Shown in pieces: positions 1 to 64,000 of a DNA stretch of 64,000 nucleotides. This stretch comes from Paradesertivirga mongoliensis (lineage in GTDB: Bacteria > Bacteroidota > Bacteroidia > Sphingobacteriales > Sphingobacteriaceae): the NCBI RefSeq assembly GCF_024436395.1, contig NZ_JAFMZO010000003.1, positions 62,001 to 126,000 on the forward strand, in the 5' to 3' direction. The notes below the pieces were generated by a model. That model had not been told where the DNA came from and did no database searches. It saw nothing but the letters and a program-made list of their open reading frames with translations. A program made the position numbers and the translations under genes. Every line of letters begins with the position of its first letter. Position 1 is the stretch's first letter.

Positions 1-753
1 CCTGCGTGTTATAAGATTTAGCTTTCGGGCTACCCGGTCTACATGCACATCGCAGGGGCAAATCAGTTTAGAAGGTTTGATTTTATTCCAGATACCAAAA
101 TCCACCCCCTTGTTGTCTTTGCGTACCATCCATCGAAGAAACATGTTTAAGCGTTTACAGGTGGATTTCTGAGCGGGTGAGCTTACATGTTTAATGGTAC
201 GGGGCGGAAAATCGGGCAGACTAAAGAAGTACGTTCTAAAATAATTCAGACTGATTTCTGTATCCAATTCCTGAGTCCGGGAGTTCAATTCTCCGGCGTA
301 ACAAACCGGGGAAGAAAGCTCGGAGTCTCCCGTATGCGCGGATTCTTCCAGGTATTCTTCCCGGTAAATGCTGCTCTTTGGCGAAGGAATAAAAGCATCT
401 TCGAGCGAATTATAATTAAGATAATGATGTTGAAAGAAGTGGACGAAATAAAGAAGGTCGGTATCGTTAAAAGTGCGGTGTTTAAATCCCAGCAACGCTT
501 TTAGATCAGTCTCTTTGTGGTCTTTTATAAACTCAAAAGGCTGATTATCCATCCTATCAGACAATTCATTACATTTATTGATGATGGTTTTTCGCTGCCC
601 CCATGCTAAAATCGCGGCAAAGAAACCCATAATTTCTATGTCCTGTTTAAGTTTAAACTGGTGAGGAATTACAATGGGATCTCTGGATATAAAGTCGGGA
701 CAATTATACTGCTCGACTTTTGCGTCTAAAAAAGCCTTAAGGTTTTCTATCAT
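1..753 (-). CDS. TIGR02757/DUF2400 family protein (partial, 3' end outside window)
   Basis: The minus strand is open without a stop from the ATG at 751-753 to the window edge (251 codons), so the C-terminus is missing. The visible C-terminal part carries the family pattern: CKRLNMFLRWMVR, then GVDFGIW, PSKLI and CDVHVDRVARKLNL. This is typical of TIGR02757 (DUF2400), a family of unknown function with a helical fold that I associate with DNA-glycosylase-like HhH proteins; the biochemical role is not established. It starts 17 nt after the stop of the PLP enzyme gene at 771, so the two may be co-transcribed. There is no Shine-Dalgarno sequence, as usual in Bacteroidota. Family assignment is fairly sure, function unknown. 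Confidence 0.8.
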   Translation of the reverse strand, partial: MIENLKAFLDAKVEQYNCPDFISRDPIVIPHQFKLKQDIEIMGFFAAILAWGQRKTIINKCNELSDRMDNQPFEFIKDHKETDLKALLGFKHRTFNDTDLLYFVHFFQHHYLNYNSLEDAFIPSPKSSIYREEYLEESAHTGDSELSSPVCYAGELNSRTQELDTEISLNYFRTYFFSLPDFPPRTIKHVSSPAQKSTCKRLNMFLRWMVRKDNKGVDFGIWNKIKPSKLICPCDVHVDRVARKLNLITRR

Positions 754-770
754 ACAGGCAAGTCCAAATA

Positions 771-1910
771 TTAAGAAAGCGCCTGTTTCAAATCCTCCAG
801 TAAATCTTCAATATCTTCTACTCCCACGCTTAATCTGAGTAAATTATCTGTCACTCCAACTGCATCTCTTGCTTCTTTGGGGATAGAGGCATGTGTCATG
901 CTTACTGGATGGTTCACCAGCGACTCCACTCCGCCTAACGACTCGGCCAGGGTAAACACCTTAAACCTGGAGGCCACTTCGAACGTTCGCTTCAGATCGG
1001 CGCCTTTTAATGTAAAGGAAATCATTCCGCCAAAATCGCGCATTTGTCTTTTGGCTATGGCATGGTTCGGGTGATCCTCGAAGCCGGGCCAGTGAATCTT
1101 ATCGACGGCCGGTAATGTCTTTAAAAAGCGCGCTATCTCCCTCCCATTTTCGCAATGGGCCTTCATTCGTAAATGCAGGGTTTTAATCCCTCTTAACACC
1201 AGGAAACTATCCATCGGACCGGGAGTTGCACCACAGGCGTTATAAATAAACCAGAGCCTTTTATAAAGCGCTTCATCACTTAACATCAGAGCTCCCATCA
1301 CCACATCCGAGTGTCCGCCCAAATATTTGGTAGCCGAGTGCATTACAATATCCGCTCCCAGGTCTATCGGATTTTGAAGATAGGGAGAAGCAAAGGTATT
1401 ATCTACAGCAAGCAGTACATTATGAGCTTTAGCAATAGCAGCAACCGCCTCAATATCCACTATTTGCATAGTCGGGTTCGTAGGCGTTTCAATCCAAATG
1501 AGCTTGGTTTTATCGTTAATTAAGGGAGTGATATCGCCCGCGTTCGCGAAATTGATGTAGTGAAATTTTATCCCGTAATTAGAAAATATCTTACTAAACA
1601 TCCTGAAAGAGCCGCCATATAAATCGCTGCCTGTAATCACTTCATCACCGGGCTGCAGCAGTTTCATCACGGCATCAGTAGCGCCCATACCGCTTGAAAA
1701 TGCCAGGCCATATCTGGCGTTTTCAAGAGCAGCTAAACAATCTTCCAGCGCTTTCCTGGTGGGATTGGTACCACGCGAATACTCAAAGCCTTTGTGCTCT
1801 CCGGGAGATTTCTGCCAGTAAGTAGAGGTTTGATATATGGGGGTCATCACCGCACCGGTAGTTGGATCTGGCTCCTGACCTGCATGAATTGCTTTGGTTC
1901 CAAATTTCAT
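771..1910 (-). CDS. Cystathionine gamma-synthase / gamma-lyase family PLP enzyme
   Basis: A 379-residue Cys/Met-metabolism PLP-dependent enzyme of the trans-sulfuration family. Visible motifs are FEYSRGTNPTR near the N-terminus, the substrate/PLP region SSGMGATDAV, and the Schiff-base lysine in SATKYLGGHSD (about K195). The C-terminal ESLGGVESL and HPVSMTHASIP stretches are typical. The family covers cystathionine gamma-synthase (O-acyl-homoserine plus cysteine to cystathionine) and gamma-lyase (cystathionine to cysteine, ammonia and 2-oxobutyrate); sequence alone does not separate them safely here. The start at 1910 (MKFGTKAIHAGQ) is preferred over an in-frame upstream Met at 1952 because it matches the family N-terminus. 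The cytoplasmic location is inferred. Confidence 0.9.
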   Translation of the reverse strand: MKFGTKAIHAGQEPDPTTGAVMTPIYQTSTYWQKSPGEHKGFEYSRGTNPTRKALEDCLAALENARYGLAFSSGMGATDAVMKLLQPGDEVITGSDLYGGSFRMFSKIFSNYGIKFHYINFANAGDITPLINDKTKLIWIETPTNPTMQIVDIEAVAAIAKAHNVLLAVDNTFASPYLQNPIDLGADIVMHSATKYLGGHSDVVMGALMLSDEALYKRLWFIYNACGATPGPMDSFLVLRGIKTLHLRMKAHCENGREIARFLKTLPAVDKIHWPGFEDHPNHAIAKRQMRDFGGMISFTLKGADLKRTFEVASRFKVFTLAESLGGVESLVNHPVSMTHASIPKEARDAVGVTDNLLRLSVGVEDIEDLLEDLKQALS

Positions 1911-2033
1911 GTTATAGTATTTATCCTGCAAAAGTATAAAACCTTTCGACACTCATCCGGGATAGCAAATGCATAAGCGGATATTATCGAAAGATTATAA
2001 GGAAGATATTGCCGCTGTCTGACTGAAGAAAAT

Positions 2034-2525
2034 TTATAGATCTATCTCACCATGCTCGCCCCCAAGTGAACGTTCGTTGGTTAAAGCTGAACCAAGAATT
2101 CCCATGAAATGGACCATAGAACTAGAGTGGCTGTCCCAATATTCCGCATGATGGGGCTGCACTTTCAGTAACGCTAATTTGGGATCTTTTAATCCTTCGG
2201 GAAAAAACATCTTCACCGATGAATTAAAAAGTTCTTCCATCTTCGAACGATCGTTTACAATAGAAGCGGTTCCGTTGATGGAGATGTATTTACTATTGTC
2301 GTGATCGGTATAACAAAGTGTAATATTATCATTCTGCTCAACTTCTTCAACCTTTGACGAGTATTCATTGGTAAAGAACCATAGGTTTCCCTGCTCATCC
2401 AGATCTGAAGTAGCCATCGGCCGGCAATGTATATGATCTGCTTTAAGCGTGCATAAAACAGCAATATCGCCATTATCAATAAAGCTTCTTAGTTTATCCA
2501 GTCCTGAGCGGTGGGTATTTTCCAT
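2034..2525 (-). CDS. Pyridoxamine 5'-phosphate oxidase-like general stress protein (GSP26-like)
   Basis: 163 residues with the split-barrel flavin-binding pattern of pyridoxamine 5'-phosphate oxidase-like proteins. AVLCTLKADHIHCRPM is followed by LWFFTNEYSSKVEEV and NITLCYTD, the order seen in Bacillus general stress protein 26-like proteins. The C-terminus (about 110-163) has the family's helical segment with VKMFFPEGLKDPKLALLKV. Members bind FMN/FAD and are often stress-induced; a specific reaction is not known. It is a monocistronic gene between the PLP enzyme and the glycosylase, all on the minus strand with gaps of 78-123 nt. Confidence 0.8.
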   Translation of the reverse strand: MENTHRSGLDKLRSFIDNGDIAVLCTLKADHIHCRPMATSDLDEQGNLWFFTNEYSSKVEEVEQNDNITLCYTDHDNSKYISINGTASIVNDRSKMEELFNSSVKMFFPEGLKDPKLALLKVQPHHAEYWDSHSSSMVHFMGILGSALTNERSLGGEHGEIDL

Positions 2526-2603
2526 GATGATATTTTTCTTTGATGAACACTTATCACCCCCTTATGGTTTTTGTTGTATTACGATGCACCGGACATTCGC
2601 CCA

Positions 2604-3200
2604 CTAAGGCCTGCTGATAAACTTATTGCCCGCAATATAAAACCGCCAGGGCATACTCTTATACGGTTCTTCTATATTTAATCCAATCCTGGGACAGGCT
2701 ATTACATCTTCTTTGGTCAATTCATATCCGTGGTCTTCAATCCATATCATATCACCCTGCAAAGAGGTTCCGTTGTGGATTTTCCTTAATCCAAGAGCTT
2801 TTGCCAGCGCACCCGGACCTTTACATAAACGCTTATCGTCGTTATCAAAACCTCTGCGTTTTCTCATAACATCCACACCATCAGTAGGTTCTATCGCTCT
2901 GATCAGTATGGCATGAGATTCGCCTTCCTGGCCCGTTACAATATTGAGCATGTCGTGTATCCCATAGCAGATATACATATATACCACGCCGCCTTTTGAA
3001 TACATAATATCATTGCGACTGGTGCGGCGATGGTTGTATGCGTGCGATCCGACATCTTCCGGTCCGCGATATGCTTCAGTTTCAACAATAATCCCTCCGC
3101 TAAGCTCTCCGTCAATCCGGGTAAACAGATGTTTTCCTAAAAGCTTCTGAGAAAGAGATATTACATCGTCGTTTTGATAAAAAGATTCGGGAAGTTTCAT
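2604..3200 (-). CDS. DNA-3-methyladenine glycosylase (AAG/MPG type)
   Basis: 198 residues of the alkyladenine DNA glycosylase family (Pur_DNA_glyco), which excises alkylated purines in base-excision repair. The family blocks are clear: LLGKHLFTRIDG, IVETEAYRGPEDVGSHA with the catalytic Glu and the following acidic residues, VVYMYICYGIHDMLNIV, AILIRAIEPTDG, and GPGALAKALG. The length matches bacterial members (about 190-210). I start at ATG 3198-3200 (MKLPESFYQND) rather than the upstream in-frame Met at 3245, because the family begins with the LP-x-xFY segment. The gene is divergent from the M49 peptidase; the 119-nt gap holds both promoters. Confidence 0.92.
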   Translation of the reverse strand: MKLPESFYQNDDVISLSQKLLGKHLFTRIDGELSGGIIVETEAYRGPEDVGSHAYNHRRTSRNDIMYSKGGVVYMYICYGIHDMLNIVTGQEGESHAILIRAIEPTDGVDVMRKRRGFDNDDKRLCKGPGALAKALGLRKIHNGTSLQGDMIWIEDHGYELTKEDVIACPRIGLNIEEPYKSMPWRFYIAGNKFISRP

Positions 3201-3319
3201 GATTCTGCTCAACAACAAATTACAAGGGCTTGTGTTGCTTTGCAAAGCAAAATAATGAATTTCGGGGTTTTCTGATTTTGTAATTTTTGATTACCTTATT
3301 GCGTTTGTATAATTTAGAT

Positions 3320-5371
3320 ATGAGATATAGATATGTTTTAGCTACGGCCCTCGGCATAGGATGCCTGAGTACTGGCCAGTTAACTGTCACTGCACAAACC
3401 ACACCTGCAGAAAAGAATTTTAAAGTAACGGCAGAATCATTTGCCGACCTGCAAATACTACGCTATCAGGTGCCCGGATTTGATGAATTAACGCTTCAGC
3501 AGAAAAAACTGGCGTATTATCTTTCCGAAGCTGCCCTTTCGGGGAGAGATATTATATATGATCAAAGCGGAAAGTATAATTTACTGATCCGTAAAACGAT
3601 CGAAAATATCTACAGCACCTATAAAGGAGACCGTAAATCTGCCGACTGGCAGAAATTCTTGACCTATGCCGGACGTTTTTGGTTCAGCAACGGTAATCAC
3701 CATCATTACGGGAACGAAAAGTTTATCCCCGAGCATTCTTACGCTTATTTTACAAGGCTGGTGCTGAACTCGAATCTTAAAGGATTTCCGGTGAACAAAT
3801 CAGAATCCATTACCGCCTTTCTTACCCGGATCAGACCGATCATTTTTGACCCGAAGTTTCAGCCAAAGATGACAGATACTTCTCCCAACATCGACAATGT
3901 GGTAGCCTCTTCCAACAACTTTTACGAGGGAGTGACTCAAAAAGAAGTGGAAGACTACTATGCCAAGTTTAACACAGAGGGTAACGCTCCATCTTGGGGT
4001 TTAAACACCAAAGTGCTTAAACAAAACGGGAAGGTTGTTGAAAAAACCTGGAAGGTTGGTGGAATGTACAGTCCGGCAATCGAACGGATTGTCTATTGGC
4101 TGGAAAAAGCTGTTCCGGTAGCAGAAAACGCAAAACAAAAAGATGCGCTGCAAAAACTTGTGAAATATTACCGTTCGGGTGATTTAAGGGATTTCGACGA
4201 ATACAGCATCGCCTGGGTTAATGATACTGCATCACGCCTGGATGTTGTAAACGGATTCATCGAAGTATATAAAGACGCCATCGGAAAAAAGGGAAGCTTT
4301 GAGAGTGTCGTCTCACTTAAAGATATGGAAGCTACTAAACGGATCAAGGCTATTGCCGATCAGGCGCAGTGGTTTGAAGACAACTCACCTTTAATGCCCG
4401 AACATAAAAAGAAAACTGTGAAGGGAATCACAGCAAAGGCGATCACAGTCATCATGGAATCAGGAGATGCCGCCCCGGCCACTCCCATAGGGATAAACCT
4501 TCCAAATGCAGATTGGATTCGCCGCGACCACGGTTCAAAATCAGTTTCACTAAGTAACATTGTTCATGCTTATAATGTAAGCAGTGCAAATAGCGGAGTG
4601 CTGGATGAATTTGCGTTCGATCCAGCTGTTAAGGCCCGCATTCGCCAGTATGGAACTCTGGCGTCTGACCTTCATACAGACATGCACGAATGTATCGGAC
4701 ATGCATCGGGTCAGATTAATCCGGGTGTGGCTACTACTGATAAAACACTAAAAAATTACGCATCAACCCTCGAAGAAGCACGTGCAGATTTAGTAGCTCT
4801 TTATTACATCATGGACCCAAAACTGATCGAAATCGGTGTAATGCCATCGCTTGAAGTGGGAAAAGCTGAGTACGACAGCTACATCATGAACGGTTTAATA
4901 ACCCAGCTTACCAGATTAAAACCCGGGAATAACCTTGAAGAAGCGCACATGCGCAACCGTCAGTTGAATGCGCTTTGGGTATATGAAAAAGGCAAGACTG
5001 ATAACGTCATCGAATTTGTTAAGCAAAACGGCAAAACCTACACCAGGATTAACGACTACAATAAACTGCGTATTCTTTTCGGGCAATTGCTGCGCGAGAT
5101 TCAGCGTATTAAATCGGAGGGCGATTTTGAAGCCGGAAAGAGTCTGGTAGAAAACTACGGCGTAAAAGTTGACCAGGAGCTATTAAAAGAAGTACTAGCT
5201 CGTTACGCTAAGCTAAACGTAAAACCATACAAAGGTTTTATTCAGCCGAAGCTGATACCCGTTATGAATGGAAATGAAATTACCGATATAAAAGTTACAT
5301 ACCCGTCTTCGTTTTACCAACAAATGATGGAATTCGGAAAAAAGTACTCTTATCTTCCTGTTATGAATTAA
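3320..5371 (+). CDS. Dipeptidyl-peptidase III-like M49 metallopeptidase, secreted
   Basis: 683 residues starting with a signal-peptide-like segment (MRYRYVLATALGIGCLSTG, mature part after about residue 26). The zinc site has the M49 hexapeptide form HECIGH (H456-H461) and the third-ligand motif EEARAD (about 485-490), as in dipeptidyl-peptidase III (HELLGH / EECRAD-type). Members release N-terminal dipeptides from short peptides. Export suggests a periplasmic or surface peptide-processing role, as in other Bacteroidota M49 enzymes. The ATG at 3320 is chosen over an in-frame codon at 3287 because it places the signal peptide at the N-terminus. A strong hairpin terminator follows at 5386-5423. 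Confidence 0.9.
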   Translation: MRYRYVLATALGIGCLSTGQLTVTAQTTPAEKNFKVTAESFADLQILRYQVPGFDELTLQQKKLAYYLSEAALSGRDIIYDQSGKYNLLIRKTIENIYSTYKGDRKSADWQKFLTYAGRFWFSNGNHHHYGNEKFIPEHSYAYFTRLVLNSNLKGFPVNKSESITAFLTRIRPIIFDPKFQPKMTDTSPNIDNVVASSNNFYEGVTQKEVEDYYAKFNTEGNAPSWGLNTKVLKQNGKVVEKTWKVGGMYSPAIERIVYWLEKAVPVAENAKQKDALQKLVKYYRSGDLRDFDEYSIAWVNDTASRLDVVNGFIEVYKDAIGKKGSFESVVSLKDMEATKRIKAIADQAQWFEDNSPLMPEHKKKTVKGITAKAITVIMESGDAAPATPIGINLPNADWIRRDHGSKSVSLSNIVHAYNVSSANSGVLDEFAFDPAVKARIRQYGTLASDLHTDMHECIGHASGQINPGVATTDKTLKNYASTLEEARADLVALYYIMDPKLIEIGVMPSLEVGKAEYDSYIMNGLITQLTRLKPGNNLEEAHMRNRQLNALWVYEKGKTDNVIEFVKQNGKTYTRINDYNKLRILFGQLLREIQRIKSEGDFEAGKSLVENYGVKVDQELLKEVLARYAKLNVKPYKGFIQPKLIPVMNGNEITDIKVTYPSSFYQQMMEFGKKYSYLPVMN

Positions 5372-5385
5372 TATTCGATAATTAG

Positions 5386-5423
5386 AACCAGAAAGGCCGG
5401 ACACTGATCCGGCCTTTCTGGTT
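5386..5423 (+). terminator. Hairpin terminator after the M49 peptidase gene
   Basis: A perfect 16-bp inverted repeat (5386-5401 with 5408-5423) with a 6-nt loop, 15 nt after the stop codon. The T tail is short, so efficiency as an intrinsic terminator is uncertain. Confidence 0.75.
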
Positions 5424-5496
5424 TCAGATAAATATAAATCATACATCAGATTCAAATTATTATTTAATTTAGGGCATTAACCTAAAACTAGACCAT

Positions 5497-6249
5497 ATGA
5501 GACTTTTAGCAGGATTGATTTTATGCCTGGTACTGGCAAATTGCAATGTTACAACTCAGCAATCAAAACTCCGGAAACCATTACGGGTATTGTTGATTAC
5601 AGGTGGCTGCTGCCATAATTATCCTCTACAATCTCAAGCCTTGCAAGACGGTTTGGCGAAATTAACAACCGCAGAATGGACCGTTGTAAACGAAGGCGGA
5701 AGCGGCACTCAGGCCATGATTAGCCTTTACGATAATCCTGAATGGGCAGAAGGTTACGATGTGGTAGTTCATAACGAATGTTTTGCTGACACCAAATCGC
5801 CTGAATACATAAAAAAAATAACACAAGTACACCATGCAGGGGTTCCTGCGGTAGTGATCCATTGTGCAATGCACAGCTACAGAACTGCAGAAATCGACAA
5901 CTGGCGTGAGTTTTTAGGCGTAACGAGTCGCCGCCACGACCATCAGAGTAATTACCCTGTAACGAAGGTTGACGCAAAGCACCCGATAGTAAAAGATATC
6001 CCTAACAACTGGATCACTCCGAAAGACGAGCTCTACATCATCGAAAAAACCTGGCCGAATACCCGGGTACTGGCTACATCTATCAGCGAACGCGATGGAA
6101 AAACACATCCTGTTATCTGGACCAACAGATACGGCAAAGCGAAAGTTTTTGGTACCACTTATGGACATTCTGATGCCACGTTCGCAGATCCGGTGTTTCT
6201 GAATATGCTTTCTAAAGGAATTCTCTGGGCGGCGGGAAAGCTCGAATAA
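5497..6249 (+). CDS. ThuA-like domain lipoprotein
   Basis: 250 residues. The N-terminus is a lipoprotein signal with lipobox-like LANC (Cys16). The rest is a single ThuA-like (glutamine-amidotransferase-like fold) domain: LRVLLITGGCCHNY at about 30-43, YDVVVHNECFAD, PAVVIHCAMHSYR, and the C-terminal PVIWTNRYGKAKVFGTTYGHSD. ThuA-like proteins in Bacteroidota and Planctomycetes are linked to carbohydrate utilisation, but a defined reaction is not established. The gene lies alone, between the M49 terminator and a convergent small membrane protein gene whose stop is 6 nt away. Confidence 0.85.
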   Translation: MRLLAGLILCLVLANCNVTTQQSKLRKPLRVLLITGGCCHNYPLQSQALQDGLAKLTTAEWTVVNEGGSGTQAMISLYDNPEWAEGYDVVVHNECFADTKSPEYIKKITQVHHAGVPAVVIHCAMHSYRTAEIDNWREFLGVTSRRHDHQSNYPVTKVDAKHPIVKDIPNNWITPKDELYIIEKTWPNTRVLATSISERDGKTHPVIWTNRYGKAKVFGTTYGHSDATFADPVFLNMLSKGILWAAGKLE

Positions 6250-6255
6250 AAGCCG

Positions 6256-6489
6256 CTATTGCGGATTCTTCTTAAGTTTAATAATCCCTAAGATACTTGC
6301 GGTAACCACAATATAGGCGAGAGACTGATCCAGAGATGCCTCTGCAGCAGAATAGGTAGCGTTACTCAGATTTCCGCTAAAGACCCCGTAAACATCGGCG
6401 AGCACTGCCAGGCAAAAGAAAAAAATAAAAGCTACTTTCATGGTTAACAAGTTTAAACCAGCTTTTTCACTCATCAGTATGCTATTCAT
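6256..6489 (-). CDS. Small membrane protein, unknown function
   Basis: 77 residues with two predicted membrane segments (about 15-37, MKVAFIFFFCLAVLADVYGV, and about 55-70, LAYIVVTASILGII) and a short polar C-terminus (KLKKNPQ). A second in-frame Met (residue 6) or the Met at residue 17 could be the true start; the latter would give a protein beginning at the first membrane segment. I recognise no family. It ends 6 nt from the convergent ThuA gene. Confidence 0.55.
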   Translation of the reverse strand: MNSILMSEKAGLNLLTMKVAFIFFFCLAVLADVYGVFSGNLSNATYSAAEASLDQSLAYIVVTASILGIIKLKKNPQ

Positions 6490-6616
6490 AACCAGGCCTT
6501 GAAAGGCTTGATTGCGGACGATATGTAAAATTGGAAAAAAATACTCAGACTGAGAAATTTTTCCCCATTTTTTTATCTCAAATATTCGATACGCTTAATA
6601 TTTCATAAAAAATCTT

Positions 6617-8149
6617 TTACCAAATCGACTTTTTTCGACTCCGGCCACCCAAACCTAATGCCCCAAGTAAACTCCTGGTAATGATGGTTGCGGCCGTTCT
6701 ACCGGCACTTCTTACAATAGGATTGTCAAAAAAACTCCCTTCCTTTTCTTTTGAAACTTTAGTTTCTTCTTTTATTTCTGCAGATTTTACTGCGGCTTCT
6801 TCGAGTTTGGCATTCAATATTTCATAAGCGCTTTCGGAGTCGGTTTGCAGATTATATTTTGCTGCAAGCTTACTCTTATCTACAATTGATTCAACTTCGG
6901 GTTGGGTCAGAATATCCATCCGGCTTCGCGGCGCGGCAAGCATTACATGGGCTAAAGGGGTAGGTATTCCCTTTTCATTAAGCAGCGTAACAAGAGCCTC
7001 ACCTATCCCAAGTTGTGTAATGAGTTCATCGGTCTGGTAAAATTCAGTGTCAGGATAATTTTCTGCTGTCTGTTTGATCACTTTACGGTCTACTGCTGTA
7101 AACGCTCTCAGCGCATGCTGGATTTTCATACCCAACTGACCCAGAACACTCGCCGGAACGTCCATAGGATTCTGAGTGATGAAAAATATCCCAATCCCCT
7201 TCGACCGGATAAGTTTAATAACCGTTTCAATTTGTTGCAAGAGCGCCTCGCTGGCTTCCTGAAAGATGAGATGCGCCTCATCAACAAACATTACCAGCTT
7301 AGGTTTGTCAAGGTCGCCCTCTTCGGGGCTGCTCGCATATAATTCGGCTAAAAGCTGAAGCATAAAGGTAGAAAACAACTTAGGCCGGTCTTGTAAATCA
7401 CTTACCCGAAGTACATTGATCAACCCTCTTCCCTCGCCGTCTATACGCATCAAATCTTCTACTTCAAAGCTTTTTTCGCCGAAGAACAAGTCGGCGCCCT
7501 GCTGCTGCAGTTCAATAACTTTTCGCAGAATGGTACCCGTAGTGGTAGTAGAGATTCTGCCGTATGACCGTTCCAGCTCTTCTTTCCCGTCTTCTGCCGC
7601 GAACTGAAGCACTTTGATAAAATCCTTAAGATCGAGCAAAGGCAGTTTATTATCATCACAATATTTAAAGATCATAGCAAGCACGCCGCCCTGTGTATCA
7701 TTCAATCCGAGTATTTTACTAAGCAGCACCGGACCAAACTCGGTTACCGTGGCTCTAAGCCTTACTCCCTCTTCTTCACTTATGGTCAGCAATTCTACCG
7801 GAAACTGACCTGGCTGCCAGGTAACTCCTAAAAGCCGGGCTCTTTCTTCAATTTTAGGATTGCTGGAGCCGGGCATTGCTATTCCGCTTAAGTCGCCCTT
7901 GATATCAAGCATTAACACGGGTACACTGGCATCACTTAATCCTTCGGCTAAAACCTGCAATGTTTTGGTCTTCCCGGTACCTGTTGCACCGGCAATCAGT
8001 CCGTGGCGGTTTAGCGTCTTTAACGGCAAAAAAACATCCGCTCCTTCAACAATTTCGCCATTTAATACGGCACGACCTATTTTCAGGCTCTCACCTTTAA
8101 AAGTGTAACCTGCATGGATTGCTTCTATAAAAGCCTGTTTGTTTACCAT
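6617..8149 (-). CDS. HerA-like ATPase, DUF853 (YjgR) family
   Basis: 510 residues. An N-terminal beta segment (FLPLKTLNRHGLIAG) leads into the Walker A motif GATGTGKTKTLQ (about 53-64). Walker B is in KLVMFVDEAHLIF, and a sensor-like segment IGIFFITQNPMDVP follows. This is the DUF853 branch of the HerA/FtsK-type P-loop ATPases (E. coli YjgR). The C-terminus (about 440-510) is charged, then Gly/Arg-rich, ending RSLLGALGLGGRSRKKSIW. The cellular substrate is unknown; HerA relatives translocate DNA. It is the second gene of a probable two-gene operon, 28 nt after the unknown gene at 8178-8762. Confidence 0.88.
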   Translation of the reverse strand: MVNKQAFIEAIHAGYTFKGESLKIGRAVLNGEIVEGADVFLPLKTLNRHGLIAGATGTGKTKTLQVLAEGLSDASVPVLMLDIKGDLSGIAMPGSSNPKIEERARLLGVTWQPGQFPVELLTISEEEGVRLRATVTEFGPVLLSKILGLNDTQGGVLAMIFKYCDDNKLPLLDLKDFIKVLQFAAEDGKEELERSYGRISTTTTGTILRKVIELQQQGADLFFGEKSFEVEDLMRIDGEGRGLINVLRVSDLQDRPKLFSTFMLQLLAELYASSPEEGDLDKPKLVMFVDEAHLIFQEASEALLQQIETVIKLIRSKGIGIFFITQNPMDVPASVLGQLGMKIQHALRAFTAVDRKVIKQTAENYPDTEFYQTDELITQLGIGEALVTLLNEKGIPTPLAHVMLAAPRSRMDILTQPEVESIVDKSKLAAKYNLQTDSESAYEILNAKLEEAAVKSAEIKEETKVSKEKEGSFFDNPIVRSAGRTAATIITRSLLGALGLGGRSRKKSIW

Positions 8150-8177
8150 AAAAAGAATAATAGTATTAAAGCGGAAT

Positions 8178-8762
8178 TTACAAATGTTTCATGATAGAAC
8201 CTGCCTCAAACTCTAACTTGTCTAAAACAACACTAAATGCTTTGTAGATTTCATACAGTCTATCCGGCTCAGTAATAGCCTCATCTATTCTAAGCTCTAG
8301 AAAAGCTGATTCTACATGCGTATTCGCCGAATGATGATGGCCAATGTGAAACGTGAACTCAGGAAGTGACCGTATCGTTCCCCGTACCTGCGTATCAGAG
8401 AAAATCTCTTTCAAGCGATCCGGATGATTGGTTTTTATTACGATTTTACGGTCGAATTCCGGGTAACCCAGATCCACATCCTGGATTCCGAAAAGCTTTC
8501 CGATCCCATCCAGTAAGCCCTGATGATGAATTGAAAAATGGAGGTCATCAAAACTTTTCAAACCCGAAGTGAAGCGGGTAAGTGCATATCCCCCTTCAAA
8601 GCCTCCCCCCAGGTCGATGTCAACATCAAGCGTTATAGAACGCCCATCTTGTTCTATAACAGCGCTGTAATCGAACACTTCAGGATTTTCAGTAAAATCC
8701 CGCCTAATCTGTTCCCTGACGTTCTCAGGAGAGTCTCCTGAGATAATTCTTACCTGTTCCAT
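8178..8762 (-). CDS. Uncharacterised protein co-located with a HerA-like ATPase
   Basis: 194 residues, acidic, without signal peptide or membrane segment. It has a regular beta-alpha pattern with repeated strand segments (SITLDVDIDLGGGFEGGY, HFSIHHQG, KIVIKTNHPDRLKEIF, FTFHIGHHHSANTHVESAFLELRID). I do not recognise the family. Gene order and a 28-nt gap suggest co-transcription with the downstream DUF853 ATPase. The protein could be an accessory partner, but nothing in the sequence proves this. Confidence 0.7.
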   Translation of the reverse strand: MEQVRIISGDSPENVREQIRRDFTENPEVFDYSAVIEQDGRSITLDVDIDLGGGFEGGYALTRFTSGLKSFDDLHFSIHHQGLLDGIGKLFGIQDVDLGYPEFDRKIVIKTNHPDRLKEIFSDTQVRGTIRSLPEFTFHIGHHHSANTHVESAFLELRIDEAITEPDRLYEIYKAFSVVLDKLEFEAGSIMKHL

Positions 8763-8990
8763 GCTGCTGGCCTTTTTTTAAAGAACCAGTGAACTCCTGA
8801 TCTGTTTTTTTGAGCTGGCTATTCGACTGGAAACGCCGAACCTGTTACCGAAATCCATATTTAGTTTGGCAATTCTTCCCTGTAATCCTAAAAAACAGTA
8901 CATTTGCTGTTCGATGAAGACTGTTCTGCTTATCCAGCTATTATTCTTCTAAAGGCAATTTCCCGTTGCTTTGTACACATCCAAATTTTT

Positions 8991-10586
8991 ATGAGTAATC
9001 CCGAAATAGACAAAAGAAAAACCTTCGCCATTATCAGCCACCCCGATGCCGGTAAAACAACGCTTACTGAAAAGTTTTTGCTTTTCGGTGGCGCCATCAA
9101 TACGGCAGGCGCGGTAAAACGAAACAAAGCCAACCAGAATACCACATCCGATTTCATGGAAATTGAGAAGCAAAGAGGAATTTCTGTGGCAACCTCGGTA
9201 ATGGGATTTGAATATAAGGGCAAGCGCATTAACATTCTCGATACGCCGGGCCACAAAGATTTTGCCGAAGATACTTACAGAACCCTCTCGGCCGTGGATA
9301 GTGTAATTTTGGTAGTAGACAGCGTAAAAGGGGTGGAAGAGCAAACGCAGAAACTTATGGAGGTTTGCCGCATGCGGAACACCCCGGTTATTATCTTTAT
9401 CAATAAGATGGACCGCGAGGGAAAAGATTCTTTCGATCTGCTGGATGAACTGGAAAATTCATTGAAAATCAGCGTCTGTCCGCAATCCTGGCCAATAGGA
9501 CAAGGGTATACGTTTAAAGGAGTTTACAACATCTATGCTAATCAGCTTAACCTTTTCGAGCCGGATAAAGCTAAAGTAACCGAGCCTGTAATACAGGTTA
9601 AAAATCTTCAGGATGACCTTCTTAAACAATATCTTAAAGAGAAAGAACTGGATAAATTATCAGGCGACCTGGAATTGATCGAAGGGATTTACGGTCCTCT
9701 AGATACCGAAATGTATCTTGAAGGCTTACTTGCGCCGGTATTTTTCGGGAGTGCGATTAACAATTTCGGTATCCGGGAATTGCTGGACACTTTCATCAAT
9801 ATTGCTCCAAGCCCCTCAACCCGCGAGGCTGAGACCCGCGTTGTGGAGGCAACTGAAAAGAACTTTACAGGATTTGTGTTTAAGATACATGCCAACCTCG
9901 ATCCCAATCACCGGGATCGGATAGCTTTTTTAAGAATCTGTTCAGGTAAATTCGAACGAAATAAATTCTTTTACCATACCCGCCTTGAGAAAAAATTGAA
10001 ATTTTCCAATCCGATGGATTTTATGGCAAATGAGAAAAGCCTGGTTGAAGAAGCCTGGCCCGGCGATGTGGTAGGATTATACGACAGCGGGAACTTCAAG
10101 ATTGGCGACACTCTTACTGAAGGCGAAAAACTACAGTTTAAAGGCATTCCAAGGTTCTCGCCCGAGATCTTTAAAGAGGTAGAGAACCGTGATCCGATGA
10201 AAACCAAACAATTGGAAAAGGGCATCCAGCAGTTAACCGAAGAAGGTGTAGCTCAGCTCTTTGTTCAGCAACCCGGAAACCGGAAAATAATAGGAACCGT
10301 GGGAGAACTTCAATTTGAGGTAATAAGTTTCCGACTGGAAAATGAGTATGGGGCTAAATGCGCCTTCCGTCCTCTCACTTTCAGAAAATCGAGCTGGATA
10401 ACTTGCAGCGATAAAAAGATTTTGCAGGATATTATTTATCGCCGGGCATCAAATATTGCTTATGATAAAGATTCAAATCCGGTATTTCTGGCAGATAACG
10501 ACTGGGCGATTAATCTCGCCAAAAGAGATTTTCCCGAAGTGGAATTCTTTACAACTTCAGAATTTAAGAAAGTAGAAACTGAGTAA
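8991..10586 (+). CDS. prfC: Peptide chain release factor 3
   Basis: 531 residues, the usual RF3 length. GTPase motifs are in order: G1 SHPDAGKTT (16-24), the switch/G2 region with [13 protein letters not shown]3 DTPGHKDF and G4 NKMDRE. The domain after the G domain ([25 protein letters not shown]) and the C-terminal [19 protein letters not shown] block are RF3-specific and separate it from EF-G. RF3 recycles RF1/RF2 from post-termination ribosomes using GTP. I use the ATG at 8991; an in-frame upstream codon at 8904 would add 29 unrelated residues. A TAnnTTTG element at 8899-8906 may belong to its promoter. Confidence 0.97.
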
Positions 10587-10610
10587 GAAGCTGGCGCTAA
10601 ACCAGCTTCT
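10586..10610. terminator. Hairpin between prfC and the convergent DUF3817 gene
   Basis: A 9-bp inverted repeat (10586-10594 with 10602-10610) with a 7-nt loop, starting at the prfC stop and followed by GTTT. Its position between converging genes suggests a bidirectional terminator, weak on T content. Confidence 0.5.
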
Positions 10611-10612
10611 GT

Positions 10613-10921
10613 TTAATATTGCTCCTGCTCCCGGCTTAAGTTTCCATCAAAGAAAAACGGCCCCAGAGGCAGAAATGACGCTGCCAAAAATAAGCCTGTG
10701 CGTTTATAATTCCAGCTCAATGCCAGGGTTGCCCGCAAAACCGCCAGCACATATATTACAAACAGTGCCCCGTGCGCCCAGCCTACTACCTTAACCGGCA
10801 TGGCGTTTCCATAAATATATTTCATTGGCATGGCTATAAGCAATAGCACAAGAAAACTAACTCCTTCGGCTATTCCTATCCATCTCAGATCTCTGATAAT
10901 TTTTGCTTTATTACTTTCCAT
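10613..10921 (-). CDS. DUF3817 integral membrane protein
   Basis: 102 residues with three predicted membrane segments: EGVSFLVLLLIAMPMKYIYG (about 19-38), GWAHGALFVIYVLAVL (about 47-62) and a C-terminal hydrophobic FLAASFLPLGPFFFD. The pattern (WIGIAEGVSFLVLL, GWAHGALF, ...PLGPFFFD) is that of DUF3817 proteins, small inner-membrane proteins of unknown role. The gene starts 6 nt after the proS stop, so it is probably the distal gene of a proS-DUF3817 transcript. Confidence 0.85.
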   Translation of the reverse strand: MESNKAKIIRDLRWIGIAEGVSFLVLLLIAMPMKYIYGNAMPVKVVGWAHGALFVIYVLAVLRATLALSWNYKRTGLFLAASFLPLGPFFFDGNLSREQEQY

Positions 10922-10927
10922 TCTTTC

Positions 10928-12400
10928 TTAATATGCCCTTGCAAACAACACTCTTTGAGTAGATGCTTTTCCACTGTAGATACAAACCCCTGCTTCCTGT
11001 TTATTATTCAACGGAATACAGCGTATCGTCGCCTTCGTTTCTTCCTTTATTTTTTGTTCAGTTTCGGGAGTACCATCCCAATGCGCCGACACAAAACCGG
11101 CCTGGCTGTCTAACACCTGTTTAAACTCTTCGTAAGAATTTACTTCGGTGGTATTTTCTTCACGAAACTTAAACGCTTTCTGGTAAATATTCTTTTGGAT
11201 GTCGGCAAGCAAATTTTCTATCCTGTCGGCAAGCCCATCCCTGCTTACGGTTTCCTTCTCTTTAGTGTCTCGCCGGGCGATTTCTGCAGTACCATTTTCA
11301 AGATCGCGCCCGCCCAAAGCAATCCGTACCGGAACCCCTTTTAGCTCATACTCGGCGAATTTAAATCCGGGGCGGTGGGTATCCCTATCGTCATACTTTA
11401 CAGAAATATTTTTAGCCTTGAGTTCCCTGCTCAGATTATCGGCAACTTCAGAGATTGCTTTAAATTCTTCGTCGCCTTTGTAAATAGGTACAATAACAAC
11501 CTGTATAGGCGCCAGCATAGGGGGTAAAACCAAACCCGAATCATCAGAGTGGGCCATTATCAACGCTCCCATCAGCCTGGTTGAAACACCCCAGGAAGTT
11601 GCCCAAACGTAATCCAGCTTACCTTCTTTACTGGTAAACTTAACATCGAATGCTTTCGCGAAATTCTGCCCCAGAAAATGCGAAGTTCCAGCCTGCAATG
11701 CTTTACCATCTTGCATCAAGGCTTCAATGCAATAGGTTTCCAGAGCACCGGCAAAACGTTCGTTTGGTGTTTTAATTCCTTTCACAACAGGTACAGCCAT
11801 CCAGTTCTCGGCAAAATCTGCATAGACCTCGAGCATTCTTTCAGCCTCCTCAACGGCTTCCTGTTGTGTAGCGTGGGCGGTATGCCCTTCTTGCCATAGA
11901 AACTCGGCGGTGCGCAAAAACAGTCGTGTCCGCATTTCCCACCTCACCACATTAGCCCACTGATTAACCAAAATGGGTAAATCGCGATACGATTGAATCC
12001 AACCCTTGTAGGTATTCCAAATAATTGTTTCCGATGTAGGACGAACGATCAGTTCCTCTTCCAATTTGGCGTCTTCATCGACAATAATATTCCCGTTACC
12101 ATCATTTTTCAACCGGTAATGAGTTACAACTGCACATTCTGTCGCAAAACCCTCCACATGGGAGGCTTCCTTTGAAAAAAAAGACTTAGGGATAAAAAGC
12201 GGAAAATAGGCGTTTGAGTGGCCTGTATCCTTAAACATCTTATCCAAAGCAGCTTGCATTTTTTCCCATATAGAATAACCGTAAGGCTTAATGACCATAC
12301 ATCCCCTTACTGCAGAATGTTCTGCCAGGTCAGCTTTTGTAACAAGTTCATTATACCATTGAGAATAATCGTCTTTTCTGCTTGTAATACCCTTACTCAT
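10928..12400 (-). CDS. proS: Prolyl-tRNA synthetase (short, archaeal/eukaryotic-like form)
   Basis: 490 residues. It charges tRNA-Pro. Class II catalytic features are visible: the motif 2 region [20 protein letters not shown] with HTAHAT, and [13 protein letters not shown] with [11 protein letters not shown]. The C-terminal half has the anticodon-binding segment and ends in Tyr (FARAY). The length and the N-terminus ([16 protein letters not shown]) fit the type 3 form, which lacks the large editing insertion of the E. coli-type enzyme. It is divergent from the lipoprotein gene at 12579 with 178 nt between. Confidence 0.96.
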
Positions 12401-12578
12401 AGTGGCTTTTATAATATTTTTCTGTAACTTTAAAACACAAATACCAAGGCGGCAAAGTTATAAAAGTAGTCGAGGTATTTTAGTTAATGATGCAACCAAT
12501 TTTCAATTGTTTTCGTCGTTATAATAATAATTAGATTATAGAACACTCACACACTTTTATAAACTAACACACAACGCA

Positions 12579-13580
12579 ATGAAAAAATTTCTACTACCGG
12601 TCTTTGCAGTCTCAGCTTTGCTGCTGAGTTCTTGCTCCACCACTCAGCTTGCCAGGCAGGCCGATACGGGTGATGATGTATATTATACCGAAGCGAAAGC
12701 TAAGGAAATTGTTCCCGTTGTAGCTCAGGCTCAGCCGGAAAGAGAGAAAAACTACCGTACAGATGAAGAGCTGTACCGTGATGAAAGCACGTCCAACGAC
12801 CAATATTATGATGATTACTATCATGACTATAGTTCAAGGATAAACCGGTTCTATTATAACTCGCCTTACAGGCCATATTATGACAGGTATTATTCTTACG
12901 GCTATAATCCGTGGTATACCTATTCGTACGACCCATTCTTCTATGACCCATTCTTCTACAGACCAGGTGTTTCTATCTGGATAGGTGCCGGAAGATATTC
13001 AAGATGGAATAGTTATGGATACGGATATTACGGAGGAGGATTTAATAATGGCTATTGGGGGCCATACTCTTATTATAACAGCTATCCGGGATATGGATAC
13101 GGTGGCGGATATTACAACGATGGATATTACAGCACTCGTCCAAACGGAGCCCGACACCCTAACAGAGGAGGAAACGATTCATACAGACCCTCGCCTTCTT
13201 ATGGCCGGGGCACTGTTGTTACCGGCGGACAGCCAAGAGGCTCGTCTACACGTGGTGGCGACCGGGTAAGCGGCGATAATAATAACACAAACACTGAAGG
13301 CAGAAATGGCAGACCTCGTCCATCTACGCCTTCTAATTCAGGCAGAGACAGACAAGCAACAACCAGCGCTGACAGACCAGCTCCGTCAACGCGAACTGAA
13401 CGCCCTGCCCGTACCGAGACCACACGGGAACGGTATACTCCACCTCCATCTACCCGCGAAACCTATAGCCCTCCACCAAGCAGTTCTGGTAATAGCAGGG
13501 GAAGCAGTAGTGGTAGTAGTAGTAGTGGTGGCGGAAGCAGTAGCGGAGGATCAAGTCGTCCATCGAGAGGGGGAAACTAA
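12579..13580 (+). CDS. Tyr/Gly/Ser/Pro-rich low-complexity lipoprotein
   Basis: 333 residues. A lipoprotein signal (MKKFLLPVFAVSALLLSSC, Cys19) is followed by an acidic segment and a Tyr-dominated region (about 75-185, with YRPYYDRYYSYGYNPWY and repeated SYDPFFYDPFFY). A Gly/Tyr block comes next, then a long Arg/Pro/Thr/Ser tail ending in a Ser-Gly run (about 305-333). There is no enzymatic motif. The composition suggests an extended, possibly surface-exposed or peptidoglycan/outer-membrane-associated lipoprotein; that is inference. It ends 1 nt before the start of the FadL-like barrel gene, so the two are surely one transcript and may act together. Confidence 0.85.
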   Translation: MKKFLLPVFAVSALLLSSCSTTQLARQADTGDDVYYTEAKAKEIVPVVAQAQPEREKNYRTDEELYRDESTSNDQYYDDYYHDYSSRINRFYYNSPYRPYYDRYYSYGYNPWYTYSYDPFFYDPFFYRPGVSIWIGAGRYSRWNSYGYGYYGGGFNNGYWGPYSYYNSYPGYGYGGGYYNDGYYSTRPNGARHPNRGGNDSYRPSPSYGRGTVVTGGQPRGSSTRGGDRVSGDNNNTNTEGRNGRPRPSTPSNSGRDRQATTSADRPAPSTRTERPARTETTRERYTPPPSTRETYSPPPSSSGNSRGSSSGSSSSGGGSSSGGSSRPSRGGN

Positions 13581-13581
13581 C

Positions 13582-15078
13582 ATGAGATACATATTTTCTT
13601 TTTTGTTGATTGCAGGTATAGCAATTAACCAGGATACATACGCGCAAGACGCAGTGGACGCTTTAAGGTTTTCACAATATCAGTATGGCTCGTCAGCCCG
13701 GCTAAAGGCGCTAGGAAATGCACAGACAGCTGTTGGAGGAGATATCAGTTCTATCGGCGGAAACCCGGCTGGAATTGGACTATTCACCCGTTCTGAGTTA
13801 TCACTAACTACAGAAATAATGAACTACTCATCTACTGGCACTTATTTCAACCAAAATACGAGCGCAAATCGTGGTCGTTTCGACATCAATAACGCAGGAG
13901 CAGTATTTGTACTTCCATTAAATAAGCTAAAAGGTCAAGACTTAAGATCGGGTGTCATCAGCTTAAACTTTGGAATTGGCTATAATAAAACCAATGATTT
14001 TGGAAATAAAATACGCTTTGCGGGACCAAACGAGGAAAATTCTATCGCGGACTTTTACGCTGATTTAGCGAACGATTATACTGGCGCCCTGGACGAAGGA
14101 AGCTTGGAAGACGCCGCTTATGAGGCAAATCTAATTAATCTGGACGGATCGAATTACGTTTCAACCACTAATTCAACCAACCGTTCACAAGATGAGATAT
14201 TGATCCGTAACGGCTCACAATCCGAGTTGAACCTTGCTGCAGGGGTAAATATTGGAAATAAATTCTACATCGGCACAAGTCTCGGATTCTTATCTCTTGA
14301 TTACACCTCCGATAATTCATTTAGAGAAACGGGAACCATATCATATTCTGATAATACTTCTGATAATTATGAAGCGAATTACTATCAGCAGTACAGATCT
14401 GAAGGATACGGCCTTAACCTGAAGCTCGGTGCGATTTACCGGCCAAACCAATATGTTCGCCTAGGTGCCAATTATCAATCACCAAACTGGTATACCATTG
14501 ATAGGAACTACAGCGAAAGCAGCGAAAACAGGCTATCAGACAACCCTTTGTATCAGGATAAAACTGTGAGATCTCCCAACATCAGCTTTGACGAATTTAC
14601 CTACGGACTCAAAAGCCCGGCGAAATTTTCGCTTGGCGCCGCGTTCTTTCAAAGTAAACTGGGATTCATAACCGGAGACATCGAATTTGTAGACTACAGC
14701 TCAATGGAACTACAGACCAAGGGCTACGACAATCCGAATGAATTTGTAGAAGATAACAGGTACATCGTTAACAATTATACAAATGCTGTTAACTATCGCG
14801 TTGGAGCAGAAATAAAGGCAGCTTCACCAATTATGCTACGTGGCGGCTATGCTTTTAATCAGTCTGCATTTGAAAATTCCGACCAAGACATGGACATTCA
14901 TACTTATTCATTAGGAGCGGGCTACAGAACAGGGAACATCAATATTGATCTAGCCTATCAAAGCAGCACTATGAATTCTCAAACCAGCCCATACTTCGTA
15001 ACCAACGGAACAAGCCCAAGCGCTTCTTTTAAATCGACGAGAAATGGAATTTTTATTACCATTGGAACGCGGTTTTAA
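13582..15078 (+). CDS. OmpP1/FadL-like outer-membrane barrel protein
   Basis: 498 residues with a signal peptide (MRYIFSFLLIAGIAINQDTYAQ). The N-terminal mature part resembles OMPP1/FadL/TodX proteins: ALRFSQYQYGSSARLKALGN, AVGGDISSIGGNPAGIGLF. It is followed by amphipathic strands typical of a beta-barrel, ending GIFITIGTRF with the expected C-terminal aromatic. FadL-type channels pass hydrophobic compounds; the substrate here is unknown. The start at 13582 (ATGAGATAC) is chosen although the same frame stays open 276 nt upstream, because only this start gives a signal peptide. A terminator follows at 15095-15122. Confidence 0.85.
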   Translation: MRYIFSFLLIAGIAINQDTYAQDAVDALRFSQYQYGSSARLKALGNAQTAVGGDISSIGGNPAGIGLFTRSELSLTTEIMNYSSTGTYFNQNTSANRGRFDINNAGAVFVLPLNKLKGQDLRSGVISLNFGIGYNKTNDFGNKIRFAGPNEENSIADFYADLANDYTGALDEGSLEDAAYEANLINLDGSNYVSTTNSTNRSQDEILIRNGSQSELNLAAGVNIGNKFYIGTSLGFLSLDYTSDNSFRETGTISYSDNTSDNYEANYYQQYRSEGYGLNLKLGAIYRPNQYVRLGANYQSPNWYTIDRNYSESSENRLSDNPLYQDKTVRSPNISFDEFTYGLKSPAKFSLGAAFFQSKLGFITGDIEFVDYSSMELQTKGYDNPNEFVEDNRYIVNNYTNAVNYRVGAEIKAASPIMLRGGYAFNQSAFENSDQDMDIHTYSLGAGYRTGNINIDLAYQSSTMNSQTSPYFVTNGTSPSASFKSTRNGIFITIGTRF

Positions 15079-15094
15079 TTCGACCGTTAATAAG

Positions 15095-15122
15095 AAAAGG
15101 GAGTTTATAGCTCCCTTTTTTT
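15095..15122 (+). terminator. Rho-independent terminator after the FadL-like gene
   Basis: A 9-bp stem (15095-15103 with 15111-15119), 7-nt loop, and a run of T through 15122, 16 nt after the stop. Confidence 0.9.
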
Positions 15123-15255
15123 ATGCCAGCATCGGGGGATTGTAAAATTCTTCGGACAGGTAAACCAATCGATAGCTTCCACGTTATTGCTTCAACAATT
15201 AATTTTTAATTTAAATTTTATGTTGAACAATTCTTCTATTTTATTCTAAGGGAAA

Positions 15256-15603
15256 ATGAACCGTATTTTACTCGTAGAAGATGATGAAGCTGTAAGAAAT
15301 GTAATCCAGGAAGCGCTAAGCGATTATGCAGTAATAGCAACCGGGGACGCCAGCGATATTTTCAAATTGATCGAAGAACACAAGCCAGATTTGGTGTTGA
15401 TGGATTATATTCTTCCGCATATAAACGGTGGCGAACTTTGTCATCAGATAAAAACCAACCCCAAAACCCAAGATTTACCGGTTATCATAATTTCCGGATA
15501 TCCGCAAATTCTATATTCACTGGGATCGTACGGCTGTGATGCGATACTTGAAAAACCTTTCGATCTGTCGAAATTATTGGAAACAGTGGCAGCTTTCGAC
15601 TAA
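15256..15603 (+). CDS. Stand-alone response-regulator receiver domain
   Basis: 115 residues, a single CheY-like receiver with no output domain. The acidic pocket is in VEDDE (D9, D10), the phosphoacceptor in LVLMDY (D50), the conserved Ser/Thr in VIIISGY, and the Lys in LEKPFDLS. No histidine kinase gene adjoins it, so the partner is unknown. It converges on ligD with a 26-nt gap. Confidence 0.9.
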   Translation: MNRILLVEDDEAVRNVIQEALSDYAVIATGDASDIFKLIEEHKPDLVLMDYILPHINGGELCHQIKTNPKTQDLPVIIISGYPQILYSLGSYGCDAILEKPFDLSKLLETVAAFD

Positions 15604-15629
15604 CTTCGGATGACCGGATGCAACATGAG

Positions 15630-18290
15630 CTATCCTCCAAAGACACTCTTTGCCTTTAAAACAGTTTTTTCCAGGTCGATACCTTTACCCATCACGCCTT
15701 TAAACAAATCACCTATGTCGCGCAAGCGATCAACGGCATTAAAAATTGTAAAGTCGCGCATACTCAAACCAGGCTTAACCTCATCCCATAACAATGGCAT
15801 TGAAACGGTCGCTCCGGGCTTAGGGCGTAATGAATAAGGACCGGCAATGGTAGCCTGCGGACGATTTTGTAAAAAGTCGAGATACATTTTCCCTCCGCGC
15901 TTAGCAGTTAAGCGCTCTATACTGGTATATCCCGGAATCTGCTTATGAACAATGGTAACCAGCATCCTTGCGAACATCTGCGACTGGTCATAAGAATATT
16001 TTGCACCTAGCGGGATATAAATATGCAATCCGGTAGAACCGGAAGTTTTACAATACGACTCGACCCCTATTTCATCGAGAACACCTTTTACAACCTGTGC
16101 GGCTTCGATAACCTGTTCAAAAGTATTTTTATCGGGATCCAGATCAATAATGCACCAATCCGGGTTATCGGGATTATGTACCGTGCTGAGCCAGGGGTTC
16201 ATTTCGATGCAGCCCAGCGATGCCATGTATAATAAACTTGCTTCGTCGGTACAGAGCATAAATTCTTTATCGTGCCCTTCCCGGTTACTTTCATAAGGGT
16301 AGGTTGCTATCCAGTCGGGAACCTTGCCATGCACATTTTTCTGATAAAAGCTCTGACCATGTATCCCGTTAGGAAAACGGTTAAGCGACTGGGGCCTGTC
16401 TTTGAGATAAGGAACGATGAAAGGCGCGATTTGATAATAGTAATTCAGGAGATCACGTTTGGTAACCTTATCTTCAGGCCAGTATATTTTGCTGAGATTT
16501 GAAAATTTGAGATCGTGGCCGTTTATCTTCCGCACCTGTGTCTCATCTTTTGGGTTAAGGAGAGTTTTCCGGGTCTTTCCTTTCAAAGGAGTGATCACCT
16601 TTTGCTTCACAAAATCATGATCTTCTGCGATTACCTCGGCCGTATGAACCGGAGTCTCTCTAACCACCTCGTCTGCGTTCTTATCCTCGCGTAAACCCTT
16701 AAATGAAGGGTGCCTCATCACTCCGTCCTGGGTCATTTCGCGGTAGCTAACCTCCCCTACCAGTTTGGGCTTTACCCAGGTGGCTGTAGCTTTGGGCGGG
16801 TTAGGTCGAAATCTCGAAGGTTTGTTAAACTCGGGCACTACGCTAAAGGGGCATTCTTCCGTTATGAATGGCTTTAACCGTTCAATAATCTCCGTTTGCA
16901 ATTTATCACTAAAGCCGGTTCCCACTGGCCCGATATATTTCAAGGCATTATTTTCATAAACGCCCATCAGCAAAGCGCTGAACTTTTTCCGGCCATTTTC
17001 ATTATTGGTATAGCCGCATATAATTGCCTCCTGCCGTTTCTCTGTTTTTATTTTGAGCCATTCTTTTGACCTGATATCGGGCGCGTACAGGCTGGTCAGC
17101 TTTTTAGCGATAATACCTTCCAGTCCCATTTTATCTGCGGCTGCAAAGAACTCCGTACCACTGGCTTCAAACAGTTTACTCAGAAGTATTTTCTCATTTC
17201 CCTCCGGGATAATTTGGTTCAGGATTTCTCTTCGGCTCTGTAGCGGCAAGACGGTCAGATCCTTATTATCCAACCAGAGAACGTCAAATACATAAAACAC
17301 CAGTTCGCCGTCTGCCTCACTTCGCCAGTTTTGAAGCGCCGCAAAATCAGCCATTCCATTATTATTCAGCACTACAATTTCGCCGTCGAGTACTGCATTG
17401 ATCTTCCATTTGCTTAAAGCCTGATATATAGGATAAAATTTCTCATTAAATGATTTGTTATTGCGCGAGTTAAGCTGTACTTCGCCGTTATTGATGAACG
17501 CCAGCGCACGGTATCCGTCCCACTTTATCTCATAAACCCAATCCGGATCGTCGAAGGGCTTATCCACCAATGTGGCCAGCATAGGTTTGATCCCTTCGGG
17601 GAATTTAGCCTTTTTAGCCTCGTTTAAAAGGACTTTCAAATCTGTATCAGGATTACCGGCAAGGGCGCCTGCCTGAACATTTTCGGAACGATTGCTGTTC
17701 CAGACATTCTCACTTGTTTTTGCCACTTTATCTATGGTGAACCCAGAAAGCACTGATTTATTTTTTTTTGTAATATCATTTTTAGATGCGTACTCATCGT
17801 CAATTTTCATTAAAAGCCAACTATTCTCGCCTCTGCCAAACGCCTTCGCTAGGGCAAATTCACCTCTTAATTTTTCTCCATGCAGAATAAACTTGAACTT
17901 TCCGCTGTGCAAACCATGTAACAAATGTTTTTCCTGCTCTTTTTTACTCTTCCCTTCAAACTCTGATGGCTCAAAAGTGCCCTCGTCCCACACGATTACC
18001 GTACCCCCGCCATACTGGCCCTTGGGAATTATCCCTTCGAAAGTCCGGTAGTCAAATGGATGATCTTCCACCATCATGGCGAGGCGCTTTACATCAGGAT
18101 CCGTCGAAGGCCCTTTAGGCACCGCCCAGCTTTTAAGCATTCCTTCCATTTCGAGGCGAAAGTCGTAATGCACGTGTGAGGCATGATGCAACTGCACCAC
18201 AAAACGCAGCTTCGAGGCTTTGTTTTTTCCTCCGATGGGTTCAGGAGTGATGTCGAACCGGCGTTTCTGTTTGTATTTGTCTAGAGCCAT
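15630..18290 (-). CDS. ligD: Multidomain DNA ligase D (NHEJ)
   Basis: 886 residues with three domains in the order phosphoesterase, ligase, polymerase, as in Pseudomonas LigD. The N-terminal PE domain (about 15-170) has FVVQLHHASHVHYDFRLEMEG and WAVPKGPS. The ATP-dependent ligase (about 235-540) has motif I EIKWDGYRAL with adenylated K256. The C-terminal primase-like polymerase (about 595-880) has the acidic metal site in CIIDLDPDKNTF and HIYIPLGAKYSY. LigD processes and seals double-strand breaks together with Ku; no Ku gene is in this window. I start at ATG 18288-18290 (MALDKYKQKRRF). The in-frame extension to 18356 is not family-like. Confidence 0.95.
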   Translation of the reverse strand: MALDKYKQKRRFDITPEPIGGKNKASKLRFVVQLHHASHVHYDFRLEMEGMLKSWAVPKGPSTDPDVKRLAMMVEDHPFDYRTFEGIIPKGQYGGGTVIVWDEGTFEPSEFEGKSKKEQEKHLLHGLHSGKFKFILHGEKLRGEFALAKAFGRGENSWLLMKIDDEYASKNDITKKNKSVLSGFTIDKVAKTSENVWNSNRSENVQAGALAGNPDTDLKVLLNEAKKAKFPEGIKPMLATLVDKPFDDPDWVYEIKWDGYRALAFINNGEVQLNSRNNKSFNEKFYPIYQALSKWKINAVLDGEIVVLNNNGMADFAALQNWRSEADGELVFYVFDVLWLDNKDLTVLPLQSRREILNQIIPEGNEKILLSKLFEASGTEFFAAADKMGLEGIIAKKLTSLYAPDIRSKEWLKIKTEKRQEAIICGYTNNENGRKKFSALLMGVYENNALKYIGPVGTGFSDKLQTEIIERLKPFITEECPFSVVPEFNKPSRFRPNPPKATATWVKPKLVGEVSYREMTQDGVMRHPSFKGLREDKNADEVVRETPVHTAEVIAEDHDFVKQKVITPLKGKTRKTLLNPKDETQVRKINGHDLKFSNLSKIYWPEDKVTKRDLLNYYYQIAPFIVPYLKDRPQSLNRFPNGIHGQSFYQKNVHGKVPDWIATYPYESNREGHDKEFMLCTDEASLLYMASLGCIEMNPWLSTVHNPDNPDWCIIDLDPDKNTFEQVIEAAQVVKGVLDEIGVESYCKTSGSTGLHIYIPLGAKYSYDQSQMFARMLVTIVHKQIPGYTSIERLTAKRGGKMYLDFLQNRPQATIAGPYSLRPKPGATVSMPLLWDEVKPGLSMRDFTIFNAVDRLRDIGDLFKGVMGKGIDLEKTVLKAKSVFGG

Positions 18291-18437
18291 ATGATAAAAA
18301 AGAAGAGTCTCAAATCGGCAAGTGATTGCCCTGCCGGCAATGCTAATGGGAGTCAAAGCCCGTCCTGGCAGGGACGGAACACAATAGCCGGAAACTTTAC
18401 TTAGGTTAGGATCTTACCGATTTGAGATCCGCTGGCA

Positions 18438-18617
18438 TTATTTGTTCTTATCTTTTATGTACTTTTCTATCACCTTGCGGTCGTTTGAACCGGTAGCACG
18501 TTTAGCGCCACCTATAGCCTGGCTGCTTACGCCAAGTTTTTCTGCAAGATATTTTACTTCGTATTCCTGAGAAGAGTTCACTTCCCTCCGCTCAGTCTTT
18601 GCTCCTCTTGTTGCCAT
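18438..18617 (-). CDS. DUF3606 domain small protein
   Basis: A 59-residue protein read on the minus strand from the ATG at 18615-18617 to TAA at 18438-18440. The sequence EYEVKYLAEKLGVSSQAIGG followed by AKRATGSNDRKVIEKYI matches the DUF3606 pattern of about 55-60 residues. It is basic, with an N-terminal TRGAKTERRE stretch and a KDKNK end. DUF3606 proteins have a helix-turn-helix-like appearance, and their function is not established. It lies 147 nt upstream of ligD on the same strand, and may be co-transcribed with it. Confidence 0.8.
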   Translation of the reverse strand: MATRGAKTERREVNSSQEYEVKYLAEKLGVSSQAIGGAKRATGSNDRKVIEKYIKDKNK

Positions 18618-18871
18618 AATAGATGTTTTTAATTTATAGGTTAGAGTTTTAACATCTCTGGTACAAGATGGTTTTCAGGACTTATACTTACAGGCTACTT
18701 AAAAGTCGTCACATACTAGCCATTGCGCTGATCGACAGCGAGCAGAATTAGAATTATGGCAATAATTTTTGATACAGGCTCAAGAAGGACGACCTGCCTT
18801 TGAGCTAAGAAGCCCCAGAAATGACAACTTTCAGAATGAGCCAGTCATTGTTATTAAAATGGCTTTATTGA

Positions 18872-20704
18872 TCAGGCAGATTGAACACTGGCCAAGCTTT
18901 TGCCGGCTTCTAATAGCTCCGCTGTAATGGTGCGGGTATAGGTTTTTATTTCTTCTTTGAATTCATTTACCGATGCACCGGATCGAATTTCTTCCAATCG
19001 CTTCTCCCAGGATCCGGTTAGTTCTGCCTGGGCAATTTTTTTATCTTTCACTACATCGTAAACAGCCAGGCCTTTTGGAGAAGGCACCAGATTTTTCTTT
19101 TCCCGGGTAATATATTCGCGTTTTATAAGTGTTTCAATGATCGATGCCCTGGTGGCGGGCGTACCTAATCCACCGTCCTTCATAGCGTAACGCAATTCCT
19201 CGTCTTCAATTTCTTTACCTGCGGTCTCCAAAGCTTTTAATAAAGTAGCTTCATTATACAACGGTTTAGGTTTAGTTTGTTTTTCGAGCAATGATTTTTC
19301 CTCAATCGGAAGCAGGTCGCCGGTTTCAACCTTCGGAAGCGTCGCGTTATCCTCATCTTTCTTCTCTTCGTCGGTTTCGTTATACACCGAGCGCCAGCCC
19401 GCCGAGCGAATCACCGTCCCGTTGGCTACAAACTTAGCACCCGATTCTATACTTATCTTGGTGAGATCCTTGATACATTCTTTATGAAAAGCTTCTAACA
19501 TTCGGCCAATTACCATATCGTAAACCGCCTGCCGGTCTTCAGCCAGATATCCGGGCGTTTCTCCTGTAGGCAAAATAGCATGGTGGTCAGTTACTTTTTT
19601 TGCATTAACACTCCGCTTGTTAAGCGGCACGGTTCCTAGAAACTCTGCCTGCTTACCGAAATCGGGATGGGTTTTAAGCTTTTCTATAAGCTGAGGAACT
19701 CCGGCAAACACATCGTCACCAATATAGCGGCTTCCCGTACGGGGATAAGAAATCAGTTTACTTTCATATAAATTTTGAAGGATAGTCAGCGTTTGATCGG
19801 CAGTATAACCCTTCCTCTTATTTGCTTCCTGCTGCAAGCTGCTTAGATCGTGCAACAAGGGAGGTGGCTCTTTCTTGGTTTTAGCTTCAACATTTACAAC
19901 CATCCCGCCGTTTGGAAATCCGGAAGCAACATCCTGCACCTGGTCAAAAACGGACTGAGCTTTAGCCTTATCTTTAAAATTATCTACTGAAATCGCCTTA
20001 AATAACTGTCCATTCTTAGCGAGCTGTATACTCACCTGGTAAAAAGTTTGGGGGACAAAATTCTTTGTTTCAAGATACCGGGCGCAGATCATGGCAAGCG
20101 TTGGAGTTTGAACTCTCCCCAGCGAAAGCACGGCACGGTTTCCCGCCGAAATACTTAAAGCCTGAGTAGCATTCATGCCCACCAGCCAGTCAGACTCCGA
20201 GCGGCAGTGAGCCGAATAAAACAGGGTATCGTAATCAGTTCCGGGTTTTAGATTTCTGAAGCCGTCTTTTATCGCTTCATCCGTTTGCGAAGATATCCAA
20301 AGCCTTCTAAAAGGCTTTTTGCACTTCAAATAATAATATATATATCTGAAAATGAGCTCCCCTTCCCTTCCCGCATCGGTAGCAACTATAATCTCAGTTG
20401 CTTCGTCGAATAATCTCTTAATCGTATCCAGCTGCTTCCGAACAGCAGGATCTTCTACAATACCATCCTTAGTCTTAATTTTGCGAACTGCCAGTTTGAA
20501 CTTAGGTGGAAGCATTGGAAGATGCTGGGCCCGCCAGCCATAGAAACCATAGTCCTGCGGAGGAGCCAACTGCAGAAGGTGCCCGAATGCCCATGTAAAG
20601 GAATAGTTTTTCCCCTCGATATAACCGTCCTTCTTAGCGGTAGCCCCAAATACTTTTGCCAGTTCACGAGCCACAGAGGGCTTTTCTGCAATTACAACTT
20701 TCAT
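18872..20704 (-). CDS. topB: DNA topoisomerase III (type IA)
   Basis: 610 residues. The Toprim domain opens with MKVVIAEKPSVARELAKVFG and continues with IIVATDAGREGELIFRYIYY (acidic metal triad). The catalytic tyrosine is in LISYPRTGSRYIG (Y320), and SLGRVQTPTLAMI is the type IA signature region. The C-terminus stops soon after the core (about 600), with no Cys-rich zinc-ribbon tail. The enzyme decatenates and relaxes single-strand-containing DNA. The gene begins 12 nt after the WalJ-like hydrolase stop, so they form an operon. Confidence 0.95.
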   Translation of the reverse strand: MKVVIAEKPSVARELAKVFGATAKKDGYIEGKNYSFTWAFGHLLQLAPPQDYGFYGWRAQHLPMLPPKFKLAVRKIKTKDGIVEDPAVRKQLDTIKRLFDEATEIIVATDAGREGELIFRYIYYYLKCKKPFRRLWISSQTDEAIKDGFRNLKPGTDYDTLFYSAHCRSESDWLVGMNATQALSISAGNRAVLSLGRVQTPTLAMICARYLETKNFVPQTFYQVSIQLAKNGQLFKAISVDNFKDKAKAQSVFDQVQDVASGFPNGGMVVNVEAKTKKEPPPLLHDLSSLQQEANKRKGYTADQTLTILQNLYESKLISYPRTGSRYIGDDVFAGVPQLIEKLKTHPDFGKQAEFLGTVPLNKRSVNAKKVTDHHAILPTGETPGYLAEDRQAVYDMVIGRMLEAFHKECIKDLTKISIESGAKFVANGTVIRSAGWRSVYNETDEEKKDEDNATLPKVETGDLLPIEEKSLLEKQTKPKPLYNEATLLKALETAGKEIEDEELRYAMKDGGLGTPATRASIIETLIKREYITREKKNLVPSPKGLAVYDVVKDKKIAQAELTGSWEKRLEEIRSGASVNEFKEEIKTYTRTITAELLEAGKSLASVQSA

Positions 20705-20716
20705 TTAAGGAGTAGT

Positions 20717-21550
20717 TTAAAACAATGAATATTGAGAGGTTAACGTTGCGGCGGGGCGATGCGGGGCTATTGGCATTGCAGAACCAGATCCAATCTGATA
20801 AACTGCCGATTCCTGATAACGAGAGGCGACTATTACCTCGGTATCTGCAGCATGGCTACTAAAAAGATTTTTTACCAGATCCGGGCAATTATTATCCTTC
20901 GAAAGATGCGATAATAATAAATGACTCATAAAAGCTGGCTTGTGAGTGATAAATATCTCGAGTGCCTGCTTGTTAGACAAATGACCCTTACCGCCGCGGA
21001 TACGCTTTTTTAAATGATAGGGATAGCTTCCTTTCTCCAGCATCTCATCATCGTAATTAGCTTCTAAGAAAGCGGCATTACATTGTTTAAAATGGCGAAT
21101 GACGTGATCACAGGGCCCGCCAATATCAGTAAACACACCCACTTTTATATCCTTGCAGTTAATAATAAAGCTATGGGGTTCTGCTGCATCATGGAACTTT
21201 GGGAAAGCTGCAATCGCAAGATCGCCAATGTTAATATTTTGATATGCCTTAAACGTTCTGACAAGATGAGAATCGAGAGTTAAACTACCATGATCCAATG
21301 TTTTTGTGGTGATGTAAACGGGAATCTGATACTTTTTCGCAAGAACCGGAATACCGCGAATGTGATCATGGTGTTCGTGTGAAACAAAAATCGCCCGCAC
21401 CTTCGTCATCGATAAACCCAGACGATCCATCCGCCTTTCGGTTTCCCGGCAAGATATCCCGGCATCCACAAGAATTGCATCATGCTGATTTGCAACATAA
21501 TAACAATTACCATTACTTCCCGAATTTAATGAGGCAATAAACACAGACAT
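20717..21550 (-). CDS. WalJ/YycJ-like MBL-fold hydrolase
   Basis: 277 residues of the metallo-beta-lactamase fold. The N-terminus (SLNSGSNGNCYYV) and the metal motif HEHHDH in AIFVSHEHHDHIRGIPVL (about 56-61) match the YycJ/WalJ family of single-domain MBL exonuclease-like hydrolases. Further ligands are in FPKFHDAAEP, GVFTDIGG and SHLLLSHLSKDN. WalJ proteins are linked in Firmicutes to DNA/cell-wall homeostasis; the substrate here is unknown. It is the first gene of an operon with topB (12-nt gap). Confidence 0.88.
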   Translation of the reverse strand: MSVFIASLNSGSNGNCYYVANQHDAILVDAGISCRETERRMDRLGLSMTKVRAIFVSHEHHDHIRGIPVLAKKYQIPVYITTKTLDHGSLTLDSHLVRTFKAYQNINIGDLAIAAFPKFHDAAEPHSFIINCKDIKVGVFTDIGGPCDHVIRHFKQCNAAFLEANYDDEMLEKGSYPYHLKKRIRGGKGHLSNKQALEIFITHKPAFMSHLLLSHLSKDNNCPDLVKNLFSSHAADTEVIVASRYQESAVYQIGSGSAMPIAPHRPAATLTSQYSLF

Positions 21551-21669
21551 CAGGTGAAAGATAAGAAATTATGAGAGGGTATTTTTTAGAATTTAAAATT
21601 TCTTATCGCACATTTATGTGGTCGCGATTTTATGAAAAACACAAATTAGCTAAATAATTTTAACAGAAA

Positions 21670-21700
21670 TTTGCAAGATTCATAATTCTATGTATCTTTA
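21670..21700 (+). promoter_or_regulatory. Candidate promoter P1 (Bacteroidota type)
   Basis: TTTG at 21670-21673, 19-nt spacer, TATCTTTA at 21693-21700 (consensus TAnnTTTG with one mismatch). A hairpin terminator begins 28 nt downstream, so any transcript would be about 50 nt. No start codon lies between. Confidence 0.55.
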
Positions 21701-21728
21701 GATTCCAAACTAACCAAATACAACCTTT

Positions 21729-21757
21729 AACCCTTGCCCAAAAAGCAAGGGTTTTTT
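21729..21757 (+). terminator. Intrinsic terminator T1 of a short cassette
   Basis: A 9-bp stem (21729-21737 with 21745-21753), 7-nt loop, then T through 21757. It lies between promoter P1 and promoter P2 with no gene upstream in this direction, so it would end a tiny RNA. Confidence 0.75.
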
Positions 21758-21815
21758 CGTTTATGCCTTACCTGAATGCCAAATGTTAAAATTTTGTTAA
21801 ATTTCTGTACAGCAC

Positions 21816-21845
21816 TTTGCGAGCTTGATAATTGACGTATCTTTG
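21816..21845 (+). promoter_or_regulatory. Promoter P2 (Bacteroidota type) upstream of the PRC-barrel gene
   Basis: TTTG at 21816-21819, 18-nt spacer and a perfect TAnnTTTG match, TATCTTTG at 21838-21845. Sequence between the boxes resembles P1 (GCRAGMTT.ATAATT..). Terminator T2 lies 27 nt downstream, ahead of the gene at 22000. Confidence 0.7.
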
Positions 21846-21871
21846 TTGCGGTTTATAATTGGTTAGTAAAA

Positions 21872-21904
21872 AAGTCTCCATTCTCCCCGTTTGGAGGCTT
21901 TTTT
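21872..21904 (+). terminator. Intrinsic terminator T2, possible attenuator ahead of the PRC-barrel gene
   Basis: A 9-bp stem with one G-T pair (21872-21880 with 21892-21900), 11-nt loop and a T run to 21904. It lies 96 nt before the PRC-barrel start. It either ends a ~50-nt RNA from P2 or attenuates the gene. Confidence 0.7.
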
Positions 21905-21999
21905 CATTTTTATCGACTTTAAAGTCGGCAACAAAAGAATTTACCTCCTTCACAACAATACGCTCTTCTCTCTGTTTAATATTTACAATCTATCTGAAC

Positions 22000-22785
22000 A
22001 TGATGTCTGACGCTCTATACAAACATACCCGTCTGGATGAACTGGGGTCGCATGATATTTCTGAAATTGATGCGGAATATGATTTAAGAAATTTCCTGGT
22101 GCTTGACGGCAACAAACACAAAATTGGCCGGGTCGTAGAACTCTTGTATGATGTCCAATCAAAGAAGATCAGATATCTGGTTATTGAAATCCACAGCGAA
22201 GATACGGAAGAAAATCTGAGGAGAATTCTGGCTCCGATAGGTACGGCAGAACCACACGACGACGACAATTATCTATATATCCCGGCGCTGAATCACGACT
22301 TGATAAATGCCTTGCCCGACTATGAAAAAGGCCATGTAAATCCAGGTGTAGAGAATATGGTACGGCTTGCTTATGCAGGAGAAGATCTGCTTGCAGAAGG
22401 TTCAGGCCTTACAGGCAATGATGTTTTGAATGATGAGGAAGCCTTTTATAACCATCTGCACTTTGACCTTGATAAACTATTTGGCAAAAAACCAAAACCA
22501 CCAGAATATATCCAGACAATATGCGGGGTATTCGACGACAGCCTTGAAGCCGAAAATGCCATAAGCGACCTTATCAAAGAAGGGTTCAGTCAGGATGTGA
22601 TCGATCTTTCATCCAGCAAGCAGAACGACGATGCGGCGCTCGACGAGAGTATTTCGGGGGGAGGTTCCATTGTGTGCGTAAAGGTTCAGACATCAGACGA
22701 GGCCTTTAAAGCGTCTGAGATTATCAATATAAACGGGTGTGTGTCTGTTTACGAAACCAACGATCACAAACAGGACATCAAATGA
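22000..22785 (+). CDS. PRC-barrel domain protein with GSP17M-like C-terminal domain
   Basis: 261 residues. The N-terminal half (about 20-110) is a PRC-barrel: YDLRNFLVLDGNKHKIGRVV, LLYDVQSKKIRYLVIEI and YLYIPALNHDLINALPDYE. The C-terminal part (about 170-255) begins QTICGVFDDSLEAENAISDL, resembling the general-stress 17M-like fold (alpha/beta, short-repeat type). The function is unknown; PRC-barrels often bind partner proteins or RNA. The start is one of two adjacent ATGs (22000 or 22003). The same frame is open upstream to 21859, but that leader contains terminator T2 and has no family similarity. It is convergent with the lipoprotein gene ending at 22786. Confidence 0.8.
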   Translation: MMSDALYKHTRLDELGSHDISEIDAEYDLRNFLVLDGNKHKIGRVVELLYDVQSKKIRYLVIEIHSEDTEENLRRILAPIGTAEPHDDDNYLYIPALNHDLINALPDYEKGHVNPGVENMVRLAYAGEDLLAEGSGLTGNDVLNDEEAFYNHLHFDLDKLFGKKPKPPEYIQTICGVFDDSLEAENAISDLIKEGFSQDVIDLSSSKQNDDAALDESISGGGSIVCVKVQTSDEAFKASEIININGCVSVYETNDHKQDIK

Positions 22786-23520
22786 TCAGGGAGCCAGCCT
22801 GCCTGCATTGATAACAATACCAAGACTAAAAACTGAACTACCCGCAGTAAGGTATTTCCGGTTTTTCAATCCGAAATTACTTCCTGTAGTGTATTGTAGC
22901 TGAACGGCATCGCTTAAATGCATGCGGGTAAAAAATACAGGCTCTATAAAAATATTATCTTCACGAGGCTGATTTACATTATTCAGTTTAAATTCCTTCA
23001 TATTCAGGTAACTGCCCCTAATGGCGGTACCATAGTTTAAGGGAAAACTTTTGCCAAATAGTCGTAAACTCTTTTCCTTTTTGGAACTATAATTCACCTG
23101 AATAAATCCTTTCGAAAATTTCATCTCTTGCCGGTCGTAAATCATCTCGCCTGCCGGATCCTCATTGTTAAAAATACGTTCGCTCTTACCCTTACCTATG
23201 CCTCCATAAATTTCCAAAATGCGTTTATTGTCTGGACCAAAAGTGCTGAAATACCCGCCACCAACCTCTAAAAGATTCTGTCTAAAATCTTTTCTTCGTT
23301 GTTCTCTGTTAATAAAGGAACCGTTTAGCAAAACCGCAAAATTATTTGATACCGCATAAGCGGTATTTAAACTTGCGTTTCCTTTTAACGAGATGTGGCC
23401 GCTTGCATGCAGTTCTCCCTGGGTGCTAAGCATAGGCGTGTTAGGAACATTGGGCATATAAAGTGACGAACAGCTGCTTAAAAAAAGGATGCTGACTATT
23501 GAAATGTAAGCTTTGATCAT
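22786..23520 (-). CDS. Lipoprotein with barrel-like beta pattern, unknown function
   Basis: 244 residues from ATG 23518-23520. A lipoprotein signal ends in LFLSSC (about Cys17). The mature protein has alternating amphipathic strands (ELHASGHISLKGNASLNTAY, NFAVLLNGSFINREQRR, LLEVGGGYFSTFG, RILEIYGGIGKGKSER, LNYGTAIRGSYLNM), with the look of a small outer-membrane-associated beta structure. I recognise no named family, though similar proteins are common in Sphingobacteriaceae. The in-frame upstream codons to 23571 lack a signal peptide and are left out. It stops immediately next to the convergent PRC-barrel gene. Confidence 0.75.
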   Translation of the reverse strand: MIKAYISIVSILFLSSCSSLYMPNVPNTPMLSTQGELHASGHISLKGNASLNTAYAVSNNFAVLLNGSFINREQRRKDFRQNLLEVGGGYFSTFGPDNKRILEIYGGIGKGKSERIFNNEDPAGEMIYDRQEMKFSKGFIQVNYSSKKEKSLRLFGKSFPLNYGTAIRGSYLNMKEFKLNNVNQPREDNIFIEPVFFTRMHLSDAVQLQYTTGSNFGLKNRKYLTAGSSVFSLGIVINAGRLAP

Positions 23521-23800
23521 TATGTGTGAAGTGTGTGTGCCTAAATTAATCACAGGGTTAATACATTCCAAGCTCGGAAGTGTTTAAATTAATAACCAAC
23601 ATTGCTGGAAAAAAATTGTGTAAAAACTGACCGGTAAATGCAGGTGCCTTGTAGCCCGAAGCGGTCAGTACTATAGATATCAGGGGTTAAAGGGTGGGCT
23701 TTTAATCACTTTCTTGAGAAGAAACGTTTTGGTATGAATATTGACTGCATATAATTAACTATAAGATAATAACCATAACACATCCTTTACACCAGACATC
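23521..23800. other. Divergent intergenic region
   Basis: 280 nt between a leftward lipoprotein gene and the rightward M48 gene. It contains an 8-bp inverted repeat (23626-23633 with 23662-23669) but no clear promoter consensus, terminator or reading frame. Both promoters should lie here. Confidence 0.5.
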
Positions 23801-25240
23801 ATGAAAAGATATATTTTAATCCCCTCTTTAATAGCTACTATGTTTATGATGAATACCTGCGCTGTCAACCCGGTTACCGGAAAGAAGCAGGTGGTATTAA
23901 TGTCTGAAGAACAGGAAATAGCGATGGGAAAAGAGGCCGACCCGCAAATTATAGCCCAGTATGGTTTATATGAAGATAAAGCATTGCAGGATTTCATCAA
24001 CCAAAAGGGAAAAGCCATGGCAGCTGTATCGCACAGACCCAGTTTAGATTATCATTTCAGAATTGTAGATTCTGAAGTAATAAATGCTTTTGCAGTGCCT
24101 GGCGGCTATGTATACTTTACGCGGGGTATTATGGCGCATTTTAATGATGAGGCACAATTTGCAGGCGTGCTGGGGCACGAAATCGGACATATCACTGCCA
24201 GACACTCGGTTATACAACAACGAAATGCCATGCTGGGCCAAATTGGATTAATTGCCGGAATGGTGATCTCGCCCGAATTCGGACAGTTCGCTCAGCAAGC
24301 ATCACAGGGACTTGGCTTACTATTTTTGAAATTTGGCCGCGACGATGAGCGTCAATCAGATCAATTGGGAGTAGAATACTCCTCTAAAATTGGTTATGAT
24401 GCCCAGCAAATGGCCGATTTTTTCACCACCCTTGAAAGAAGTTCAGCAAGAAGCGGTGCGGAAGAGTTACCGGATTTCTTGTCTTCTCACCCAAATCCCG
24501 GAAGCAGAAATGCAACCGTTACCAAACTTGCGGCAGAATGGCAGCAAAAATTGAGTCTTAACAATCCACAGGTAAACCGAAACAGCTATCTGCAAAGAAT
24601 TAACGGGATGATTTACGGTGAAGACCCTAAACAGGGATTTGTAGAAAACAGCGCTTTTTACCACCCGGTATTAAAATTTCAGTTCCAGATCCCGTCAGGT
24701 TGGGCCCACCAAAACTCACCCCAAACTTTCCAAATGGCTCCACGTGACGGAAAGGCTATGATGATGCTGACAATGGCTCCCGGAAAATCCTTGCAGGAAG
24801 CGGCTAATGCGGTGCTACAGCAGAACCAATTAACCGTTGTAGAGTCAAGGGAAACAACAGTAAACGGATTGAGAGCCATAGCGATGGTGGCTGATCAGCG
24901 CCAGGAACAAGGTACCTTAAGGACACTATCATATTTAATCCAATATGGCGATGCAATTTACTTGATGCTGGGTGTAAGCAATGCCGCTAATTTTAATGCT
25001 TACAGCCAATACTTTAGCAATACCATGCAAAGCTTTAAGCAATTAACTGACGCCGCCAAACTTAATAAAAAGCCAGAACGCGTTCGAATTAAAACAGTTA
25101 GCTCGGCAACTACATTAGAACAAGCATTAAGAACTTTCGGCGCGCCTGCAGCCCGGCTTGAAGAGTTTGCGATTTTAAACGGGATGACTTTGAAAGACAG
25201 ATTACCAGCTGGAACTTTAATTAAAGTAATCTCCGAATAG
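23801..25240 (+). CDS. M48-family zinc metalloprotease lipoprotein with LysM-like C-terminus
   Basis: 479 residues. A lipoprotein signal leads to MMNTC (Cys20). The zinc motif HEIGH lies at 126-130 (AGVLGHEIGHITARHSV). The third ligand is in GRDDERQSDQLGVEY, giving the M48 (HtpX/Oma1/BepA-like) arrangement. The segment NAFAVPGGYVYFTRG before it is also typical. The central part (about 285-420) is an uncharacterised domain. The last 45 residues (TTLEQALRTFGAPAARLEE, then GTLIKVI) resemble a LysM-like unit. Periplasmic outer-membrane protein quality control, as for BepA, is an inference. A strong terminator follows. Confidence 0.9.
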   Translation: MKRYILIPSLIATMFMMNTCAVNPVTGKKQVVLMSEEQEIAMGKEADPQIIAQYGLYEDKALQDFINQKGKAMAAVSHRPSLDYHFRIVDSEVINAFAVPGGYVYFTRGIMAHFNDEAQFAGVLGHEIGHITARHSVIQQRNAMLGQIGLIAGMVISPEFGQFAQQASQGLGLLFLKFGRDDERQSDQLGVEYSSKIGYDAQQMADFFTTLERSSARSGAEELPDFLSSHPNPGSRNATVTKLAAEWQQKLSLNNPQVNRNSYLQRINGMIYGEDPKQGFVENSAFYHPVLKFQFQIPSGWAHQNSPQTFQMAPRDGKAMMMLTMAPGKSLQEAANAVLQQNQLTVVESRETTVNGLRAIAMVADQRQEQGTLRTLSYLIQYGDAIYLMLGVSNAANFNAYSQYFSNTMQSFKQLTDAAKLNKKPERVRIKTVSSATTLEQALRTFGAPAARLEEFAILNGMTLKDRLPAGTLIKVISE

Positions 25241-25245
25241 TGGAG

Positions 25246-25279
25246 AAAGCCGCGAAGTCAAAAAACTTCGCGGCTTTTT
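25246..25279 (+). terminator. Rho-independent terminator after the M48 protease
   Basis: A 13-bp perfect stem (25246-25258 with 25265-25277), 6-nt loop and T run, 5 nt after the stop. Confidence 0.92.
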
Positions 25280-25357
25280 ATATATCCATACAAACGCCCG
25301 GCCGCCAATGTCTGATATTTGAGTTTCAATAGTCCTGCTGTTTTTAAGTTCAATTCT

Positions 25358-25365
25358 TATATTTG
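25358..25365 (+). promoter_or_regulatory. -7 element of the Dabb gene
   Basis: TATATTTG matches the Bacteroidota TAnnTTTG box and lies 20 nt before the start codon at 25386. A T-rich stretch about 25 nt upstream (25341-25345) is a weak -33 candidate. Confidence 0.5.
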
Positions 25366-25385
25366 CCGGCACCAGTAAAATACAC

Positions 25386-25682
25386 ATGCTTACACACCAC
25401 GTATTGTTTTGGCTCAAGGCCGATACTTCAGAAGAGAAAAAAAATAATTTCAGAGCAGGACTAGAATCGTTAAAAGGCATTGAAACGATTAAATCAGTGT
25501 ATATCGGCACTCCTGCACCCATCGAGCGGCCTGTTGTTGATACCACTTACACATTTTCATTACTTATTGTATTTGATGATCTGGCCGGACACGACATTTA
25601 TCAGGTACATTCTATACACAAAGCCTTCCTTGACGAGTTCCGTTCACTATTTGAAAAAGTGGTGATATACGATTCGCAATAG
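25386..25682 (+). CDS. Dabb (stress-responsive alpha/beta barrel) protein
   Basis: 98 residues, the length of a single Dabb ferredoxin-like domain. Typical features are the N-terminal LTHHVLFWLKADTSEE with the paired His, a central TFSLLIVFDDLAGHDIYQVH and the C-terminal VVIYDSQ. Dabb proteins dimerise into an alpha/beta barrel; many have no assigned reaction. It converges on the receiver gene, with 3 nt between the stops. Confidence 0.88.
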   Translation: MLTHHVLFWLKADTSEEKKNNFRAGLESLKGIETIKSVYIGTPAPIERPVVDTTYTFSLLIVFDDLAGHDIYQVHSIHKAFLDEFRSLFEKVVIYDSQ

Positions 25683-25685
25683 ACA

Positions 25686-26084
25686 TTATTCAGCTTTAAA
25701 TTCACTCAAAACTTCTAAAATCCTTTCCCGGGTAAAGGGCTTGATAATAAAGTCTTTAATAACCGGAAAGTGATGTGATTTTTCCTGATCCAGAGAACTG
25801 ATGGACGAGCTGACGATATAGATTATTATGGCTTTGGCGATTTTTATTGTAACATACTGTTCTAAAAATTGCCAGCCGTCCATGAAAGGCATTTGGATAT
25901 CTAGAAAAATCAGATCCGGTAGCTGCCCGGGGTTGTGCTGGTTTTCTAAAATATACGAAAAAGCCTCCTGGCCATCATAAAATTCAAGAATCTGGTCAGT
26001 TCCGGCATTTTCAATAACCCGGCGTGTTAATGCATGAAATATTTTATCATCGTCGATAATAGCTATCGTACTGGAGTTTGCCAT
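25686..26084 (-). CDS. Single-domain response regulator paired with the PAS kinase
   Basis: 132 residues, one receiver domain. The acidic pocket is in IIDDDK (D11-D13), the phosphoacceptor is D62 in LIFLDIQMPFMDGW, the conserved Ser is in YIVSSSISS and the Lys in FIIKPFTRER. There is no output domain. It begins 2 nt after the stop of the PAS histidine kinase gene, so the pair forms one operon and probably one signalling couple. It may act by protein contact, as in many Bacteroidota. Confidence 0.92.
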   Translation of the reverse strand: MANSSTIAIIDDDKIFHALTRRVIENAGTDQILEFYDGQEAFSYILENQHNPGQLPDLIFLDIQMPFMDGWQFLEQYVTIKIAKAIIIYIVSSSISSLDQEKSHHFPVIKDFIIKPFTRERILEVLSEFKAE

Positions 26085-26086
26085 CC

Positions 26087-27954
26087 CTAAAAAATCACTT
26101 CAAATGTTGATCCGCGATTCGGTTGGCTGGTAACGCTAATAGTACCTCCTAAAGTCTCTATCTGATTTTTTAAGATAAAAAGCCCCATACCCTTGCTGTC
26201 AAAACCTTTATGAAACACCTTATTCAGCTTAAAAATCTGGTGGCCATAGCGCTGCAGATCTATCCCTAAACCGTTGTCAGAAACCTCAAGCGCTATTTTA
26301 CCACCTTTTATATAGGTGTGAATAACTACCTGCGATTTAACATTCTTTCTCCTGTATTTAATAGCATTTGTAATGAGATTATACAAAATACTTTCCAGAT
26401 ACACCGTCGGATAATCAATCCCGGGTACTTCAAGGTTCATTTTAAAAGAAACTTTTTCGTTTTGGATCTGGATATTTAACATTTTCTGAACGTTGGAAAT
26501 AATCTCTTCAAATGAACACTTCTGATAGGCAATATCAGCATTTAGTTTAATTTCCAGGATCTTGATTAGTTCTTTTAGTGTACTGTCTAAGCCCACGGTA
26601 GCCTCTTTCAACATTGGCATATACAGTTCTGAAAGACTTTCATCTTCACTGATCATATCAGTAAGCTGCAAAATGTTTCCAACCGGACCTCTTAAGTTGT
26701 GGGCCACAATGCGGTTAAACTCTTCCAGTTGCTCAATCTTATTTTCGAGATCGATCGTGGTTAAATTCAGCTGCAAATTGTTTGCTTCAAGCTGACTTAT
26801 TAAAGCCTTTGTGTTACTGATATTAACTACCTGGGCAATAAAGCTTTTAGGTACATTATTTTCGCGCCACATTACCGCTGCTGTTAGTAGTCCCCACACT
26901 ATACCTCCATTTTTGTGTAAATAGCGCTTTTCGAACTTAAATGTATCTATTTCGCTTTTTTTAAGCTTATCTACATAAAGATTGCACTCCGGAAGATCCT
27001 CAGGATGCGTAATCTCACGAAAAGTAAGTTTTGACAGTTCAGTTTTACTGTAACCCAGCATTTCACAAAAAGCAGGGTTGACGTCAATCCAACGGCCCTC
27101 TACATCGGTTATCCCCATGCCTACAGCCGAATAATGAAACGCATTTTTAAACTTTTGTTCGCTCGCTAAAATCGCTTCCTCGCTCTTTTTCTGATCGGTA
27201 ACGTCTTTTATAGTGCCTGAAAAGCGTTTTGGCGTACCATCCTCGGCCCGTGCTGTGATCTTGCCGATAGCTCCCACCCATTTATAATCTCCTTTTTGTG
27301 TATCTATACGATATTCTATTTTAAAACCTGGCGACAAATTGGCGAGGCAATCATTCACGTTCTTAAGAACGAAATCTTTATCCTCCGGATGAATAAGCTG
27401 CTCCCATTGTTCGTATGGATTATCCACTTCTGAAGGCACGTACCCTATTATTTTACGCCATTCGTTAGAAAAGTACAACTCCCTGGCTTCGGTATTGTAT
27501 TCCCATACTCCAATCTCACTTCCCTTCAACGCATATTTCAAACGTTCTTTCGCCCGGGAAACCTCCTCCTGCAGATTATGCTTTTCGGTAATATCTATGA
27601 AGGTTGAAAACACATAATCAACATTATCATGATGTAGCGTTTGGGTGTTTACACTTAGCCATTTTATGTTCTTTTCAGACGCCTCCAGGCCCACAATAAA
27701 ATCCTTTTGAATTTTACCGGTAGATCTGGTGATCGAACTGGGCAGATCTTCAACGCCTAAAGGCTCGCCCTTGGCATTGATCTGGCGCCAGTTGGGATGG
27801 ACAAGCTTTTTTCCGAGCGGGTAATCCGGACTCAAACCTAATATTTCGGTTGCTTTCCGGTTATGGCCTACGATAATCCCTCTGCGTTAGAAACGAGTAC
27901 CCCTTCTTCAATAGTGTCTAAAATCTTTGTAAGAAGATCAACATTTGAGAACAT
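26087..27954 (-). pseudogene. PAS-domain sensor histidine kinase, split by a one-base frameshift
   Basis: The long reading frame (26087 to about 27840) has no ATG at its 5' end. It encodes two PAS domains (ALKGSEIGVWEYNTEARELY; FHYSAVGMGITDVEGRWIDV), a phospho-acceptor region RIVAHNLRGPVGNILQL and a catalytic domain with NLITNAIKYR, DNGLGIDLQRYG and GMGLFILKNQIE. Its missing start is upstream in another frame: ATG 27952-27954 encodes MFSNVDLLTKILDTIEEGVL, continuing VSNAEG, then hits TAG at 27868-27870. Adding one G to the GGG run (27878-27880, minus strand) joins both parts into one PAS domain (VSNAEG + IIVGHNRKATEILGL). So it is a true frameshift mutation, or a sequencing error in a short homopolymer. 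No membrane segment is seen, so the kinase is cytoplasmic. Confidence 0.85.
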
Positions 27955-28144
27955 ACAATAAGGCTATAGGTTAGTTTAACATCTTGTCTAAGATACAATT
28001 AAACGAGGCTTAACACCAAAACGTTACCCGCCTCCTAAAAACATACTTTTCGGGATAAGCTTGACACTCCAGGATTGGTCGAAAACTAAGTCCGTTTGAA
28101 TTTGTTCAAAATCTATTCCGTTAATCTGAAAAATAATAAAGCTT

Positions 28145-28807
28145 ATGAAAAAAAGACTTTTGATTGTGCTCGCCTGTGCGTCAGCCTTGTTTATCGCCTG
28201 CAATAATGCTCCCAAGGGAGACAAAACTCAAATAACCACCGCCCAGAAAGAGCAAGAATCCGAAGGACAGCCCTTTTCTGTTGATACTGCAAACTCCAGC
28301 ATCAGATTTACAGGTAATGGTGTCGGAAAAAATCATCCCGGAAAATTTAAGTTAAGCTCGGGAACTGTAAGTGTTAACAATAATGAGATATCGGGTGGCG
28401 AATTTGTAATCAACATTAAGTCGATGGACCTGGAACAAAAGGAGGCGATGTTTCAGGATAAATTAAAACCGCATTTATTAAGCGGCGACTTTTTTGATGC
28501 CGACAAGTTTAGTACTGCCCAATTTGTAATCACAAAAGTTACGCCTTATCAGACAAGCGGCAGCGACACGTCTTTAACCAAAGGAGCTAACTTCAACATC
28601 AGCGGTAACTTTACACTGAAAGATGTTACAAAGAACATCACTTTCCCGGCGCGGGTTGACCTGGATGGAAATACTTTAAAGGCAGAAGCAAACTTTGACA
28701 TAGACCGCAGGCAATGGCAAATGAACTATGGAAACGACAAAACACTGGGAGATAAGTTCATTTCAGAAACAGTGAATATCGAGCTCGACCTCCGTGCTAT
28801 TAAATAA
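28145..28807 (+). CDS. YceI-family lipoprotein
   Basis: 220 residues. A lipoprotein signal with FIAC (Cys19) leads to a single YceI lipocalin-like barrel (about 42-218). Family hallmarks are the N-terminal FSVDTANSSIRFTGNG, GGEFVINIKSMDL, the HLLSGDFFDADKFSTAQF block and the C-terminal FDIDRRQWQMNYG. YceI proteins bind isoprenoid or other amphiphilic ligands in the periplasm; the ligand here is unknown. A strong terminator follows. Confidence 0.93.
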   Translation: MKKRLLIVLACASALFIACNNAPKGDKTQITTAQKEQESEGQPFSVDTANSSIRFTGNGVGKNHPGKFKLSSGTVSVNNNEISGGEFVINIKSMDLEQKEAMFQDKLKPHLLSGDFFDADKFSTAQFVITKVTPYQTSGSDTSLTKGANFNISGNFTLKDVTKNITFPARVDLDGNTLKAEANFDIDRRQWQMNYGNDKTLGDKFISETVNIELDLRAIK

Positions 28808-28865
28808 GCGGGATTGGAAAGATAAAATCAGAAGTTTATGAAACTTCTTGATCTTATAAAAGTAT

Positions 28866-28899
28866 AAAAACATGTCCTTCCCAAAAGGACATGTTTTTC
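28866..28899 (+). terminator. Rho-independent terminator after the YceI gene
   Basis: A 14-bp stem (28866-28879 with 28885-28898) and 5-nt loop; the 3' arm ends in five T. It is A/T-symmetrical, so it may work in both directions. Confidence 0.9.
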
Positions 28900-28911
28900 A
28901 TAGGTAGATTT

Positions 28912-28938
28912 AGGGCTGAACCACGTTCAGCCCTTTTT
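28912..28938 (+). terminator. Second hairpin terminator in the YceI-DinB gap
   Basis: A 9-bp stem (28912-28920 with 28926-28934), 5-nt loop and T run to 28938. It lies just beyond the first terminator and 12 nt from the convergent DinB stop. Confidence 0.75.
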
Positions 28939-28950
28939 ACATTGCCATAT

Positions 28951-29406
28951 TTAAACAACCCTCTTAAGGGCCATAATATAGCCAACGTGCAGGCCTTCAT
29001 GAAAAGGTAAAAAAGTCAGGGCATCGTCTATACTATTCAGCTCCACACCATAGCGGGTTATCCACGAAGGGTAGTTTTTAAACCCTTCCTGCCCATAATC
29101 TTTTTCGAACTGATCGATAGTGGTAATTAAAATGATCTTAATATGTTCAATTTCAGTCTGACTGACGTATTCAGCCGGCTTGCTGTCTGGTTTATATTGA
29201 TTAAAAAAATCTCCGTCAACCAACAATTCCAGTCCCGCCCGCTTGTAACACACCCCCTGCTGGCTGGCTACCAAATGCGCAATGTTCCAGATGATATTGT
29301 TGTTGAACCCTGCAGGTATTTTATTTAATTGCTCAGGTGATAAATCTTCAATGACCTTAAGAAGGAATTTCCTGGTTGCTTTTAAGCTTTCGATATTTTT
29401 GTTCAT
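28951..29406 (-). CDS. DinB-like four-helix protein
   Basis: 151 residues of the DinB/YfiT-like four-helix bundle family. The metal-binding histidines are recognisable: NIIWNIAHLVASQQG (about His48), and the pair in FLPFHEGLHVGYIMALKR near the C-terminus. DinB-like proteins include thiol-dependent transferases and DNA-damage-induced proteins; the reaction is not predictable here. It converges on the YceI gene across two terminators. Confidence 0.88.
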   Translation of the reverse strand: MNKNIESLKATRKFLLKVIEDLSPEQLNKIPAGFNNNIIWNIAHLVASQQGVCYKRAGLELLVDGDFFNQYKPDSKPAEYVSQTEIEHIKIILITTIDQFEKDYGQEGFKNYPSWITRYGVELNSIDDALTFLPFHEGLHVGYIMALKRVV

Positions 29407-29514
29407 CTATCTGCGATGGTTATTTAAGTATTTCAGTGATATTCTTCCATAGCTTGAGCCCTTCTGTTTCATTTAATTTGTTTAGAAAAACAGCTATTTG
29501 TTAATTTGCCGGCC

Positions 29515-30660
29515 ATGATCCACTTCAATTCAAAACTACCGCATGTTGGCACTACAATTTTCAGTGTTATGTCAAAGTTGGCGGCAGACTATCAGGCTAT
29601 AAATTTATCACAGGGTTTTCCAGATTTCGAAGGACCAAAAGAACTGATCGAACTTACTAATAAATACATGCTTGAAGGGAAGAATCAATATGCACCGATG
29701 GCAGGTGTAACGATTCTGAATGAAAGGATATCCGGAAAGATATTTGAGTTATACAATGCACAGTATCACCCTGAAACCGAAGTAACCATTACCGCTGGAG
29801 GAACTCAGGCAATTTTTACCGCCCTGGCTGCAACCATACACCCGGGTGATGAGGTGATCATCTTTGAACCGGCCTACGATTCGTATGCCCCCTCGGTTAA
29901 ATTGCTTGGTGGCTTGGTAAAAGCTTTCGAACTGTCTCCTCCAGATTATAAGATCGACTGGAACATGGTTAAAAAACTAATCAGCAACCGCACCCGGATG
30001 ATCATATTAAATTCGCCTCAAAACCCTACAGGGACCGTGTTGAAACAAGAAGATATCAATCAGTTGATTAAGCTTACCCGGGGAACCGACATCTTTATTC
30101 TAAGCGATGAGGTCTACGAGCACATGGTCTACGATGAAAACAAACATCTTAGCCTTGCTAAATACTCAGAATTACGCGAACGAAGCTTCATAATCGCGTC
30201 ATTCGGCAAACTATTTCATAATACCGGATGGAAAGTGGGATATTGCCTGGCGCCTAAAGCGTTAATGTCCGAATTCAGGAAAGTGCATCAATACCTGGTA
30301 TTTAGTGTAAATGCACCAGTTCAATATGCTATTGCGGATATGTTATTGCAAAAAGACTATTTCGCGGCGTTGAATAACTTTTTTACCGAAAAAAGAAATT
30401 TTTTCAGACAATTATTGCAGCAAACACGATTTCAACTATTACCTTGTGAAGGATCTTACTTCCAATGTGTGGGAATTAAGAATATAACCGACGAAAAAGA
30501 CACCGATTTCACCAAACGGCTAACTACAGAGTTCGGGGTGGCATCAATACCAACATCGGCATTTTACTCCAAATCAACAGATTATGGGGTAATAAGATTT
30601 TGCTTCGCTAAAAAGCAAGAAACTTTAGAAAATGCCGTTGAAAGATTAACTAATGTTTAA
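29515..30660 (+). CDS. Methionine-type PLP aminotransferase (class I/II)
   Basis: 381 residues of the class I/II aminotransferase fold. The substrate-side INLSQGFPDFEGPKEL, AGGTQAIFTAL, the NSPQNPTGT loop, SDEVYEHMVYD and the PLP lysine region SFGKLFHNTGWKVGY are all present. The N-terminus and GNFFxKxxN-free layout match the YbdL/methionine aminotransferase branch. The next gene, 26 nt downstream, is an omega-amidase-like hydrolase. This pair is known from methionine salvage: transamination of 4-methylthio-2-oxobutyrate with glutamine, then hydrolysis of the resulting 2-oxoglutaramate. I start at ATG 29515; a TTG at 29506 would add three residues. Confidence 0.9.
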   Translation: MIHFNSKLPHVGTTIFSVMSKLAADYQAINLSQGFPDFEGPKELIELTNKYMLEGKNQYAPMAGVTILNERISGKIFELYNAQYHPETEVTITAGGTQAIFTALAATIHPGDEVIIFEPAYDSYAPSVKLLGGLVKAFELSPPDYKIDWNMVKKLISNRTRMIILNSPQNPTGTVLKQEDINQLIKLTRGTDIFILSDEVYEHMVYDENKHLSLAKYSELRERSFIIASFGKLFHNTGWKVGYCLAPKALMSEFRKVHQYLVFSVNAPVQYAIADMLLQKDYFAALNNFFTEKRNFFRQLLQQTRFQLLPCEGSYFQCVGIKNITDEKDTDFTKRLTTEFGVASIPTSAFYSKSTDYGVIRFCFAKKQETLENAVERLTNV

Positions 30661-30686
30661 TTAATATTCATTAAGATAAGTAATTA

Positions 30687-31466
30687 ATGAGCGTATTAAA
30701 AATAACCACCTTCCAGGCTTACCTCTTCTGGGAAAATATTGATAAAAATCTCCAAAACTTAAGCTTGCGACTATCGGGCATACGGGAAAAGACGGATCTG
30801 ATCATTCTCCCGGAAATGTTTAACACCGGTTTCTCAATGAACACTGCTGCGCTGGCGGAAGAATCAAATGGAAAAACAATGAAATGGATGCTGCAGCAGG
30901 CAGAGCGCTTCGATTGCGTAGTAACCGGCAGTTTGATTATTAAAGAAAAAGACAAGTATTATAACCGCTTAATCTGGATGCGCCCGGATGGCTCCTTTGA
31001 AAAATACGATAAAAGACATCTTTTTGCCATGGGCAAAGAAGACGATTATTACACACCTGGAAAAGACAAATTAATCGTCGAACTGAACGGCTGGAAAATC
31101 TGTCCCGTAATTTGCTACGACCTCCGTTTTCCGGTGTGGCTTCGAAATAAAAACCCCGAGTACGATCTGCTTTTGATTGTCGCAAACTGGCCGGAGAAAC
31201 GGTCGCTTCATTGGCGAACTTTAATTCCGGCACGCGCGGTCGAAAATCTTTCGTATGTGGTTGGCGTAAACCGTGTAGGCCATGATGGAAACGAAATTTA
31301 CCATTCCGGCGATTCTATGTGTATTGACCCGAATGGAAAAACAGTTTATTATAAGCCCAATGACGAAGATTTATATACTTTTTCAATTTCTATAGAAGAA
31401 GTGGTAAAAGCCAGACGCCTATTTCCGTTTTTAAAAGATGCGGATAATTTTAAACTGATTGATTAA
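30687..31466 (+). CDS. Carbon-nitrogen hydrolase, omega-amidase-like
   Basis: 259 residues of the nitrilase superfamily. The catalytic triad is visible: Glu in LIILPEMFNTGFSM, Lys in YDKRHLFAMG, Cys in KICPVICYDLRFPVW. Length and spacing match YafV/omega-amidases, which hydrolyse 2-oxoglutaramate or 2-oxosuccinamate to the 2-oxo acid and ammonia. It lies 26 nt after the aminotransferase gene, so both are likely co-transcribed and act in sequence. Confidence 0.92.
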   Translation: MSVLKITTFQAYLFWENIDKNLQNLSLRLSGIREKTDLIILPEMFNTGFSMNTAALAEESNGKTMKWMLQQAERFDCVVTGSLIIKEKDKYYNRLIWMRPDGSFEKYDKRHLFAMGKEDDYYTPGKDKLIVELNGWKICPVICYDLRFPVWLRNKNPEYDLLLIVANWPEKRSLHWRTLIPARAVENLSYVVGVNRVGHDGNEIYHSGDSMCIDPNGKTVYYKPNDEDLYTFSISIEEVVKARRLFPFLKDADNFKLID

Positions 31467-31594
31467 GTTCAGACTTTATTAATCAAATTTGCTATTTAAA
31501 AACTAACACACAACAATCATTTAAGGGTTTACATTGTTAATCTTTGGATTTACTACACCCTGTTATTGATTAAAGCTAAGTCCTATCACTACAT

Positions 31595-34042
31595 ATGTTC
31601 AAGGAAATAAGGAATAAACCCCTAAGATACTTCGTCATCTTATTCTATTTTGTTGTTTTAACCTTTTGCGCCATAGAGATCAATTTCCTTTGGCTTTTTG
31701 GCTATTCACCCACCTACCGGGATATTCAAACTCCCAATATGAGAATCGCGTCTGAGCTTTACACAGCAGATGGCAAACTTATTGGAAGGTATTACAAAGA
31801 AAATCGTACCCCCATTGATTTCAAACAAATCACGAAAGGAACAATTAACGCACTGATCGCCACAGAAGACATTCGTTTTTATAATCATCATGGTATCGAT
31901 ATTCGATCTATATTTTCGAGTGCTGCTTCAACAGTTTCCGGCGATAAACGTGGAGGAAGTACAATAACGCAGCAACTGGCGAAAAACCTTTACCGCACCC
32001 GCAACAATAAGCAGCAGGGTTTTATTAAGTATATCCCGGTTGCAAGAACCATTGTCTATAAATTAAAAGAGTGGACTACAGCACTAAAACTTGAACATCA
32101 GTATTCAAAAAATGAGATACTTACCATGTATCTAAATACCGTAACGTTCGGTAATAACACCTATGGGCTCAAAACAGCGGCAAAAAAATATTTTAATAAA
32201 GAGCCCGAGGGCCTTGATATTCATCATTCGGCCATGCTGGTAGGAATGCTGAAAGCAACCACAACATATAACCCCGAAGTAAACCCTGACAAAACCCTTG
32301 AACGCAGAAATGTAGTTTTGTCGCAGATGCAGAAATACAACTATATCTCACCTCAGCAATATCAGAATTACAGTAGAAAGCCGCTCGGCATCACCATAGG
32401 CGAAATAATTGAAGACAACCGTGGCGACTCGTATTTGCGGTCGGCTGTAGCCAGATATTTGGAAGACTGGTGTGAATCAAATGGATATAACTTATACGAG
32501 TCTGGGCTGAAGATCTATACCACCATTGATTCCAAACTACAAAAATACGCGGAAGAAGCCATGCGCGAGCAAATGAAAATACTCCAGCAACGGCTTAATA
32601 ACGCCTGGGGCAACGAAAATCCATGGAGAGACTCAAACGGGAATGAGATCAAAGATTTCCCTCAAAAGGCTGCTCAGAGACTTCCCCTTTACGACTTCCT
32701 GAAAAAGAAATATAACAACAACCAGGACTCGATCGACTATTACCTCAATAAACCTAAAAAGATGAAGGTATTTAGCTGGAACGGCGATAAAGAGGTTAGT
32801 TTTTCGACCATAGATTCTATAAAGTACTATGCGAAGATTTTGAATACAGGAATCATGACCATGGACCCTTTTAACGGCCACATAAAAGTTTGGGTGGGAG
32901 GCGTAGATTTCGACCACTTTAACTTTGACCATGTGAACCAGGCGAAGCGCCAGGCCGGATCAACCTTTAAACCTTTCGCCTACCTTGCTGCCCTTGAAAG
33001 CGGCATGAGTCCATGCGATAAGTTCACCGACAAACCCGTTCGCATTGCCTACGACGAAAACAACGAAAAGAAATATTGGGAGCCGAAAAATGCTGACTAT
33101 TCCTTCAGTGGGCGGGAGATGACACTCAGACATGCAATGGGCCGTTCGGTTAACTCGGTTACCGCACAGATTACCGAACAGGTAGGTTGGGATAATGTGG
33201 TTAAATATGCACATGAATGCGGCATCGAAAGCGATCTGGAATCTGTGCCGTCTGTAAGCCTTGGATCTAATGATGTGTCGGTTTACGAAATGGTTAAGGC
33301 TTATAGCACCTTCCTGAATAATGGTAAGCGTACCGAGCCTATTTTAGTCTATAAAATAGCTGATAATGACGGCCGCGTTATCGAGGAGTTTAAAACCAAA
33401 CAGAAGAAAGTATTAAGCGAAGAAATAGCCTGGTTGATGCTTTATATGTTCCGGGGTGGAATGGAAGAGCCGGGAGGAACCTCACAATCTCTATGGGAGT
33501 GGGATCTTTGGAAAAAAGGAAATCAGATCGGGGGTAAAACCGGAACATCATCAGATTACGTAGATGGTTGGTATATGGGTATCACTAAAGATCTCGTTAC
33601 CGGTGTATGGGTAGGATGCGATGAACGGAGCGTGCATTTCCGTACATCGGGAACCGGAGAAGGTTCGCATACTGCGCTGCCTATTTTCGGGCGATTTATG
33701 GAAAAAGTTTATCGAGACCCCTCAACGGGATACACCTACGGCCCCTTTCCAAAACCAACTGTCGATATTACCCGGGAGTATAATTGCCAGACGGTTATTA
33801 TCCCGGCAGATACCTTAACAGTTGATACGACAATGACGGATTCTTTATTTATCCCGGCGGATCTTCAAATTGACGAACCTAAAGACACCGCTTCACAACA
33901 AACAGTTCCAAAACCATCAGATAATAAACCGGTTACACCAGCGCCACAGCCCCAGACAGAGATAAGCACAGAGCCAAAAACTAACCGGGAGAAACGGCAG
34001 GAAGCGAGAAGACAACGAAGGGCAGAGCAGCAAAACAATTAA
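31595..34042 (+). CDS. Class A penicillin-binding protein (PBP1A type)
   Basis: 815 residues. One N-terminal membrane anchor (YFVILFYFVVLTFCAIEINF, about 11-30) is followed by the glycosyltransferase GT51 domain with IATEDIRFYNHHGID and GGSTITQQLAKNLYR. The transpeptidase domain has SxxK in RQAGSTFKPFAY, SxN in MGRSVNSVTAQ and KTG in IGGKTGTSSDYVDG. The last 80 residues are Pro/Thr-rich, then Arg-rich (REKRQEARRQRRAEQ). It polymerises and cross-links peptidoglycan at the inner membrane. The following HEXXH gene starts 75 nt later; they may share a transcript. Confidence 0.95.
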   Translation: MFKEIRNKPLRYFVILFYFVVLTFCAIEINFLWLFGYSPTYRDIQTPNMRIASELYTADGKLIGRYYKENRTPIDFKQITKGTINALIATEDIRFYNHHGIDIRSIFSSAASTVSGDKRGGSTITQQLAKNLYRTRNNKQQGFIKYIPVARTIVYKLKEWTTALKLEHQYSKNEILTMYLNTVTFGNNTYGLKTAAKKYFNKEPEGLDIHHSAMLVGMLKATTTYNPEVNPDKTLERRNVVLSQMQKYNYISPQQYQNYSRKPLGITIGEIIEDNRGDSYLRSAVARYLEDWCESNGYNLYESGLKIYTTIDSKLQKYAEEAMREQMKILQQRLNNAWGNENPWRDSNGNEIKDFPQKAAQRLPLYDFLKKKYNNNQDSIDYYLNKPKKMKVFSWNGDKEVSFSTIDSIKYYAKILNTGIMTMDPFNGHIKVWVGGVDFDHFNFDHVNQAKRQAGSTFKPFAYLAALESGMSPCDKFTDKPVRIAYDENNEKKYWEPKNADYSFSGREMTLRHAMGRSVNSVTAQITEQVGWDNVVKYAHECGIESDLESVPSVSLGSNDVSVYEMVKAYSTFLNNGKRTEPILVYKIADNDGRVIEEFKTKQKKVLSEEIAWLMLYMFRGGMEEPGGTSQSLWEWDLWKKGNQIGGKTGTSSDYVDGWYMGITKDLVTGVWVGCDERSVHFRTSGTGEGSHTALPIFGRFMEKVYRDPSTGYTYGPFPKPTVDITREYNCQTVIIPADTLTVDTTMTDSLFIPADLQIDEPKDTASQQTVPKPSDNKPVTPAPQPQTEISTEPKTNREKRQEARRQRRAEQQNN

Positions 34043-34116
34043 CGGTTTTAACAGATTATATATTTAACCGTAGCGCAACTCTTAAAATAAACGTATTTTA
34101 GATAAAATGGCTTTTT

Positions 34117-37100
34117 ATGACCAACCTTGACTCTATAAAGGGAAAAGTACTTAAGACAAGCTTTTCCCTCCTTCTAATAACCCTTCTAGGCATTTTGCCA
34201 ACCCAGGCTCAATATTTCGGGCAAAATCTGGTCAGGTATAAGAACCTCGACTTCAAAGTAAACCAATCGAAGCATTTCGAATTGTACGACTACCTGAAAA
34301 ATGATAGCATTACCCGTCGCTTTTTACAAGAGTCTGAGGTTTGGTATGATCTGCATCAGCAGGTATTCAGAGACACTTTTACGCGAAAAAACCCTGTCAT
34401 TTTATATGAGAATCACCCTGATTTTCAATCTACCACAGCCATTTCCGGTGGTGTTGGAGTTGGAACCGGAGGGGTAACGGAGGGATTGAAAAACCGGGTA
34501 GTAATGCCTTTGATGCCATTAAATCATCAAACCCGACACGTATTAGGCCATGAGCTGGTTCACGCCTTCCAATATCATTCTTTAATAGAAGGAGATTCGA
34601 CAAATCTTGAAAATATAGGAAACCTGCCGCTGTGGATGGTTGAAGGAATGGCGGAATATCTATCTATCGGAAAAGTGGATGCATTTACTGCCATGTGGAT
34701 GCGCGATGCTTATCTGAACAGAGATATTCCCACCTTACGGGATTTAACAACCAACAACCGCTACTTCCCTTACCGCTATGGCCAGGCATTCTGGACCTAC
34801 ATTGGATCTACTTACGGAGATACCATTATTGTTCCTCTATTTAAAGCTACAGCTAAATACGGTTATGAGATGGCTATTCGACGAACATTCGGTTACGACG
34901 AAAGAACCTTGTCTAACTTATGGAGAACAAGCATTGAAAACACCTATAAACCTCTGTTAAAAGACACTGCTCAGGTACCAATTGGTAAAAATGTAATTAA
35001 CTCGAAAAACGCCGGTGAGATGAACGTTGCACCTGCAGTATCGCCTGATGGCAAATACATCGCATTTTTGTCTGAAAAGGAATTACTCAGTATAGACCTC
35101 TACCTGGCCGACGCACAAACGGGGGCCATTATACGAAAGCTCACCAGCCGATCGTCTAATACGCATATTGATGAATTCAGCTTTATAGAATCGGCAGGCG
35201 CATGGTCGCCTGACAGTAAGCGCTTCGCGTTCAGCGCTTTCAGTGCTGGCAGAACAAAGTTATTTGTTATTGATGTTAACAGTGGCAAAAACCTTGAAGT
35301 TGAAGGCATGGGAGAGGTTGGCGAATTTAGCAACTTAAGTTTTTCTCCCAATGGTGACGACATAGCCTTTACTGGTTTAAAAAACGGTTACAGCGATCTG
35401 TTTATTTATAACCTTCGCACAAAAAAACTGACACAGTTAACCAACGATAAGTATTCAGACTACGCTCCAAGTTTTTCGCCTGATGGCCGCTCTCTGGTGT
35501 TCACCAGTGATAGAACAACCCTTGACGCCTCATCGCATAAAGGAGTAGATATAACACACACTCTTGCAATTATGGATTTGGCTACCCGCCAGATCAGGAA
35601 TCTTCCGGTGTTTGAAGGTGCAAACAACATGAATCCCCAGTTTTCAGGCAACAGCCAGCAAATATATTTCCTTTCTAACAGAGACGGGTATAGAAACATG
35701 TACCGCTATACCCTGGCTAACGGAAAGGTGGAACAGTTAACGGATTACTTCACCGGCATCAGCGGTATCACCGAATACTCGCCAGCCTTAAGCTTATCGT
35801 ATAACGACGACGTTGTTTACTCTTACTATCGTTCGCAGAAATACACTATACATAATGCTAAAGTGTCGGACTTTAAGCCAGTAGAAGTTTCCCCTACTGC
35901 CTTAGATTTTACTGCCGCAATCCTTCCTCCACCCAAAAGTACTGGGGTAGATTTGGTGAATGCCAACCTTAATAACTTCGAACGATTTGAAACAATCGCA
36001 CCTGAATCTATTACACCAGTTCCTTACAGACCTCAGTTTAAGCTGGACTACCTGTCTAGCAGTGGCGTCGGCGCATCTGTTGGCGGTCGTTTTGGCTCTG
36101 GCCTGGCAGGCGGGGTACAGGGGATTTTTAGTGATATTTTAGGCACGAACCAAATTTTCGCTGCTGCGAATGTAAATGGCGAGATTCAGGACTTTGGAGC
36201 GCAGGTTGCTTTCATTAACCAAAAACGCCGTTTGAATATAGGGGCTTCCTTGTCGCACATTCCATATATATCAGGATATGCCACACAAGATTATCTTTAT
36301 AGCGGAAACAGCGTAGTTGGCACGGTCATTAATCAGGATATTTTACGAACTTTTGAAGATCAGGTTCAACTGTTCATTTCTTATCCATTTTCCAGAATCC
36401 ATCGCTTCGAATCCGGAACATCGGCTGCGCGATATAGTTACCGGTTAGACAGATATTCTACATATTATTACAATGGAGGAGCCGATGCTGACCGTACTAA
36501 GATTTCAAAAGACAGTTTAGCGGCCCTTGGTTTCACGCCCTTTACAGCCTATACTCTAAATGCTGCTTTTGTTGGCGACAATGCGCTGATGGGAATTACG
36601 GCACCATTAGACGGGTTCAGATATAGGGTTGGTATTGACCGGATATTGGGCGACATAAACTTTAGCACTATAACAGTTGATTTAAGAAAATATAAACGGT
36701 TCAATCCAATAACCGGAGCAGTGAGATTCTTAAATAACTCTAGAATTGGACAAGATGCAGATAGATTTTATCCTTTGTTCTTAGGTTACCCCTATCTGAT
36801 CCGCGGATACGAGGCGAACTCTTTTTACAAGAGGGTGCAACAGCCCGGAGAATTTAACATAAACAATCTTACAGGTACAAGTATTGCCGTGGCTAATTTT
36901 GAGTTGCGACTGCCATTTACCGGACCAAAAAGACTTACTGCCATAGAATCGAAGTTCCTTTTGTCAGACTTGAATGCCTTTTTTGATATGGGAGTTTCTT
37001 ATAGCCAGGACACAAAAATCCTTTTTGGAAGCCCTTCGGTTATTAGTCAAACCATCATTGGAAGGGATGGAAATGGACAACCAGTAGAACAGACAGTTTC

Positions 37101-37263
37101 GATAAACGACCCCAAAGAAAGCATCGTAGCTATGAGTGCAGGCTTGTCGCTTCGCGTAAACGTTTTCGGATATTTCATAATAGAGCCTTACGCCGCGATA
37201 CCATTTCAACGGAAGGATATAAATGGTTTAGTGTTTGGATTAAACTTTTCGCCGGGCTGGTAA
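34117..37263 (+). CDS. Surface protein: HEXXH peptidase + TolB-like propeller + outer-membrane barrel
   Basis: 1048 residues. A signal peptide (about 1-32, ending PTQAQ) is followed by a gluzincin-type peptidase region with HELVH at 145-149 (LGHELVHAFQYHS) and a downstream LPLWMVEGMAEYLS that supplies the third Glu. From about 305 to 560 there are TolB/PD40 propeller blades (VSPDGKYIAFLS, WSPDSKRFAFSA, FSPNGDDIAFTG, FSPDGRSLVFTS). From about 645 to the end the pattern is an Omp85/surface-antigen-like barrel (SSGVGASVGGRFGSGLAGGV; final LNFSPGW). This combination suggests a cell-surface-anchored metalloprotein. The peptidase activity is inferred from motifs only. A strong terminator follows. 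Confidence 0.85.
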   Translation: MTNLDSIKGKVLKTSFSLLLITLLGILPTQAQYFGQNLVRYKNLDFKVNQSKHFELYDYLKNDSITRRFLQESEVWYDLHQQVFRDTFTRKNPVILYENHPDFQSTTAISGGVGVGTGGVTEGLKNRVVMPLMPLNHQTRHVLGHELVHAFQYHSLIEGDSTNLENIGNLPLWMVEGMAEYLSIGKVDAFTAMWMRDAYLNRDIPTLRDLTTNNRYFPYRYGQAFWTYIGSTYGDTIIVPLFKATAKYGYEMAIRRTFGYDERTLSNLWRTSIENTYKPLLKDTAQVPIGKNVINSKNAGEMNVAPAVSPDGKYIAFLSEKELLSIDLYLADAQTGAIIRKLTSRSSNTHIDEFSFIESAGAWSPDSKRFAFSAFSAGRTKLFVIDVNSGKNLEVEGMGEVGEFSNLSFSPNGDDIAFTGLKNGYSDLFIYNLRTKKLTQLTNDKYSDYAPSFSPDGRSLVFTSDRTTLDASSHKGVDITHTLAIMDLATRQIRNLPVFEGANNMNPQFSGNSQQIYFLSNRDGYRNMYRYTLANGKVEQLTDYFTGISGITEYSPALSLSYNDDVVYSYYRSQKYTIHNAKVSDFKPVEVSPTALDFTAAILPPPKSTGVDLVNANLNNFERFETIAPESITPVPYRPQFKLDYLSSSGVGASVGGRFGSGLAGGVQGIFSDILGTNQIFAAANVNGEIQDFGAQVAFINQKRRLNIGASLSHIPYISGYATQDYLYSGNSVVGTVINQDILRTFEDQVQLFISYPFSRIHRFESGTSAARYSYRLDRYSTYYYNGGADADRTKISKDSLAALGFTPFTAYTLNAAFVGDNALMGITAPLDGFRYRVGIDRILGDINFSTITVDLRKYKRFNPITGAVRFLNNSRIGQDADRFYPLFLGYPYLIRGYEANSFYKRVQQPGEFNINNLTGTSIAVANFELRLPFTGPKRLTAIESKFLLSDLNAFFDMGVSYSQDTKILFGSPSVISQTIIGRDGNGQPVEQTVSINDPKESIVAMSAGLSLRVNVFGYFIIEPYAAIPFQRKDINGLVFGLNFSPGW

Positions 37264-37276
37264 AAGTAGCAGGTAT

Positions 37277-37314
37277 AAAAAAGAGGCAAATCTAATTGAT
37301 TTGCCTCTTTTTTA
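37277..37314 (+). terminator. Rho-independent terminator
   Basis: A perfect 16-bp stem (37277-37292 with 37298-37313), 5-nt loop, starting 14 nt after the stop of the large surface protein gene. Confidence 0.93.
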
Positions 37315-37408
37315 TTATATATCAAATTACCGCCCTGCCTCGCGTCTTTATCAGGCTTGATTGTTAGCACTCAGCCCCTCTTATAGGCCGATGATAAATC
37401 TCCCCAGC

Positions 37409-37750
37409 CTACATCACGCTGATTCTTCTGTCTACGCGAATAACCGGATGTATTAATATCTTCTCAAAGTCCAGGCCAATGCTTAGATCCAACCAATCCG
37501 GGTTTACCGCCCTAATCAGCTTTTCCTTCTGCGCTCTGGTAAATTTGCTGATCAGACTGAACCGCTGAACCGCGGCTTCTTCGGTACGCATCTCTTCAAA
37601 ATATATCAATCGTGTTAATTGCTGCGCCGAGTCAAAAAACAAGTTTGGCATTTGCCGGTAAAAACTCACAGTCTTTAATAAATCAGCACTCATGCCCACA
37701 TGTAGTGACGTGCGATTGCGGTCGGTAACAATAAACACATATCTTTTCAT
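37409..37750 (-). CDS. GIY-YIG-fold protein with degenerate active site
   Basis: 113 residues with the layout of small UPF0213/YhbQ-like GIY-YIG proteins: YVFIVTD, SLHVGMSADL, LTRLIYFEEM, then RAQKEKLIRAVNPDWLDL. The residues normally used for catalysis are changed: the first motif Tyr is F6, the YIG Tyr is H17 (LHVG), and the catalytic Glu after Arg63 is F64 (VQRFSLI instead of a RE-x-x-K pattern). Nuclease activity is therefore doubtful; it may bind nucleic acid only. It is divergent from the S24 regulator, with 87 nt between. Confidence 0.75.
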   Translation of the reverse strand: MKRYVFIVTDRNRTSLHVGMSADLLKTVSFYRQMPNLFFDSAQQLTRLIYFEEMRTEEAAVQRFSLISKFTRAQKEKLIRAVNPDWLDLSIGLDFEKILIHPVIRVDRRISVM

Positions 37751-37776
37751 ATCTTTTTCTTTAGTATTAAAAATAT

Positions 37777-37820
37777 TTTGCTAATTTTATGAGCATAAAG
37801 TTACTAATAATATTAGCAAA
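37777..37820. promoter_or_regulatory. Inverted repeat in the divergent GIY-YIG / S24 regulator promoter
   Basis: TTTGCTAAT at 37777-37785 and its exact complement ATTAGCAAA at 37812-37820, 26 nt apart, with a related half-site ACTAAT at 37803. The placement in a divergent 87-nt promoter next to a HTH regulator gene suggests an operator for that regulator. Confidence 0.5.
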
Positions 37821-37837
37821 ACAAAATATTTTTTAAA

Positions 37838-38614
37838 ATGGCTAACATCTCTGACAATCTGCGCTACCTCAGAAAGAAAAAAGGGCTTACACAGCAACAA
37901 TTCGCTGATTTAATGGAAATTAAAAGATCGCTAGTTGGCGCATATGAAGAAGACCGGGCCGACCCCAGATATGATTTGCTAAAAAAATTCGCAACATTCT
38001 ATGAACTGAGCATCGACGAATTGATTAATGAGCAGATTAACGACAAGTGGAAACCAAAGCCAAAAAGCGATCCGGCCAACCTGCGTGTTCTAAGTATTTC
38101 GGTGGATAGTGAGGACAGAGAAAACATCGAACTGGTTCCGGTTAAGGCGAGCGCGGGTTATCTAAATGGCTATGCGGATCCGCAATTTATCAGTGAACTT
38201 CCAAAATTTCACTTACCATTTTTGAAACAGGGTACCTTCAGAGCCTTCGAAATAAAAGGAGACTCGATGCTTCCCTTGCCTTCTGGAACAATTGTAATTG
38301 GAGAGTACCTCGAAAACTGGAATGACCTGAAAGTTGGAGACACTTATATCTTCATCACAAAAGACGATGGGGTAGTTTATAAAAGAGCCGGAAATAAGTT
38401 CAAGGAGAATAAGACACTTAAATTGATTTCGGATAATCCGGTTTATGATCCATATACCGTACCTACTGAAGATGTGCTTGAAATCTGGAAATCCAAAGCA
38501 TACATCTCCACTGTTTTTCCGGACCCTGCTCCCGAGCCAACTATGGAAAGTCTTACTTCTATGATGGCGCAGATGCAGAAGTCGATTGCACAATTAAAAA
38601 CCGGAAGTAATTAA
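37838..38614 (+). CDS. XRE-type HTH regulator with LexA-like S24 domain
   Basis: 258 residues. The N-terminal XRE helix-turn-helix (about 5-62) has KGLTQQQFADLMEIKRSLVG. The S24 peptidase-like C-terminal half (about 95-230) has the Ser-Lys dyad: S143 in IKGDSMLPL and K182 in GVVYKRAG. An Ala-Gly dipeptide at 106-107 (KASAGYLNGY) sits where LexA/CI-type repressors cleave themselves. This supports a stress-responsive, self-cleaving repressor, but the inducing signal is unknown. The last 25 residues form a short Met/Gln-rich helix. It is likely autoregulated through the inverted repeat upstream. A terminator lies at 38703-38734. Confidence 0.88.
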   Translation: MANISDNLRYLRKKKGLTQQQFADLMEIKRSLVGAYEEDRADPRYDLLKKFATFYELSIDELINEQINDKWKPKPKSDPANLRVLSISVDSEDRENIELVPVKASAGYLNGYADPQFISELPKFHLPFLKQGTFRAFEIKGDSMLPLPSGTIVIGEYLENWNDLKVGDTYIFITKDDGVVYKRAGNKFKENKTLKLISDNPVYDPYTVPTEDVLEIWKSKAYISTVFPDPAPEPTMESLTSMMAQMQKSIAQLKTGSN

Positions 38615-38702
38615 TCAGATCTCACCACCATTACGTTTCACTTGATTGACCTCTGAGCAGGGCAGTGCAACAAGGGCAGCAGGCCAACAAGTAAAGCAAA
38701 AT

Positions 38703-38734
38703 AAAAAGCGGCGACAATATACGCCGCTTTTTTG
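38703..38734 (+). terminator. Rho-independent terminator after the S24 regulator
   Basis: An 11-bp stem (38703-38713 with 38722-38732), 8-nt loop and T run. It lies 89 nt after the stop. Confidence 0.85.
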
Positions 38735-38809
38735 CCTTAACATTTTTTAACATTCAGGGTTTTAAACCTTTGTCGCCAAATCTCTTCTATCTATAAAAAC
38801 ACAGTAGAT

Positions 38810-39208
38810 ATGAAAAAATTAATTTTAGGCGCCATCTTTTTCTTCGGACTAAGCGCAACAGGTTTTTCACAAGACAAATCTCCAAGAGTACAAAAATCAC
38901 CCGAGGAAAGGGCACAAAAGATGACTGATGCCATGGCTCAAAAGCTGGCGTTAACTGAAAATCAAAAAACTCAAATTTATCAGATCAATCTCGAACGGGC
39001 TCAGGCGATGAGCAAGTTTAGAGGCGCCAAACAAGAGGGTGTTGACAGGTCGCAGATGAAAACACAGTTTGAGGCGAACGAAAGCCGGCTAATGAGTGTC
39101 CTGAACGAACAGCAACGTGCCACTTATGCTCAGTTGAAAGCTCAGCGCGATGCGAAATTCAAAGCTCATAAAGGCGAAAAGAGGCATCATTCTGGAGACA
39201 AAAAATAA
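38810..39208 (+). CDS. Small secreted Spy/CpxP-like (LTxxQ) helical protein
   Basis: 132 residues with a signal peptide (MKKLILGAIFFFGLSATGFS, mature from about Q21). The mature part is helical and charged, with KLALTENQKTQIYQI (LTxxQ-like motif) and a second LNEQQRATYAQLKAQ. It ends in a Lys/His-rich tail. This resembles the periplasmic Spy/CpxP/DUF4890-type proteins seen throughout Bacteroidota. A chaperone or stress role is inferred, not shown. It is a single gene flanked by terminators. Confidence 0.75.
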   Translation: MKKLILGAIFFFGLSATGFSQDKSPRVQKSPEERAQKMTDAMAQKLALTENQKTQIYQINLERAQAMSKFRGAKQEGVDRSQMKTQFEANESRLMSVLNEQQRATYAQLKAQRDAKFKAHKGEKRHHSGDKK

Positions 39209-39231
39209 AAGGTTCTATGTTTTTAAATAAT

Positions 39232-39260
39232 AAAAAGCGGCTTATTCAGGTCGCTTTTTT
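39232..39260 (+). terminator. Rho-independent terminator
   Basis: A 10-bp stem with one G-T pair (39232-39241 with 39250-39259), 8-nt loop, ending in six T, 23 nt after the Spy-like gene and just ahead of bioF. Confidence 0.85.
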
Positions 39261-39283
39261 AATTTAGGGCTTTAAAGAAGATT

Positions 39284-40402
39284 TTGGAAAGCGTAACCAG
39301 GTTTATAGAGAAAAAACTCAGCGAAAGGGCCGGAAATTCGTCGCTGCGAAGGCTTACTTCTTCTAAAAATCTTATTGATTTCTGCTCAAATGACTATCTG
39401 GGTTTTGCAAGGTCGCAACATCTTAAATCATTAATAGAGGATCACCTAAAACAACACCCCTCCTATCAAACCGGTGCCACCGGATCCCGGTTAATCTCAG
39501 GGAATGATGATTTTACAGAAAGGCTTGAATCAGAAATAGCCCTCTTTCATCATGCCGAAGCAGCTTTAATCTTCAATTCAGGTTACGACGCCAATCTCGG
39601 TTTATTCTCTTCTCTGCCCCAACGCGGAGACACCGTTATTCTGGACGAACTTATTCACGCCTCGATCATTGATGGTGCCCGACTTAGTCACGCCAACCGG
39701 TACACCTTTAAACACAATGATTTAAACAGCCTGGAGGATAAGCTAAAACTTGCAAAAGGCAACATTTTCGTCGGTGTTGAAAGTATCTATTCAATGGACG
39801 GAGACGAAGCGCCTTTGCGCGATATCATAAGACTTACGGAAAAATACTCAGCAGCCCTTATTATAGATGAAGCCCATGCAACCGGAATTTTTGGTAAAAA
39901 CGGCAGGGGTCTTGTAGAGCATTACGATCTGTCTGAAAAGGTATTTGCACGCACCATAACTTTTGGAAAAGCGCTGGGCTGTCATGGTGCAGCAGTAATT
40001 GGCAGTGTTGAACTTCGAAAGTATCTTGTCAACTTTGCACGTTCCTTTATCTTCAGTACAGCCGCATCGTTTTATACTCATCTTAGTGTGAGCATGGCCT
40101 ACAAACATCTGTTGGAAAGCGATCTGTCGTCGATTCATCAGAAAATAAATCTGTTCACAGAACATTCTGCAGAAATTCCATCGTTTATAAAAAGCAGATC
40201 TCCCATTCAAAGCCTGGTCATCCAGGGAAACGACAGAGCAAAAAAAATGGCTGCTAACCTGCAAACGAAAGGGTTTGACCTTAGAGCTATTTTACACCCG
40301 ACAGTGCCTTCAGGAAAAGAACGGCTTCGCATTTGCCTGCACACATTTAACAGCGACAAAGAAATTACAGACCTTATAAAAGCTATAAAAGAAACTCTAT
40401 GA
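39284..40402 (+). CDS. bioF: 8-amino-7-oxononanoate synthase (KAPA synthase)
   Basis: 372 residues of the alpha-oxoamine synthase family. It condenses pimeloyl-CoA/ACP with alanine in biotin synthesis. Family blocks are LIDFCSNDYLGFARSQ, YQTGATGSRLISGND, the His in ELIHASIIDGARLS, IIDEAHATGIFG and the PLP lysine in TITFGKALGCHGAAVIG. The start is taken as TTG at 39284: there is no in-frame ATG between the upstream TAA (39260-39262) and far inside the gene, and the N-terminus then matches the family. It overlaps bioD by 4 nt (TATGA), showing coupling. Confidence 0.92.
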   Translation: MESVTRFIEKKLSERAGNSSLRRLTSSKNLIDFCSNDYLGFARSQHLKSLIEDHLKQHPSYQTGATGSRLISGNDDFTERLESEIALFHHAEAALIFNSGYDANLGLFSSLPQRGDTVILDELIHASIIDGARLSHANRYTFKHNDLNSLEDKLKLAKGNIFVGVESIYSMDGDEAPLRDIIRLTEKYSAALIIDEAHATGIFGKNGRGLVEHYDLSEKVFARTITFGKALGCHGAAVIGSVELRKYLVNFARSFIFSTAASFYTHLSVSMAYKHLLESDLSSIHQKINLFTEHSAEIPSFIKSRSPIQSLVIQGNDRAKKMAANLQTKGFDLRAILHPTVPSGKERLRICLHTFNSDKEITDLIKAIKETL

Positions 40403-41010
40403 AACCCTTATTTATAACCGGAATTGGTACTGATGTGGGTAAAACGGTTGTATCGGCGGTGCTTGTAGAAAAGTTAAAAGCTGATTATTGGAAGCCTGTT
40501 CAATCCGGAGACTTAATAAACTCAGATACTCAGAAAGTCCGGCACCTGGTTGCAAATCACAAATCTGTATTTCATCAGGAAACGTACAGGCTAAATCAGC
40601 CTTTCTCACCACATAAATCTGCCGCACTTGACGGAATTGAAATTGATCTGCAGTCGATCTCAGTACCTGACACCTCCAACCGCCTGATTATTGAAGGGGC
40701 GGGAGGCTTAATGGTTCCCCTAAATAACAAGCATTATGTTGTCGATCTAATCAAGCTATTTGAAGCGGAAGTTATCTTAGTGGTTAAGCATTATCTGGGT
40801 AGTATTAATCACACTCTGCTAAGTTTGGAACTATTAAACAGTAAAAACATCCCTGTTAAAGGGATAATTTTCAACGGAGGGAGCGACAGCTATTCCGAAC
40901 AGGCCATATTTGACCACAGCAAAGTCTCCAGATTGGGAAATATCCCTTTTGTAGAAGGCTTATCTGCCGAAAAGATTACTATTTTAGGAAAGGAAATAGA
41001 CCTTACCTGA
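40399..41010 (+). CDS. bioD: Dethiobiotin synthetase
   Basis: 203 residues. The P-loop GTDVGKTVVSAVL lies at the N-terminus (about 8-20), followed by WKPVQSG and, later, EGAGGLMVPLN, the signature blocks of dethiobiotin synthetase. It forms the ureido ring of biotin from diaminopelargonate, CO2 and ATP. The C-terminus is slightly shorter than in E. coli. It shares 4 nt with bioF. bioA and bioB are not in this window. Confidence 0.93.
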   Translation: MKPLFITGIGTDVGKTVVSAVLVEKLKADYWKPVQSGDLINSDTQKVRHLVANHKSVFHQETYRLNQPFSPHKSAALDGIEIDLQSISVPDTSNRLIIEGAGGLMVPLNNKHYVVDLIKLFEAEVILVVKHYLGSINHTLLSLELLNSKNIPVKGIIFNGGSDSYSEQAIFDHSKVSRLGNIPFVEGLSAEKITILGKEIDLT

Positions 41011-41053
41011 ACATTATCAGAAATGAAGTGTCTCACTTACTACGTTTAAGCTT

Positions 41054-41941
41054 ATGAAAGTTACCGTAATTGGATCAGGCACTATGGGAAATGGAATTGC
41101 GCATACCTTTGCACAGTTCGCCAATCAAGTATCGCTGGTGGATATTTCTGAGGAAGCTCTTGAAAAAGGACTTGAAATGATCCGGAAAAACCTCAACCGG
41201 CAGTTAAAAAAAGGCACTATTACCGAGGCGGAAAAAACAGCAATTCTATCCCGAATTAACACCTTCACCGATTTACAGGCTGCGGTAGCCGAAGCGGAAT
41301 TGGTGATCGAAGCAGCCACCGAGAATCCTCAGATTAAGCTGGATTTATTCAAAAAGCTGGATGCCATTTGCTCCGGCAGCACTGTTCTGGCATCAAATAC
41401 ATCTTCAATATCCATTACTTTGCTGGCCTCGGCCACGAAGCGCCCCGATAAGGTAATTGGAATGCATTTTATGAATCCGGTGCCCTTAATGAAGTTAGTA
41501 GAAGTAATAAGAGGAAAAGCAACCTCAGATGCGACAACACAAATGGTGATGAAAACCGCAATTACGCTGGATAAAACGCCTGTTGTGGTAAATGATGCGC
41601 CAGGCTTTGTAGCTAATCGGATATTAATGCCGATGATTAACGAGGCCGTTTACGCGTTATACGAACGAGTTGCCGGCGTTGAAGAAATTGATACCGTTAT
41701 GAAACTCGGTATGGCGCACCCAATGGGGCCTCTTCAACTGGCGGATTATATTGGACTGGATATTTGCCTTGCTATTTTAAAGGTGATGGAAGAAGGATTG
41801 AATAATCCCAAATACAGTCCCTGTCCACTACTAACAACCATGATACAAGATGGTCACAAAGGGATAAAAACAGGTATTGGGTTTTATGATTACACCGGAT
41901 CAGGTAATCAGGCTGTTATTGCAAGTCGGTTTCGTGAGTAA
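41054..41941 (+). CDS. 3-hydroxyacyl-CoA (3-hydroxybutyryl-CoA) dehydrogenase
   Basis: 295 residues. The NAD-binding motif VIGSGTMGNGIAHTFAQ is at the N-terminus. IEAATENPQIK, ASNTSSISIT and the catalytic IGMHFMNPVPLMKLVEVI follow. The C-terminal domain has NDAPGFVANRILMPMINEA and GMAHPMGPLQLADYIGLD. It oxidises (S)-3-hydroxyacyl-CoA to 3-oxoacyl-CoA in fatty-acid or butyrate metabolism. It is 43 nt downstream of bioD on the same strand, so read-through is possible. Confidence 0.93.
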   Translation: MKVTVIGSGTMGNGIAHTFAQFANQVSLVDISEEALEKGLEMIRKNLNRQLKKGTITEAEKTAILSRINTFTDLQAAVAEAELVIEAATENPQIKLDLFKKLDAICSGSTVLASNTSSISITLLASATKRPDKVIGMHFMNPVPLMKLVEVIRGKATSDATTQMVMKTAITLDKTPVVVNDAPGFVANRILMPMINEAVYALYERVAGVEEIDTVMKLGMAHPMGPLQLADYIGLDICLAILKVMEEGLNNPKYSPCPLLTTMIQDGHKGIKTGIGFYDYTGSGNQAVIASRFRE

Positions 41942-42037
41942 GTAATAATCGTTTTCTATTATAACAATCAGAACAACCCCAAACTTTATCGACGATAACC
42001 TCTTATTTAGTTATATTAAAGTAAACCGAGCTTAACA

Positions 42038-42472
42038 ATGCAGAAAAGGAACAATCTTTGGGCAATACTTTATGTCAGCAGTGCTATGAAAGACTTAAGT
42101 CCCGCCGATGTTGAGTATTACTTAAATTTGAATAAAGAATTCAGAATAAAGAGCCAAATTTCCGGCATTGTGGTACTGGCACAAAACAACGTGTTGGTTT
42201 TACAGGAGGGCGAAAAAGAAAATGTGAAGACGGAATTCGAAGCCGAAAAAAAGCACCCGGCACAACACTCCCTTATTAAGGTATTTGATGGCCCAATTGA
42301 AGGTCGGTATTTCGAAGATTTCCCTTTGGCATTTAAACCGATTGGAAACCCCGATCTAGCCCATCTTGACGACTTCACCAAACCAAATACTAAAGAATAC
42401 CTTGATGAGATTCTGGACCTCGACCAATCGGTCCCCAAAATAATCAAAGAGTTTATTCAGAATAATAGCTAG
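42038..42472 (+). CDS. BLUF-like domain protein lacking key flavin residues
   Basis: 144 residues with the BLUF secondary-structure order: LWAILYVSSAMKDLSPADVE, QISGIVVLAQNNVLVLQEGE and a later RYFEDFPLAFKPI. The photocycle Tyr is present (Y12), but the usual Asn of the NN-x-x-x-ITG segment aligns with F35/R36, and the essential Gln of the FxQ-x-LEG motif aligns with V54. The late W/M pair is replaced by F/L. It may be a BLUF-fold protein that no longer senses blue light, or binds flavin differently. It converges with argS (39-nt gap). Confidence 0.6.
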   Translation: MQKRNNLWAILYVSSAMKDLSPADVEYYLNLNKEFRIKSQISGIVVLAQNNVLVLQEGEKENVKTEFEAEKKHPAQHSLIKVFDGPIEGRYFEDFPLAFKPIGNPDLAHLDDFTKPNTKEYLDEILDLDQSVPKIIKEFIQNNS

Positions 42473-42511
42473 ACCCGTTTACAGGAAGTTCGCCAGTCCA
42501 GAATACATTCT

Positions 42512-44275
42512 CTACATCCTTTCCGGAACATCGATTCCCAAAAGCTTCATCCCTTTTTTTATGACAGAGCCGGTTGTAACCGACAGCGATATTCTGAAGT
42601 TTTTTAACTGATCATCTTCCAGTTTCAAAATAGGTTCTTCGTGATAAAATTTATTATAGAGCTTAGCCAGTTCGTATATGTAATTCGCTATTTGCGCCGG
42701 ACTGTATTCCTTCGCCGCCGCCGATAATGCCTCAGGATATTTATTTAAAGCGAGAATCAATTCACGCTCTGTCGCGGTAAAGGCATCAACCGTAAAATCA
42801 CGATTCTCAACACCCGCTTTGGATATAATCGAACGTATGCGGGCATGTGTATATTGAATAAACGGCCCTGTATGACCCTGAAAGTCGATAGATTCATTAG
42901 GATCAAAAAGTAGTCGCTTTTTCGGCTCCACTTTTAACAGAAAATACTTGAGCGCGCCCAGGCCAATCATTCTGTAAAGTTCTTTCTTCTCATCATCAGA
43001 AAACCCTTCCACCTTTCCTAACTCTTCGGTTCGGCTTTTGGCAGTTTCTACCATTTCGTCGATAAGATCATCGGCATCAACTACTGTTCCTTCGCGGGAT
43101 TTCATCTTTCCGGACGGAAGGTCAACCATTCCGTACGACAGATGATACAAACCACTGGCCCACGATTTCCCTAACTTATTAAGAATCAGAAACAATACTT
43201 TGAAGTGATAATCCTGCTCGTTACCAACAACGTACAACGATTCGTCTACGCCAAAATCATTGTATTTCAGTTGAGCTGTCCCCAAATCCTGGGTTATATA
43301 AACCGAGGTTCCGTCACCTCGAAGCACCAATTTCTCATCCAGGCCTTCGGCGGTTAAATCAATCCAGACAGAATTGTCTTCTTTTTTAAAAAACACTCCT
43401 TTTTCTAGCCCCTCTTCGATGATATCCTTGCCCAGTAGATAGGTATCCGATTCGTAGTAATATTTTTTAAACTCGACGCCAAGTTTTTGATATGTTTCTT
43501 CAAAGCCCGCATAAACCCAGGTATTCATGGTCTTCCAGAGATTGATCACTTCTTCGTTTCCGGCCTCCCATTGCTGCAGCATTTGCTGCGCCTCTTTGAT
43601 TAATGGCGCATTCTTTTTGGCCTCTTCTTCGCTCTGACCAGCAGTCTTTAACTCATCAATCTGCTTTTTATATTCCTTATCGAAAATGACGTAATACTTC
43701 CCAACCAAATGATCTCCCTTTAACCCGGTACTCTGAGGCGTTTCTCCGGCACCGAATTTTTTCCATGCCAGCATGGATTTACAAATGTGGATTCCTCTGT
43801 CATTCACCAGATTCGCTTTTATTACGTCGTATCCATTGGCCGATAAGATCTCGGCTACAGAATAGCCTAATAAGTTGTTACGAACATGTCCGAGATGCAG
43901 AGGTTTATTGGTATTAGGCGACGAATACTCCACCATCACTTTTTTCCCGTTTGATGGGAAAAGTCCGAAACCTTCCTGTGAGATTTTTTCTTTATATAAA
44001 TGATTAAGATATGAATCGCTGAGAGATAAATTAAGAAACCCTTTAATCACATTGAAATTGGAAACATGCTCTATATTATCAACCAGGTATTGCCCGATTT
44101 CAGCGCCGGTTTGCTCCGGAGATTTTTTCGACATCCTGGTAAGCGGAAAAGTAACAACGGTTACATCTCCTTCAAACTCTTTTCGTGTTTCCTGCAGGCC
44201 TATTTCTGTTTCTTTTAAGTCGGTATTATAGAGTGCTTTTACAGCGTTTAGGGTTCCTTCAATTATAAAATCCAT
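42512..44275 (-). CDS. argS: Arginyl-tRNA synthetase
   Basis: 587 residues. Class I signature HIGH appears as NKPLHLGHVRNNLLG (about 128-140). The KMSKS-like loop is GKMKSREGTVVDADDL. The N-terminal Add-1 domain (about 1-95) and the C-terminal helical anticodon-binding DALR-type domain (about 455-587, ending LLGIDVPERM) are present. It charges tRNA-Arg. The gene is divergent from the arginine deiminase gene with 81 nt between, so the two could share arginine-linked control; no operator is visible. Confidence 0.96.
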   Translation of the reverse strand: MDFIIEGTLNAVKALYNTDLKETEIGLQETRKEFEGDVTVVTFPLTRMSKKSPEQTGAEIGQYLVDNIEHVSNFNVIKGFLNLSLSDSYLNHLYKEKISQEGFGLFPSNGKKVMVEYSSPNTNKPLHLGHVRNNLLGYSVAEILSANGYDVIKANLVNDRGIHICKSMLAWKKFGAGETPQSTGLKGDHLVGKYYVIFDKEYKKQIDELKTAGQSEEEAKKNAPLIKEAQQMLQQWEAGNEEVINLWKTMNTWVYAGFEETYQKLGVEFKKYYYESDTYLLGKDIIEEGLEKGVFFKKEDNSVWIDLTAEGLDEKLVLRGDGTSVYITQDLGTAQLKYNDFGVDESLYVVGNEQDYHFKVLFLILNKLGKSWASGLYHLSYGMVDLPSGKMKSREGTVVDADDLIDEMVETAKSRTEELGKVEGFSDDEKKELYRMIGLGALKYFLLKVEPKKRLLFDPNESIDFQGHTGPFIQYTHARIRSIISKAGVENRDFTVDAFTATERELILALNKYPEALSAAAKEYSPAQIANYIYELAKLYNKFYHEEPILKLEDDQLKNFRISLSVTTGSVIKKGMKLLGIDVPERM

Positions 44276-44356
44276 CGGCCAAAATTAATCATTAAACAGT
44301 AACCGCTGAAAGATATTATTCAGAGAATTTACTTAAATTTAGTACACCACTGTTCT

Positions 44357-45799
44357 ATGGAAAAAAGGAATTTGAAGATACAGGTAGGTTCGGAAATTGG
44401 GACGCTGCGCTCACTGGTTATTCATAGCCCGGATAGCGGCATTGGAAGAGTAGCCCCCACAAAAGCACAGGATTGGCTTTTTGAAGACATTGTTCACCTG
44501 GACACGGTAAGGCGAAAGGAATACGACTTATACGTAAAACTCCTTATGTACTTCCTTGATAGTGAGAACATAAAAGGCAAACTTAACGAAATTGACGCGC
44601 CGGAAAATAAACGACAGTATTTTAAGCCCGGTAAATCCGGATTCCATTCATCTTCAAAAGTTATTGAGTTTGAAGAGCTTCTAGCGCAGATACTTGAGCA
44701 AAAAAACATAAAAGAAAGCCTTACCGCCGCAGTTTGTGCCATCGAAGGCTGCAGCTATCATCTGCAGCAAGAATTGCTGAAGACATCACCAGTTGATCTG
44801 GCCAGAACATTTGTATCGGGTTCTCATCTGGATGGAGATATGATCTTCCCTCCTATCCCGAATTTAATCTTCACACGCGATATAGGAATTGCAATTAACA
44901 GCCATATTTTACTTAATAAACCGGCCAAAACAGCCAGATCGAGGGAAACCTTGCTCGCGCGGTATATTTTTTTCACACATCAAATATTTGAGAATTATAG
45001 AAACAACATCCTTGAAATACCCGATACGATAAAATACTTTATGCGTCCGGGCGAGGAACATGGCGAAAGAACAACTATCGAAGGCGGCGATGTAATGGTT
45101 GTAAGTCCAAAGCACGTACTGATTGGGGTAAGCGAAAGAACTTCGGCAAGCGGCGCCAGCGAATCGATTAAGCTTTTATTTACGAATGACGTGGTCGACA
45201 AAGTGACGGTAGTAAAGATTCCACCAAAGCGGGATTTCATGCACATTGATACGGTGTTTACCCAGGTGGATAAAAGCACATGGGTGGTGCTGGGTTCCAT
45301 ATCGTCTCAACAATTTAATAAAGGTTCGGAGGCTGTCGATTATTTATCTGAGAAGCGAAATAAAGAAAAACCTGAGATTGTTCAGTTTGAAAGAGGTAAG
45401 ATTACTGAACCGAAAACATTCAACTGTATCGAAGCGCTGCTTGAAGATATCAGTAAAAATGATTTAGGATGTACTCTTCCGGTTCGCTTTATCTATTCAG
45501 GTAACAATATGTTTCCATTTGATGTACGCGAACAGTGGACCGACTCATGTAATTTACTGGCATTAAAAGAAGGCGTGGTAATAGGTTACGACCGAAACGA
45601 CAAAACCGTTGAGGCTTTTAAAGACAATGGCTTTGATGTAATACTGGCAGCAGATTTGATAGAGAAACTGGAAAGCGGTGAGCTATCTGCGGAGGCAATG
45701 GAAAACACCTTGATATTGATGCCCTCGGCAGAACTGTCGCGAGCCCGAGGAGGTTTTCATTGCATGAGCATGCCGCTACTTCGGGAACCTTTAACATAA
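44357..45799 (+). CDS. Arginine deiminase family protein
   Basis: 480 residues of the guanidine-modifying fold. Motifs are NLIFTRDIGIAIN (Arg/Asp), TIEGGDVMVV, the His in DFMHIDTVFTQVD and the catalytic Cys in ARGGFHCMSMPLLREPL (C469). The combination matches arginine deiminase (arginine to citrulline plus ammonia). It is longer than the canonical enzyme (about 410), with an extra N-terminal segment (about 40-160) typical of Bacteroidota members. The ctlX gene starts 5 nt after its stop, so the two are surely co-transcribed. Confidence 0.9.
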   Translation: MEKRNLKIQVGSEIGTLRSLVIHSPDSGIGRVAPTKAQDWLFEDIVHLDTVRRKEYDLYVKLLMYFLDSENIKGKLNEIDAPENKRQYFKPGKSGFHSSSKVIEFEELLAQILEQKNIKESLTAAVCAIEGCSYHLQQELLKTSPVDLARTFVSGSHLDGDMIFPPIPNLIFTRDIGIAINSHILLNKPAKTARSRETLLARYIFFTHQIFENYRNNILEIPDTIKYFMRPGEEHGERTTIEGGDVMVVSPKHVLIGVSERTSASGASESIKLLFTNDVVDKVTVVKIPPKRDFMHIDTVFTQVDKSTWVVLGSISSQQFNKGSEAVDYLSEKRNKEKPEIVQFERGKITEPKTFNCIEALLEDISKNDLGCTLPVRFIYSGNNMFPFDVREQWTDSCNLLALKEGVVIGYDRNDKTVEAFKDNGFDVILAADLIEKLESGELSAEAMENTLILMPSAELSRARGGFHCMSMPLLREPLT

Positions 45800-45804
45800 C
45801 AATC

Positions 45805-46719
45805 ATGCATACTACCTTTACAGTGTTTATGGTAAGGCCCGTAAACTTTGCTTTTAATCAGCAAACTGCTAAAAGCAATGCTTTTCAAGATGTTAAAACC
45901 CAAGAATTAAACTTGCATGACCAGGCTCTCAAAGAATTTGATCAGTTTGTAAAAGTGCTTAGAGATAATGATGTAAATGTTATTGTTATAGACGACAAGC
46001 CAGATCCGCATACACCAGATTCAATCTTTCCTAACAATTGGATATCTACGCATAGTGATGGCAAAGTATTTATCTATCCAATGGAAGCCAGTAACCGGAG
46101 AAATGAAAGAAGGCCCGAAATACTGGAAGAGCTCAGGAACAGATTTAGAATTGAAAGCGAAATAGATTTAACCTTTCTCGAATCGGAAGGAAAGTACCTT
46201 GAAGGTACCGGAAGTATGGTTCTTGACCGTCAGAATAAATTAGCCTACGCCTGCATCTCGCCGAGAACAGATAAGAAAGCTTTAACTATTTTTTGCGACC
46301 TGAGCGGATATAAACCAGTGGTTTTCCACGCCTTTGACAAGAGTGGCCAGGCAATTTATCACACCAACGTAATGATGTGCATAGGCGATCTTTTTGCCGT
46401 TATCTGCCTCGAGTCAATAACTAACGCTGACGAACGCGAACGAATAAGCAACCTGCTTCTGGCCTCGGGTAAAGAGATTATAGATATTTCATACGAACAG
46501 ATGCGGAAGTTTGCCGGAAATATGCTTCACTTAACAAACAGCAAAGGGCAGAGTCTTCTTGTGATGTCTCGGCAGGCGCATCTTTCTCTCTCAGCAACTC
46601 AGCAGCATATTATTGATCGCTACTGCAAAATTGTTTCTTCTCCCCTGTATACTATCGAAAGCGGCGGCGGCGGAAGCGCCCGTTGTATGATTGCTGAAAT
46701 TTACCTGGAGAATCGATAG
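45805..46719 (+). CDS. ctlX: Citrulline-utilisation hydrolase CtlX-like amidinotransferase-fold protein
   Basis: 304 residues, also of the guanidine-modifying superfamily. Conserved points are TVFMVRPVNFAFN, TPDSIFPNNWISTH, LEGTGSMVLDRQNKLAYAC, AIYHTNVMMCIGD and the C-terminal nucleophile in GGGGSARCMIAEI (C294). This matches the CtlX family, which is linked to citrulline breakdown. The position after arginine deiminase fits a pathway arginine to citrulline to further products. The start at 45805 (MHTTFTVFMV) is preferred over 45760, which would overlap the deiminase. Confidence 0.88.
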   Translation: MHTTFTVFMVRPVNFAFNQQTAKSNAFQDVKTQELNLHDQALKEFDQFVKVLRDNDVNVIVIDDKPDPHTPDSIFPNNWISTHSDGKVFIYPMEASNRRNERRPEILEELRNRFRIESEIDLTFLESEGKYLEGTGSMVLDRQNKLAYACISPRTDKKALTIFCDLSGYKPVVFHAFDKSGQAIYHTNVMMCIGDLFAVICLESITNADERERISNLLLASGKEIIDISYEQMRKFAGNMLHLTNSKGQSLLVMSRQAHLSLSATQQHIIDRYCKIVSSPLYTIESGGGGSARCMIAEIYLENR

Positions 46720-46863
46720 TTTATATATCCTGGAACCATCGTCTTTATAAAGCTAATCTTAGCCCTATTACAACAAAAGCACTATTCTGTAACAAAAAAT
46801 TCAAATAAAAAGAATAAGCTTATATTTCATTAAAAAAATCTCATTTTTGCCAAAATTTAATTA

Positions 46864-48249
46864 ATGCAGAGTTACGAAGAATTTATAGACCTCAGCGTTG
46901 GCTTTCCACAAGAAGGCTTTGAAGTTATTGATGATGAGTTATATTTCCACGACCTTAATCTGATGGAAATGATAGAAACCTACGGCACTCCATTACGGTT
47001 TACGTATGTTCCTCTTATCAGTAAAAAAATCCAGCAGGCTAAGCTCCTGTTTAAAAAAGCGATCGTGAACAACAACTATCGCGGCAGTTATAAATATTGT
47101 TACTGTACCAAAAGCTCGCATTTTAAACACGTAGTTGAAGAGGCGCTTAAAAACAATATCCACTTAGAAACATCTTCGGCCTTCGACATGCCAATGATCG
47201 ATGCACTTGAGAAGAAAGGAGTTTTAAGCAAAGACATTACCGTGATTTGTAATGGCTTTAAAACCTATCAATATAAACAGTATATCATCGATATGCTGCA
47301 TGACGGATTCTCGAACATCATCCCCGTTTTAGACAATAAAGAAGAATTCAATCTTTACGATGATGAGTTAGATATTCCCTGCAATCTCGGTATCCGGATA
47401 GCTGCTGAAGAGCAGCCTGATTCGCAGTTTTATACTTCCCGTCTGGGAATCAGGATGGAAGACATTCTTGATTTTTACAATAACAAGATTGCTACCAACG
47501 CCAACTTTAAGGTAGTATTACTGCATTTCTTTATCAATTCCGGGATCTCCGATACTCCTTATTACTGGAATGAGCTTGAAAAGTACGTTACGCTTTACTG
47601 CAAATTCAAGAAGATCAATCCTGATCTGACTACCCTTGATATTGGCGGCGGAATGCCATTTAAAGATTCGCTGGTATTTGATTTCGATTACGAATACATG
47701 GTAAATGAGATCGTAAAACGGATAAAAGAGATCTGCGCCGAGCACGATGTGGTTGAACCAGATATTATTACCGAGTTTGGTAAATATACTTGCGCTGAAG
47801 CTTCCGGAATTCTCTACAAAGTACTGGGAAGAAAGCAGCAAAACGACCGTGAGAAATGGCTGATGCTGGACGGTTCTTTCATTACCAATTTACCGGATGT
47901 CTGGGCTTTAAACCAGAAATACATTTTATTACCCATTAACAATTGGGATTCTGAATACGAACGTGTTAACCTTGGCGGGATAACCTGCGATGGGCAGGAT
48001 TATTACAGTCAGGAAGCACACATGAACAACGTGTTTATGCCTAAAACCCGTAAAGTTCAGTACGTAGGATTTTTCCATACAGGAGCTTACCAGGAAGTTT
48101 TAAGCGGCTATGGCGGGATACATCACTGCCTGCTGCCCTCGCCCAAACATGTAATTATTCGCCGTAACCGGGATGAGACGTTCAACTTTGAAGTGTTTGG
48201 AGAAGAACAAAATAGCAAACAGGTTTTAAAGATTTTAGGGTATACCTAG
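46864..48249 (+). CDS. speA: Arginine decarboxylase (short Bacteroidota form)
   Basis: 461 residues of the fold-III (alanine-racemase-like) PLP decarboxylases. The PLP lysine is in YKYCYCTKSSHFKHVVEEAL. Other blocks are HLETSSAFDMPMIDAL, VICNGFKT, SRLGIRMED, the glycine-rich DIGGGMPF, ITEFGKYTCAEASG and the C-terminal VGFFHTGAYQEVLSGYGG. It forms agmatine from arginine for polyamine synthesis. It is shorter than E. coli SpeA (about 660), the usual situation in Bacteroidota. It lies 144 nt downstream of ctlX on the same strand and may use its own promoter. Confidence 0.9.
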   Translation: MQSYEEFIDLSVGFPQEGFEVIDDELYFHDLNLMEMIETYGTPLRFTYVPLISKKIQQAKLLFKKAIVNNNYRGSYKYCYCTKSSHFKHVVEEALKNNIHLETSSAFDMPMIDALEKKGVLSKDITVICNGFKTYQYKQYIIDMLHDGFSNIIPVLDNKEEFNLYDDELDIPCNLGIRIAAEEQPDSQFYTSRLGIRMEDILDFYNNKIATNANFKVVLLHFFINSGISDTPYYWNELEKYVTLYCKFKKINPDLTTLDIGGGMPFKDSLVFDFDYEYMVNEIVKRIKEICAEHDVVEPDIITEFGKYTCAEASGILYKVLGRKQQNDREKWLMLDGSFITNLPDVWALNQKYILLPINNWDSEYERVNLGGITCDGQDYYSQEAHMNNVFMPKTRKVQYVGFFHTGAYQEVLSGYGGIHHCLLPSPKHVIIRRNRDETFNFEVFGEEQNSKQVLKILGYT

Positions 48250-48256
48250 GCTTGTT

Positions 48257-48293
48257 AGTCATCGGATGAATATGTGTACTTCATCCGATGACT
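48257..48293 (+). terminator. Hairpin after speA
   Basis: A perfect 14-bp stem (48257-48270 with 48280-48293) with a 9-nt loop starting 7 nt after the stop. No T run follows, so it may mainly protect or process the 3' end. Confidence 0.6.
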
Positions 48294-48315
48294 ATACCGG
48301 GCTTAAAAAACAAAA

Positions 48316-48342
48316 AACCGCCTCGAATTTCTCCGGGCGGTT
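48316..48342 (-). terminator. Terminator of the chaperone/usher-like operon
   Basis: A 7-bp GC-rich stem (48316-48322 with 48336-48342). Read on the minus strand it is followed by a long T-rich run (48302-48317), the right arrangement to end the leftward operon whose last gene stops at 48362. Confidence 0.75.
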
Positions 48343-48361
48343 CTCTTTTATGATAGGTTTG

Positions 48362-49180
48362 CTAATTTATATTCAACTCAAGCTCGGCCGCTTGCACCTC
48401 ATCTTTGCTTCCAAAATCTACAACACCGGTCAATTGATATTTCCCTTTTTCCAAGCTGGCTGGCAAGGTGAAAGTCATCTCCCTGGATCCGCCAGGTAAT
48501 ACGGTAAAGGCAGAAGGCTTTAACCGCTCTTTCTTCCCCGTTCCCAGATTCACGTACTCAATATATGCAGCGCAATCTAATATTGCATCGCCGGTGTTTT
48601 TAGTAAGGAGTGAAATCGACCTGTCGCCGGCTTTGTCGCCTTGAACTTGTTTTAAACTTACTATTTCGGCTTGTTTAAAGGTAACGTTTGGGGGTGTTTG
48701 AAAAATATGAACTACAAACTGAAAAGTTTCAAGAATACCCATACCAACGTCATTACTCCCTAAATTGCTGGCGTTTGCACGGTTTCTATCGAGTTTCAAC
48801 ATCAATGTCCCCCATTTTACTTTATTCGATTCCGGAAGGTTCGGCATCTCTAAGGTTACTTGAACATCCTGACTTTTCCCCGGCTCCAATTCGAAAAAAG
48901 AAGGGCTGGCACTAATATATTTCACCAATGAATTCGGACTTTCCCCGGCTTTCATCAATACTGATTTACCTGCGCTTCCCGGAGCAGAAAAATCGCCGAA
49001 CGTGATTACAAAAGACTCTTTTGATTTCGAATTATTAGTAACTTTTAAATTTTGAGACTTGAGGCTCCCCGGATTAACTTTATAGTAAAATCTGCTGGGT
49101 GCTACAGAAATATTCTGAGCTTTTAAACCAAAACTTAATAATAGAATTACTGCGAAAGAGCTTAAAAATTTAGTTGTCAT
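48362..49180 (-). CDS. PapD-like periplasmic chaperone (last gene of the usher-like operon)
   Basis: 272 residues with a signal peptide (MTTKFLSSFAVILLLSFGLKAQ). Two Ig-like beta-sandwich domains are visible. The first (about 22-155) has the fimbrial-chaperone style pattern NISVAPSRFYYKVNPG, LKVTNNSKSKESFVIT, SPSFFELEPGKSQDVQVTL and a WGTLMLKL strand. The second (about 165-272) has VTFKQAEIVSLKQVQG, ISLLTKNTGDAILDCAAYIE and REMTFTLPASLEKGKYQLTG. It lies 16 nt after the 997-residue outer-membrane protein gene. A role in folding or delivering the two secreted subunits is inferred from domain type and position. The start at 49180 is chosen over 49210 for its signal peptide. Confidence 0.75.
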   Translation of the reverse strand: MTTKFLSSFAVILLLSFGLKAQNISVAPSRFYYKVNPGSLKSQNLKVTNNSKSKESFVITFGDFSAPGSAGKSVLMKAGESPNSLVKYISASPSFFELEPGKSQDVQVTLEMPNLPESNKVKWGTLMLKLDRNRANASNLGSNDVGMGILETFQFVVHIFQTPPNVTFKQAEIVSLKQVQGDKAGDRSISLLTKNTGDAILDCAAYIEYVNLGTGKKERLKPSAFTVLPGGSREMTFTLPASLEKGKYQLTGVVDFGSKDEVQAAELELNIN

Positions 49181-49196
49181 ATAGATTGTTAGTGTA

Positions 49197-52190
49197 TTAA
49201 TTATTTTCAATTACGTTACCGTTCGAGTCGAACCTTTTAATGTTAATTTTTCTCTTCCTCTCTTTGATGAAGAAAGTTAAGTTGTAGATATCCGAAACGG
49301 TTATCATTTCAATAGTTGTAAGCTTTTGTTCAAGTTCAAAATTATCAGGCAAAGCATTTTCGTTAATACTTACCTGGTATACTCCGGCAGGCAAGCGTAT
49401 ACTAAAGCGTCCGTCTTTATCTGTCAGCGCTGTAAAAGTTTTACCTAATGAATCTAAAGCTGATACTCTGATCTTACTCAAATCAACTTTCTTATCAAAA
49501 TCAGCAGCAGTAGGATCTCTCTCTGCAACCAAAACACCAGTTAACTGTACGCCCTGGTTTAACGGCATCATCAGATCTTGGTTACCATCAATTTTAACTA
49601 CTTGTTCGCTCCCGGCAAAAAAACCGTCGCTCTCTGATAGCGGAACTATTTTAACGATGTAACTTCCTTTAGGCAAATTATTATAAGTTACTTTCCCCTG
49701 TTCGTTTGTAATAAAATGTTCTCCGTTGTCTCTTAAGCCCGAATAATTTGTGAGCGCCGTATCCTTAACAAGCGGCTTAATATTTACCAGAACATTTTTT
49801 AATCCCTGCTCATCTCTGTCCTGCTTGCCATTACCATTCAGATCTTTGAAAACAGCCACAGACAGCTTATGATACTTCCTGGCCGAAACCGGTACTCCGA
49901 TCCTCTTTTTTATACCTACACCAAAAAACAGGTTCGACATTACAATTGGCCTGTTTATATCATTAAAGTTGTTGGTGAAATTATTTTGATTAAGAAAAGG
50001 GTTGTTCCGTTGATTATTGTTCATATACTGTCCATAGAACTTAACCTCCAGCCCACGTTTAGGTACATAATATAACTCCGGACGCAAGCTAATCCTGTTT
50101 CTCCGATACAAAGTTTCGTAGCTATAAATCATGCTGGGCTCCAGGGTAAGGGCTCGCTTTATTAACCAGAACCTCATATTGGTATTAACAAAAATTGATT
50201 GGTTATTAATCTTTGAAGTGGCAAACAGCAATTGCTCGTAGGTTTGATAGGGCCCGTAGTAATATCTTAAGTTAGTTGTTAAGCCTTTATATCTGAAACT
50301 CGACCGAACCTGTGTGGTAAAATAAGGATCGATATCATAATCCAGCAACTTGTTATATGCACCGGCTACGGAAACAAAGAACCGCATATCGTTAGTGGCT
50401 TTTGGTCTGAAATCGAAACCCAGGCCATTTGATTCGGATCTGAGATTAAAAATTTCGGTATACATGTGCTGCGCCCGTAGCGCCACATTGTATTCTGCTT
50501 TATTGATATTGTATTTCAACTCATAACGCTCGGTTGTGCTTTCCCGCGAATTCAGCAATAGTCCTGTCGAGGAAAAATATTGCGGCTTTTGATCGAAGAT
50601 AAATGCACCGGCACTTAATGCACTCGACCTTCCCAGCCTGTATAACACATCAGCTCCAACACTTTTTATTCCGCGGTAGCCAATATTATACTCGCTCCCA
50701 AATGAGTTTGATAGGTTTAAGCTCAATTTATTGAACGTGCCGTTGTAATTTACTGCGTATGCAAAACCGTTTCTTTTCAATGGAGTCGTTCCGTCGTTAT
50801 AAACTTCGTTAGACAGAGCACTATTAATAATAACGCTTTGGTTGCGCGAAACCATGAATCGAACCTTATTGCTATATTGAGTTCCTTTTGTGTTGAGCAG
50901 CGAATTCTCATTAAACTGAATAAAGTTTTCGACATGGGTGGCACCTTTTCTAAATTCGTAACTCAGTCCGTAGTCCGACTTATTATACTGATTAAAAAAA
51001 CCCGGTCCTCTTAAATAAAAAGCACCCACGTTGTGTTTTTCTGTTAACTGGTATGTTCCTTTAATACCGCGGCCGGTAGGAGTGAAACCTAAGTTGGAAT
51101 TACCGTTTACATCCCCTATTTCCACGTTGGTACGCGGTGTAAAATATCCCACATAGTGCGAATTACCCAGATAAGGTGTATATGTATAAAAGTTATTGAT
51201 AAAGAAAGTCTGATACCTGTAGGTAAGACTACGATTCTTTTCAAGATTTGCATTACCATACAAACCCAAATTCAGCATTGTAGAGTTATCCAGGAAATTA
51301 TCGACATTGGCTTCGATCGTCAGGGGTAGTGAAAGAGAATGATACTCATGCAGCCTGGCTTCAGTCCCAGCTTTAATAAAATCAACAGTTCCCCGCCAGG
51401 TTCTGGCTAGCGATTTGTCGCCAGGTTGGTTCTGAACAGATATACGCAATGGGTAATAATCATTTTTAGCTAACTGCACGGCCTCAAAATCTTCTCTAAA
51501 AGCTTGCTGAACAGGTTTTTGCTTCTCAACCTTGAAATAAATTAATGTGTCGGTATTAACCGGCAACTTAACATTATAGAAAAAGATCTGAGTGTGATTG
51601 TTAATATTATCAAGCACCTTTAACCTTTTATCGGCGTTAAAATTTACTTTTATTTCTTCGGGAGCGTTGCCCATGTTCTGAAGCCGGATCGAAAAATGAG
51701 CAGTGTCACTCTCATCCAGGAAAAATATCTTGTTATAGGTTAAAGAAGCAGCCCACTTAGACTCCTTTTTTATATTCATGTACCAGATTGCTGATGCGAA
51801 CTGCATCTGATTCTCGGCAACTAAGGATGCATTGATAATGTGACTAATATTTCCGGTATTAATTTTTTTCGGAGCGAGATTAACCGGAATAAAAAGAGAA
51901 TCGTTAGGTGAAATTACATATTTGGTGGATCGTCTGCTCACATTCGACCATCCGTCGGGCGAGGTTAAGTGCAAATCGAAAGCTATCGCGGTAGCTGAAT
52001 TATTTCTTATTCTGAGCACATTAGATGATATGTCATGACTGCTGTGCTCGGTTCTTTTGTTGACGAATTCTACCTCAACTCCTCTTTTTCTACTAGCTTG
52101 TTGCGCATTTGAGAGAGACAAAGCAAACCCGATCAGGCTTACCTGTAAGAAAACTTGTCTAAGAATTTTATTGAGGATAGAGTTTCTCAT
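49197..52190 (-). CDS. Large outer-membrane protein, candidate usher-like secretion/assembly pore
   Basis: 997 residues. A signal peptide (about 1-30, LSLSNAQQ) precedes two or so Ig-like domains (about 35-250, NVLRIRNNSATAIAFDLHL, SPDGWSNVSRR). A long beta-barrel-like region follows (about 255-765) with alternating Tyr/Phe/Arg strands and an early TNVEIGDVNGNSNLGF / GRGIKGTYQL segment (about 350-380). The C-terminus has an SdrD-B-like unit with a Ca-loop-like DLNGNGKQDRDEQGL (about 782) and a second carboxypeptidase-regulatory-like unit (DKDGRFSIRLPAGVYQVSI). N-domains, barrel and two C-terminal beta units mirror an usher layout, but I see no definite usher signature. The start is 1 nt after the second subunit gene. 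Confidence 0.7.
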   Translation of the reverse strand: MRNSILNKILRQVFLQVSLIGFALSLSNAQQASRKRGVEVEFVNKRTEHSSHDISSNVLRIRNNSATAIAFDLHLTSPDGWSNVSRRSTKYVISPNDSLFIPVNLAPKKINTGNISHIINASLVAENQMQFASAIWYMNIKKESKWAASLTYNKIFFLDESDTAHFSIRLQNMGNAPEEIKVNFNADKRLKVLDNINNHTQIFFYNVKLPVNTDTLIYFKVEKQKPVQQAFREDFEAVQLAKNDYYPLRISVQNQPGDKSLARTWRGTVDFIKAGTEARLHEYHSLSLPLTIEANVDNFLDNSTMLNLGLYGNANLEKNRSLTYRYQTFFINNFYTYTPYLGNSHYVGYFTPRTNVEIGDVNGNSNLGFTPTGRGIKGTYQLTEKHNVGAFYLRGPGFFNQYNKSDYGLSYEFRKGATHVENFIQFNENSLLNTKGTQYSNKVRFMVSRNQSVIINSALSNEVYNDGTTPLKRNGFAYAVNYNGTFNKLSLNLSNSFGSEYNIGYRGIKSVGADVLYRLGRSSALSAGAFIFDQKPQYFSSTGLLLNSRESTTERYELKYNINKAEYNVALRAQHMYTEIFNLRSESNGLGFDFRPKATNDMRFFVSVAGAYNKLLDYDIDPYFTTQVRSSFRYKGLTTNLRYYYGPYQTYEQLLFATSKINNQSIFVNTNMRFWLIKRALTLEPSMIYSYETLYRRNRISLRPELYYVPKRGLEVKFYGQYMNNNQRNNPFLNQNNFTNNFNDINRPIVMSNLFFGVGIKKRIGVPVSARKYHKLSVAVFKDLNGNGKQDRDEQGLKNVLVNIKPLVKDTALTNYSGLRDNGEHFITNEQGKVTYNNLPKGSYIVKIVPLSESDGFFAGSEQVVKIDGNQDLMMPLNQGVQLTGVLVAERDPTAADFDKKVDLSKIRVSALDSLGKTFTALTDKDGRFSIRLPAGVYQVSINENALPDNFELEQKLTTIEMITVSDIYNLTFFIKERKRKINIKRFDSNGNVIENN

Positions 52191-52191
52191 G

Positions 52192-52758
52192 TTACAAATC
52201 TTGTATCAATACAAAATCTATTCTCAATGAATATGAGCCAGCTTTATAGGTTAAACCAGGAGTAGCTTTTAAGTCTACTTTAAATGAATAGCATTGCGGT
52301 TGTGTAGTGTATGATCCGGCTACGTTTGTACCAGAACTGGCACAGTTAACCGAAGCGTCGTTAGCTGCACTTCCAATCATATAAACCGGCGTTGCAATAT
52401 CTGTAAGGTTAAAAAATGAGGTTCCTGTTTGAGATGTGCCGGAAGCATTGTAAACTCTCGCCTGAAGAATACTAACCGGAATTGAAGAATTACCTGAGGT
52501 ACCATAACTGGTATTGACATCAAATAAACCACTTGCAGTAGTGGTAGTTCCCATGTAGAGATCCCATTCGGTGCCAACTGCATCTACTTTAAGAGTTACA
52601 AAGGATGGTATAACTATCCCTTTGTTGTACTTATCAATAGAGTCGAATACAAAATTGAGATTAGGACTTGTCTTTAATGCGAAGCTTACCGATTGTCCGG
52701 ATGCAGCCAGGTTTAGGAGCACAAGTGACAATGTCAGGATGAGAGCCGTTTTTTTCAC
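52192..52758 (-). CDS. Secreted pilin-like subunit B
   Basis: 188 residues from a GTG start (GTGAAAAAAACG). Signal peptide KKTALILTLSLVLLNLAASG, mature about 166 residues. It is rich in Ser/Thr/Gly/Asn with beta-strand pattern. Blocks are NLNFVFDSIDKYNKGIV, TLKVDAVGTEWDLYMG and the C-terminal AGSYSLRIDFVLIQDL. These blocks are shared with the upstream subunit A gene. Two Cys are present near the middle (NCAS, QPQC). The gene is separated from the outer-membrane protein gene by 1 nt. A structural role in a surface fibre is inferred. Confidence 0.7.
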   Translation of the reverse strand: MKKTALILTLSLVLLNLAASGQSVSFALKTSPNLNFVFDSIDKYNKGIVIPSFVTLKVDAVGTEWDLYMGTTTTASGLFDVNTSYGTSGNSSIPVSILQARVYNASGTSQTGTSFFNLTDIATPVYMIGSAANDASVNCASSGTNVAGSYTTQPQCYSFKVDLKATPGLTYKAGSYSLRIDFVLIQDL

Positions 52759-52805
52759 AGTTGTTCTCTGTTGTTGAGCGTTATAGAGAGTTATGAATGG
52801 AATGT

Positions 52806-52839
52806 ATGAGCAAATGATTAACAGGAATCATTTGCTCAT
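52806..52839 (-). promoter_or_regulatory. Intercistronic hairpin between the two subunit genes
   Basis: A perfect 13-bp inverted repeat (52806-52818 with 52827-52839) with an 8-nt loop, 10 nt after the stop of subunit A. On the operon strand it has no T run, so it looks more like an mRNA-processing or 3'-protection element than a full terminator. Confidence 0.65.
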
Positions 52840-52848
52840 TTTTGATAT

Positions 52849-53508
52849 CTACAAATCCTCTACCAGAGCGTAGACAACTTCCAGATAATAATAACCAGCT
52901 TGTGCAAAACCCGGTACACCTAACGCAACAGTTGAATTAGGGAAAGTAGCAGGAATACCTGGCTTTAACCTGTAGTGAATTCTGAACTGGTTAGTAGTAG
53001 GATTAGCAAGAGCTGATCCGGGTGCATACGACTGTGCCGCTGCTGTACCGATACGACCGGCAAGGAACTGAGTTGCTGCCGTTGGTACACCTGCTGCTAC
53101 ACCAGAGTTAGTCAATCCCTTTAAGCTAACAAATGAGTTAAAGTTATTGCCACCTGCGCTGGTGTTTGCTCTCACAGACTGAACCTCTAAAATCTCAGCA
53201 GGTAAAGTAGCTGTACCAGTTGTAGAATAAGCGTCTACCTGAACCCAGTTATCAGTGCTTGCATAAGCGAACAGATCCCATGCTACGGTAGCATCAACAT
53301 CAAGTCTGGTAGTGTTATACTTCACAATACCTTGTTGATAATCCGGAATCGATTTGAAAGAGAAATTAACGGTAGGATCATTAGTCATTGTAAGATTTAG
53401 TATTCCTTGCAGATCCATTGTTACATAAGAATACTCCTGATCACTTAGCTGGGCATACGACCCGGTAGCGATTCCAAAAAAAGCTAATAAGGTAAAAATT
53501 TTCTTCAT
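52849..53508 (-). CDS. Secreted pilin-like subunit A (first gene of the operon)
   Basis: 219 residues with a signal peptide (MKKIFTLLAFFGIATGSYAQ). The mature domain has TVNFSFKSIPDYQQGIV, TRLDVDATVAWDLFAYAS and the C-terminal AGYYYLEVVYALVEDL. Aligned by eye with subunit B, these blocks share the pattern NFxFxSIxxYxxGIV, WDL(F/Y), and AGxYxLxxxxxL(V/I)(E/Q)DL, so the two are paralogues. It is Ala/Thr-rich and has no Cys in the mature part. I start at ATG 53506-53508 because it gives the signal peptide. It is 90 nt upstream of subunit B. Confidence 0.7.
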   Translation of the reverse strand: MKKIFTLLAFFGIATGSYAQLSDQEYSYVTMDLQGILNLTMTNDPTVNFSFKSIPDYQQGIVKYNTTRLDVDATVAWDLFAYASTDNWVQVDAYSTTGTATLPAEILEVQSVRANTSAGGNNFNSFVSLKGLTNSGVAAGVPTAATQFLAGRIGTAAAQSYAPGSALANPTTNQFRIHYRLKPGIPATFPNSTVALGVPGFAQAGYYYLEVVYALVEDL

Positions 53509-53699
53509 TTTATTAATTTGGTTGATATCATTAAGTTCCTTGTTACTTAAAAAATGCATTTCAGGTTACATTTTTATTACAAAGGCACTTAAATATTGCA
53601 GCATAGCTTATTTTTTTAATGCGTAAGACAATGCTTTTAACCCAAATTAATATAGCCCCCCAATTGGATCAGGAACCAGGGAGGGTAAGAATCAGGAGT

Positions 53700-54569
53700 T
53701 TAGGCTTCTCCCATCATCAGGCCTTCGATACTATGAGCCTGAACAATTGGCTCCAACTCGTCAACAAGGCGATAGGTCAAATGCTGTCGCAAAGAGTCGG
53801 GAAGTGTATTAAAAAATCTCCTGGTAAGTTGTAAATCGTGCCGTTCGGCATTATTTGCACCGGGAGCATCCACGCCTAGAACCAGGGCTGGCCGCGATTT
53901 GTCGGAAAGATTAGCAGTACCGCGATGGATGGTCAGAGCAGACCGGGCAGAAATATCCCCCATCTTCGGCATCTTCTGCTGGGCCCTCTGCTCATAGCGC
54001 GGATATAAGTTTTTAGGAGGGAACATCTCGTGCTGAAAACCCTCAGGCAAATCCCATTGAGTACCGGGTGCTATCTCAAAAGGCCCCATGTCTTCATACA
54101 CGTCCACGGTGGTAAGATTAAAAGCCAAAGAGTTTAAACGCCTGCCAACCGTAGTATCGTCAGGCGCCGGGAAATCACGATGCCAGGGCTGATTTTGGGA
54201 ACCGGGATTAGGAACATCAAATCCTATTTCAACGATTTTATAATCTGGGCCAAGAACCGCTTCACAAACAAATATCACCCATGGATGAGTAGCCAAATCA
54301 ACAAAGCCGGATATATCTTCGGGATGTATTTCAACATAATGTCTTTTGGGACCACGGCCAACAGCACCGCCCGGACGCTTCAATGCATCCTCATAAAGAT
54401 CAAGAACTTCGTCGTGTAATTTCTGGACCCATTCTTTAGAAAAAGCAGACTTAAGACCTATAATTCCGTCTCCGTATAATCCACCCATAACCTGAGCAAC
54501 ATCATACACAGAGGATTGGACTTTTGAAAAAGTTCCTGCATGGCTTGGATTTAAATTATTAGTTTGCAT
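53700..54569 (-). CDS. Phytanoyl-CoA dioxygenase (PhyH) family protein
   Basis: 289 residues of the PhyH-type Fe(II)/2-oxoglutarate dioxygenases. The iron motif HxD is in NQPWHRDFPAPDD (about His128 and Asp130), the distal His in ALTIHRGTANLSD, and the 2-oxoglutarate Arg in KSRPALVLG. The substrate is unknown; family members act on lipids, secondary metabolites or amino acids. It stands alone between the subunit A gene (191-nt gap) and an RluA gene, with no visible link to either. Confidence 0.88.
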   Translation of the reverse strand: MQTNNLNPSHAGTFSKVQSSVYDVAQVMGGLYGDGIIGLKSAFSKEWVQKLHDEVLDLYEDALKRPGGAVGRGPKRHYVEIHPEDISGFVDLATHPWVIFVCEAVLGPDYKIVEIGFDVPNPGSQNQPWHRDFPAPDDTTVGRRLNSLAFNLTTVDVYEDMGPFEIAPGTQWDLPEGFQHEMFPPKNLYPRYEQRAQQKMPKMGDISARSALTIHRGTANLSDKSRPALVLGVDAPGANNAERHDLQLTRRFFNTLPDSLRQHLTYRLVDELEPIVQAHSIEGLMMGEA

Positions 54570-54637
54570 AACGGCTGTTTTGATATGATTAACAACCTTA
54601 ATGCCACTTTGATTAAGTTTATGATCTTTCGATCCAC

Positions 54638-55357
54638 TTACACATCGAACTTATCCAGCAATTTAATCAGCGTTGCGAAATCTTTTGGATATGGAGCCGA
54701 TACGGTGATAGTATCTTCATCGTTGATCATAAAGGTTACTTCCTTTGCGTGCAAAGCAAAGCGTTTCATAATAGGCAGCTCTTCCTGATCTTTACCTAAA
54801 CGATATCCTCTTTTTATATTTGATAACAGAACCGCCTGCCCCCCATACATATCATCACCGGCAATAGCTGCCCGTTGAGAGGCAAGGTGTATTCTGATTT
54901 GATGCATCCGCCCTGTTATTGGCTGACATTCGATAAGGGTATAATGCTTGTAGTATTTAATAGAATTGAATATCGTTTCCGCGGCCTTACCCTCCTGTCG
55001 GCTGATAGCCACATTTTTATTACCCAGATTCAGGATAGGCAAGTTAACATCAAGTTGATTAAACTGATGTGTTCCATTTACTATAGCATGGTACACCTTC
55101 TTTACTTTGCGCCGCTCAAACTGCATTGATATTAAGCGATAAGCTTCAGGGTTTTTAGCTATAATCAAACAGCCGGAGGTTTCTTTATCCAGACGGTGGC
55201 AAACTTGTGCATCGGGAGTATATTCCTTTGCCAATCGCAGCATGCTCATCCCGCCTCCTTCCCTCTCATCGAGAGAACTGATAAATGGTGGCTTGTTGAC
55301 GACCACCAAATCATTATTTTCAAACAGTATAGTGTCTTTAAACTTTGGAAATTTCAC
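54638..55357 (-). CDS. RluA-family pseudouridine synthase
   Basis: 239 residues. The catalytic motif HRLDKETSGCLIIAK (Asp in HRLD) and the blocks VVVNKPPFIS, KVKKVYHAIV and GRMHQIRIHLA are typical of RluA/RluD-type synthases, which make pseudouridine in rRNA or tRNA. There is no N-terminal S4 domain, so it is the short form. Start choice is uncertain: GTG at 55355-55357 (MKFPKFKDTILFEN) is used; TTG at 55363 would add two residues. The gene ends 68 nt before the PhyH gene and starts 31 nt after the PhoB-like regulator stop. Confidence 0.9.
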   Translation of the reverse strand: MKFPKFKDTILFENNDLVVVNKPPFISSLDEREGGGMSMLRLAKEYTPDAQVCHRLDKETSGCLIIAKNPEAYRLISMQFERRKVKKVYHAIVNGTHQFNQLDVNLPILNLGNKNVAISRQEGKAAETIFNSIKYYKHYTLIECQPITGRMHQIRIHLASQRAAIAGDDMYGGQAVLLSNIKRGYRLGKDQEELPIMKRFALHAKEVTFMINDEDTITVSAPYPKDFATLIKLLDKFDV

Positions 55358-55388
55358 GCACAAAAGTACTGAAAAACCTTCTGGTTTG

Positions 55389-56090
55389 TTAGTTTCCCTG
55401 GCCTAACCCGTCAAATTTATACCCCACTCCTTTTACAGTGCTGATATAATCTTCTCCAAGCTTCTCGCGAACCTTTCTGATGTGTACGTCGATGGTTCGA
55501 TTGGTAACAACCACAGAATCTTCCCAAATGCTCTTCAGAATAACCTCGCGGGTATATACTTTCCCCGGTTTTGAAGCAAGCAGATATAACAACTCAAATT
55601 CCTTTTTTGCAAGAACTATCTTTTCGCCGTTGCGGTAAACCAGATACGTCTCACGATCGATGGTTAAATCTGCGATCTCCAGTTTGTTTTCTATCGGCTC
55701 TTCTGGCTGGCTGTTCCGTCTAAGAATTGCGTTTATTCTACTAACAAGAGCTCTCGGCTTGATTGGCTTAGCGATATAATCATCAGCACCTACATTAAAC
55801 CCGGCAATTTCTGAATACTCTTCACTACGAGCAGTAAGAAAAACCATAAAGGTATTCTTGAATTCATTCATAGTCCGAAGAATGCGGCAGGCTTCAATGC
55901 CGTCCATTTTAGGCATCATGATATCCAGTATGATTAAATCAGGATGTGAGCGTTTAGCTTCCGAAACACCTTCCTGACCGTTTGATGCGGTAAAAACCTG
56001 ATACCCTTCCTTTTTGAGATTATACTCAATAAGTTCCCGGATATCCGGTTCATCATCTACAATAAGAATTTTTTGCTTTGCTGAACTCAT
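55389..56090 (-). CDS. OmpR/PhoB-family response regulator
   Basis: 233 residues: receiver domain (about 5-120) with VDDEPDIRE, phosphoacceptor in LIILDIMMPKMDG and Lys in IAKPIKPRAL; then a winged-helix output domain (about 135-228) with KKEFELLYLLASKPGKVYTR and the recognition helix VVTNRTIDVHIRKVREKLGE. It is the PhoB-like type found in most Bacteroidota. The partner kinase is not adjacent in the window. Confidence 0.95.
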   Translation of the reverse strand: MSSAKQKILIVDDEPDIRELIEYNLKKEGYQVFTASNGQEGVSEAKRSHPDLIILDIMMPKMDGIEACRILRTMNEFKNTFMVFLTARSEEYSEIAGFNVGADDYIAKPIKPRALVSRINAILRRNSQPEEPIENKLEIADLTIDRETYLVYRNGEKIVLAKKEFELLYLLASKPGKVYTREVILKSIWEDSVVVTNRTIDVHIRKVREKLGEDYISTVKGVGYKFDGLGQGN

Positions 56091-56192
56091 GGCTTTTATT
56101 TACCACTAAAGTATAACGTTAAAAGCAGGAAATAGTTAAGCGTGTATTAAATAATTGTTAACAAAGCATATTCTGTTAACAATATAATTAGC

Positions 56193-57290
56193 TTATCGCA
56201 AGGTTTTCGTTAAAAAGGCCTCCAGGTCTGGTCCCCGGAGATTTTTAGCAATTATTTTACCCTCTTTATCCAACAAATAGGAAGTAGGAATGCCTTCAAT
56301 ATTATATTGCTTTACCACATTACTATCCCAATGCTTTAGTTCTGAAACGTGAGCCCAGGCTAACTTATCAGCTTTAATTGCATCAAGCCATTCGGTTCTG
56401 TCTCTATCCAAAGAAACTCCAAAAATGGTAAATCCCTTATCCTTAAATGCATGGTATTGCTTTACCAGGTTCGGATTCTCTTCACGACAAGGGCCGCACC
56501 ACGAAGCCCAGAAATCTACCAGCACGTATTGACCTCTGAAATCGGACAATTTTACATTTTTCCCTTCAACCGAAGGCATTTCAAAATCAGGAGCCACATG
56601 CCCAACAGAAAGCGCCCTTAATTTATCCATCCGGCTAATAAAGCTTTGAACAGCCGGAGAACCTGGAAATTTATTTTTGATATCCTGGGCATACTTCAAA
56701 AGGACCGTTTCGTATTTATCCTGATTAAGGGAGCCAATGGCGTAAAAGCCGGCAAGATTATCTTTATTTTTTTCGGCAAAAGCGATGGTCTCTCTTGAGA
56801 AAGCATCCACGTTCTCGTTAAATTTGGGGAATATTACCTGCTCCAACGAGTCTTTTATGGATGGATCGCGGCCTACTTTTTCTTCAAATTCTTGCTGGAA
56901 ACTTCTGAATATCTTGCTGTACTTTGTACTGATCGCATTGAACTCTTTCAACTTATCCGCATTTTCAGATCCACTTACGTGGAACTCTCCTACTTCATTG
57001 GCATAATCAGCTTTAAATTCGATATCATCACCATTCCTGGCGATGATAGAATAGGCTTTTTCTGCTGCACTGATGGTAAAGAAATCAAAATCAGGAGATA
57101 TTGCTTTTAACTTAAACTCGCCGCTTTCATTCAGAATAGCAGAATCTATTACTTCGTTTCCTTTATAGAGTTGTACCTTTTTTAACCCGGCAGCATTGTC
57201 AAACTTACCGGTAATAGTAAATTCGTCATTGTTCTTACAACCCGACAAAATTGCGATAAGCAACGTTACAACTCCAATTATCTTTTTCAC
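56193..57290 (-). CDS. TlpA-like thioredoxin lipoprotein with DUF4369 N-terminal domain
   Basis: 365 residues from GTG 57288-57290. A lipoprotein signal ends in AILSGC (Cys18). The DUF4369 domain lies at about 25-120 (FTITGKFDNAAGLKKVQLYK), followed by a helical linker. An AhpC/TSA-thioredoxin domain (about 225-365) has the redox CxxC in VDFWASWCGPCREENP and the cis-Pro region EGIPTSYLLDKEGK. It is a periplasmic thiol-disulfide reductase typical of Bacteroidota. The start GTG overlaps the gatB stop (GTGA), so translation is probably coupled. Confidence 0.92.
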   Translation of the reverse strand: MKKIIGVVTLLIAILSGCKNNDEFTITGKFDNAAGLKKVQLYKGNEVIDSAILNESGEFKLKAISPDFDFFTISAAEKAYSIIARNGDDIEFKADYANEVGEFHVSGSENADKLKEFNAISTKYSKIFRSFQQEFEEKVGRDPSIKDSLEQVIFPKFNENVDAFSRETIAFAEKNKDNLAGFYAIGSLNQDKYETVLLKYAQDIKNKFPGSPAVQSFISRMDKLRALSVGHVAPDFEMPSVEGKNVKLSDFRGQYVLVDFWASWCGPCREENPNLVKQYHAFKDKGFTIFGVSLDRDRTEWLDAIKADKLAWAHVSELKHWDSNVVKQYNIEGIPTSYLLDKEGKIIAKNLRGPDLEAFLTKTLR

Positions 57291-58771
57291 TTTAATAAAT
57301 CTAATTTCTCAACTATCAGTTTATTGGCTGTCTTGGGGTCGATTTTACCTTTCGATAATTTCATAACCTCGCCCATAAACAATCCTAAAACGCCTTTTTT
57401 GCCTTTATGATATTCAGTAACCTTATCCGGATACATAGAAACCGCCTGATCGATATATTTCAACAGCCCGTCGCTATCGGTATCGATCAAAAGATTTAAC
57501 TCCTGCACCATATCCAGCACATCAACACCCGGATTTTTAACTAATGCCGGAAACAGTTGTTGCGTAACTGCGGTATTATTAATCTTTCCATCATCTACTA
57601 ACGATATTATCAGCGCTACAGACTCCGCCGGAAGCTTCATTTTGATATTCTCTGCGGGATTTTCATTTAAGTATGATTGAACCGGGCCGTTAATGAAGTT
57701 AGCTGCCGCTTTATAATTTGATGTATGGTTCACCACTTCCTGGAAATAATCCGAAACCGCTTTATCTGAAGTTAATAACTGTGCATCGTATTCAGACAAA
57801 GCAAATGATTCTCTGTATCTCTTAACCCGTTGCTCAGGCAGTTCCGGAAGCTCATCTTTTATTTGCTGAATCAGCTCTTCGCTAAGCGTTAGCGGCGGCA
57901 AATCCGGCTCTGGAAAATAGCGATAATCGTACGCCATCTCTTTAGAACGCAGAACCGATGTTACACCTGTGGCTGCATCAAAATTGAGGGTATTTTGTTC
58001 AATTTTTATCCCTTCTTCGATAAGTTGCACTTGCCTTTTAAACTCGTAATTTACAGCCCGTTGAAGATTTCGAATAGAGTTCAGATTTTTCACTTCACAC
58101 CTCGAGCCATATTCTGTATCGCCCTTTAACCGAACCGAAATATTAGCATCACAACGTAAGCTGCCTTCCTCCATATTCCCATCACAAATATCAAGGTATC
58201 TCACCAGCTTTCTCACTTCTGATAAGTAAGCTGCCGCTTCCTCCGCAGATCGGATATCAGGTTCAGAAACTATTTCGATTAAAGGAACGCCCGCCCGGTT
58301 TAAGTCGATAAGCGAGCTGCGCTGGTCTCTGTCGTGGATACTCTTACCGGCATCCTCTTCCATGTGAATACGATTTAAACGGATTTTCCTTTCCGAGCCA
58401 TCTTTTAACGTTATCGCGACATAGCCTCTCTGGCAGATAGGCATTTCATCCTGGGTAATCTGATATCCCTTGGGAAGGTCTGCATAGAAATAGTTTTTTC
58501 TGTCGAAACGATTGACCCGATTTATGGTACAATTCGTTGCCAGTCCCATTTTAATAGCAAAAGTAACTACCTTCTTATTTAGCTTGGGCAAAGAACCCGG
58601 TAAGCCCAGCGAAACCAGGCTGATATGATGATTCGGGGCAGCGCCGAAAGCTGCCGAGTCTGATGAAAAAATCTTGGTAGCGGTTGAAAGCTGGGCATGT
58701 ATCTCTAAACCTACAACCAGTTCATATTTCTCAAAAACCTCCTGGCTAAGTGTTTTCTGTTCCGTCTTCAT
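57287..58771 (-). CDS. gatB: Asp/Glu-tRNA(Asn/Gln) amidotransferase subunit B
   Basis: 494 residues. Family blocks are VVGLEIHAQL (N-terminal), FSSDSAAFGAAPN, LGLPGSLPKLN, DRKNYFYADLPKGYQI, LNRIHMEEDAGKSIHD, DLNRAGVPLIEIVSEPD, and SLRCDANISVR. The C-terminal YqeY-like helical domain (about 345-494) ends in NKLIVEKLD. With GatA and GatC it converts Glu-tRNA-Gln to Gln-tRNA-Gln; gatA and gatC are not adjacent. The stop overlaps the start of the TlpA gene by 4 nt. Confidence 0.96.
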   Translation of the reverse strand: MKTEQKTLSQEVFEKYELVVGLEIHAQLSTATKIFSSDSAAFGAAPNHHISLVSLGLPGSLPKLNKKVVTFAIKMGLATNCTINRVNRFDRKNYFYADLPKGYQITQDEMPICQRGYVAITLKDGSERKIRLNRIHMEEDAGKSIHDRDQRSSLIDLNRAGVPLIEIVSEPDIRSAEEAAAYLSEVRKLVRYLDICDGNMEEGSLRCDANISVRLKGDTEYGSRCEVKNLNSIRNLQRAVNYEFKRQVQLIEEGIKIEQNTLNFDAATGVTSVLRSKEMAYDYRYFPEPDLPPLTLSEELIQQIKDELPELPEQRVKRYRESFALSEYDAQLLTSDKAVSDYFQEVVNHTSNYKAAANFINGPVQSYLNENPAENIKMKLPAESVALIISLVDDGKINNTAVTQQLFPALVKNPGVDVLDMVQELNLLIDTDSDGLLKYIDQAVSMYPDKVTEYHKGKKGVLGLFMGEVMKLSKGKIDPKTANKLIVEKLDLLK

Positions 58772-58866
58772 TTATTGTGAGGAGCCAAATATACTATTTC
58801 TCGTTTAATGAATACAGCGAATTGGCACATGAATTGAAATATTGAAACATCTAACTCTACCTACTT

Positions 58867-59346
58867 ATGAAAAAAATTATCCTCTCCGCATGCTTTTGCT
58901 TTGCAATAGCTTTTGGCGTAGCAGCTCAAGAAACTTTGAAGCCCGCTATCAGTACTCAACCTTTATGGGGACCGACGGGGTACAACCTGGCCGCTTATTA
59001 TTACCTCCCTGATATTGAGGTTTATTACGATGTACCTGAAAAGAAATTTATTATTCTGGAGCAAGGAAAATGGGTGCATTCTTTCACATTACCCGAAAAA
59101 CTTAAAGATTTTGATCTGTTTAGCGCTTACAAAGTTGTACTTAACCGGCCGCATCCATATTACAATTTTAAAGCGCATAAGTCTAGATATGCCCGTTTTA
59201 AAGGTCAGTTTAACAGGCAGGAAAGTATTAAAGAAAGTACAAACCCTAAATACTTTGTAATAGAAGGGCACCCCTTGTCAGAACAAATTCAGGCTTCTAA
59301 ACAAAACGATTTAAAAGAGAATAACATGAAGGTTGCAGGCAACTAA
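58867..59346 (+). CDS. Small secreted protein of unknown function
   Basis: 159 residues with a signal peptide (MKKIILSACFCFAIAFGVAA, mature from about Q21). The mature part is aromatic-rich (YNLAAYYYLPDIEVYYDVPE) and later basic (KAHKSRYARFKGQFNRQ). I recognise no domain; such short secreted Tyr-rich proteins are common in Sphingobacteriaceae. Its stop overlaps that of the convergent kdsA gene by 3 nt. It is divergent from gatB with 95 nt between. Confidence 0.75.
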   Translation: MKKIILSACFCFAIAFGVAAQETLKPAISTQPLWGPTGYNLAAYYYLPDIEVYYDVPEKKFIILEQGKWVHSFTLPEKLKDFDLFSAYKVVLNRPHPYYNFKAHKSRYARFKGQFNRQESIKESTNPKYFVIEGHPLSEQIQASKQNDLKENNMKVAGN

Positions 59347-60155
59347 GTAACCGCCTGTCGGATTCTCACAAGTTTTACAAGCAAATTTTCCAGCAAAGTC
59401 AGATGAAGCATATTCGCGCCATCTGACTTTGCATTTTCGGGTTCAGGATGGGTTTCAATAAACAAACCATCAGCCCCTACCGCTATTGCCGCCTTGGCAA
59501 TGGTCTCTATCAACTCGGGCTTTCCGCCGGTTACGCCCGAAGTCTGATTCGGCTGCTGTAGAGAATGTGTGCAGTCCATCACCACCGGAACACCAAAGGA
59601 CTTCATTTCCGGGATGCCGCGAAAATCCACGATCAGATCCTGATATCCAAATGTATTTCCTCTATCCGTTAAAATCACCTTTTCATTGCCGCTGTCTTTT
59701 ACCTTATCCACAGCAAACTTCATCGATCCGGAAGAAAGAAACTGGCCCTTTTTTATATTAATTACCTTTCCGGTATTTGCAGCAGCGATAAGCAAATCGG
59801 TCTGTCGGCATAAAAAGGCCGGGATCTGAAGCACATCTACGTACGCAGCTGACATTTCAGCTTCTTCCGCGGCATGTATATCAGTTACCGTAGGAATTCC
59901 AAACTCTCTGCCAATTCTGGAAAGAATTTTCAGCGCTTTTTCATCACCAATGCCGGTAAAAGAATCAATCCTGGACCGGTTAGCTTTACGATATGATCCT
60001 TTAAATATGTATGGAATCCGGTGTTTGTCTGTTATCTGCACAATTTTTTCGGCAATTCGCAATGCCATTTCCTCACCCTCTATTGCACAAGGGCCAGACA
60101 TTAAAAAGAAATTGCCAGAGTCAGAAAATTTTAAGCTTGGGAGAAGATTAATCAT
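59343..60155 (-). CDS. kdsA: 3-deoxy-8-phosphooctulonate synthase (Kdo8P synthase)
   Basis: 270 residues of the KDPG/DAHP-type aldolase-like family. Blocks are FFLMSGPCAIEGEEMAL, FKGSYRKANRSRIDSFTG, VTDIHAAEEAEMSA, VLQIPAFLCRQTDLL, ILTDRGNTFGYQDLIVDFRG and the C-terminal GLFIETHPEPENAKSDGANM. It condenses PEP with arabinose-5-phosphate to Kdo8P for lipopolysaccharide core. Its ATG overlaps the recQ stop (TAATG), so it is translated with recQ. kdsD, which makes the substrate, lies divergently next to recQ. Confidence 0.96.
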   Translation of the reverse strand: MINLLPSLKFSDSGNFFLMSGPCAIEGEEMALRIAEKIVQITDKHRIPYIFKGSYRKANRSRIDSFTGIGDEKALKILSRIGREFGIPTVTDIHAAEEAEMSAAYVDVLQIPAFLCRQTDLLIAAANTGKVINIKKGQFLSSGSMKFAVDKVKDSGNEKVILTDRGNTFGYQDLIVDFRGIPEMKSFGVPVVMDCTHSLQQPNQTSGVTGGKPELIETIAKAAIAVGADGLFIETHPEPENAKSDGANMLHLTLLENLLVKLVRIRQAVT

Positions 60156-62344
60156 TAGTTTCCTAATTCAGATAAAAATTTGATACGCATCAGCTGAAGT
60201 TCTTCACGGGTGTAATCATCGCTGCCCAGTTCTCTCAGAGCTTCATCAATAGAGTCAACTTCAGCACTTCTAAAGTAATCAAAAACTTCATCCTGACGAT
60301 CCTCATCAATCATCTCGTCGATATAATAATTAAGATTGAGCTTTGTACCAGAATTCACGATGGTTTCCACTTCCTTCAAAATTTCTTCGTAGGTAATCCC
60401 TTTCGAAGACGCTATATCATCCAGCGCAAGCTGCCTGTCAATATTCTGAATGATTGATACTTTTAAAGCAGACTTATTAGCAGCACTTTTAATTACCAGG
60501 TCAACAGGCCTGTCAATATCATTCTCCTCTACATACTTCCCTATCAATTCAATAAAAGAGGCACCGAATTTCATCGCTTTACCTGCGCCAACGCCATGGA
60601 TCTGCTTTAATTCCTCTATTGTTGACGGATAATGCGTGCACATTTCCTCAAGTGAAGGATCCTGAAATACTACAAAAGGAGGCACATTCTTTTGCTTGGC
60701 AATCTTTTTACGTAGATCTTTAAGCATTTGAAGTAAAACAGTATCTACTGCACCTGCCCCTTGCTGTGAACCTTCGTCCTGATCATCTTCCCCGGTTTCC
60801 ATTACCCGATTGAGAATAAATCGCAGAGTGTGAGGATTTTCAATAAAAGAACGGCCCGACTTGGTTAAATGCAGGAGGCCGTAGTTGTCAATATCCTTTG
60901 ATAGGTAGTTATTTAAAAGCGCCTGGCGCAGTAATGACTTCCAGTAAATAAGCCCCTCTTCTTTTCCGCTTCCAAAATATGGAAGCGTATGATGATCGTA
61001 CGCCGTTATTTGAGATGTTTCAACGCCCATCATGATATTTATGATGTGATGGTCATCAAACTTTTCTCCAAGATCCCGAATAGCTTTAAGGGTTTTCTTT
61101 AAGTTGTCGGAAGCATCAAAATGAGTTTTTGGAGCCCGGCAGCAATCGCACATGCTGTTACAGCCAGCCTCGTTAAAGTTCTCTCCGAAGTAGTGAAGAA
61201 TTTGTTTTCTTCTGCACACCGAAGATTCAGCGTAATCGATAACTTCCTTTAATATTTGTGTGCCTATTTCGCGCTCGGAAACAGGCTTATCCTTCATAAA
61301 CTTGGCTAACTTGTCAATATCTTTTTCGGCATAAAAAGCCACACAAAGGCCTTCGCCCCCATCCCGGCCTGCTCTGCCGGTCTCTTGGTAATAACCTTCC
61401 ATTGATTTCGGAATGTCGTGATGGATAACATAACGAACGTCGGGTTTATCAATTCCCATCCCGAAGGCGATAGTAGCCACAATTACTTCCACATCCTCCA
61501 TCAGGAATTTATCCTGAGTTTCAGCACGGGTTTTGGGATCTAATCCCGCATGATAAGGTAAGGCTTTTATGCCATTCAGATTCAAAGCTTCGGCTACCTC
61601 TTCTACCTTTTTGCGGCTTAAACAATAGATAATGCCCGATTTACCCATGTTTCCCTTAATAAACCTCACAATCTCCTTCATCACGTTTCGCTTTGGCCTT
61701 ACTTCATAGTAAAGATTGGGGCGATTGAAAGAAGATTTGAACAGTGTGGAGTCAGTCATCTGCAGGTTTTTGATAATATCCTGCTGAACTTTTGGCGTAG
61801 CGGTTGCCGTTAGAGCGATGATAGGGATATTCTCGCCTAAAGAACTTATAACCTGCCTTATTTTACGATACTCGGGTCTGAAATCATGTCCCCATTCCGA
61901 GATACAATGGGCTTCGTCCACTGCGACGAATGATATTGTAATTAAGTTTAAAAAATCTATGTTTTCAGCTTTTGCAAGCGACTCAGGAGCAACGTACAGC
62001 AGCTTGGTCTCGCCACTTAAAACATCTTGCTTGACTTTAGTTATTTCGGCTTTATTTAATGAAGAGTTCAAGAAGTGTGCGATACTTTCTGTACCACCGA
62101 ATGCCCTGAGCTGATCTACCTGATTTTTCATTAAGGCAATCAGGGGTGAGATGACGATGGCTGTTCCCTCGGTCATCAGGGCGGGTAACTGATAACAAAT
62201 TGATTTTCCACCGCCGGTCGGCATTATTACAAATGTATCCTTCCGTTGAAGTATATTGGTGATTATAGCCTCCTGCTCACCTTTGAAGTTATCAAACCCA
62301 AAAAAATTCTGTAAATTATCAAACAATGATTTCTTTATCTCCAT
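60155..62344 (-). CDS. recQ: ATP-dependent DNA helicase RecQ
   Basis: 729 residues. SF2 motifs are Walker A MPTGGGKSICYQLPAL, VVDEAHCISEWGHDFRP (motif II), ALTATATP (motif III), GIDKPDVRYVIHHDIP, and QETGRAGRDG (motif VI). The RecQ zinc-binding Cys cluster is in AGCNSMCDCCRAP (about 385-395). A winged helix and an HRDC domain (about 525-605, MLKDLRKKIAKQKNVPPFVV) follow, then a ~120-residue helical tail typical of Bacteroidota. It unwinds recombination intermediates and forks. It is the first gene of an operon with kdsA, and divergent from kdsD. Confidence 0.96.
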   Translation of the reverse strand: MEIKKSLFDNLQNFFGFDNFKGEQEAIITNILQRKDTFVIMPTGGGKSICYQLPALMTEGTAIVISPLIALMKNQVDQLRAFGGTESIAHFLNSSLNKAEITKVKQDVLSGETKLLYVAPESLAKAENIDFLNLITISFVAVDEAHCISEWGHDFRPEYRKIRQVISSLGENIPIIALTATATPKVQQDIIKNLQMTDSTLFKSSFNRPNLYYEVRPKRNVMKEIVRFIKGNMGKSGIIYCLSRKKVEEVAEALNLNGIKALPYHAGLDPKTRAETQDKFLMEDVEVIVATIAFGMGIDKPDVRYVIHHDIPKSMEGYYQETGRAGRDGGEGLCVAFYAEKDIDKLAKFMKDKPVSEREIGTQILKEVIDYAESSVCRRKQILHYFGENFNEAGCNSMCDCCRAPKTHFDASDNLKKTLKAIRDLGEKFDDHHIINIMMGVETSQITAYDHHTLPYFGSGKEEGLIYWKSLLRQALLNNYLSKDIDNYGLLHLTKSGRSFIENPHTLRFILNRVMETGEDDQDEGSQQGAGAVDTVLLQMLKDLRKKIAKQKNVPPFVVFQDPSLEEMCTHYPSTIEELKQIHGVGAGKAMKFGASFIELIGKYVEENDIDRPVDLVIKSAANKSALKVSIIQNIDRQLALDDIASSKGITYEEILKEVETIVNSGTKLNLNYYIDEMIDEDRQDEVFDYFRSAEVDSIDEALRELGSDDYTREELQLMRIKFLSELGN

Positions 62345-62395
62345 ATCCTCCCGGAATAAAAATTAGAAAGGCTAATTTTAAACATCAAAATAACA

Positions 62396-62403
62396 TATTT
62401 TTG
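62396..62403 (+). promoter_or_regulatory. -7 element upstream of kdsD
   Basis: TATTTTTG matches the Bacteroidota TAnnTTTG box in the 94-nt gap between divergent recQ and kdsD; no clear TTTG -33 partner is seen. Confidence 0.45.
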
Positions 62404-62438
62404 CGGTGAAATAGTATTTTAAATTAAAAAACTTCTGT

Positions 62439-63404
62439 TTGAAGACCAACTCCGAAATTTTAAATATAGCAAGAAGAACACTTCAAACAGAGGTTGAGGG
62501 CATCTCGGGACTAATTCCACGGTTAAATAATGACTTTGGAGTGATAATAAAACATATTATCGACACAAATGGACGTGTTGTCATCACTGGTGTAGGAAAA
62601 AGTGCGCTTATTGCCCAAAAAATTGTAGCTACATTTAACTCTACCGGAACGCCTTCGATTTTTATGCATGCTGCCGATGCTATCCATGGCGACCTGGGCA
62701 TTATTCAAAAAGATGATTTGGTAATTTGTATTTCAAAAAGTGGGAACACGTCCGAGATTAAAGTTCTGGTTCCTTTCTTAAAGCAGGCCGGAACCCTCTT
62801 AATCGGAATGGTGGGCGATCTCAGTTCTTACCTTGCCCAACAGGCTGATTTTGTTCTGGATACAACGGTCGATAAAGAAGCATGTCCGCATAACCTCGCG
62901 CCTACTACCAGCACAACCGCACAACTAGCCATGGGCGATGTTCTGGCGGTATGCCTCCTCGAATGCAGAGAGTTTACCAGTCAGGATTTTGCCAGATATC
63001 ATCCGGGCGGCTCGCTGGGCAAACGTTTATATTTGAAGGTTAAAGATCTGTATATTAACAACAACAAACCAGAGGTTAACCCCGACTCTCCAATTAAGGA
63101 GGTAATTGTTGAAATCACCAAAAACCGTTTAGGCGCTGTAACGGTTGTGAATGACAATAAAATTGAAGGAATCATAACGGACGGCGACATCAGAAGAATG
63201 ATGGAAAAGTATAACACATTCGACCGCCTTACTGCTAAAGACATCATGGGAACTTCGCCGAGGCAAATTGCCAGCACCGAACTTGCTTTAAATGCCTTGG
63301 AACTTATGCGTGGTAACAATATCACACAATTAATAGTCGCAGACAAAGGAGTTTACAAAGGAATTATACATTTACACGACTTATTAAGAGAAGGAATTAT
63401 ATAA
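62439..63404 (+). CDS. kdsD: Arabinose-5-phosphate isomerase (SIS + CBS)
   Basis: 321 residues. The SIS domain (about 30-185) has GRVVITGVGKSALIAQKIVA, FMHAADAIHGDLGII, ICISKSGNTSEIK and PTTSTTAQLAMGDVLAV. The end of this region is RYHPGGSLGKRL. Two CBS units follow (about 205-321), with TDGDIRRMMEK and GIIHLHDLLREGII. It converts ribulose-5-phosphate to arabinose-5-phosphate for Kdo. The start is TTG at 62439, because no in-frame ATG exists after the upstream stop (62412-62414). The sugar-nucleotide gene follows 4 nt later. Confidence 0.93.
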   Translation: MKTNSEILNIARRTLQTEVEGISGLIPRLNNDFGVIIKHIIDTNGRVVITGVGKSALIAQKIVATFNSTGTPSIFMHAADAIHGDLGIIQKDDLVICISKSGNTSEIKVLVPFLKQAGTLLIGMVGDLSSYLAQQADFVLDTTVDKEACPHNLAPTTSTTAQLAMGDVLAVCLLECREFTSQDFARYHPGGSLGKRLYLKVKDLYINNNKPEVNPDSPIKEVIVEITKNRLGAVTVVNDNKIEGIITDGDIRRMMEKYNTFDRLTAKDIMGTSPRQIASTELALNALELMRGNNITQLIVADKGVYKGIIHLHDLLREGII

Positions 63405-63408
63405 CATA

Positions 63409-64000
63409 ATGAAGAACTACTACGCAGTAATTATGGCTGGGGGTATCGGTAGCCGCTTTTGGCCAATAAGCCGCTCAGCCCATCCAAAACAGTTCATAGA
63501 TATTTTAGGAACGGGAAAAACACTAATCCAGACCACGTACGAACGGTTTTTAAAAATAGTGCCGGCAGAGAATATATACATTGTAACGAACGAGAATTAC
63601 GTTGCTCTGGTAAAAGAACAGCTTCCGGAAATAGACGAGAGCCAGATCTTAGGCGAGCCTGTAATGAGAAATACTGCTCCATGTGTTGCTTATGCCTCGC
63701 ACAAAATCAATATGCTGAATCCCGAAGCGTCAATCGTGGTTGCTCCGTCTGATCATCTTATTCTAAATCCCGAGCGCTTTATTGCCGACATACAAAACTC
63801 TTTAGAAGCGGCTTCAAGAAATAACTGCCTTATAACTCTCGGAATTAAGCCATCGCGGCCAGATACGGGATACGGCTACATTCAATTTACCGAAGAAACG
63901 CTTGACAACGACTTTCATAAAGTAAAAACCTTTACCGAAAAGCCAAATCTTGAGCTTGCAAAAACCTTTGTTCAAAGCGGTGAATTTCTGTGGAATGCGG
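63409..64000 (+). CDS. Mannose-1-phosphate guanylyltransferase-like (partial, runs off window)
   Basis: 197 complete codons are visible from ATG 63409; the gene continues past the window end. The nucleotidyl-transferase signature is in IMAGGIGSRFWPISRSAHPK, followed by NEARLY typical EPVMRNTAPCVAYAS, VAPSDHLI, RPDTGYGYIQF and KTFTEKPNLELA. These blocks match ManC/RfbM-type GDP-mannose pyrophosphorylases, which make GDP-mannose for glycans. It starts 4 nt after the kdsD stop, so both belong to one cell-envelope sugar operon. Confidence 0.9.
   Translation, partial: MKNYYAVIMAGGIGSRFWPISRSAHPKQFIDILGTGKTLIQTTYERFLKIVPAENIYIVTNENYVALVKEQLPEIDESQILGEPVMRNTAPCVAYASHKINMLNPEASIVVAPSDHLILNPERFIADIQNSLEAASRNNCLITLGIKPSRPDTGYGYIQFTEETLDNDFHKVKTFTEKPNLELAKTFVQSGEFLWNA

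Follow-up and report, generated by a model that had tools for sequence, protein, structure and literature searches.

The question raised by this locus is whether a leftward operon of four genes in Paradesertivirga mongoliensis encodes machinery that assembles surface fibers and, if so, how that machinery is related to the chaperone-usher pathway. A first-pass annotation had proposed an independent or very diverged surface-fiber system. That proposal is supported by the homology of subunit A to the solved TLP protomers, by the profile relation of the chaperone, and by the co-occurrence of the genes in other genomes. Judged from these sequence comparisons, the four-gene cluster very probably builds hair-like surface fibers. 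We consider it likely that it is a chaperone-usher-like donor-strand system, with A as the shaft subunit and B as the first (tip) subunit.

The operon and its relatives

The operon occupies the minus strand of the window, by which we mean the entire 64,000-nt stretch of DNA that was analyzed. Its genes encode, in order, subunit A (52849..53508; ATG start, 219 aa), subunit B (52192..52758; GTG start, 188 aa), a 997-aa predicted outer-membrane secretion or assembly protein that is usher-like in role only (49197..52190), and a two-Ig protein that is the putative periplasmic chaperone (48362..49180). The last is 272 aa long when counted from its ATG, and its open reading frame extends upstream to 282 aa if a TTG start is taken. 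Between successive genes there are 90, 1, and 16 nt. A Rho-independent terminator lies 3′ of the operon on the same strand (48316..48342), where an AACCGCC/GGCGGTT hairpin is followed by TTTTTG; it was found by direct reading of the sequence, its loop of more than 8 nt being beyond the limit of the hairpin scanner. All four proteins begin with ordinary Sec-type signal peptides, which end in AQ or GQ and have no lipobox Cys. The first-pass annotation had described the leftward order, the protein sizes, the GTG start of B, the gaps, the terminator, and the four signal peptides, and each was found as described; it had not noted an inverted repeat in the A–B gap or that subunit A is homologous to a fiber protein of solved structure.

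The gene order and both subunit genes are kept in a congener (L028/L047) at 85–96% identity and in Pedobacter sp. SYSU D00535 (L029/L048) at 55–78% identity; we therefore concluded that the operon is not a chance arrangement of open reading frames. Judged by its 997-aa protein, the closest named relatives are Sphingobacteriaceae bacterium ES-bin-166 (85% identity) and the same Pedobacter strain (54–55%). The operon is present in one copy in its own genome. In the Pedobacter strain it lies in another chromosomal neighborhood, adjoining genes that, judged from their sequence, resemble those for arabinose utilization. In the window it is convergent with a pair of genes (45760–48249), the first dimethylarginine dimethylhydrolase-like and the second of the Orn/Arg/DAP decarboxylase type; this pair also adjoins the operon in the congener L028. 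At 15630–18356 the window also encodes a LigD of bacterial NHEJ that is complete, its phosphoesterase, ligase, and primase-polymerase domains all being present.

Among 100 genomes of relatives, 22 carry the 997-aa protein. In the loci that were read, a chaperone gene is near the 997-aa gene in all except L036, and the complete loci contain at least one small subunit. Phylum-wide, among 395 genomes, a chaperone is located within 5 kb by coordinates in all 17 loci with a strong match to the ~1000-aa protein. The first-pass annotation had named a lack of conserved co-occurrence as an argument against its own proposal; the four genes co-occur across Bacteroidia, and that objection is excluded. A profile search of genome contigs with the close alignment gave two loci only, and a search of viral contigs for the operon gave none.

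The loci fall into two layouts. The first is that of the window (A, B, 997-aa protein, chaperone), with the chaperone gene placed first in many genomes. The second consists of one or more small subunits, the chaperone, a 330- to 510-aa protein with a subunit-like C-terminal strand, and a ~945-aa usher-like protein; a regulator that appears AraC-like from its sequence often lies upstream. A two-domain tip adhesin would be expected to look like this 330- to 510-aa protein. Homology links the subunits of one layout to those of the other (hhalign, 99.6%, E = 6e-25). In another class of the phylum, loci L097, L099, L100, and L115 combine multiple small subunits with a chaperone and a large outer-membrane protein; there are weak direct matches of L097 to PF00577, of L099 to PapD_N, and of the four as a group to the FimA profile. 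These Bacteroidota loci could be genuine chaperone-usher systems.

The gap between the A and B genes contains a 14-bp perfect inverted repeat capable of forming a stem-loop (52806..52839, minus strand; hairpin scan). Its minimum free energy is −20.6 kcal/mol, with z = −6.8 relative to mononucleotide shuffles, and the window copy has no U tract. A hairpin 3′ of the A gene with z ≤ −2.8 (mononucleotide shuffles) was found in 9 of 11 window-layout loci and also occurs in most of the further loci, those found from TLP-2, often with a U tract. In the majority of the homologous operons, these hairpins have the same position and unrelated sequences. In pap-type operons a hairpin follows the major pilin gene; the resemblance suggests that the A–B hairpin favors expression of subunit A in excess.

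Subunits A and B and the TLP fibers

With its single sequence as the query, subunit A matched the protomer of TLP-2 in the PDB (9ikk_A; phmmer, E = 4.1e-10). The subunit profile A5, built from 22 subunits, matched the same chain with E = 3.7e-32 and that of TLP-1 (9ikj_A) with E = 6.7e-30, and subunits of the second layout matched the TLP protomers as well (E = 2e-7). The homology between these protomers and subunit A extends across nearly the full length, N-terminal arm included. In each of the entries 9IKJ and 9IKK, a single chain is present in 16 copies, as would fit a helical fiber. TLP is presumably Tsinghua Lotus Pond, the fibers being those of the CryoSeek work (PNAS 2024). We conclude that the main building block of the system is a homologue of solved fiber protomers, and the claim that it forms fibers is, as a conclusion from homology, well based.

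The TLP protomer is 28% identical to subunit A of the window, and other Bacteroidia subunits reach 50%. Homologues of TLP-2 were found in 30 of 395 Bacteroidia genomes; when a genome coding for TLP-2 itself was sought, the best homologue was 50% identical. Twenty of the loci with TLP homologues were examined, and 15 of these contain a chaperone, a long-arm subunit, a short-arm subunit, and the ~1000-aa protein. The other five are on truncated contigs (L136 and L151) or are solitary subunit genes (L139, L146, and L149). For the three solitary TLP-like A genes, in genomes G675, G536, and G089, respectively, a full operon is present elsewhere in the same genome; they could possibly encode alternative shaft subunits or variants.

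Subunit A has a signal peptide at residues 1–20, an N-terminal arm of 28 residues (LSDQEYSYVTMDLQGILNLTMTNDPTVN) whose alternating part in the window is YVTMDLQGILNLTM, a WxL-like motif (W77-D-L79), and the C-terminal strand AGYYYLEVVYALVEDL. Subunit B belongs to the same family; alone it had no match in the PDB, and it reaches the TLP proteins through the family profile A5. With arm length counted from the signal-cleavage Gln to the conserved core, B has only 13 residues ahead of the core and thus has no donor arm. In the window-layout loci with both kinds of subunit, the long kind has 28–30 residues before the core, with an alternating arm, and the short kind has 13–16, except in four loci where this segment is instead Cys/Pro-rich, 26–36 residues long, and free of the alternating pattern. 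This difference fits a shaft subunit (A) and an armless first subunit (B).

Neither A nor B had a Pfam match, so the WxL domain and the type V fimbrillin families were also unmatched, and the subunit profiles gave no significant match to those of FimA or the Gram-positive WxL proteins, including when the comparison was repeated with enlarged alignments. The AlphaFold2 model of subunit A, made from a shallow alignment, had a pLDDT of 33; matches obtained with this poor model in Foldseek were meaningless and were set aside.

Type V pili (FimA/Mfa1) are made from lipoprotein precursors by gingipain cleavage, with no known chaperone or usher (PMC5789003). They and the window system would have in common surface fibers in the same phylum, and strand-exchange assembly has been proposed for them. 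The window system differs from them in its plain signal peptides, its dedicated chaperone, and the lack of a type V family match; the earlier view that the subunits have no type V features was thus upheld.

The two-Ig chaperone and the WxLIP proteins

The family profile of the 272-aa protein was compared by hhalign with those of two groups of proteins. It aligned with the FimC-type chaperones of E. coli K-12 over 210 columns spanning both domains (95.6%, E = 1.2e-8), and with the Gram-positive WxLIP proteins (DUF916-DUF3324) over 235 columns (98.3%, E = 1.2e-14); reversed decoys gave 0.5% or less. Both matches were stable when 14 sequences were added, the FimC-type value then being 93.8%. The FimC and WxLIP profiles, compared directly, did not match each other. 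Both do match the Bacteroidota chaperones significantly, which suggests that WxLIP of Gram-positive bacteria and the PapD chaperones have a common origin in a single family of strand donors. In the PDB, the best profile match was EfmWxLIP1 (both domains, E = 0.0025), and FaeE reached only E = 0.8. As a single sequence, the window chaperone had no PapD match in Pfam and matched PF06030 with E = 0.009, which is under the Pfam cut-off. We conclude that the 272-aa protein is a relative of the FimC/PapD chaperones and, more strongly, of WxLIP, an assignment that these profiles make well based.

The residues of the subunit-binding cleft differ between the two layouts. In the window chaperone the PapD Arg is retained (R30) and the K112 column has His; most other window-layout chaperones have neither cleft residue (Arg8 and Lys112 columns). 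In the second layout, K112 is present in nine of nine chaperones and the R8 position is R or K in all nine. The G1 region of the second layout reads GIKLYQR, resembling RIKLYYR of FimC, and that of the window reads VHIFQTPP.

AlphaFold models of WxLIP show a strand that completes the WxL fold (PMC10599100), an operation of the same kind as strand donation by a chaperone. The closeness of the two proteins raises the possibility that the locus is a diderm counterpart of the Gram-positive WxL/WxLIP clusters, in which the two-Ig protein anchors the subunits at the surface or peptidoglycan and the large protein is a display scaffold, not an assembly platform. Besides the WxLIP matches, the gene content agrees, one WxLIP and two WxL genes being that of the Gram-positive clusters, for which insertion of a WxLIP strand into WxL is predicted (PMC10599100). 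The Bacteroidota relative L109 has a chaperone that exceeds the Pfam cut-offs for both WxLIP domains (PF06030 and PF11797), subunits A and B have W-x-L and aromatic-x-L motifs, and some relatives of the 997-aa protein have SPOR-like tails, described below. However, the WxLIP proteins have a C-terminal transmembrane helix, whereas the C-terminus of the window chaperone (ending AAELELNIN) has no hydrophobic stretch of helix length and no transmembrane anchor. WxL proteins have a dual W-x-L; in the window subunits W-x-L occurs once and the second motif is Y/F-x-L. The window adds the outer-membrane-type 997-aa protein, the subunits have no significant match to the WxL profile, and A is homologous to fiber protomers; its long arm and the hairpin after its gene suit a major subunit that polymerizes. 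We regard the anchoring role as unlikely. As a separate observation, L109, L110, and L111 (L109 being the one tested with Pfam) have, beside the WxLIP-type chaperone, three small subunits and an usher-like protein of ~915 aa.

The 997-aa protein and the proposed assembly pathway

The first-pass annotation had found in the operon the parts of a chaperone-usher system. Profile comparison confirmed the relation of the chaperone to PapD/FimC; it did not do so for the usher. The 997-aa protein appears to have two Ig-like domains at ~32–280, with weak family matches, followed by a candidate barrel at ~285–775. Its C-terminus contains two transthyretin-like domains, SdrD_B (779–849) and CarboxypepD_reg (905–943), and these were its only Pfam matches; Usher (PF00577) was not among them. 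When PF00577 was scanned across the phylum, 0 of 198 Bacteroidota exceeded the cut-off. The N-terminal region did not match the K-12 usher profile, and the barrel was negative against the FimD profile with an enlarged alignment. Searches of the PDB found no usher homology with the single sequence (phmmer); with the A1 family profile, the only matches were to SdrD/NOMO-type and YfhM proteins, at the C-terminus. A match of the 997-aa profile to FimD, 26% at first, dropped to 3% once the alignment was enlarged and was discarded. The N-terminal region of the family bore a faint resemblance to the chaperone (60%, E = 8e-5). Because no usher homology could be demonstrated, we call the 997-aa protein usher-like by role, not by descent; from its position, size, and co-occurrence, it would serve as the outer-membrane platform.

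The AlphaFold2 model of the 997-aa protein had a pLDDT of 32, also with a shallow alignment, and counts of amphipathic strands did not tell its barrel and Ig regions apart. The large proteins of L030, L031, L032, L034, L036, L037, and L099 have SPOR-like C-terminal tails, which in L031, L037, and L099 were identified from Pfam matches below threshold and in the remaining loci from alignment similarity; these tails suggest that the outer-membrane protein is linked to peptidoglycan and that its C-terminus is periplasmic.

Outer-membrane proteins of Bacteroidota commonly contain CarboxypepD_reg-like domains. The presence of one in the 997-aa protein could mean that this is an ordinary porin or TonB-dependent outer-membrane protein whose secreted neighbors are unrelated to it. 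However, the CarboxypepD-like domains here are C-terminal, no TonB plug or receptor family was matched, and the module is kept across many families. This explanation is very improbable.

A second explanation, a special case of the chaperone-usher-like system proposed here and overlapping with it in confidence, is a bona fide but diverged chaperone-usher pilus of the archaic type, in which the 997-aa protein would be a genuine homologue of ushers, too distant for sequence comparison to reveal. Archaic pili (Csu, CupE) have the widest phyletic range of the three chaperone-usher classes, and non-classical chaperones anchor the subunit otherwise than by the Arg8/Lys112 pair, with an Arg89 anchor (PMC4654587). 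The window chaperone, with His in the K112 column, could resemble them in this respect. The alignment of the family chaperone profile with FimC favors this explanation, as do loci of sister classes, with weak matches to PF00577 (E = 3e-4) and PapD_N (E = 9e-4) and a hint of CooC_C. The usher profile of such loci (U57) matches the K-12 ushers (94%, E = 1e-7), and their pilin profile (P57) matches FimA (91%). However, U57-type ushers and the window family are bridged only via their C-terminal transthyretin-like domains, the barrel-to-barrel comparison being negative, and the N-terminal region of the 997-aa protein resembles two Ig domains with no match to the K-12 usher profile. We consider a diverged pilus of this type a real prospect, at somewhat less than even chances.

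The classical pili of E. coli K-12 (FimA/FimC/FimD) share with the window system a two-Ig chaperone with a homologous profile, a large outer-membrane protein, an armed shaft subunit, and an armless subunit. They differ in having a PF00577 usher, subunits that match FimA, and a chaperone K112 that is absent from the window. The system in the window would work in the chaperone-usher manner, and we place it beside that pathway by likeness, not as a demonstrated member.

In the chaperone-usher-like assembly that we propose, the four proteins would be exported by Sec, as their signal peptides suggest. In the periplasm, the two-Ig chaperone would bind the incomplete Ig-like subunits and lend them a strand, in keeping with its homology to FimC-type chaperones and WxLIP. 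The N-terminal Ig domains of the 997-aa protein would be where the chaperone-subunit complexes dock, and this protein would pass the subunits outward. Subunit B, having no long arm, would begin the fiber and stand at its tip. The 28-residue arm of A would fill the groove of the preceding subunit to produce the shaft polymer, a donor use suggested by the arm difference, and the hairpin 3′ of the A gene may tilt expression toward A. By homology, the shaft would be expected to resemble the TLP-1 and TLP-2 fibers of 9IKJ and 9IKK.

Chaperone-usher systems have been reported from Proteobacteria, Cyanobacteria, and Deinococcus-Thermus, and Bacteroidota are not among these (PMC4654587). In the openly accessible literature, we found no paper on such systems in Bacteroidota and none linking WxL proteins to the chaperone-usher pathway; priority is not claimed. 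A broader interpretation, which we offer tentatively, is that the operon represents an undescribed fiber-secretion pathway of Bacteroidota in which the assembler is no usher homologue, the chaperone family unites PapD and WxLIP as a donor-strand superfamily, and the machinery is that behind TLP-1 and TLP-2.

If the fiber system is as proposed, Bacteroidota would gain a chaperone-assisted fiber system besides type V pili. The TLP fibers, which come from environmental samples and were reported without conclusive identity, would also gain a gene cluster as their likely assembly machine, and that assignment would be open to work in culturable Pedobacter relatives.
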